Origin: Chloroflexota bacterium | GTDB lineage: Bacteria > Chloroflexota > Dehalococcoidia > Lucifugimonadales > UBA826 | Assembly (NCBI GenBank): GCA_003228105.1 | Contig: QGNN01000017.1 | Span: forward strand, 1-35,203 | Reading direction: 5' to 3' | Length of the DNA: 35,203 nucleotides | Shown: positions 1 to 35,203 of the stretch, in pieces | Layout of the letters: every line of letters starts with the position of its first letter | Position numbering within the stretch: position 1 is the first letter of the stretch | Translations under genes and position numbers: made by a program | Notes under the pieces: generated by a model | What the model was told of the DNA's origin: nothing | Seen by the model: the letters and a program-made list of their open reading frames with translations, nothing else | Database searches by the model: none

Positions 1-351
1 AATTTAGGCCGAATTTGCCTGGAAGAAAAAGTGGAATCTCTGACCATATCTAACACGATACCGATTGCACATAATGGGCTTGCTGTTGGGCAAGGAGGGC
101 TTAGCGGAAGTCCTTTATTTGAAAATACTATAGCGATGGTTAAAACTTACCAAGCAGAATTCGGGGATAGCATAGAAATTAATGCCTGTGGAGGAATTTC
201 AAACGGATATCAAGCCTACGAGGCTTTAAAGGCAGGAGCCAGTTCGATCCAAATTCTCACCTCCCTTATCTATCAAGGACCTAGGGTTGTCCAAAGGATC
301 AATAAGGAGCTATCTGAACTTTTTACAAATAAAGGTGATCCTAGAAATTAA
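1..351 (+). CDS. pyrD: Dihydroorotate dehydrogenase (quinone-type), C-terminal fragment truncated by the window start
   Basis: Frame 1 is open from base 1 (NLGRICLEEKVESLTISNT...). DHODH C-terminal motifs are present: SNT, GGLSGSPLF, ACGGISNGYQAYEALKAGASSIQILTSLIYQGP. Confidence 0.9.
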   Translation, partial: NLGRICLEEKVESLTISNTIPIAHNGLAVGQGGLSGSPLFENTIAMVKTYQAEFGDSIEINACGGISNGYQAYEALKAGASSIQILTSLIYQGPRVVQRINKELSELFTNKGDPRN

Positions 352-1274
352 CTAGTCTTGCGCATCAACGAGTCTACGTCTGTCCTCAAGGGCATCGAAA
401 TTTGAGCACCCCTCTTGGTTGTTGCAAGTGCTCCAGCCGCGGAGCCCAGTTTGACAGCTGCATTAAGAGTTAAACCTTCAGATATTGCGACAGCCAACCC
501 TGCTGTAAAGGCGTCCCCAGCAGCTACGGAGTCAACACTTAGCACCCTCAAACTAGGTACGTGTATCAGTTCGTTTACTGATAAAAAAAAGAGTCCTTCA
601 CGGCCCATGGTAATAATACATATCGCCTGAGTAAGATCCTTCATTTTCAATAAAGCTGTATGAACAGATTTCACATTATTTAATTCACAATCTAGAAGTA
701 ATTCAGCTTCTCTTTGGTTAGGGGTAAGAAAATCTACTTTTCTTATAAGTTGATCAATGCCTCGTACAAATGGTGCTGGATCCCAAATTACGGGAACATT
801 ATTACGCTGTGCTATGTTCGCTGCCTCTAGGTTAATTTCAAGCGGCACTTCGTTTTGAAGCATCAAGCAGCTCGCACCGACTATACATTCCTGAAGGGAA
901 TTCAACTCAGCTTGACCACACATCATATTGGCACCAGATGACACAACAATAGTATTTTCAGACTTTGAATCTACCGTTATCAAAGCTATACCTGTACTGT
1001 GATTTAAATCTTTTTTTATGCGACTGACATCCACCGCTTCAAATTTCAGGTCTGTTAATACTTGTCCTGAGAAAACATCGGCTCCCACTCTTCCAATCAT
1101 TGTCACCTTTGCGCCTAATCTTGAGGCTGCAACTGCTTGATTGGCACCTTTACCGCCATTTTCAATAACAAATGACTCCGAAAAAATGGTTTCACCATCT
1201 TTAGGCAACTCCCCTACAGTTGAAATTAAATCAACATTTAGGCTGCCAAATACCACGAGATATGGAATCGACAT
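348..1274 (-). CDS. rbsK: PfkB-family carbohydrate kinase, ribokinase-like
   Basis: 308 aa. N-terminal VVFGSLNVDLIS, GGKGANQAVAASRLGA and C-terminal DSVAAGDAFTAGLAVAISEG (PfkB signature; ribokinase-like GGKGANQA). Confidence 0.88.
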   Translation of the reverse strand: MSIPYLVVFGSLNVDLISTVGELPKDGETIFSESFVIENGGKGANQAVAASRLGAKVTMIGRVGADVFSGQVLTDLKFEAVDVSRIKKDLNHSTGIALITVDSKSENTIVVSSGANMMCGQAELNSLQECIVGASCLMLQNEVPLEINLEAANIAQRNNVPVIWDPAPFVRGIDQLIRKVDFLTPNQREAELLLDCELNNVKSVHTALLKMKDLTQAICIITMGREGLFFLSVNELIHVPSLRVLSVDSVAAGDAFTAGLAVAISEGLTLNAAVKLGSAAGALATTKRGAQISMPLRTDVDSLMRKTS

Positions 1275-1279
1275 GCCTT

Positions 1280-2089
1280 CTATAAACCTATCTGATTCTT
1301 TGATAAAAGATCTTCTAAATAGACAGCCACACCGTCTTCATTCGGGCTTTTGGCCAGGTCATCACACACTTCAAAAACAACAGATTCTCCTCCAACCATT
1401 GCAACCCCTGTGCCGGCCCACTTAAGCATTTCTACGTCATTAAACCCATTTCCAAAAGCTATCACTTCTTCAACCTTCACATCAGTCTGGGAGCAAAGCC
1501 ATGCTAAAGCTTTATCCTTACCTGCATCGACACTAAGTATTTCGTAGAAATGTGGAAGTGAGCGGGTGGAGTACAGCTCAGCAGAATATTTTGATTTTAA
1601 ACTTAACTCTAATTCCGCCACCACCGCTGGGTTTCCAACTCCTAAGACACGATATAAATCTCTTCCGACTTCTTCCAAAGAATCGACTAGAAATATTTTT
1701 ACCCCATTTCGTTCTCCGTAGGCCTCAGCCCAGTCGCTCATTTCTTCAACATAGACATCGTCTCCTGCATAGCCCACTATCTCCACATCAGATTGGGCTA
1801 GTAATCGAACTGAAAGTGACACCTGATCGGGTGAAAGAAAACTCTCCCACACCTTTTTTTCTCCTTTATCGAAACTCACCAATGCACCTTGAAAAGACAC
1901 TATTGTGTCTATCATGGGGGCTTGTCGGAGAAAAATCAGAGCAGATTTTAGGCTCCTACCTGTGGCGACTGAAACCAGAGCGCCTCGGCTGGCGCATTCT
2001 TGCAATATTTCCAGCATGTAGGGCGAAATCGAAGAAGAGTCCCCTTTTAAGGTGCCATCAATATCAAGTGCAATAATCTTATATTTCAA
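1280..2089 (-). CDS. HAD-superfamily (Cof-type) hydrolase
   Basis: IIALDIDGTL (motif I), SVATGR (motif II), GKDKALAWL and IAFGNGFNDVEMLKWAGTGVAM (motif IV). The ORF track starts at 2173; a TTG at 2089 preceded by GGAGAAATTAAGGA gives the usual N-terminus. Confidence 0.85.
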   Translation of the reverse strand: MKYKIIALDIDGTLKGDSSSISPYMLEILQECASRGALVSVATGRSLKSALIFLRQAPMIDTIVSFQGALVSFDKGEKKVWESFLSPDQVSLSVRLLAQSDVEIVGYAGDDVYVEEMSDWAEAYGERNGVKIFLVDSLEEVGRDLYRVLGVGNPAVVAELELSLKSKYSAELYSTRSLPHFYEILSVDAGKDKALAWLCSQTDVKVEEVIAFGNGFNDVEMLKWAGTGVAMVGGESVVFEVCDDLAKSPNEDGVAVYLEDLLSKNQIGL

Positions 2090-2294
2090 ATCCTTAATTT
2101 CTCCGAAACTGAGATAGTCTGTGCTAAGATCACCGTGATTTTTGCTAATCCACATACAGGTATATTTATGCACATCACACCCAGATTAATACTATGGGCC
2201 TGTATTGCCCCCTTAGTAGTTTATTTGATAATACAGGCCTTTGGATAAAAATATAAATATCCACTGGATAAGAACAGTTGAGGGAGAAGATCAG

Positions 2295-3107
2295 TTGAGT
2301 GAAAAAAAAATCCTGATAACAGGGTTGGCAGGAAAAATAGGTGGAATAATCCGATCAAACTTATCACCTAAATACTCATTAAGTGGTCTTGACCTTAAAA
2401 AAGTACCGGGATTCCCTACCACTGTTGCTAATCTTTCAAATTTGGATGAAATAATGCCTGCCTTCCAAGGTATTAACACAGTTGTCCATTTGGCAGCAGA
2501 TCCGAACCATCAAGGTGATTGGGAAACCAATTTGGAAAACAACATAATAGGTACCCGGAACGTATATGAAGCTGCTCGCCTTTCAGGAGTAAAACGAATT
2601 GTTTTTGCCAGCAGTAATCATGCCCTGGGGTTTTATCCATTAAAGGATAATCCATATAAACAAATCTATGAGGGAGACTTCCGAAAAGTACGTCACCCAA
2701 TTATTCCTTTATCCACCAATCTGGTACGGCCCGACGGCTATTATGGGGTGAGCAAAGCATTCGGAGAATCCTTAGGTAGCTATTTCCATGACGAGTACGG
2801 AATGTCGGTTATATGCATGCGCATAGGATGGGTGATGGAACCAGACGATCCTACCTTTGCACCGTCCGCCCTGTCTTTATGGATGAGTCATAAAGACACG
2901 GCCAGTCTGATCGCCTGCAGCATAGATGCACCAGAGTCTGTGGGATTTGCTATCGTCTACGGGATGTCAGATAACATTTATGGGATATGGGATATGGAAG
3001 AAGGGCGAAAAACAATAGGCTTTGAACCTGAAGATAACGCAGGTACGCAATGGGCTCCATCAAAAAACCAGTCTTCAGTCATGAAGTCTAGAGACCCACA
3101 AGAATGA
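2295..3107 (+). CDS. NAD-dependent epimerase/dehydratase (extended SDR, uronate-dehydrogenase-like)
   Basis: KKILITGLAGKIGGIIRSNL nucleotide-binding motif, VVHLAADPN, RIVFASSNHALGFYP, YYGVSKAFGE (YxxxK). TTG start at 2295 after AGGGAGA; the ORF track start at 2241 is upstream and in frame. Confidence 0.8.
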   Translation: MSEKKILITGLAGKIGGIIRSNLSPKYSLSGLDLKKVPGFPTTVANLSNLDEIMPAFQGINTVVHLAADPNHQGDWETNLENNIIGTRNVYEAARLSGVKRIVFASSNHALGFYPLKDNPYKQIYEGDFRKVRHPIIPLSTNLVRPDGYYGVSKAFGESLGSYFHDEYGMSVICMRIGWVMEPDDPTFAPSALSLWMSHKDTASLIACSIDAPESVGFAIVYGMSDNIYGIWDMEEGRKTIGFEPEDNAGTQWAPSKNQSSVMKSRDPQE

Positions 3108-3131
3108 TTGATTGCAAAGGGAGAAAAGGAA

Positions 3132-4217
3132 ATGAAAATACAGAGATTTGAAACTGGTGTCGTCAGCCTGCCTAGAGAGGAAGGCCCTCTGTCAGGAGGG
3201 GTTGGAAGTAGAGCAGAATTTATAACTATAAAGATCATTACCGATGACGGTATTGAGGGAATAGGCTACTCAGGGTTCGCGAGTTCAATAATGGTAAAGG
3301 CATTGAAAGAAACCGTTGATGCATTGCTTGAACAGATTATTGGAGAAGACCCCAGGCGAGTAGAACATATTAATACTTATCTGAGAAATCTGGCAGGAGG
3401 TGGGGCTCCGGCGGGCCTTGTGACGCGAGGAGTTTCAGGAATTGATGTTGCCCTATGGGATATTAAAGGTAAAGCTGCGTCAGAACCCGTACACAGATTA
3501 CTCGGAGGATTCAGAGATACTGTGCCAACTTATGCCAGCGGTTATTTATGGCGGACGTTCGACTTGGGCCGGTTAGAAAGTACAAGTAAAGAACTTGTAT
3601 CTCAGGGTTTCAAGGCGATGAAGTTTCGCATGGGAGCTGAAGATAGTGCTCAGAAAGAAATTGCTAGAATGGAAACGATGAGAAATTCGGTGGGTCCGGA
3701 CATTACTGTCATGCTGGACATCAATCAAGGCTGGGACGTCAACACCGCTATTTCCATAGGGAGAGAACTTGCAGCATATAATCTTTTTTGGCTAGAAGAC
3801 CCAATCAACCATCAGGATTTTGAGGGTTTATCCCGCATCGCCGATGCCCTAGACACGCCAATTGCAGCTGGAGAATACCATTACGGGGTAGAGCCATTTA
3901 GGACTCAATTAGAACGAAGATCAATCGATATTGTGATGGTAGATTTACTCAGGGTCGGAGGTATAACGCAATGGATGAAAGCAGCTCATCTTGCCGAGGC
4001 TTACAATTTACCAGTTGTCACACATTTGGCAACCGAGATTTTGATGCACTGTTTGGCTGCTTGCCCGAATGGTACATATGTGGAGCACATGCCATGGACC
4101 TTTGCCATGTTCAATGAGGAACCCGAGATTGTCGGAGGGGAAATTGTCTTACCCCAAACCCCTGGATTAGGACTGTCATTTAACGAAGATAATTTGCGAA
4201 AATTTGCGGTTTCTTGA
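3132..4217 (+). CDS. Enolase-superfamily (mandelate racemase/muconate lactonizing enzyme-like) protein 1
   Basis: GVSGIDVALWDIKGKAASEPVHRLLGG, MKFRMG (KxR on barrel strand 2), VMLDINQGW / FWLEDP / AAGEYHYG metal ligands, VVTHLATE His. ATG at 3132 with upstream purine-rich RBS. Confidence 0.9.
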   Translation: MKIQRFETGVVSLPREEGPLSGGVGSRAEFITIKIITDDGIEGIGYSGFASSIMVKALKETVDALLEQIIGEDPRRVEHINTYLRNLAGGGAPAGLVTRGVSGIDVALWDIKGKAASEPVHRLLGGFRDTVPTYASGYLWRTFDLGRLESTSKELVSQGFKAMKFRMGAEDSAQKEIARMETMRNSVGPDITVMLDINQGWDVNTAISIGRELAAYNLFWLEDPINHQDFEGLSRIADALDTPIAAGEYHYGVEPFRTQLERRSIDIVMVDLLRVGGITQWMKAAHLAEAYNLPVVTHLATEILMHCLAACPNGTYVEHMPWTFAMFNEEPEIVGGEIVLPQTPGLGLSFNEDNLRKFAVS

Positions 4218-4334
4218 TTTTCAAGGGTACCTAACAATAATTTCATGCCTACTTAGACCAAAGCAGTATGGTAAACTGAGGGGTGGATTTATACCTCGGT
4301 TTTCACTTTTTAGAATCTCTGAAGGAGTTTTGTA

Positions 4335-6614
4335 TTGGCAACGCATACACCAACAAATTACAGCGTTATTGGAAAGAGACCTATCCGTCACGATGGAGCA
4401 GATAAAGTTACAGGAAAAGCTCAATATGGGGCGGATTTAAACCTACCTAGAATGTTATTTGGCAAGGTTTTACGAAGTCCGCACGCACATGCCCGTATTA
4501 AGTCGATAGATCTCTCTGCAGCCCTTGCTCACCCGGACGTCAAGGCTATAGTCACTTCCAGTGACTTATCTCCTTTGCCCGATAAACCTGCAGAGGTTGG
4601 TGAAGATCTATATGCGAATATGAAATATGTGAGAGATAGAATTTTAGCTTCTGATAAAGTTTTATTCAAAGGCCACCCCATAGCAGCCATCGCTGCTACT
4701 GGGCTTCATGACGCAGAAGAACTTTTATCTTTGATAAAAGTGGAATATGAAGTTCTGGAATCAGTGACAGATGTCGAATCTGCGATGGCTGAAAATGCTC
4801 CCATTCTCCATGACACTATTAAATTTGCCTCGATGTCAGGGAACGAAGTTCATAACTCCAACATTGCTAGTCACGACCAATACATACTCGGTGATATAGA
4901 TCAGGGGTTTAAAAAGGCAGACCTGACCATTGAAAGAGAATATCGCACTAAAACAGTTCATCAGGGTTATATCGAACCACAAAACGGTACAGCTTCCTGG
5001 AGATCAGATGGGCACGTTACTATTTGGTGCAGCAGCCAAGGACATTTTGGGATTAGAGATCAAGTCTCCACTGTACTAGGCATGCCTGTATCAAAAGTAA
5101 CTATAGTACCGATGGAAATCGGCGGCGGTTTCGGAGGGAAGCTTCCATGCTACTTGGAACCATTAGCCGCCCTTCTATCCAAAAAAACTGGCAACCCAGT
5201 TAAGATGTTCATGACACGATCCGAAGTTATTGAGGCATCTGGGCCAACATCTGGAAGTTTTGTTAGGGTGAAGATAGGTGTCACAAATGACGGAAAAATT
5301 ACTGCTGCCCAAGGTTATCTTGCTTTTGAAGCAGGAGCATTCCCAGGCTCTCCCATAGGAGGGGCTACAGCATGTATGCTTTCCCCTTATGACATCGAGA
5401 ATCTACAGTTGGATGGATATGATGTGGTCGACAACAAACCGAAAACTACAGCATATCGAGCGCCCGGGGCTCCAATAGGCGCCTTAGCGGTAGAAACTAT
5501 TATGGACGAGATCGCGGAGAAGCTAAAAATTGACCCTGTGGATCTGCGATTATTGAATGCTGCCAAGGAAGGAACGAGAAGATCAGACGGGGTTGTCAAC
5601 GGTAAAATTGGAATGATTGAGCTTTCGGAGATTGTAAAAAATCATGAGCATTACCAAACACCATTGGAAAAAGTTGGAGGTAAGTTAAAAGGAAGAGGGA
5701 TAGCTTTCGGGTACTGGAGAAATAACACCGGACCCGCGGCATGCGTTGCTACTGTTACACCGGATGGAGTAGTCAATCTATCCGAAGGTTCTGTTGATGT
5801 CGGAGGTTCCAGAACTGCAATATCACAGCAACTTGCCGAGGTTCTCTCCATACCTGTGGAAGACGTCAACCCACAAGTTGCAGATACTGATTCCATAGGA
5901 TATACATCAGTAACCGGTGGCAGTGGGGTTGCTTTCAAATCTGGGTGGGCTGCATTTGAAGCGGCACAAGAAGTTAAAAAAGAAATGTTAAAAAGAGCTA
6001 GTTTGGTATGGGACGCGAAGGAAGAGGAAATTGAATATACTAACGGAATTGCCCAACACAAATCCGATCCTGAGCTCAAACTGACTTTTAAGGAAATTGC
6101 AGCCGCTTCAAATGGGACAGGTGGACCCATTGTTGGTAGTGCCGGAGTCAACCCCAGCGGCGTCGGAGGATCATTCGCGGCAATGCTGGTAGACGTAGAA
6201 GTAGATGGGGAAACTGGCAAGACGACAATCCTTCGCTGCACTCCTTTCACCGACGTAGGCAAGGCAATTCATCCAGATTACGTGGAAGGCCAAATACAGG
6301 GAGGTACAGCACAAGGTATCGGCTGGGCTTTAAACGAGGAGTATTTTATGAGTGACGACGGTAAAGTCATGAATTCAAGTCTTTTAGATTACAGAATGCC
6401 CACAAGTTTGGACCTGCCCATGATAGATTCTGTGATCGTAGAGGTATTCAATCCTGGGCACCCTTTCGGTGTGAGAGGGGTAGGAGAATCCCCTCTAGTA
6501 CCATCGCTCGCTGCAATGGCCAATGCTGTATCTGATGCCATCGGAGTGAGAATGCGGGAATTACCAATGTCTCCTACAGCCGTAAAAAAGGCCATAGATG
6601 ACGCAAAACTTTAA
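4335..6614 (+). CDS. Xanthine-dehydrogenase family molybdopterin-binding large subunit (aldehyde oxidase/CoxL-like superfamily)
   Basis: 759 aa. IRHDGADKVTGKAQYGADLNLPRMLFGKVLRSPHAHARI, GGGFGGKL, TTAYRAPGAP active-site loop region, GVRGVGESP near the C-terminus. TTG start with GAAGGAG 7 nt upstream. Confidence 0.92.
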   Translation: MATHTPTNYSVIGKRPIRHDGADKVTGKAQYGADLNLPRMLFGKVLRSPHAHARIKSIDLSAALAHPDVKAIVTSSDLSPLPDKPAEVGEDLYANMKYVRDRILASDKVLFKGHPIAAIAATGLHDAEELLSLIKVEYEVLESVTDVESAMAENAPILHDTIKFASMSGNEVHNSNIASHDQYILGDIDQGFKKADLTIEREYRTKTVHQGYIEPQNGTASWRSDGHVTIWCSSQGHFGIRDQVSTVLGMPVSKVTIVPMEIGGGFGGKLPCYLEPLAALLSKKTGNPVKMFMTRSEVIEASGPTSGSFVRVKIGVTNDGKITAAQGYLAFEAGAFPGSPIGGATACMLSPYDIENLQLDGYDVVDNKPKTTAYRAPGAPIGALAVETIMDEIAEKLKIDPVDLRLLNAAKEGTRRSDGVVNGKIGMIELSEIVKNHEHYQTPLEKVGGKLKGRGIAFGYWRNNTGPAACVATVTPDGVVNLSEGSVDVGGSRTAISQQLAEVLSIPVEDVNPQVADTDSIGYTSVTGGSGVAFKSGWAAFEAAQEVKKEMLKRASLVWDAKEEEIEYTNGIAQHKSDPELKLTFKEIAAASNGTGGPIVGSAGVNPSGVGGSFAAMLVDVEVDGETGKTTILRCTPFTDVGKAIHPDYVEGQIQGGTAQGIGWALNEEYFMSDDGKVMNSSLLDYRMPTSLDLPMIDSVIVEVFNPGHPFGVRGVGESPLVPSLAAMANAVSDAIGVRMRELPMSPTAVKKAIDDAKL

Positions 6615-6676
6615 GTTCAGAGCTATATTTAATATCATTTAAAGTATGAACCAAAAGAAATTAACGAGGTTTAATA

Positions 6677-8278
6677 ATGCCAAAACAATTCCAATTTAAA
6701 GAAGATGCCCGATCTCAGTTGATGAAAGGTATCGATCTTGTCGCCCGCACCGTGGGGATAACTTTAGGACCTAATGGTCGACATGTAATCCTAGAAAAGG
6801 AGTTCGGGCCTCCTCAGGTATGTAGTGATGGAGTAACCATTGCCAAAGAGATCAACCTACCAGAACCATTCCCCAATATGGGCGCACAGTTGCTCAAAGA
6901 AGCCGCCTCGAAAACAAATGACGATGTCGGAGATGGTACAACCACCTCAACTATTTTAGCCCAGGCTATATTAAAGAACGGTTTCAAGAATATAGCGGCA
7001 GGTGCTGACCCCATGGCCTTAAAAAGAGGTATTGACAAAGTAGTCGACGTAATAGCAAAAGAATTAATAAATGTCTCAAAAGATGTTACCGGAGACGAAC
7101 AGATTGCTCAGGTAGCCGTACTCTCAGCACATGATGAGAAAATGGGCCAATTGATAGGCCAAGTGATGAGTAAGGTTGGAAAAGACGGCGTCGTCACTGT
7201 TGAAGAATCACCCGGCCTAGACTATGAAGTTGAGTATGTAGAAGGCATGGAAATAGACCGCGGATATTTGTCTCCTTATTTCGTGACTGATCAGGACAGA
7301 ATGGTCACAGAGCTTAATGAGCCGTACATCCTTATTACTTCTGAAAAAATAACCAGTCTGGAAGAATTACTCCCATTTCTTGAAAAGTTTAGTGCTGTCG
7401 GCAGAGAACTAGTCCTGATAGCTGAAGATATAGAGGAGCAGGCGCTGGCAACACTTGTTGTAAACAAAATGAAAGGGACACTAAATTGCCTTGGGGTAAA
7501 AGCTCCTGCCTTTGGGGATAGAAGAAAAGCGATTCTCGAGGATATGTCCATTCTTTTTGGTGGGACTGTCATAAGTAGCGAAACAGGTAGGAATCTTAAC
7601 TCTATCGAAATTTCAGACCTGGGAAGATGCAGAAGAGTCATATCCACCAAGGACTCCACCACTTTTGTAGAAGGGAGTGGAGAGGCGAGCCTTATCGATG
7701 CAAGAGTTAGCAATATAAAGTCTCAAGCTCAAGAAACTAAATCTGATTATGATCGCGAAAAATTGGAAGAGCGTGCAGCAAAGCTATCTGGTGGTGTATC
7801 TATAATAAAAGTCGGAGCTTCAACGGAAATTGAATTGAAGGAAAAGAAACAAAGGGTAGAAGATGCCTTATCCGCTACTCGAGCAGCTATGGCAGAGGGA
7901 ATACTCCCTGGAGGCGGCACCTCACTTATTCGAATCGCCGCTGATTTACGTGCCAATTACTCAGATAGCTCCGACGAGGCGACTGGGGCCAGAATTGTGT
8001 TGGATTCTGTAGATGCCCCTGTTGTCCTTCTGGTACAAAATGCCGGGTTTAGTGGCGCTGTAGTACTGGAGGCCATCAAACAAGGAAGTGGCGACTATGG
8101 GTTTGATGCTGAAAATAATAGGTATGGGAGTATGTATGAATTCGGTGTAATAGACCCCGTGAAGGTCACCAGGTCAGCTCTTGAAAATGCTGCAAGTATA
8201 GCTGGTATGGTCCTAACCACAGAATCTCTTGTTACAGAGCTGGACCCTCCTAAATTACCCGCACCATTTGACGACTAA
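6677..8278 (+). CDS. groEL: Chaperonin GroEL (60 kDa)
   Basis: 533 aa. ITLGPNGRHVILEKEFG, TNDDVGDGTTTSTILAQAI, DALSATRAAMAEGILPGGGTSL, ALENAASIAGMVLTTESLV. The C-terminus ends PPKLPAPFDD, with no GGM tail. Confidence 0.96.
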   Translation: MPKQFQFKEDARSQLMKGIDLVARTVGITLGPNGRHVILEKEFGPPQVCSDGVTIAKEINLPEPFPNMGAQLLKEAASKTNDDVGDGTTTSTILAQAILKNGFKNIAAGADPMALKRGIDKVVDVIAKELINVSKDVTGDEQIAQVAVLSAHDEKMGQLIGQVMSKVGKDGVVTVEESPGLDYEVEYVEGMEIDRGYLSPYFVTDQDRMVTELNEPYILITSEKITSLEELLPFLEKFSAVGRELVLIAEDIEEQALATLVVNKMKGTLNCLGVKAPAFGDRRKAILEDMSILFGGTVISSETGRNLNSIEISDLGRCRRVISTKDSTTFVEGSGEASLIDARVSNIKSQAQETKSDYDREKLEERAAKLSGGVSIIKVGASTEIELKEKKQRVEDALSATRAAMAEGILPGGGTSLIRIAADLRANYSDSSDEATGARIVLDSVDAPVVLLVQNAGFSGAVVLEAIKQGSGDYGFDAENNRYGSMYEFGVIDPVKVTRSALENAASIAGMVLTTESLVTELDPPKLPAPFDD

Positions 8279-8294
8279 TTTTTAATTCTCGACA

Positions 8295-8315
8295 GGGCGG
8301 ATTAAAAAACCGCCC
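8295..8315 (+). other. Intergenic inverted repeat (possible RNA hairpin) between groEL and the ABC ATPase gene
   Basis: GGGCGG - ATTAAAAAA - CCGCCC, a perfect 6-bp G/C stem. No T-tract follows on either strand, so this is not a classical intrinsic terminator. Confidence 0.4.
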
Positions 8316-8330
8316 CAAAGGGAAAACCCT

Positions 8331-9329
8331 ATGCCAACCGATAAAGACATTGAAACCCCTATAGACCCGAACGTTACTATTTCCGTGGAAATGGTGAGTA
8401 AAAACTTCGGGCCTCATAAGGCTGTATCCAACTTATCCTTCTCGATCAAAAGAGGTGAGATTGTCGGGTTTCTTGGCCCGAATGGTGCCGGTAAGACAAC
8501 CACCATGAGACTGTTGACTTCCTACTACACTCCAGACACCGGTAAAGTGCTTATTAACGGAATAGACAATTCAGAGAACGATTTAGAAACCAGAAAAAGC
8601 ATTGGATATTTAGCAGAAAACAATCCCTTGTATGAAGATTTATTAGTCAGTGAATATCTCGATTTTATAGCGGACCTAAGGGGACTTTCAGGCAATGAAA
8701 GAACCCACAACTTGGAACAAACCGTCGAAGAAGCCGGCTTACAAGAGGTTTTCTATCGGCCTATAAGTGAACTTTCCAAAGGATATCACCAAAGGGTTGG
8801 ACTGGCAGGTGCAATAATTCATCGCCCTTCCATTCTGATACTGGACGAACCTACAGAAGGGTTAGACCCAAACCAACGTTTATCAATGAGGGATCTAATC
8901 AAGTCTTTGGGTCAAGAACGGACTGTTTTAGTAACAACTCACGTCATGCAAGAAGTGGAAAATACTTGTGAGAGAGTTCTCCTTATAAACAGAGGTGAAC
9001 TTGTTGCCGACAGCCCAGTCGATGAAATCTTCCAACTTACCCCTGGCCTCAGAAAAATATATGTTGAGGCAGAAGGCAATCAGATTGAATCTGGCCTTGC
9101 ATCTCTAGATGCAGTGGAATCCGTAGAAAGATTGGAACCTGTCGGTAAAAGGAAAAGATATATAGTTAATTTGTCAGGCTCTGAAGATCCGAGACCCGAT
9201 ATCTTTCGTTTAGCGACCATTCAAGAATGGGTTTTGTGGGAACTGCATGAAGAACGTATACACCTTGAGAATGTGTTCCATTCCCTCACATCAGAAAATG
9301 AGGCCGAGAGGACGTTACAGGGATCATGA
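8331..9329 (+). CDS. ABC transporter ATP-binding protein (GldA/CcmA-like)
   Basis: Walker A GPNGAGKTT, signature ELSKGYHQRVGLAGA, Walker B SILILDEPTEGLD, H-loop TTHV. Confidence 0.93.
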   Translation: MPTDKDIETPIDPNVTISVEMVSKNFGPHKAVSNLSFSIKRGEIVGFLGPNGAGKTTTMRLLTSYYTPDTGKVLINGIDNSENDLETRKSIGYLAENNPLYEDLLVSEYLDFIADLRGLSGNERTHNLEQTVEEAGLQEVFYRPISELSKGYHQRVGLAGAIIHRPSILILDEPTEGLDPNQRLSMRDLIKSLGQERTVLVTTHVMQEVENTCERVLLINRGELVADSPVDEIFQLTPGLRKIYVEAEGNQIESGLASLDAVESVERLEPVGKRKRYIVNLSGSEDPRPDIFRLATIQEWVLWELHEERIHLENVFHSLTSENEAERTLQGS

Positions 9330-11641
9330 AATCTCCTTTTATAGCTTTAATAAAAAAAGACCTCAAAGGCTATTTTGACCAACCCACAGGATATATCCTG
9401 ATAGTCGTTTTTGTAGCTATGCTTTCGTGGTCGTTTTTTCAGTCAGCTTTTTTAATTGGCGAAGCTTCTTTACGGCCACTATTTACTGTTGATTTCGCAA
9501 TTGATAAGCCTTCTTTACCATGGCTGTTGGCCCTATTTATACCAGCAGCAACGATGAGGTTACTATCTGAAGAGCAGCGAGATGGCACATTAGAAACACT
9601 GCTTACACAGCCAATAAGAGGTTGGGTTGTCCTTTTAGCCAAATTTACTTCCGGACTATTGTTTGTATCAATAGCTATCTTGGCGACAATTGGGATACCT
9701 CTAACTCTTACCAGTGCAGGTGATTTAGATTGGGGAGCTTCAATATCTCAATACATTGGCAGTATTTTTCTGGCCGGCTCCTTGGTGTCTATTGGACTAT
9801 TCACCTCTAGCCTCACCAGAAACCAAATCGTTTCCTTTATCCTGGGTTTAACTGTGAGTATGGCTCTGATGATTATGGGGCTAGAAATCGTGGCCATAAC
9901 CCTACCGTCAACAGCCGCTAACTTACTGCAATTATTAAGCCCTATAACTCACTTTGAAAATATTGGGAGAGGCATAATTGACCTCCGGGACATTCTATAT
10001 TTCCTTTCTCTAATATCAACGTTCCTAAGTGCTACTTTCTTGATAATAAGAAGTCGTACTCTCAGTCACAAAACACCTCAATATCGCAACCTGCAACTTG
10101 GGGTTGCGGGTTTCATAATATTGAGTCTTTTGATCGGATGGTTTGGTACATCAATCAAAGGAAGGTTGGACCTAACCGGGGACAAAATATTTACTCTTAG
10201 CCCAGCAACTGAGGAAATAATTGGTCAGTTAGACGACCTGCTAACGATTGATGTTTTCATGTCCTCAGACCCGCCTGTTCAAATCGCCCTTGTCTCAAGA
10301 GATATGAATGATTTTCTTGATGATGTTGAATCCAGTTCAAATGGAATGATAAAGGTTGCCAGACATTATCCAGAAGGTGATGAGAAGGCATTTGTGAAAT
10401 CGAAAAACGCAGGGATTTCACCCATGGAATTTACTACTATTTCTCAAGGAGAATTCCAAAGCAAACGAGGGTATTTAGGAATGGCCTTGACATATCTGGA
10501 CCGCCGAGAAAGAGTTCCTAGCATTCAAACCGTTGATGGCTTCGAATATCGTCTTGCAAGTCTTTTGAATAAGATACTTGATGACCGGTCTGAAAAGAAA
10601 ACCATCGGATTTTTATCCGGTCATCAGGAAATGGAAATTTCAGGGAACCTACGATTTTTCGCGTCAATCTTGAACGAGCAGTACCAGGTGCAAAGTATCT
10701 CAACAGAAGAAAGTTTGCCCATAAATCTGGAATCTATCGATATCTTAATGATCATTTCTCCTAAATCGAGAATTGGGGATACTCACCGTAATTCAATAAA
10801 AAAATACATAGAATCAGGTGGAAAAGCTTTCATTGCCATAGAGCCAATTCTCGTTGATTATAACCAATTGGCCGGCATACCTAATAGGGATAGCGCTGCC
10901 GAATTTATACTCTCCGAATTTGGGATTTCAATTGAATCTGATCTGGTTTTCGATCTCCAATCAAATGAGCCTATTTCTGTTGATGGTGGGGCCGGAACTG
11001 TTTTGCGTAGTTATCCTTACTGGGTCAAAGCAGATGTAGTGGATCGCAAAATCGGGGGAGAAGTGGAAAGTGTGGTTATGCCCTGGGCGAGTACCTTAGG
11101 GATACTAAACCTATCTGACTCACCCTTCACTGTAAACCCCTTAATCTCCACCACCGAATATGCCCATATAGATATGGATATGAGGAATTTACGGCCAGAT
11201 TCCCCTGCATTTTCTCAGGTGTCTTCAGATAATCAAGTGCTAAGTGATCTAGCTGTGGCCTTGGAGAATCGCGAGGGGTCAAGATTAATAATTACTGGAG
11301 ATGCTGATTGGATATCAGACTTCGCCAGAAGTAACGTCAGAAATAATGGCGATAATTTTCTATTATCTCTCAATCTCGTTGATTGGCTTGCTCAGGAAGA
11401 TAATTTAGCTTCAGTGAGGACAAAAATAATATCAGAACGCAATTTAGTTTTTTCCTCTGATAAACACCGTAACATAGTCCGTTATGCTAATACTGCAGGA
11501 GTACCTCTCGCTTTTGTACTCCTGGGACTCGTCAGGTTCATGCAACGGAGAAGTAAAGGGTTTAGGAATCGTTGGACTGTTGGGTCAAACGGAAAAGACG
11601 GCAACGCTAAACAGCAAAGGGATTCAGTAAATGAAAAGTAG
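9326..11641 (+). CDS. Fused ABC-2 permease (GldF-like) and GldG-like auxiliary domain protein
   Basis: 771 aa. The N-terminal ~245 aa has several hydrophobic segments (YILIVVFVAMLSWSFF..., FLAGSLVSIGLF...) and LLSEEQRDGTLETLLTQPI (ABC-2/GldF-like). A long extracytoplasmic-type region (LTGDKIFTLSPATEEIIGQLDDLLTIDVFMS, a GldG hallmark) and a C-terminal TM follow. Overlaps the ATPase stop (ATGA). Confidence 0.85.
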   Translation: MKSPFIALIKKDLKGYFDQPTGYILIVVFVAMLSWSFFQSAFLIGEASLRPLFTVDFAIDKPSLPWLLALFIPAATMRLLSEEQRDGTLETLLTQPIRGWVVLLAKFTSGLLFVSIAILATIGIPLTLTSAGDLDWGASISQYIGSIFLAGSLVSIGLFTSSLTRNQIVSFILGLTVSMALMIMGLEIVAITLPSTAANLLQLLSPITHFENIGRGIIDLRDILYFLSLISTFLSATFLIIRSRTLSHKTPQYRNLQLGVAGFIILSLLIGWFGTSIKGRLDLTGDKIFTLSPATEEIIGQLDDLLTIDVFMSSDPPVQIALVSRDMNDFLDDVESSSNGMIKVARHYPEGDEKAFVKSKNAGISPMEFTTISQGEFQSKRGYLGMALTYLDRRERVPSIQTVDGFEYRLASLLNKILDDRSEKKTIGFLSGHQEMEISGNLRFFASILNEQYQVQSISTEESLPINLESIDILMIISPKSRIGDTHRNSIKKYIESGGKAFIAIEPILVDYNQLAGIPNRDSAAEFILSEFGISIESDLVFDLQSNEPISVDGGAGTVLRSYPYWVKADVVDRKIGGEVESVVMPWASTLGILNLSDSPFTVNPLISTTEYAHIDMDMRNLRPDSPAFSQVSSDNQVLSDLAVALENREGSRLIITGDADWISDFARSNVRNNGDNFLLSLNLVDWLAQEDNLASVRTKIISERNLVFSSDKHRNIVRYANTAGVPLAFVLLGLVRFMQRRSKGFRNRWTVGSNGKDGNAKQQRDSVNEK

Positions 11642-12593
11642 GCAAGTGGGTTATGTGCTTATAGCCTTAATAGTTATCGGGTTGTCAGGACTCCTATACA
11701 GAATCATTCTTGGTGGGGCCGATGAGTTTGTCCTTGAAGGCATGCTGCCTATCAATGAGGCGATCATTAGCCAGGTAGACATAACAACAAATGACGGGGT
11801 AACGTCAGAATTAATAAAAGTGAATGATTCTTATTGGGAGGTATCGAATAACGGAATTTTTGCACCAAAATTACGACTCTTTTGGGAACATGTAGATTTC
11901 GTGTCAGGCGCACAACTAGTCGCACGGAAATCCAAACACCACCAACTTCTAGGAGTGGATGAGGAAAACAGTACAAAGGTTTCCTTTTTTGTTGGGCCTT
12001 CAATGCAGGAACAAATACACATTGGCAAATGGGTTGATGAGGTTAAACTCTGCTATGTTCGAAAATCCGGTAGGGATGAGGTGTACTCTATTCCTTGTCC
12101 AGAAAATGGAATATTTTCGTCTGACCCTGACTCCTGGAGAAACCCGATCGTTATACAAATACCGCGCAACGATATAGATTCTTTTGATTTTATTTATCCT
12201 GACAGCACTGAAAATTTTTCCTTGGTCAGAACACCAGAAAACGATTGGATGGTACGTAACTCACAATCTGAAATCGAAGGGCCCGCCAACCTTCAAGTCA
12301 TATCTTATTTAATGGGTTTAATGCAGATGATTCCTGCCACGGGGTTTGAAGATGACAACATTGCCAAGTCATTGGACTTTGACGCTCCTGACGGATCAAT
12401 CCGCGTAAACACAGTGAAGGAATCAAATTCCCCTACTACAAGATTAAAATTGATTAAAAAAGACGAACAATCTTACTATGTGAAAATACCCAGCCAATCA
12501 ACTGTTTTTCTCATCGGCTATATACCAGAAACTACCTTTCTGTTGGGTGATTTCTTATTGATGAAGAATTCAGATATTTTAGTATCTGATTAA
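11631..12593 (+). CDS. DUF4340-like membrane-anchored protein
   Basis: N-terminal TM (VGYVLIALIVIGLSGLLYRIIL). Overlaps the preceding GldFG-type gene by 11 nt. The assignment rests on the commonly conserved order ATPase, GldFG, DUF4340. Confidence 0.6.
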   Translation: MKSRQVGYVLIALIVIGLSGLLYRIILGGADEFVLEGMLPINEAIISQVDITTNDGVTSELIKVNDSYWEVSNNGIFAPKLRLFWEHVDFVSGAQLVARKSKHHQLLGVDEENSTKVSFFVGPSMQEQIHIGKWVDEVKLCYVRKSGRDEVYSIPCPENGIFSSDPDSWRNPIVIQIPRNDIDSFDFIYPDSTENFSLVRTPENDWMVRNSQSEIEGPANLQVISYLMGLMQMIPATGFEDDNIAKSLDFDAPDGSIRVNTVKESNSPTTRLKLIKKDEQSYYVKIPSQSTVFLIGYIPETTFLLGDFLLMKNSDILVSD

Positions 12594-12603
12594 CGCATCC
12601 AAT

Positions 12604-13203
12604 TTATTCGGACTGCCTGGCAATTTTTCTTCTCCGAGCGTGGCCTCTCATTGCGTGAGTCAAAATCAACAGGACAACTGCAGTAAATCCAACAGCAATA
12701 TCTTCATCCTTGTTAAAGAGATGAGTAAGGAACAAAAGAGACAAATAGGCGAAGATTATGCTGGTTAAAGAAGTTAGCCAAAGTTTCTGAGTTAAAATCG
12801 TGACTATACATGCTACAAACAAAGCAAAGAAACCTATCCCACCAAATAGGGCGATAGCAATTCCCCCAGCAATGGCCATTCCATCCCCTCCCTTAAAGCG
12901 AGTGAATATAGAATTCCAATGGCCAAATATTGCAGCACTTGCTGGGAGCAATATTAGAGGTCCCTCCACACCCATCATGTCTGACACGATGACTGCCAAG
13001 GCTCCTTTTGCTATATCAAAAAAAAGAACTATTATAGCCGGCAACCGCCCTACATTCTTCATGACATTGGAGGCCCCTGCCAACCCAGTGCCAATAGAAA
13101 ATATATCTATTCCTTTTCTTCGACTAATTCTGTGGGCAAAAGGCAGGGCGCCAAATATATAACTAACCAAGCAGGCTAATATAAGTGTCAAACATTCTTC
13201 CAT
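12604..13203 (-). CDS. plsY: Acyl-phosphate:glycerol-3-phosphate acyltransferase PlsY
   Basis: 199 aa polytopic protein. FGALPFAHRISRRKGIDIFSIGTGLAGASNVMKNVGR, FGHWNSIFTRFKGGDGMAIAGG. Confidence 0.9.
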   Translation of the reverse strand: MEECLTLILACLVSYIFGALPFAHRISRRKGIDIFSIGTGLAGASNVMKNVGRLPAIIVLFFDIAKGALAVIVSDMMGVEGPLILLPASAAIFGHWNSIFTRFKGGDGMAIAGGIAIALFGGIGFFALFVACIVTILTQKLWLTSLTSIIFAYLSLLFLTHLFNKDEDIAVGFTAVVLLILTHAMRGHARRRKIARQSE

Positions 13204-13298
13204 TTATAACACTCTCATATATAAATTCAGAAACCAATATTAACTTAATTCTGTAAAACTATCATTAAAGTAAAGAATTGATTTTTAAATTTGCAAAA

Positions 13299-13694
13299 TT
13301 ACTTGATCGATTCTTGGATGAAAGTAACTATATCTGAAGTTGTTGTACCTGGGCCAAAAATCCCTTTTATGCCTATATCCGTAAGATAGTGATGGTCTGA
13401 CTCAGGTATTATCCCGCCTGCGACAATCAGGACATCCCCCATTTCCCTATTATTTAATTCATTAATTATCTGAGGGAAAAGTTCAATATGGGCACCCGAC
13501 AAAATGCTGAGACCAATTACATCTACATCTTCTTGCATTGCTGCTTGAGCTATCATTTCCGGGGTTTGTCTTATCCCGGTGTAAATAACCTCCATACCGG
13601 CATCACGTAGCGCCCTCGCTATCACTTTGGCACCTCTATCGTGACCATCTAACCCCGGCTTTGCAACCAGTACTCTAATAATTTTGGAAGTCAT
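13299..13694 (-). CDS. Methylmalonyl-CoA mutase, B12-binding small subunit
   Basis: [30 protein letters not shown] (DxHxxG cobalamin motif), [19 protein letters not shown]. Confidence 0.93.
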
Positions 13695-13695
13695 A

Positions 13696-14130
13696 TCATC
13701 TCCGGGCCGTTTTTTGATCGACTAATTCTATTAAAACGCCTCTAGTGGCTTTTGGATGTATAAACCCTATGGTTCCTGATAAACCGTCCCGTGGTTCTTT
13801 ATCTATCAGCTGCACTCCGGCTAGTTCTAGGTCATTGAGTTTGGATTCAAGATTTTCTACCTCAAAGCATATATGGTGAACCCCTTCGCCTTTTTTTTCT
13901 ATGAATTTAGCGACTCCATTTTCATTGTCAATAGGTTGAATAAATTCCAACTGAGAAGCACCAACTCTCACTAAGGCTGCTTTGACACCCTGATCTTCGA
14001 TAGTTTCTATCTCCCCGGACTTTGTAACTCCGAACAGGTTTTCATAAAATTCCAGGGTTTCTTCAATATTCAAAACAGCAATGCACACATGATTTATATG
14101 CCTTGCGCTGCATGTAGATTCGTTATTCAT
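13696..14130 (-). CDS. mce: Methylmalonyl-CoA epimerase (glyoxalase/VOC family)
   Basis: [55 protein letters not shown]. Confidence 0.92.
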
Positions 14131-14134
14131 TTAA

Positions 14135-15286
14135 TTATCCTTGTCTTTTTAAAATGTTTCTTGCAATAACTAGTTTTTGAATTTCGGAAGTCCCTTCATA
14201 TATTTCCGTGACCCTAGCATCCCTAAAGTATCTCTCTACCGGTGTTGGGGCAAAGTACCCTGCACCTCCATGTATTTGAACAGCTTTGTGAGCACTCTCC
14301 ATTGCAACTTTTGATGCGTACAATTTTGACATAGAGGCTTCCGTTGCAAATGGTAGATTCGCGTCTCTAAGGGATGCGGATTTCATAACCAATTGCCTAG
14401 CTGCCTCAATTTCGGTAGCCATCTCTGCAATCATCCATTGGATCCCCTGTAAATCTGAAAGGGGCCCGCCAAAAGCCTCTCGATGTATTGCATAGTCAAC
14501 AGCCGCTTCCAAGGCTGCTTGTGCTATCCCAACGCATTGAGCTCCAATCGAAATTCTACTTGCATTTAAAACTTCCATAGTTTGCCCAAACCCTTGTTCA
14601 TCCCCGCCCATTCTATTATTTTCTGGGACCAGCACGTTATCGAAAATGATCTCCCCAACAGTAGAAGCCCGGACTCCCATTTTTCCATGAATTTGGTTTG
14701 TCGCTATCCCTCCGGTGTCCGATTCCACTATTAAGGCTTCTATACCTCTATGTTTTTTAGATGTATCCGAGGTTGCTAAAGTCACCAATATAGAGGCCTC
14801 AGGAGCGTTACTAATCCAAGTTTTTATGCCATTCACTACATAATGCCCATTAGATTTAATAGCCGAGGTTTTTATAGCAGCAGCATCACTCCCGGCTCCG
14901 GGTTCGGACAAAGCAAAGGCTCCGATCTTTTTACCCGATGTAAGATCCGGTAAATAGTTACGTTTTTGTTCTTCATTACCAAACATGTTTATAAATTGGG
15001 TGCATAAAGACAGGTGGGCTATATAAATTACCGAAGTAGCAGCACATCCTTTCGCTATTTCCTCCGCGGCTATTGCCAATTGCCTTGTCGTCCCACCACT
15101 ACCGCCGTATTCCTCAGGTATCGTCAGGCCGAATAAACCCAAATCGCCTATCCCAGACACGTTATCCCAAGGAAACAATGCACTTTCATCGTACCCAGCC
15201 GCTCTAGGGGCCAATTCATTTTTTGAATAATCGGATACTGTGTTTTTTAATAAAATTTCGTCATCACTTAAAAGCAGATCAGACAT
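14135..15286 (-). CDS. Acyl-CoA dehydrogenase
   Basis: 383 aa. GAFALSEPGAGSDAAAIKTSA, GHYVVNGIKTWISNA, YFRDARVTEIYEGTSEIQKLVIAR (catalytic Glu region). Confidence 0.95.
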   Translation of the reverse strand: MSDLLLSDDEILLKNTVSDYSKNELAPRAAGYDESALFPWDNVSGIGDLGLFGLTIPEEYGGSGGTTRQLAIAAEEIAKGCAATSVIYIAHLSLCTQFINMFGNEEQKRNYLPDLTSGKKIGAFALSEPGAGSDAAAIKTSAIKSNGHYVVNGIKTWISNAPEASILVTLATSDTSKKHRGIEALIVESDTGGIATNQIHGKMGVRASTVGEIIFDNVLVPENNRMGGDEQGFGQTMEVLNASRISIGAQCVGIAQAALEAAVDYAIHREAFGGPLSDLQGIQWMIAEMATEIEAARQLVMKSASLRDANLPFATEASMSKLYASKVAMESAHKAVQIHGGAGYFAPTPVERYFRDARVTEIYEGTSEIQKLVIARNILKRQG

Positions 15287-15307
15287 TTTTTAACTCCTCT
15301 CAGTCTA

Positions 15308-16957
15308 TTAAAATGGGGTGAATTCTGTTTGTTCTCCAAAAATGTCGCGGAATACATCAGATATTTCTCCAACTGTGGCATATGATTCCACACATTTTAT
15401 TAATACTGGCATTGTATTTGATCCACTTTTTGTTACAGCCCTTAAATTTTCTAGGGATTCCTGTACCTTTTTATCATTTCGTTCCGATTTCACTTTTGCC
15501 AATCTTGCCAGTTGATTTTGAGTTTCATTAGGTGATATTGTTTGCAATTTTTTAATGGGGGGTGTTGGTGACTGATATTGATTAACCCCGACCACCACCC
15601 TATCTAAGCTTTCTACTTCTTTCTGGTGTTGGTAGGCACTGTTATGAATTTCTTGTATCTGAAATCCTTCTCTGAGGGCCTCCACAGCCCCTCCCATCCC
15701 ATCCATAGATTCAATGTACCTAAATGCTTGGGATTCCAATTCATCCGTTAGATGCTCAACATAATAGGAGCCAGCCAGTGGGTCCACCGATTCAGACACT
15801 CCGCTTTCATGGGCCAGTATTTGTTGGGTCCTGAGAGATATTTGAACCGATTCTTCTGTAGGTAAGGCTAATGCTTCATCCTTGGAATTGACATGCAGTG
15901 ACTGGGTCCCCCCCAATACAGCTGCCAAGGCTTGGATCGTCGTTCTTATTACATTGTTATCAGGCTGTTGAGCAGTCAATGTCACGCCTGCTGTCTGTGT
16001 ATGGAAGCGCATCATACAAGAACGGTCATTCTTGGCATTGAACCTTTCCCTCATTATTTTGGCCCACATCCTTCTAGCTGCTCGATATTTGGCGACTTCC
16101 TCAAACAAATTGTTTTGCGCAACAAAGAAAAATGACAGGCGTCCTGCAAAAGCGTCAACGTCCAAGCCTGAGGATATAGCTGCCTCAACGTAGGCGATAG
16201 CATTTGAAAAAGTAAAGGCTAATTCTTGCACTGCGTTGGCTCCGGCCTCACTCATATGGTAGCCACTGATACTTATAGTGTTCCATTTCGGAACATTCTT
16301 GCTGCAAAACTGGAAAACATCAGTTATCAGACGCATTGATGGTTCTGGGGGATAGATATACGTACCCCTAGCTATATATTCTTTGAGAATATCGTTTTGG
16401 ATAGTTCCACTTAACGCCTCTGGCTTTACTCCTTGTTTTTTGCCAACCGCAATATACAAAGCAAGAAGAACCGAAGCAGTGGCATTTATAGTCATCGATG
16501 TACTTACTTTGTCCAAGGGAATCTTATCGAACAAAATTTCCATATCAGCCAGACTAGATATCGGTACACCAGTACGACCTACCTCGCCTGTTGCCATTGG
16601 GTGATCTGAGTCATATCCCGTCTGAGTTGGTAAATCAAAAGCTACACTCAATCCCGTCTGACCTTGATCCAGTAAGTAGCGATACCTGCGGTTTGATTCC
16701 TCCGGAGAAGCTAGCCCGGCGTACTGCCTCATGGTCCAGAGACGCCCCCTGTACATATTTGGCTGAACTCCACGTGTAAAAGGGAATTCGCCTGGGTATT
16801 CATCTGTAAATTCAGTGACCGCCTTGGTTTGTTCCGTATATATGGTGTTTATCGGTATCCCTGACATTGTTTCAAAGGATTCTTTTCTTTCCCCGAATCT
16901 TTTCTTTAAAGGCCCCAGTGTAGTCTCTTCCCATTCTTCTATTGTTCTTTTTGCCAT
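15308..16957 (-). CDS. Methylmalonyl-CoA mutase large (catalytic) subunit
   Basis: [86 protein letters not shown] at 16957 ([11 protein letters not shown]) preferred over the track start 16978. Confidence 0.95.
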
Positions 16958-17142
16958 AAAACAGATTCTCCAACACAATTAGGTGATATTTTCATTGTGA
17001 GTTTATTGGGTTATAAAAAAAACGTGTCAAACTGATCACTACGGTGTAATGTTGTAATTACTTTAAGTTTTAATTGGTATTGAGTTTATATCAAACCTAG
17101 AATTTGGCAAAATAGAAACTTTAACAAAGGACTATCAAACAC

Positions 17143-18177
17143 TTGGACGATAGACTCGTTTCTGGCAGTACTCACGAAGAGGATCATAGCCTCGACACAA
17201 ATTTACGTCCCAAGAATTTATCTACTTATGTGGGTCAGGATGGTATAAAAAATACCCTTTCGATATCAATAACGGCAGCCAAACAGAGGGGTGAACCATT
17301 GGATCACCTTCTGCTTTATGGCCCTCCCGGACTAGGAAAAACAACCCTATCAAATATCGTAGCTACCGAGATGGAAGTTAGAATAAAAACCACATCTGGA
17401 CCAGCCATCGAAAGAGCTGGAGACATGGTGGCAATATTAAGCCAACTCCAACAAGATGATGTTCTTTTTATAGATGAAATACACCGTTTGAGTCGAGTAG
17501 TAGAGGAAGTTCTGTATCCAGCAATGGAAGATTTTTTTGTCACTTGGGTTATAGATAAAGGACTCAAGGCGAGGAGCATGAATCTCTCTCTAAAACCTTT
17601 TACCCTCATTGGTGCAACTACCCGTTATGGAATGCTTAGTTCACCGCTTAGGGATAGGTTCGGTTCCGTTCATCGACTGGATTTTTATACCGTACAGGAC
17701 ATGGAACAGATTCTTCTTCGATCAGCAAGAATTCTTGATGTAGCGTACAGTCCAGACGGCCTTCATGAAATTGCAAAACGGGCGCGAGGAACCCCAAGGG
17801 TCGCAAACAGGTTATTAAGACGAGTGAGGGATTATGCCCAAGTCGTAGCTGACAACATAATAACCCAAGATGTAGCACTCAAAGCTTTAACTGATTTAAA
17901 AATAGATGATTTAGGCCTCGATGGCGTGGATGTGAACGTAGTTAAATGTATTATTGAAAAATTTGACGGAGGGCCGGTCGGCATAGACACAATAGCTGCC
18001 TCAATTAATGAAGAGTCTGAAACTATTGAGGATGTGTACGAACCATATTTGATTCAAATGGGATTCCTAGATCGTACACAAAGAGGAAGGGTAGCCACCA
18101 GAAGGGCCTATGAACATTTAGGATATAAATTTAATCAGCCATCTTCGAGTCGGATTCAATCTCGTATGGAACTTTGA
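17143..18177 (+). CDS. ruvB: Holliday junction branch migration ATPase RuvB
   Basis: 344 aa. [88 protein letters not shown] start. Confidence 0.97.
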
Positions 18178-18193
18178 TTTATTACACATATTA

Positions 18194-18805
18194 TTATTTT
18201 TTCGTAGAACTCCGTTTAGTTTTCCATTTAATAAGTATCACAACAAAGAGAACGGAAGCCAGTACAGCGACGCCGGCCAACAAAGTAAGAGTCTCAAATT
18301 GTTCTTCAACAAAATTCTGGACATTTTCACCGAACAAATATATAAGAACACCAAGGCTAAGGAACCTCATCCCCCGCCCAATAATAGATACAATAAGAAA
18401 CCGTTTCATATCTAGGTTCAGTACACCAGCCAGTATAGTAAACACTTTATAAGGTATAGGCGTGACAGCGGCCACCAAAACAGCCCAAATACCATATTTA
18501 TCGAACAACGCTTCTCCTGATTGAATCCTACTTTCAGAGACAAATCTACCAAGTAAAGGTCTCCCGAATTGGGATCCAAGCCGATGTCCGAGTACAGCCC
18601 CCAACACAGAAGCCAATGTGCACAGGGCAGCAAACCATATGGCCGAGCTGGGTTTCATGATGCCCATAGGAATCAGTAACGGGTCAGGAGGAATGGGAGA
18701 AATAGTGGATTCTAAGAAAGCTGTTACAAACAGTATTAGAATTGCCCAATCTGTTTCGGCAAATTCTCTGATCCAATTCGACAACTCATGAAGAATTTCA
18801 AACAT
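18194..18805 (-). CDS. DedA-family/YqaA-like membrane protein (SNARE-associated Golgi protein domain)
   Basis: 203 aa polytopic. LESTISPIPPDPLLIPMG, LGHRLGSQFGRPLLGRFV, VAAVTPIPYKVFTILAGVLNLDMKRFLIVSIIGRGMRF. Confidence 0.85.
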   Translation of the reverse strand: MFEILHELSNWIREFAETDWAILILFVTAFLESTISPIPPDPLLIPMGIMKPSSAIWFAALCTLASVLGAVLGHRLGSQFGRPLLGRFVSESRIQSGEALFDKYGIWAVLVAAVTPIPYKVFTILAGVLNLDMKRFLIVSIIGRGMRFLSLGVLIYLFGENVQNFVEEQFETLTLLAGVAVLASVLFVVILIKWKTKRSSTKK

Positions 18806-18811
18806 ACTTCT

Positions 18812-19864
18812 TTATCTAATTCCCGCTCTAGATAAAACCTCTTTAATATTTAGCACATCCGGTTGTCTCACGCCTCGGTCAATTTCATCCACTACAAAGG
18901 TGATAGCAGTATTAACTGGCGTCGGTATTCCAGCCAAGGTACCTTGTTCTGAAATATATCCATTCATCAAGGTAACTTCAGTCTTCCGGCCTTTGCTTAC
19001 GTCCTGTGACATAGACGATTTCCAATCACTTACTCCTGGACTTGGTAAGAATTTTTCATCTAATTCTTCATAATTATCGCCTTCATTCGCTCGTGACCAA
19101 ACGTCTGCAGTAATACCTTTTATTGGTTCAACATCAAAATTTTGAGCTAAGGCAACTCGACAAGATTCTTTTGAAATTTCGATTTGCAATCTTCTCGCTT
19201 CCGGTAGCTCTGCCGCGCCGTTTGAACCAAGCCCTGTCATCGCAGTTATAGGATTTGAGGAGGCATTTGTAGTGAGTTTTGACCATCTCTCGCCCCATAT
19301 GTTTGATGTAGCCTTTGAGCCATCGATACAAGACAAAAGTTCCGCAATCTCCTCTGCTCTCGGGGTAATCCTGCCGTGCAATTCCCCGACCCTGAAAACA
19401 TCATGCCCACGATCTCTACCTGGCTGGCCACCGCGATTTACATGACCTGGTTCCCAAAGCCCCACTGTTATTCCCGACATAACGCAACCAATTTCTCTTT
19501 CAAAGCCTACTATTGAAGCTAAGGTTAAGTCATTCATACAGTTCTGGTTGCTCACAAGCACACCATTACTGGCCAACAGTTTTTTTGCAAAATGGGCCGC
19601 CCACACAGTGTCATATGATTTCATAGCAAAAAATATAATGTCGTATTGATCTTTGAGTTGGGAGGCATCGGAAAAATGATGGGCCCGTACAGGAACATTA
19701 AACGGGCCTTGAGAACCCGAAACGTCGATCCCGTCAGCATTCATTTTATCCACATGTTCCCCCCACATGTCGATGAGGACGAGGTCGTGCCCTTCTCGCG
19801 TGAGGAAAGCTCCGATATAACTTCCAGCCGCACCTGTTCCGACCACTGCCATTTTCTTACCCAT
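18812..19864 (-). CDS. 2-dehydropantoate 2-reductase-like (ApbA/PanE family) oxidoreductase
   Basis: MAVVGTGAAGSYIGAFLTREGHDLVLID, FFAMKSYDT, KLTTNASSNPITAMTG, SSMSQDVSKGRKTEVTLMNGYI. Confidence 0.87.
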   Translation of the reverse strand: MGKKMAVVGTGAAGSYIGAFLTREGHDLVLIDMWGEHVDKMNADGIDVSGSQGPFNVPVRAHHFSDASQLKDQYDIIFFAMKSYDTVWAAHFAKKLLASNGVLVSNQNCMNDLTLASIVGFEREIGCVMSGITVGLWEPGHVNRGGQPGRDRGHDVFRVGELHGRITPRAEEIAELLSCIDGSKATSNIWGERWSKLTTNASSNPITAMTGLGSNGAAELPEARRLQIEISKESCRVALAQNFDVEPIKGITADVWSRANEGDNYEELDEKFLPSPGVSDWKSSMSQDVSKGRKTEVTLMNGYISEQGTLAGIPTPVNTAITFVVDEIDRGVRQPDVLNIKEVLSRAGIR

Positions 19865-19889
19865 ATGTTTGCCTCACAATTTCATTCAG

Positions 19890-20978
19890 CTATTCCAATT
19901 CTATTTGATGATCTTTATGGCCGTCGGACACTACTGTTTTGTAAGTAACGTGTTTTACATTAATTCCCATTGCTGGCTGATCCTCATCGTCAACTATATC
20001 CACTCGCACACCATTCACTTTAATATTTAAGGGAACTCTCCCATCTATTAATAGTGAGGAGAGTAATTCCTCTTGGTCTCTTAATAAATTAACGGCTTTC
20101 CCCTGGCTAACCACTTCAAAATTAATATTTCCTCCTGGTATTAGCTGAGCTAATTTACTCCTATCAGCAGATATAACGGTGGCTATCTTAGTGTACCCAC
20201 CAGTAGTCCCTCTATCAGAGAGTAAAATAATGGGCTTGCCGTCACCTGGAACTTGAATGACTCCAAATGCAGTCCCATCAGATATGACATCAGGGCCTTC
20301 CAAATGTTCCAACATCGGTCCATCCAACCTACAGCCCATCCGATCTGAATTGGGAGTAACTTCATAGGAACTTGAAGTCAGAGTTTGAATGGCTGCTGGA
20401 GTAAACATACCATCTTGCGGACCTAGTATGATTCTAAGTGTTTCATCATCTCCAAAGGAAGGTGGGTTTTCCAAAACAAGTTCCCCTGCAAAGTTTTCCT
20501 TTGCTATACCAATATTAAGGAAATCTCCGTCCTTTAATGCCCTACCTCCGTAACCCCCAAACCCGCCCGGCAGATAAGTCGAATAGCTCCCCATCACCGA
20601 TCGAATTTTATCTCCGACAAATCCTCCTGCAATCGATACATAAGACCGTATCCCATTACCTGTTGGTCCAGAAAAAGAAAGTATTGATCCTGCACTGACT
20701 AGCAATGTCTCCCACAAATTCACCTCGGTACCATCTATAGTGGGAGAAAGATCTCCCCCTGTTATGGCGATAAAAGAATCATCCGAAAATTTAATCTCTG
20801 GGCCGAATAAGACAGCCTCCATAGCTGGAGTATTTTCATGGTTTCCAGTCAGTAAATTGGCACAGCGAAATGAAAATTTGTCCAGAGCTCCTGTTTCGGG
20901 AACACCTAATTCTTGGTAGCCTGAGCGGCCGGCATCTTGAATCGTAGTTAGTGTACCGGCCTTTAAAATCTCTATCAT
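19890..20978 (-). CDS. pxpC: 5-oxoprolinase subunit C / biotin-dependent carboxyltransferase-like (KipA family)
   Basis: MIEILKAGTLTTIQDAGRSGYQELGVPETGALDKFSFRCANLLTGN, GGRALKDGD, SDRMGCRLDGP, DGKPIILLSDRGTTGGYTKIATVISAD. Confidence 0.92.
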   Translation of the reverse strand: MIEILKAGTLTTIQDAGRSGYQELGVPETGALDKFSFRCANLLTGNHENTPAMEAVLFGPEIKFSDDSFIAITGGDLSPTIDGTEVNLWETLLVSAGSILSFSGPTGNGIRSYVSIAGGFVGDKIRSVMGSYSTYLPGGFGGYGGRALKDGDFLNIGIAKENFAGELVLENPPSFGDDETLRIILGPQDGMFTPAAIQTLTSSSYEVTPNSDRMGCRLDGPMLEHLEGPDVISDGTAFGVIQVPGDGKPIILLSDRGTTGGYTKIATVISADRSKLAQLIPGGNINFEVVSQGKAVNLLRDQEELLSSLLIDGRVPLNIKVNGVRVDIVDDEDQPAMGINVKHVTYKTVVSDGHKDHQIELE

Positions 20979-21712
20979 AGTACTTGAACCTCATAGGTGC
21001 CATTCGAAGACATTTCAAATATTTCCTCATATTCAGCCTCAGAGCTGATGGGTACAAAACGTATGTAATCCCCCGGGTTCACTATGGATGGATGGGACCT
21101 ATTCGGATCGAACATAGTAACTGGGGTCTGGCCTATCAGTCGCCACCCTCCCGGACTAGAAACTGGATATACACCGGTTTGATAATCCGCAATAGCCACA
21201 GAACCTTTAGGAACACTTATCCTGGGCGTTTCCAGTCTTGGGCAATGAATTCTTGAGTCTAAACCTCCCAAATACGGAAATCCAGGACTAAAACCTAAGG
21301 CGTAGACTAGATACTCCGTTTCGGAATGGATACCAATGACCTCTTCCACTGACAAGTTTGTCAATGCAGACACTGACTCAAGGTCAAGGCCATAATCTGA
21401 TCCATAAAGAGTGGGAATCAAAACAGTTTTGGTATTGGTGTCTTCTGAAACTTCCTTGCATTCCCAAAGATCAGCTATACATTCAGTCAAACCGTCAAAC
21501 GAAAATATCAACGGGTCGAAATGAATCACAAATGAACTATATGTTGGCACAATTTCTTTTATACCGGGCCAATCCTGTACTTTAATAATGGAAATCATAT
21601 TTTGAACTTTTTGGTTGACTTCAACCGAGATATTATTGCCTGCCACCACCATCAAAGCGGAGTCACCCATAGGAGCAAAATCAGGAGAGATATTTACCGT
21701 TGTTTCATCCAT
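20975..21712 (-). CDS. pxpB: 5-oxoprolinase subunit B (KipI family)
   Basis: MGDSALMVVAG, ALGFSPGFPYLGGLD, RLETPRISVPKGSVAIADYQTGVYPVSSPGGWRLIGQTP. 4-nt overlap with pxpC. Confidence 0.92.
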   Translation of the reverse strand: MDETTVNISPDFAPMGDSALMVVAGNNISVEVNQKVQNMISIIKVQDWPGIKEIVPTYSSFVIHFDPLIFSFDGLTECIADLWECKEVSEDTNTKTVLIPTLYGSDYGLDLESVSALTNLSVEEVIGIHSETEYLVYALGFSPGFPYLGGLDSRIHCPRLETPRISVPKGSVAIADYQTGVYPVSSPGGWRLIGQTPVTMFDPNRSHPSIVNPGDYIRFVPISSEAEYEEIFEMSSNGTYEVQVL

Positions 21713-21721
21713 GTATTTCCT

Positions 21722-22486
21722 TTAAACGATATTTGATAGTGGGGTAATTTCCACCCCATTCGCCACGAATTGTTCCTTCAGTGTTTGGGCCATATCAACT
21801 GCTCCGGGGGTGTCCCCATGAAGGCATATTGAATCTGCTTGAACTTCAATTATATCGCCTTCCACAGACACAATTTTGCCTTCAGTGACCATCTGTAAAC
21901 TTCTATCAACCACCTCATTAAGATCATGAATAACAGATCCTTCTTGAGATCTGGACACTAAAGTACCATCGCTATGCACAGCTCGATCTGCAAAAACTTC
22001 CCTAGCAACCCGCATTCCAATATTTTTTGCGACATCTATCCATGCTGATCCCGCCAGTGCTAGCAAAATAATTTTGGAATCCACCTCAAGTACTGCTTCA
22101 CATATTGATTTCCCTAAATCAGCATCACCTACGGCTTGGTTGTACATAGCTCCATGAGGTTTTACATGCTGCAAATTCCGGCCCGCTGTGAACGCTTTTA
22201 AAGCTCCAGCTTGATATACCACATCATTGCGTACTTCTTCAGGAGTGGCATTCATGTTTCTTCTACCGAACCCATTAAGATCAGGGTAACTGGGGTGTGC
22301 CCCAACCCCTACCCCATGAGATTCTGCCAATTCAACGGTTTTACGCATCCACATTGGATCTCCTGCATGAAATCCACAGGCGATATTGGCTGAAGAAATG
22401 TGTTTTATCACTTCTTCATCAAATCCCATTTTATACATGCCAAAACTTTCACCCATGTCACAATTAAAATCTATCTTTAAATTCAA
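21722..22486 (-). CDS. pxpA: 5-oxoprolinase subunit A (LamB/YcsF family)
   Basis: LKIDFNCDMGESFGMYKMGFDEEVIKHISSANIACGFHAGDPMWMRKTVELAESHGVGVGAHPSYPDLNGFGRR. The ORF track starts at 22645, but a TTG at 22486 with GAGGAGG upstream gives a 254-aa family-sized protein and avoids overlap with the next gene. Confidence 0.93.
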   Translation of the reverse strand: MNLKIDFNCDMGESFGMYKMGFDEEVIKHISSANIACGFHAGDPMWMRKTVELAESHGVGVGAHPSYPDLNGFGRRNMNATPEEVRNDVVYQAGALKAFTAGRNLQHVKPHGAMYNQAVGDADLGKSICEAVLEVDSKIILLALAGSAWIDVAKNIGMRVAREVFADRAVHSDGTLVSRSQEGSVIHDLNEVVDRSLQMVTEGKIVSVEGDIIEVQADSICLHGDTPGAVDMAQTLKEQFVANGVEITPLSNIV

Positions 22487-22538
22487 TTTAGATTTGCCTC
22501 CTCGAAAAAACCTTGTAACTTTTTTCACATTGCCAAAA

Positions 22539-23822
22539 TTAAGGCTTGACGACACTCCCATCCGCCCTACGTACCGTGTCCCAAGCACCACCATAAGCTC
22601 TATCTTTGAAGGGGAATTTTGCCGCAAGCGCCTCATTAATATCAATACCCAGACCAGGAGACCCGTTAGGCCACATATATCCGTCTTTCACCTCGGGACA
22701 CCCAGGAAACACCTCTTTGCTATTGTCACCAAATATTGCGTATTCCTGAATCCCGAAATTAATAGTGTTTAGATCCAGCATAAGATTTGCGGAATGGCCC
22801 ACCGGGGAGGTATCACCTGGGCCATGCCAAGCCGTACGCACATTAAAAGCTTCGCACAAAGCTGCTAATTTCCTTGCAGGAGTGATTCCACCTATCTGGG
22901 ATATGTGGATCCTCAAAAAATCGATAAGTCGGTCTTTCACCATAGGAATAACTTCATGAGGGTTGTTGTAAAGTTCACCCATTGCTATTGGAGTACTGGT
23001 TTGATGCCTCACCATTTTGAAGTAATCGTTATCTTCAGGGGAAAATAGATCTTCCAGAAAATAAAGTTTGTACTGCTCAACTTCCTTAGCAAACCCAATC
23101 GCTTGGATCGGCGGTATCCGTTCGTGAACATCGTGAAGTATTTCAATATCCCAACCAACTTTTGACCTTATATATTCAAAAAGTCCCAACGCTGATTTCA
23201 TGTAGGGTCCAGGCTCAAATATTCCACCAGGGTGGGCATGTAAAGTATCTGGTAACGGCTCGAATATTCGATCAGTTCCCAATCTTGGGCCATATTTCGA
23301 GTAAGTAGATTCACCAGACGAACCTTTATTACCATATGTCACATAGCCTGGAGTAGCAACCTGGACACGAATATGGTGGAATCCTTCTTCCATATACATT
23401 CGCACATCATCCTCTACTTCCTGATATTCACTCCCATTCGCGTGAACATAAACAGCAGCTGAACTTCTAGCCTTCCCACCGAGCAAATCATAAACAGGCA
23501 TTCCTGCCAATTTACCCTTAATATCCCACAAAGCCTGGTCAATCCCACTTAAAGCGTTATTTAACACTGGCCCGTTTCGCCAGTAGGATGAAACGTAGGA
23601 AGATTGCCATATGTCTTCTATATCTGCTGGATCTTTGCCAATCAAAAATGGTTTTAAGTAATCCTCAACAGCTGCAAGCACCGCTGTCGGCCTTTGAGTA
23701 AAAGTCGCGCACCCTACCCCGTATATTTCTGGTTCGCTTGTCTCAATTTTTACTATCACTAGGCGAATATCGTCGGGCTCAGTAAATATGGTGCGAATGT
23801 TTCTGATTCTCAAGTTACTCAT
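22539..23822 (-). CDS. Enolase-superfamily protein 2, mannonate/gluconate dehydratase (ManD/RspA)-type
   Basis: 427 aa. SGIDQALWDIKGKLAGMPVYDLLGGKAR, HIRVQVATPGYVTYG, EILHDVHERIPP, YFLEDLFSPED, PIAMGELYNN, TAWHGPGDTSPVGHSANLMLDL, GSPGLGIDINEALAAKFPF. Confidence 0.9.
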   Translation of the reverse strand: MSNLRIRNIRTIFTEPDDIRLVIVKIETSEPEIYGVGCATFTQRPTAVLAAVEDYLKPFLIGKDPADIEDIWQSSYVSSYWRNGPVLNNALSGIDQALWDIKGKLAGMPVYDLLGGKARSSAAVYVHANGSEYQEVEDDVRMYMEEGFHHIRVQVATPGYVTYGNKGSSGESTYSKYGPRLGTDRIFEPLPDTLHAHPGGIFEPGPYMKSALGLFEYIRSKVGWDIEILHDVHERIPPIQAIGFAKEVEQYKLYFLEDLFSPEDNDYFKMVRHQTSTPIAMGELYNNPHEVIPMVKDRLIDFLRIHISQIGGITPARKLAALCEAFNVRTAWHGPGDTSPVGHSANLMLDLNTINFGIQEYAIFGDNSKEVFPGCPEVKDGYMWPNGSPGLGIDINEALAAKFPFKDRAYGGAWDTVRRADGSVVKP

Positions 23823-23875
23823 AACGTCCCATTAACACGGTTATTCTTGTTTTGAAAATTAAAGTAAAAAATTTT

Positions 23876-23950
23876 TGGAGCGGCAGAAGGGATTCGAACC
23901 CTCGGCCTTTTGCTTGGGAAGCAAATGCTCTACCCCTGAGCTACTGCCGC
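23876..23950 (-). tRNA. tRNA-Gly (anticodon CCC), CCA encoded
   Basis: Minus strand GCGGCAG TA GCTC AGGGGTA GAGC A TTTGC TTCCCAA GCAAA ... GGGTTCGAATCCC TTCTGCCGC T CCA. 7-bp acceptor, anticodon loop TTCCCAA and T-arm are intact. Confidence 0.95.
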
Positions 23951-24177
23951 GCGAAAGTCCCATTATAGGATAAATTTAGCTACGAAATCCAGTAATTTCA
24001 TCCAAAGGTTGAATACCTCTCAAAAAAGGGTAAAACCTGTCATGAAAATATTCTCTAAAATCACACTTCCATTAAAATATGGCTGTTTCCCAATGATTGA
24101 AATCCAGAGTATTTGCTCGATCAGTTAGAATTACTTTGAGTCAAAAGTCATTAAATAGTTTAGATCGGAGAATAACT

Positions 24178-24522
24178 ATGGCACTAAAGCCTTTAATACT
24201 CGAAATGGGTACAGGAATAGATCTGCATGGGCAAAATGCAACCGAGGCCGCTCGAAGAGCTGTCTGGAATGCCGTACATCAAAGTAGCATCATGGGGTTG
24301 GGTTTGTTTGGCCCTGACACTTCAAAAAACATGGTGGTTGAAGTTACGATTGCCACAACCAGACCAGATGAAGTAGATGAAGATATCGTGTTGGGAGTCT
24401 TACCTCATGGAATCGGAAAATTGAAAATTATACAAGGTGGTATGGAAATTGAAGGTACTGAAGGGTCTGGAGATTTTACTTTAATAGTCAATGCTGCCGT
24501 AATTGCTAAAGTTGATATTTAA
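24178..24522 (+). CDS. Lin0512-family conserved hypothetical protein
   Basis: MALKPLILEMGTGIDLHGQNATEAARRAVWNAVHQSSIMGL... matches the remembered Lin0512 N-terminal pattern (xExGxGxDLHGQ...TKAAxRAVxxAI). ATG at 24178 with GGAG upstream; the track start at 24097 is likely too long. Confidence 0.75.
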   Translation: MALKPLILEMGTGIDLHGQNATEAARRAVWNAVHQSSIMGLGLFGPDTSKNMVVEVTIATTRPDEVDEDIVLGVLPHGIGKLKIIQGGMEIEGTEGSGDFTLIVNAAVIAKVDI

Positions 24523-24557
24523 TTTAAGAGTTTTTTTTGTGGGAGTTTATTTAAACC

Positions 24558-24953
24558 ATGACATCAAAATACGATACTGAATGCCAGGTTGTTAAAAAAG
24601 GTAACCTGGAAGTTGAAATATCATCTGGCCAAATGACAAGGTTAGCAGGGGTATCGGAGGGGCTCGTGGGGGCTGAAGGCATACACCTCGCAGTGGCCAC
24701 AGTACCACCTGGATGTGCCTCTAGTCCCCATCATCATGTGAATTGCGAATCAGCGATATATGTGTCGAAGGGAAAAGGAAGATTTCTAACTGGGCCTAGC
24801 TTGGGCACCACCTTGGAGATTGAAGCTGGTGATTTTCTATATGTACCACAAAACTCGATCCACCAGCCAATCAACGATAGTTTGACAGAACCTCTGGAAC
24901 TGATCGTGGCGAGAAACACTCCAGTGGAGATAGTGGAAGAATACACCCCGTAA
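24558..24953 (+). CDS. Cupin-domain protein
   Basis: VATVPPGCASSPHHHVNCESAIYVSKGKGRFLTG (cupin motif 1) and GDFLYVPQNSIHQPIN (motif 2). Confidence 0.85.
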   Translation: MTSKYDTECQVVKKGNLEVEISSGQMTRLAGVSEGLVGAEGIHLAVATVPPGCASSPHHHVNCESAIYVSKGKGRFLTGPSLGTTLEIEAGDFLYVPQNSIHQPINDSLTEPLELIVARNTPVEIVEEYTP

Positions 24954-24972
24954 AGGGTCTTTCTAAAAGTAT

Positions 24973-25323
24973 CTAACCCGATTGAAGTTCACGGCGAACT
25001 TTATTTGCTTTTTGCTCAAGATGTTCCAATTGTTTCTGCTTATCCTCTGGCCAAGTAGGAGCATCTGATTTGACCATTAAAATTACATCATCAACCGCGG
25101 AGAGCAGTTGTATAGTAGCAAGTTTGGTTTGATCTGAATTTACTACCTCATCCGATTTAATGTCACAATCAGTACATAATGGGAACCGGGCAAATTTACC
25201 CTTTTTGCATATTGGACATTCATCAATATCACCGATTTGAAACCATTCAAAGTGATCCCCACAAAACGTGTGAACAGGGGATATATTTTCAAAACAATCC
25301 CAAAACTTGCACTGATTACTCAA
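24973..25323 (-). CDS. Small cysteine-rich (putative zinc-ribbon) hypothetical protein
   Basis: 116 aa with C-x4-C, FCGDH, CPIC and LCTDC pairs, then a helical, charged C-terminus. Confidence 0.6.
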   Translation of the reverse strand: MSNQCKFWDCFENISPVHTFCGDHFEWFQIGDIDECPICKKGKFARFPLCTDCDIKSDEVVNSDQTKLATIQLLSAVDDVILMVKSDAPTWPEDKQKQLEHLEQKANKVRRELQSG

Positions 25324-25448
25324 AAGAAACCCTTAACCCGCTACAGATAGATATAATTGGAATGTATAATACCAAGCTGACGCTGAAATTAGCTATCGGG
25401 TCTTAATAGTGGCAAAGACCCTTTTCCCATAGCTAAATTCTAAGAAAT

Positions 25449-25526
25449 GGGCCTGTAGCTCAGCCCGGTTAGAGCGCAGTCCTGATAAGACTGAGGTCCC
25501 TGGTTCGAGTCCAGGCAGGCCCACCA
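25449..25526 (+). tRNA. tRNA-Ile (anticodon GAT), CCA encoded
   Basis: GGGCCTG TA GCTC AG..GGTTA GAGC G CAGTC CTGATAA GACTG AGGTC CCTGG TTCGAGT CCAGG CAGGCCC A CCA. Confidence 0.96.
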
Positions 25527-25572
25527 TTTCATCTAATCACGGTACTAGTTCTCTCAATAAGAAGGTGGCAAA

Positions 25573-26130
25573 ATGGCCCGAGTTCCTTACATCAAAAGAG
25601 ACGACTTACCAGAATCCCAGCAAAATATTTATGACAACATATCGAAAACAAGAGGGCATGTGCCAAACGTATTTTCTGCTCTTCTGAACAATCCTGAAGC
25701 CACAAAGGCCGTGACCACAGTAGGGGAATACATTCGGTATAACTCCCACCTGGACCCTATCATTAGGGAGACTGCCATACTCACCACTGCCAACGAGATG
25801 AACAACGGATACGAATGGGCACAACACGAACCGATAGCACGGGAGGTCGGGGTAAGGGATGAAGTGATTGATTCCATTATGTCTGGCAAGGGCCCTATGG
25901 GATTGCCAGCAAAAGAAGGAATATTTATCCAGTCAGCGAAAGAATTAGTTAAAAACGGCACCTTAACTTCCCGAACATACCAGGCGCTTGAGCACCTGCT
26001 TGGGCCTCAAGTGACAATAGATTTTCTAGTCACAGTCGGGTATTACTCAATGCTCTCACGGCTCATCCACTCGTTAGACGTAGATTTCGACGAAGGTCTC
26101 ACTCTGAATGACCAATTTCAGACTAACTAA
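25573..26130 (+). CDS. Carboxymuconolactone decarboxylase-like (AhpD-fold) protein
   Basis: 185 aa. MARVPYIKRDDLPESQQNIYDNISKTRGHVPNVFSALLNNPEATKAV, LDPIIRETAILTTANEMNNGYEWAQHEPIAREVGV. Confidence 0.82.
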   Translation: MARVPYIKRDDLPESQQNIYDNISKTRGHVPNVFSALLNNPEATKAVTTVGEYIRYNSHLDPIIRETAILTTANEMNNGYEWAQHEPIAREVGVRDEVIDSIMSGKGPMGLPAKEGIFIQSAKELVKNGTLTSRTYQALEHLLGPQVTIDFLVTVGYYSMLSRLIHSLDVDFDEGLTLNDQFQTN

Positions 26131-26212
26131 TTCCCATTGTTGTTAGGGTGAGATGACCATTCCATAGTTCGCTAAGCTCCACCATTTTTGGGGTTTCATA
26201 TATGCTGTATCA

Positions 26213-27346
26213 ATGAAAATAACGTCTGTTGAAATATCTGTCTTTGAGCTTCCCATGTACCCGATCGTCACACAAGTCGTGCCAGTGGGAAATCCCTCAG
26301 AACTAAGGTGGCAACAAGCTTTTCCTAAAGGTGGACCGGTTCCCGTACAGGTTATGCAAGTTATGACTGACGAAGGTATCCATGGAATTTGTACTGTAGG
26401 GGATTGGAGATATACCGAACTAACATGGAGACAAATAGCACAACTGAGAGAACTAGTAGTCGGAGAAAATCCTCTCGGAAGAGATCACCTTTTATCTAAA
26501 CTAAAATCAGTAAGCCGTTTTTTTGAACCGGGTTGGTATGGAGGATTTGATAACTGCCTTTGGGATATAGAAGGAAAGGTCAAAAATTTACCTGTATCTG
26601 AACTACTTGGCGGAGCAAAGGGCAAAATACAAGCCTATTACAACACTACCGGGGTCACTCCCGAAGAACTGCTCCTTGATGGAGAAGCCGGAATTGAGGC
26701 GGGATTCACGGCACTAAAAGATCATCTTCCATTTGGTGTCGAGAAAAACATAGAGACGTTTAAAGCATTTAGAAAAGTATTTGGTGACAGTATAGGTTTA
26801 ATGCATGACGCAGCTTTGGTGAATTACACTTTCGACGAAGCTCTAGAAATCGGGAAGGAATTGGAAGACCTAAATTTCATATGGCTTGAAGAACCTTTAC
26901 CAGACCGCCATCATGAAGATTATGTAAATTTATGTCAGCAACTAAAAATACCTGTTGCTGGAGCTGAGACTCTTATGAATGAACCAGAAATCAGCCAGCT
27001 GTGGTTGAAAACAGGTGCAATTGATATTCTCAGAGTAAATGGCAGACATGGAACAACCCCCATTCTGAATGCATCCAAATTCGCAGCCCAATTGAATACA
27101 ACTGTTGAACCTAATGCCTATGGCCCTCTTTTTGGCATAGTTCATGCACATATTAATTGCGGAATTTCAAACATAGATTGGTTTGAGAATGCCCCTCCCG
27201 CAAGAGGAGCTGAATTGGGTGAGGAAATAGGTTTACTTAACCCCATTAGACCTGTATCTGGATGGGTAACCCCGCCATCAGGACCCGGTTGGGGTTCAGA
27301 ATGGGATTGGAATCAATTCGAAAAGAAAAGGATAGCTGTTATTTAA
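26213..27346 (+). CDS. Enolase-superfamily (mandelate racemase-like) protein 3, divergent active site
   Basis: WYGGFDNCLWDIEGKVKNLPVSELLGG, ALKDHLPFG, GLMHDAALVNYTFDEAL, FIWLEEPLPD, VAGAETLM, and a C-terminal PPSGPGWGSEWDWNQ tail. Confidence 0.88.
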   Translation: MKITSVEISVFELPMYPIVTQVVPVGNPSELRWQQAFPKGGPVPVQVMQVMTDEGIHGICTVGDWRYTELTWRQIAQLRELVVGENPLGRDHLLSKLKSVSRFFEPGWYGGFDNCLWDIEGKVKNLPVSELLGGAKGKIQAYYNTTGVTPEELLLDGEAGIEAGFTALKDHLPFGVEKNIETFKAFRKVFGDSIGLMHDAALVNYTFDEALEIGKELEDLNFIWLEEPLPDRHHEDYVNLCQQLKIPVAGAETLMNEPEISQLWLKTGAIDILRVNGRHGTTPILNASKFAAQLNTTVEPNAYGPLFGIVHAHINCGISNIDWFENAPPARGAELGEEIGLLNPIRPVSGWVTPPSGPGWGSEWDWNQFEKKRIAVI

Positions 27347-27358
27347 CCTACGGTCACC

Positions 27359-28504
27359 CTAGAAAAATTCAGTGTAAGGTTCAGAATCTACTGGCGTGTA
27401 ATCAGATGGTGGAAACTCCTTTAGGGCCTCTTCATTTATGTCCGTCCCCCACCCTGGACCGACTGGAGGGGTGGCAAAGCCTTTGTGAATTGGAATCTGA
27501 TTCGTCAATATAGCTTCATATCTGGCCAAAAAACTCACAAATATCTCTTGTTTGAAACAGTTAGGAATATTCATATCCAAATGAAGGCTTGCTGCGGTCG
27601 ATATTGGGCCGTTGGAATTATGCGGTGCCACACTAACATATTGTGTTTCTGCGGCAGAGGCTATTTTTCTAAGTTCCGAAATTCCTCCAGCGTGACATAT
27701 ATCTGGCTGGATAATAGAAATAGCTTTTTCATCTAGCAATGGTTGGAAATCCCAACGGTTGTACAGCTGTTCACCAGTTGATACCGGGATCCTAGATTTT
27801 CTTGCAAATTCGCCCATCAACTTTGGATTATCAAACTGTATCGGCTCCTCAATCCAGGAGATCTTATAAGGGATAAGTTCTTCGGCAACTTGCAAGGCAC
27901 TCCAAAAATCCAATCTAGCCCTGACATCGATTCCTATCTGTATATCTGGTCCAATCGCATCTCTTACAGCCTTTACTAACTCAACTCCCTTTTTTATTCT
28001 CTCAAGAGTAGTTACATATTGACCTTTGAATGGATAAAACTTTAGGCATGGATACCCCGATTGCACTGTTTGTACAGCCGCCTCGGCGTGGTCTTTAGGG
28101 GTAACAGCATTCTCAAACCAGCCATTTGCGTATAATGGGACGGCATCCCGAACTTTCCCACCTAACAATTCGTACACCGGTACTCCTAGGGCCTTACCTT
28201 TTAAATCCCATAACGCTAGATCTATAGCACTTATAGCACTCATAGTTACCGCACCACCCGTCCATGTCACTCTTCGATACAAGGATGTCCAAATAAATTC
28301 GATCGCGAAAGGGTCTTTTCCAATCAGAAATTTGGAAAAATCTTCGATTTCTGCTGTGAGGCCTAGATCTTTGTATTGAAGACTACCCTCACCTACACCG
28401 TAAATACCTGTGTCAGTATAAATTTTCAGGAACAACCAGTTGTTCGCGTCTGATTTATGTGGGGTTGCAGACATATGAAATGTTTTAATTTCTGTGATTT
28501 TCAA
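27359..28504 (-). CDS. Enolase-superfamily protein 4, galactonate-dehydratase-like
   Basis: MSAISAIDLALWDLKGKALGVPVYELLGGKVRDAVPLYANG, CLKFYPF, IGIDVRARLDFWSAL, SWIEEPI, STGEQLYNRWDF, VAPHNSNGPISTAASLHLD, TPPVGPGWGTDINEE. Confidence 0.9.
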   Translation of the reverse strand: MKITEIKTFHMSATPHKSDANNWLFLKIYTDTGIYGVGEGSLQYKDLGLTAEIEDFSKFLIGKDPFAIEFIWTSLYRRVTWTGGAVTMSAISAIDLALWDLKGKALGVPVYELLGGKVRDAVPLYANGWFENAVTPKDHAEAAVQTVQSGYPCLKFYPFKGQYVTTLERIKKGVELVKAVRDAIGPDIQIGIDVRARLDFWSALQVAEELIPYKISWIEEPIQFDNPKLMGEFARKSRIPVSTGEQLYNRWDFQPLLDEKAISIIQPDICHAGGISELRKIASAAETQYVSVAPHNSNGPISTAASLHLDMNIPNCFKQEIFVSFLARYEAILTNQIPIHKGFATPPVGPGWGTDINEEALKEFPPSDYTPVDSEPYTEFF

Positions 28505-28602
28505 TTACCGTACTCCCATGAAGTGCATATATTATGACTTGGCCTTTTATATCACTTAGGAGGGGCGAAGTCATATTTGATAGAGGTTAAAATCGTAGTT
28601 AA

Positions 28603-29595
28603 ATGACAAAAATATCAGAAATAAGCGAATTTGACCTTATAGCCAGACTGGAAGCAGTGCTGGAACAAAACGTTACACCCAATACGAAAAGTAAAATACA
28701 AGTCGCCATCGGAGATGACGCTGCGGTAATAGGTAACCTGGGTAATCTGCAGGTTGTCACTACCGATGCTATGGTGGAAAAGGTACATTTCGTCAGTAAT
28801 GAAGTAGATATGCGGAACCTCGGTTGGAAATCGCTTGCTGTAAATTACAGCGACATAGCCTCCATGGGATGTGAACCAGTATATTCAGTAGTTACCCTAG
28901 GATTGAGGGCAGACATATTGGTCGAACAATTAGAAAATCTCTATTTAGGTTTCTCAGATCTCTTAAATATCTACGGGGGAGAATTGGTCGGTGGCGATAT
29001 AGTGAAGTCGGACACATTTTTCATTTCCATTACAGTAGTTGGTTCCACAGACAAGCCCGAAACTATGAAAAGGAAGGCAGCCGTTCCTGGGGATGTTATC
29101 GCTGTCACGGGTGCTCTTGGTTGCTCGAACGCTGGCCTAAGACTCCTTTTAAATGGCGAGCTCAATAAATCATCACATTTCTATGAGGCGCATTATTTGC
29201 CAAAACCACGAATTCCGGAAGGTATCAATCTCTTGGATATGGGAATTAAGACAGCCATGGACATTAGTGATGGATTCTTAAATGATCTTAAGAAATTGTG
29301 TGTCGCCAGCAGCGTTAATGCCACTATAAATCTAGATTCCATTCCCGTACACGAGGAGCTGAAATTATCATTTCCTGATAATTTCAAGGAAATGGCAGTA
29401 AGTGGTGGTGAAGACTACGAATTATTGATCACGGGCCACGAATCTCTTATAAGATACATCTCTAAATCGACCAAAATGGATCTGCACATTGTTGGAGAAA
29501 TAGAAATTGGTTCCGGGCATGTAAATGCCGTGGATAATTCCGGGACCCAAATATCAATAAAAACAGGCGGATGGGACCACTTCACGGAGAAATAA
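28603..29595 (+). CDS. thiL: Thiamine-monophosphate kinase
   Basis: EFDLIARLEAVL, VAIGDDAAVI, VVTTDAMVEKVHF, LGWKSLAVNYSDIASMGCEPVYSVVTLGL, YGGELVGGDIVKSD, AMDISDGFLNDLKKLC, AVSGGEDYELLITG. Confidence 0.95.
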   Translation: MTKISEISEFDLIARLEAVLEQNVTPNTKSKIQVAIGDDAAVIGNLGNLQVVTTDAMVEKVHFVSNEVDMRNLGWKSLAVNYSDIASMGCEPVYSVVTLGLRADILVEQLENLYLGFSDLLNIYGGELVGGDIVKSDTFFISITVVGSTDKPETMKRKAAVPGDVIAVTGALGCSNAGLRLLLNGELNKSSHFYEAHYLPKPRIPEGINLLDMGIKTAMDISDGFLNDLKKLCVASSVNATINLDSIPVHEELKLSFPDNFKEMAVSGGEDYELLITGHESLIRYISKSTKMDLHIVGEIEIGSGHVNAVDNSGTQISIKTGGWDHFTEK

Positions 29596-29598
29596 AAA

Positions 29599-29895
29599 AT
29601 GGAAGAAGTCACTCTTGATGTCACGGGGCAGGGAACTTTAAGGGCCACAGAAATTATTTCGGACCTTCGTATCGTTGCAGAAACGTTCTATGGGCCTATG
29701 AAAATGGTGGGTTTTTGGGATTACCAAAAGGACATGCATTTATGTCCTCACATGGAACGTAGGCAAGATTGTCCTCATACCCTGAAAGAAGATGATCCAA
29801 ATTTTGTCAGTTACACGAGCACGCTGGAAAGAGAGCGCCATTGCAATCTTGCTGTATCATTCCCGCATGCAGAAATAACACTTTATCTTTCATAA
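29599..29895 (+). CDS. Hypothetical 98-aa protein with duplicated CPH motif
   Basis: Starts 3 nt after the thiL stop and lies co-directionally between thiL and the acyl-CoA ligase gene. Contains HLCPHMERRQDCPHTL. Confidence 0.6.
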   Translation: MEEVTLDVTGQGTLRATEIISDLRIVAETFYGPMKMVGFWDYQKDMHLCPHMERRQDCPHTLKEDDPNFVSYTSTLERERHCNLAVSFPHAEITLYLS

Positions 29896-29917
29896 ATAGA
29901 AACCTAAGAGGTGTCAT

Positions 29918-31504
29918 ATGCCAGCAAATATCACAAGGCCTTCATTGAAACCATATGGTATTTATCCGGTCCATGATATTCTGACAAAAGCGTCGATAAA
30001 GTTCCCTGATAAGACCGCTATAATTGATGGTGATAACACCTACACTTTCTCTGAATTGGAAGAATATAGCTCACAATTTTCAGGTGCATTGAAAACATTA
30101 GGAGTCTCGAAAGGTGATCGGGTTGGGATTCTTGCCCCCAATTGCGCTGAATTTGTCATAGCATTCCACGGGATAAGCCGATCAGGAGCAATAGTATCAA
30201 CGATAAATTCGGGATATCGGGAAAGGGAAATTGCGCACCAGGTGCAGGACAGTGGATGCAATATTTTAGTGGTTCATGAATCGCTAAATGAAATCCTAGA
30301 TGAAGCCAAAAAATTGATCGAAAATGATGTCAGATCAATTGCTATAACATCCAATAAAGCTACTCTCGGATCATTTTGGGAATTATTGGGCCAATCTGAA
30401 GCATATACAACAACAAATATAAACCCTGAAAATGATTTGGCAGCCCTTCCGTATTCATCAGGAACGACGGGCCTTAGCAAAGGGGTAATGCTGTCTCATT
30501 TCAATGTGATAAGCAATGTGGAACAGATCCTAGGCCTTACAGGCGGGGCGTCTATGGCGGAAGACGATGTGATTCTTGTACACCTTCCACTCTTTCACAT
30601 ATACGGTATGAATGTTTTGATGAATCCTTGTATAGCTGCTGGTTCAACCCAAGTGATGATGGGACGATTCGATATGGAAGAGTTTTTAGACTTAATCGAA
30701 ACTCATCGGGTAACGAAGCTTTTCACCGTACCGCCAGTAGGATTAGGGTTGAGTCAGTATCCAGGGGTGGCATCAAGGGACTTGTCATGCATCAAATTTG
30801 CCATGTTCGGAGCAGCACCCCTTTCTTCCGAATTACAGTTAAAAATATCTGAAGTTTTGAATTGCCCTGTTATTCAAGGATATGGAATGACTGAGTCATC
30901 TCCTGTAACGAATATAGATTTCACAGAACCGGATCTTTTAAAAGCCGGCTCAATTGGACCGGCGGTATCAGATACTGAAGAAAAAATAGTCGATGTTGAA
31001 GACCCTACTAAGGAATTGAACCATGGGGAGATAGGAGAGTTGGTAATCAGGGGCCCCCAAGTCATGAAAGGGTATTTTAATAACCCCGAAGCTACACAGG
31101 AAACTATTACGTCGGATGGATGGTTGCACACTGGTGACATAGGTAAAATGGATGAGGACGGTTATGTTTGGATTCTTGATAGGAAGAAGGAATTAATCAA
31201 ATATAAAGGGTTCCAAGTACCACCGGCTGAGCTAGAAGGTTTGTTAATAGAACATCCAGAAATATGTGACGCAGCCGTGATTGGAAAACCAGATGAAGAA
31301 TCCGGAGAGATTCCTAAAGCCTTCGTAGTCAAGACAAAAGGAAGTAATATCTCTGAAGATGCTGTTATGTCTTTCGTCTCATCAAAGGTAGCGACTTTTA
31401 AGTACGTTAGAGAAGTAGAATTTATCGATGCAATTCCTAAGAATGCATCCGGTAAGATTTTGAGGAGACTCTTAAAGGATCAGCAAGAGTCGACCGGTAT
31501 CTAA
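29918..31504 (+). CDS. AMP-dependent acyl-CoA synthetase/ligase (4-coumarate:CoA ligase-like)
   Basis: LPYSSGTTGLSKGVMLSH (P-loop), QGYGMTESSPV, GWLHTGDIGKMDEDGYVWILDRKKELIKYKGFQVPPAELE, PKNASGKILRRLL (catalytic Lys). Confidence 0.95.
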   Translation: MPANITRPSLKPYGIYPVHDILTKASIKFPDKTAIIDGDNTYTFSELEEYSSQFSGALKTLGVSKGDRVGILAPNCAEFVIAFHGISRSGAIVSTINSGYREREIAHQVQDSGCNILVVHESLNEILDEAKKLIENDVRSIAITSNKATLGSFWELLGQSEAYTTTNINPENDLAALPYSSGTTGLSKGVMLSHFNVISNVEQILGLTGGASMAEDDVILVHLPLFHIYGMNVLMNPCIAAGSTQVMMGRFDMEEFLDLIETHRVTKLFTVPPVGLGLSQYPGVASRDLSCIKFAMFGAAPLSSELQLKISEVLNCPVIQGYGMTESSPVTNIDFTEPDLLKAGSIGPAVSDTEEKIVDVEDPTKELNHGEIGELVIRGPQVMKGYFNNPEATQETITSDGWLHTGDIGKMDEDGYVWILDRKKELIKYKGFQVPPAELEGLLIEHPEICDAAVIGKPDEESGEIPKAFVVKTKGSNISEDAVMSFVSSKVATFKYVREVEFIDAIPKNASGKILRRLLKDQQESTGI

Positions 31505-32016
31505 AATTTAGTGCCATATGTGTTGCATGTGTCGAATGACACTCCCTCTATAGCAGCACCTGTCAGATCAGCCATGGCCAAATTAGATCGTGAGAGATTA
31601 GCTCCCACAAGAGATGCTCCAGAAAGATTGGTTCTCCTTAAATCCCCATCACTTAAATTGACCCGTGCGAGTATTGATCCTGAAACATTTGCCTCTAGCA
31701 ATCCAATAGATTGCATGTCGGAATCAGTGAAATCGGAATTTTTCAGAATTCCCCAACGCAAATCCACGTTCTTTAAGTTAGCTCTCTTCAGTGAAGCCAA
31801 GGACAAGTCCGCTGCTCCCATATTTGAGTGACTCAAATTAGCTGAATTTAAAACCGCGCCAGTTAAGTCTGTATATCTCATATCACATGAACTCATATCC
31901 ACAGCGGAAAAATCTATACCTGACAGATTGGTTTCAGATAGATCTGACCCAGCTAAGGAACTTCCTGACGCAAGAAGTATTTCCACCTCAGCCCGGTTCA
32001 ATTTTTGCATAGACAA
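31501..32016 (-). CDS. Pentapeptide-repeat protein
   Basis: 171 aa, almost entirely A(D/N)LSX-like pentads: SDLSETNLSGIDFSAVDMSSCDMRYTDLTGAVLNSANLSHSNMGAADLS... Confidence 0.93.
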   Translation of the reverse strand: MSMQKLNRAEVEILLASGSSLAGSDLSETNLSGIDFSAVDMSSCDMRYTDLTGAVLNSANLSHSNMGAADLSLASLKRANLKNVDLRWGILKNSDFTDSDMQSIGLLEANVSGSILARVNLSDGDLRRTNLSGASLVGANLSRSNLAMADLTGAAIEGVSFDTCNTYGTKF

Positions 32017-32174
32017 ACACCAACCTATCTCTAAAACGTCTAGTTAACAATAATAAACAAGGTGTATTTTATTCGAACTGAGTCCATATAAGTGTAAACA
32101 CCCGTGACTAAATCGCTCATATGTAATCTAATATTAAGTGAGATTTTATTTAATGTCAGTAAAACTATACTCAT

Positions 32175-35100
32175 ATGCAAATTAGAAGAATCGGTCGATA
32201 CCAACTTCTTGAGATCGTTGGGAAAGGCGGTCAAGGAACCGTTTATCGTGGACACGACCCTTCCACCGGTCAGATAGTTGCGGTCAAAATTCTTGCCGAA
32301 GAACACAGTGATGGTGACTTCCTCGAGAGGTTCCAGCGAGAAGCCTCAATTCTTGCATCCCTTGAACATCCACATGTTATAAAGGTGTTCGATCACGGTG
32401 AAGAAGAGGGCCGGCATTTTATAGTCACCGAATACGTCCCCGAGAACTTAGCTCGAATAATTGAGCAAGGTGATCCACTTCCAATAAGAAGAGGCTTAAC
32501 AGTCGCGGCTCAAATCGCCTCGGCTTTAGCAGTAACACATGAAAACGGTGTGACCCATCGAGATGTTAAGCCAGCAAACGTTCTAATTTCTGATTCCGGA
32601 GACGTGAAATTAACTGATTTTGGAATCGCCACCGCTGATGTGATGACAACTGTAACCACTCCTGACGCAACGGTTGGAACTCCGCTGTATATGTCGCCAG
32701 AACAAATTCAAAGTCGTGACATAGATGGCAGGTCTGATATTTATTCGCTTGGCTGTCTGCTTTACCAAATTCTCACCGGAAGGTCTCCTTTCCAAGGAGA
32801 AAGTGCCTACGACATATTCAATGCCCATATGAACGGTGAGTACGAACCTCTCTCTAAGGTTATAGAAGACTGTCCAGAAGAACTAGACAATCTCCTCAGC
32901 AAAGCTTTAGAGAAAAGTCTAAACGACAGGTTTCAATCGGCCGATGAATTCATGAACGCTATTCATAACGTTGCAGATCAGCTACCAGATACCGGTGATC
33001 AAACATTAGCAACCAGGGTTATGCCTAGGACAATAAGATCATTGTCTAGACGTAATTCTATTTGGAAAAGAAAAAACACATGGGTGACAGGAGTTGCCGC
33101 TGTAGCCGTTTTGGCTATCATTGGATTCGCTGCCACCACAATGTTGAGAGGGGGGTCTGCCGTCGGTCTGGCAACAGGTATGACGGATGCAGCAGAATCC
33201 TCTTTGGTGCCTCAAGCCTCAATTATAATACCTGAAGAACCCGAATTGGCCGCTGATCTACCAATCGCAGAAAATGTCGTTTTTTCTTCCGGCCCCAATC
33301 CTGACTACCTATACGCACAAATCTCGATTCCAGCTGTTGCTGATGTAGGTCACCTATCCAATATCTCTGCCTCTACAAGAGACTTTGACGGTAATGAGGC
33401 AAAGTTGAACGTAGAAAGTGTAAAAACAGATGGATTAAGGGCGCCTCTAAACGTTATTTTCCTTAGAGCAATGGAAATAACCGTTGATGCGGGTGAAGTT
33501 GTTACAGACACTTTACCGGGCATAATTGAGTTCCAAGTCAAAAGACAATGGATAGAAGAAGCCGGAATCCAAAAAAATGATATCAGCCTTTACCGATTCA
33601 AAGATGAGTGGCAGAGTTTGCCAACAATACATGAAGGTTCGTTTATTGGATCTGAAGATTTATTTTACGAAAGATTTTCAGCCAAAACTCCAGGGTTTTC
33701 TAGATTCGCCATAGGCCTAATCCTTCAAACTCAAGATGTTCAGTCTATTGAACCTGATTTAAGCAAAGAGGCTGCTTCCCCACAACAACCTCCAGCTGTT
33801 CCGCTTATACAACCTTCAAGAACCCAATCAGCCAACGAATTTCCGACTCCTACGCCCCTTGCAATAGTTGGTTTACAGACAACTAAAGTCCCAACACCAG
33901 AACCTCTGACTCCCCAATCAGTGCCGACACCGATCCCAGCCGTTGTAACACCTCAGATCCCTGTAGAGGCACCATCAACACAAAAACCACTCCCTACAGC
34001 TACTCCCATACCTCCAACACAAGTTCCTACCCCAACACGAGTCCCTCCAACATCGACTCCTACCCCGAGCCCCACACCTATCATTACCGAAAAAGTGAAA
34101 GACGGGTCTTTAATTCAATTGTCGACTATCCAACCAGCTAATATCGAATATCCAGGGGACGTTGATGAATGGATATATGTTCCAAGTTCCTCCATGATCG
34201 GCAAGTCCGTAAACATTTCAGTAATCACTGATAATCCTGACTCAGATGGGTATTTGGAATTCCTATCACCTTCAGGCGATGTCGTTGAGGAAGATGACGA
34301 CAGCGGATTCAACCTGAATCCTTTTATCAGCAACGCATTATTATCTGAAAGCGGGGTCTACACCATACGGTTAATGTTCTTAGACGGAACCTCAGGAGGT
34401 TACACACTTCAGATAGAACCGATGGACCTTACTCTGCAGACTTCTACAGCCACCCCAACACCTGTTGTAACCTCTACAATGACACCAGCTAGTTCCCAAA
34501 CTCCTATAGCCTCAACTTTGATCGGATATTGGGAATTTAACAATTCTGGCACCTCTTCCTGGGGACAAAGGCAATTTTCATTGGCGAACACTTCCTATCA
34601 CGAAGACAGTCTGTATTTGAATGGAAATTATGAATCTCACGAAAATGGATATACAGCCGAGGTGGAAATTTCTGACTGGAACCCCGAACAGTATACCGGT
34701 TCAATTGACTTTTTGATTCACCCTGAAAGTGACCTACAATACATGCCGATTTTGGTATCTGCAGATTGTCCTGGCAAGATTATAGTTAGCTTAAAAGAAG
34801 GTAGGTTGAATTTACTATTGGGAAATCAGCCATTTGGTGAGGAATATGAACTGGAATTTTCTGACTACGATCTGGAACTGGCTAAAAACACCTGGTACAA
34901 CCTCACAGTTTCTGCAGATTTCATCGATGAAAAAAGGATTAAAGCATACATAGGGGAATTTTTAGCTATTGATGAGTCTATTCCCGATGAAGCTCTATTA
35001 AATCCACCCTGCGATTACCCGTCATGGTCTGAGAGTGCCACTAAATACATATCATTTAACAACCATAACAACGCTACAGCTTTCCATGGTTTAATAGACA

Positions 35101-35203
35101 ATTTGAAAATACATAACGGGATAGTAGGGCCATCTGGAAATCCTAATTTCTCCACAAAATTAGACGCCCAATCCACTCCGACTGTAACTCCGACTATGAC
35201 TCC
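32175..35203 (+). CDS. Transmembrane Ser/Thr protein kinase with large multidomain ectodomain; 3' end outside window
   Basis: My translation from ATG 32175 is open to the window end. MQIRRIGRYQLLEIVGKGGQGTVYRGHD, VAVKIL, THRDVKPANVLIS, LTDFGIA, GTPLYMSPEQ, DIYSLGCLLYQILTG; TM segment WVTGVAAVAVLAIIGFAATTML; then the ectodomain. Absent from the ORF track because no stop falls inside the window. Confidence 0.95.
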   Translation, partial: MQIRRIGRYQLLEIVGKGGQGTVYRGHDPSTGQIVAVKILAEEHSDGDFLERFQREASILASLEHPHVIKVFDHGEEEGRHFIVTEYVPENLARIIEQGDPLPIRRGLTVAAQIASALAVTHENGVTHRDVKPANVLISDSGDVKLTDFGIATADVMTTVTTPDATVGTPLYMSPEQIQSRDIDGRSDIYSLGCLLYQILTGRSPFQGESAYDIFNAHMNGEYEPLSKVIEDCPEELDNLLSKALEKSLNDRFQSADEFMNAIHNVADQLPDTGDQTLATRVMPRTIRSLSRRNSIWKRKNTWVTGVAAVAVLAIIGFAATTMLRGGSAVGLATGMTDAAESSLVPQASIIIPEEPELAADLPIAENVVFSSGPNPDYLYAQISIPAVADVGHLSNISASTRDFDGNEAKLNVESVKTDGLRAPLNVIFLRAMEITVDAGEVVTDTLPGIIEFQVKRQWIEEAGIQKNDISLYRFKDEWQSLPTIHEGSFIGSEDLFYERFSAKTPGFSRFAIGLILQTQDVQSIEPDLSKEAASPQQPPAVPLIQPSRTQSANEFPTPTPLAIVGLQTTKVPTPEPLTPQSVPTPIPAVVTPQIPVEAPSTQKPLPTATPIPPTQVPTPTRVPPTSTPTPSPTPIITEKVKDGSLIQLSTIQPANIEYPGDVDEWIYVPSSSMIGKSVNISVITDNPDSDGYLEFLSPSGDVVEEDDDSGFNLNPFISNALLSESGVYTIRLMFLDGTSGGYTLQIEPMDLTLQTSTATPTPVVTSTMTPASSQTPIASTLIGYWEFNNSGTSSWGQRQFSLANTSYHEDSLYLNGNYESHENGYTAEVEISDWNPEQYTGSIDFLIHPESDLQYMPILVSADCPGKIIVSLKEGRLNLLLGNQPFGEEYELEFSDYDLELAKNTWYNLTVSADFIDEKRIKAYIGEFLAIDESIPDEALLNPPCDYPSWSESATKYISFNNHNNATAFHGLIDNLKIHNGIVGPSGNPNFSTKLDAQSTPTVTPTMT
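33844..34086 (+). repeat. Low-complexity Pro/Thr-encoding stalk within the kinase gene
   Basis: Translates to TPTPLAIVGLQTTKVPTPEPLTPQSVPTPIPAVVTP...TPIPPTQVPTPTRVPPTSTPTPSPTPI. Shorter copies of the same type occur at about 34440-34510 and from about 35170 to the window end. Confidence 0.85.

Follow-up and report, generated by a model that had tools for sequence, protein, structure and literature searches.

Among the receptor kinases described so far, the PASTA kinases (PknB, Stk1, StkP and PrkC) are the closest to the protein reported here, which is encoded at one end of a 35,203-nucleotide stretch of DNA from a Chloroflexota bacterium (the window, meaning the whole stretch that was analysed). 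They constitute the nearest kinase group and share with it the order kinase, transmembrane segment (TM) and ectodomain, but the window kinase is devoid of PASTA and carries instead a PGF-pre-PGF domain followed by PPC-like and LamG-like modules. Propeller and repeat receptor kinases, for example the NHL-repeat protein PknD of M. tuberculosis, resemble it in being laid out as receptors whose extracellular part is a folded module; in the present case, however, a single membrane-side domain is shared, and it is the distal modules that differ from kinase to kinase within one bacterial order. The PGF-pre-PGF domain is, by profile, that of archaeal surface proteins (TIGR04213 / IPR026453). The archaeal members are named for the PGF-CTERM anchor located after the domain, whereas in the window protein a kinase and a TM precede it. 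The likeness to plant receptor-like kinases is limited to the way they work, as they combine a conserved kinase with diversified ectodomains that include LRR and lectin-like modules; their ectodomain is N-terminal (the opposite polarity) and their kinase belongs to a different family.

SAR202 bacteria are abundant in the deep ocean, but little work has addressed how they perceive their environment. Passages of a survey of prokaryotic kinase architectures name NHL, WD, LRR, PQQ, PASTA and other partners, and PGF-pre-PGF does not appear among them (PMC1262709).

Domain organization of the window kinase

The window corresponds to one whole contig (G000:C17) and its last gene is interrupted by the contig end. 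The features of this gene are as follows.

32175-35201, + strand: receptor Ser/Thr kinase gene, first 1009 codons, with an ATG start and open at the contig end
32199-32948, + strand: Hanks-type (PknB-like) kinase domain with intact catalytic motifs (PF00069, E 3.2e-57, aa 9-258)
33000-33089, + strand: basic cytoplasmic juxtamembrane segment (8 K/R and 0 D/E in 31 residues)
33090-33146, + strand: single transmembrane helix (aa 306-324), N-in/C-out by hydropathy and the positive-inside rule
33246-33719, + strand: PGF-pre-PGF domain (TIGR04213 match at 33465-33713; N-terminal half from the family alignments A1 and A2)
33720-34100, + strand: Thr/Pro-rich stalk (25% Pro and 17% Thr at aa 516-642)
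34101-34430, + strand: PPC-like module (36% identity to the L068 PPC, 42% to the L043 module)
34431-34508, + strand: second Thr/Pro linker (35% Thr, 15% Pro)
34509-35123, + strand: LamG/concanavalin-like module (33% identity to the L049 module)

The kinase domain is complete, as the initial annotation had proposed; the PF00069 match is accompanied by the expected motifs: the Gly loop (aa 16), VAVK (35-38), HRDVKPAN (128), DFG (148) and SPEQ (174). It is an RD kinase with a Thr-rich activation loop, VMTTVTTPDATVGT, and the catalytic motifs are intact in nearly all kinases of the group. Its closest relative in the PDB is PknB (E 5e-53), and the NF033483 model scored 312.9 bits over this part, under its cut-off of 450. 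The computed membrane helix falls within the single TM first placed at about 33081-33155. While the segment preceding it is basic, the 31 residues that follow contain 0 K/R and 5 D/E; this charge bias places the kinase inside and the C-terminal part outside, in support of the receptor topology suggested previously.

The first ectodomain module had been noted for its resemblance to the PGF-pre-PGF family, an assignment sustained by NCBIfam TIGR04213 (aa 431-513; E 6e-15), with 55.5 bits over a curated cut-off of 28. A model of the domain was beta-rich, with a pLDDT of about 74-86 over most of its second half and 62.6 for the model, and as for all the structure models it was built from window and related-locus sequences only, which gave shallow alignments. 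The PGF-pre-PGF profile had no significant match in the PDB, and a Foldseek search with the same model (pLDDT 62.6) produced none at E 0.001, with loose immunoglobulin-like matches only. A kinship with GAIN/GPS-type juxtamembrane domains was also considered, an idea that gained no support from the fold search. With regard to surface anchoring, no exosortase/archaeosortase-type protein (PF09721) was detected in the window's genome or genus, and 6 of 60 relatives gave weak matches.

The identity of the two distal modules was supported through their homologs and not by their own scores. Evaluated alone, the PPC-like module reached 15.2 bits with PF04151, under the gathering cut-off of 25.9, but its homolog in L068 passes that cut-off with 35.6 bits. 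Likewise, the LamG-like module alone scored 18.4 bits with PF13385 (Laminin_G_3), under the gathering cut-off of 27.6, but the L049 module, with which it shares 33% identity over about 200 aa (BLAST E 1e-23), passes with 41.5 bits. The names PPC-like and LamG-like are used here on the basis of sequence likeness, and membership in PF04151 or PF13385 is not claimed. A two-sequence AlphaFold model of the LamG-like module had a pLDDT of 29.7, and the sole match of its profile (alignment A5) in the PDB was at E 0.94. The Pro/Thr composition of the segments that separate the modules agrees with the TP-rich stalks reported earlier.

Following the open reading frame from 32175 toward its stop, as had been recommended, the remainder of the gene was located on contig G000:C48 (positions 1-1461). 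This part encodes about 482 further residues with 93% identity to the C-terminal half of L005, and TPTMT is common to both contig ends. If no repeat is hidden in the gap, the completed kinase would have about 1,490 aa. The added part contains two modules that look PPC-like (one with 20.9 bits, below the cut-off) and then a C-terminal domain ending WWLGAPGITDFSNAPPQ, which has a counterpart in L068; the tail of the completed protein is without a C-terminal TM. The neighbors of the window kinase and of L004/L005 include a pentapeptide-repeat protein, an AMP-dependent ligase and a zinc-ribbon membrane protein (downstream), and the flanking genes are conserved in the close relatives, which are MAGs labelled as SAR202 cluster bacterium and Dehalococcoidia.

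Recurrence of the architecture and exchange of modules

The combination kinase, TM and PGF-pre-PGF was found in 23 ORFs from 19 genomes of the same order, in every case with the TM between the two domains; this count is based on an HMM built here, and 18 of the 23 exceed the curated TIGR04213 cut-off. The genomes span five families (f1, f23, f28, f29 and f39). The distance from the TM to the PGF-pre-PGF domain is 40-125 aa in 16 of the 23 kinases and 256-425 aa in the other 7. Conversely, the non-kinase PGF-pre-PGF proteins of the order mostly have a C-terminal TM helix, located after the domain. The rest of the ectodomain is variable: RCC1 in L043 (233.6 bits, beyond an 85-N gap), Kelch and Fn3 in L095 (Pfam), LRR, LamG and Kelch in L049 (with the kinase part on another contig), PD40/TolB, Big_5 and PPC in L068 (Pfam), and Big_13 in both L044 and L112 (Pfam), while L041 ends directly after PGF-pre-PGF. 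The architecture is a real, recurring and lineage-specific type of receptor kinase. The initial annotation had pointed to no earlier description of this combination; no description of kinases with PGF-pre-PGF, let alone of many of them, was found in the literature searched (subscription journals and database annotations lay outside the search), but the combination is not unique to the window, as it recurs across the five families.

The PGF-pre-PGF domain was detected in 45 of 250 genomes of the order and in 3 of 400 genomes of a phylum-wide Chloroflexota sample, the window genome included, so that a general occurrence in Chloroflexota was ruled out. The only matches in the control set came from Haloferax and Methanosarcina. 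This agrees with the mainly archaeal distribution attributed to the family at the outset and with an InterPro count table in which the domain is present for methanogens and ANME (PMC5244752). No relatives were found among viral contigs.

In the PGF-domain tree, which has 150 columns and long branches and provides moderate evidence, at least three changes of the kinase label are needed to account for the starred branches, and the kinase-linked domains fall in two well-separated parts. In the kinase tree, on the other hand, in which some of the kinases labelled "no PGF" are only truncated by contig ends, the window and L044 groups are adjacent. The separation of the domain branches as opposed to the neighboring position of the kinases points to domain exchange, and suggests that PGF-pre-PGF may have been joined to, or swapped onto, kinases more than once.

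Some loci deserve separate mention. L062 (G042) and L100 (G517) have nearly the same PGF-pre-PGF domain, on short branches, even though their genomes are filed under families f28 and f29, respectively; this likeness may reflect a recent transfer, contamination or misplacement. L043 and L068 contain a cytoplasmic SPFH/Band-7-like region between the kinase and the TM (Band_7 with 20.8 bits in L043, just under the cut-off). This pairing is unusual and might place these kinases in membrane microdomains. In L091 (4930-10719, G526:C66) a kinase-TM ORF ends at an in-frame stop (6133-6135), after which a second ORF, without a change of frame, encodes PGF-pre-PGF, FG-GAP and NHL repeats; this arrangement could represent a recent break, a sequencing error or a two-protein version.

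Cell envelope and proposed function

PASTA, the ectodomain with which bacterial kinases usually sense the wall, was absent from all 60 relatives and from the window protein; across the class, 120 of 294 genomes carry it, and the matches listed all lie outside this order. The PGF-pre-PGF kinases, of which related bacteria have many, thus seem to occupy the position that wall-sensing kinases hold in other bacteria. FtsW/RodA was found in none of 30 relatives and a PBP transpeptidase in two of 30. It has been reported that the class lost peptidoglycan ahead of its marine radiation and that SAR202 bacteria have S-layers and archaella (PMC10284905, PMC11994032, PMC10444878). The initial annotation had suggested a polysaccharide or cell-wall ligand. 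Because the relatives searched lack FtsW/RodA, almost all of them lack a PBP transpeptidase, and an S-layer with no peptidoglycan has been reported for SAR202, a wall ligand would correspond to the S-layer or a surface glycan and not to murein. The two PBP transpeptidases (G003:C151, 1207-1968, and G023:C25, 1839-2612) occur in genomes without FtsW/RodA and may represent contamination or a non-murein enzyme.

PP2C genes are located close beside kinase genes in G002-G005, and in relatives a PP2C gene lies close upstream of the PGF-type kinase. In the window's genome a PP2C phosphatase gene (L129, 4677-4922) is cut by the end of contig G000:C18. Given this truncated gene, the idea of a single kinase in this genome was abandoned, and a second PGF-type kinase is probably present within an assembly gap.

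Based on the features seen in its sequence, the window protein is somewhat likely to be a transmembrane receptor kinase that responds to surface or extracellular ligands, in a SAR202-type bacterium that has an S-layer and no peptidoglycan. The distal modules would recognize either part of the cell surface (an S-layer glycoprotein or a surface glycan) or an extracellular polymer, and ligand binding or clustering would pair two kinase domains, which may then phosphorylate each other's activation loop (VMTTVTTPDATVGT) and transmit the signal to cytoplasmic substrates; a PP2C-type phosphatase would probably turn the signal off. PGF-pre-PGF may act as a constant coupling piece at the membrane side, on which binding modules have been exchanged during evolution. 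Against the receptor reading, PPC and LamG are often plain surface or adhesion modules; against a constant membrane-side role, the nearness of PGF-pre-PGF to the membrane is not universal, considering the 7 of 23 kinases with the longer gap. If the receptor reading is correct, it would name a receptor family for testing and provide a function-linked setting for PGF-pre-PGF.

A more tentative evolutionary proposal, which we consider possible though doubtful, is that a wall-sensing PASTA kinase was re-tooled in bacteria that had lost peptidoglycan but retained an S-layer, its ectodomain being replaced more than once by the archaeal-type PGF-pre-PGF domain. This domain would be a universal adaptor at the membrane side, to which lectin, propeller and repeat modules can be attached interchangeably, and the outcome would be order-wide receptors of the S-layer or surface glycans. 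If so, this would illustrate how a core wall-sensing kinase adapted after wall loss, beside other archaeal-type traits such as archaella.

Alternatively, the protein could be a nutrient or particle receptor in which LamG and PPC bind extracellular polysaccharide or other organic matter and uptake or catabolism is adjusted through the kinase, as opposed to a response to the state of the cell's own surface. The lectin-like character of the LamG-like module, the variable distal modules, which suggest varied external ligands, and the abundance of catabolic genes near the window kinase, four of the enolase superfamily included, are in line with this possibility; nevertheless, the genes next to the kinase encode neither a transporter nor a CAZyme in the window, L004 or L005, and we regard this possibility as unlikely. 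Less likely still is an adhesin or tether, whose ectodomain would mainly hold neighboring cells or the S-layer while control of the kinase comes from within the cell. Such a role would be in keeping with the long Thr/Pro stalks and the adhesion-type modules, and the SPFH-like cytoplasmic region of L043 and L068 makes an inside input possible, but the recurring kinase-TM-ectodomain fusion with intact motifs fits sensing better and L041 has no adhesive module. Lastly, although Thr/Pro repeats often coincide with contig breaks (window, L003, L004 and L005), it is extremely improbable that assembly or gene calling joined unrelated genes, since several independent MAGs and distant families show the identical module order, unbroken, which argues that the arrangement is not due to chance, and the neighboring genes are conserved.

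Regarding other genes of the window, its chaperonin was considered as possibly archaeal and this was rejected, as it is an ordinary GroEL. Four mandelate-racemase/enolase-superfamily genes are encoded at 3108-4217, 22539-23822, 26213-27346 and 27359-28504, which fits the description of SAR202, a cultured genome of which contains 80 enolase-superfamily genes (PMC10444878).
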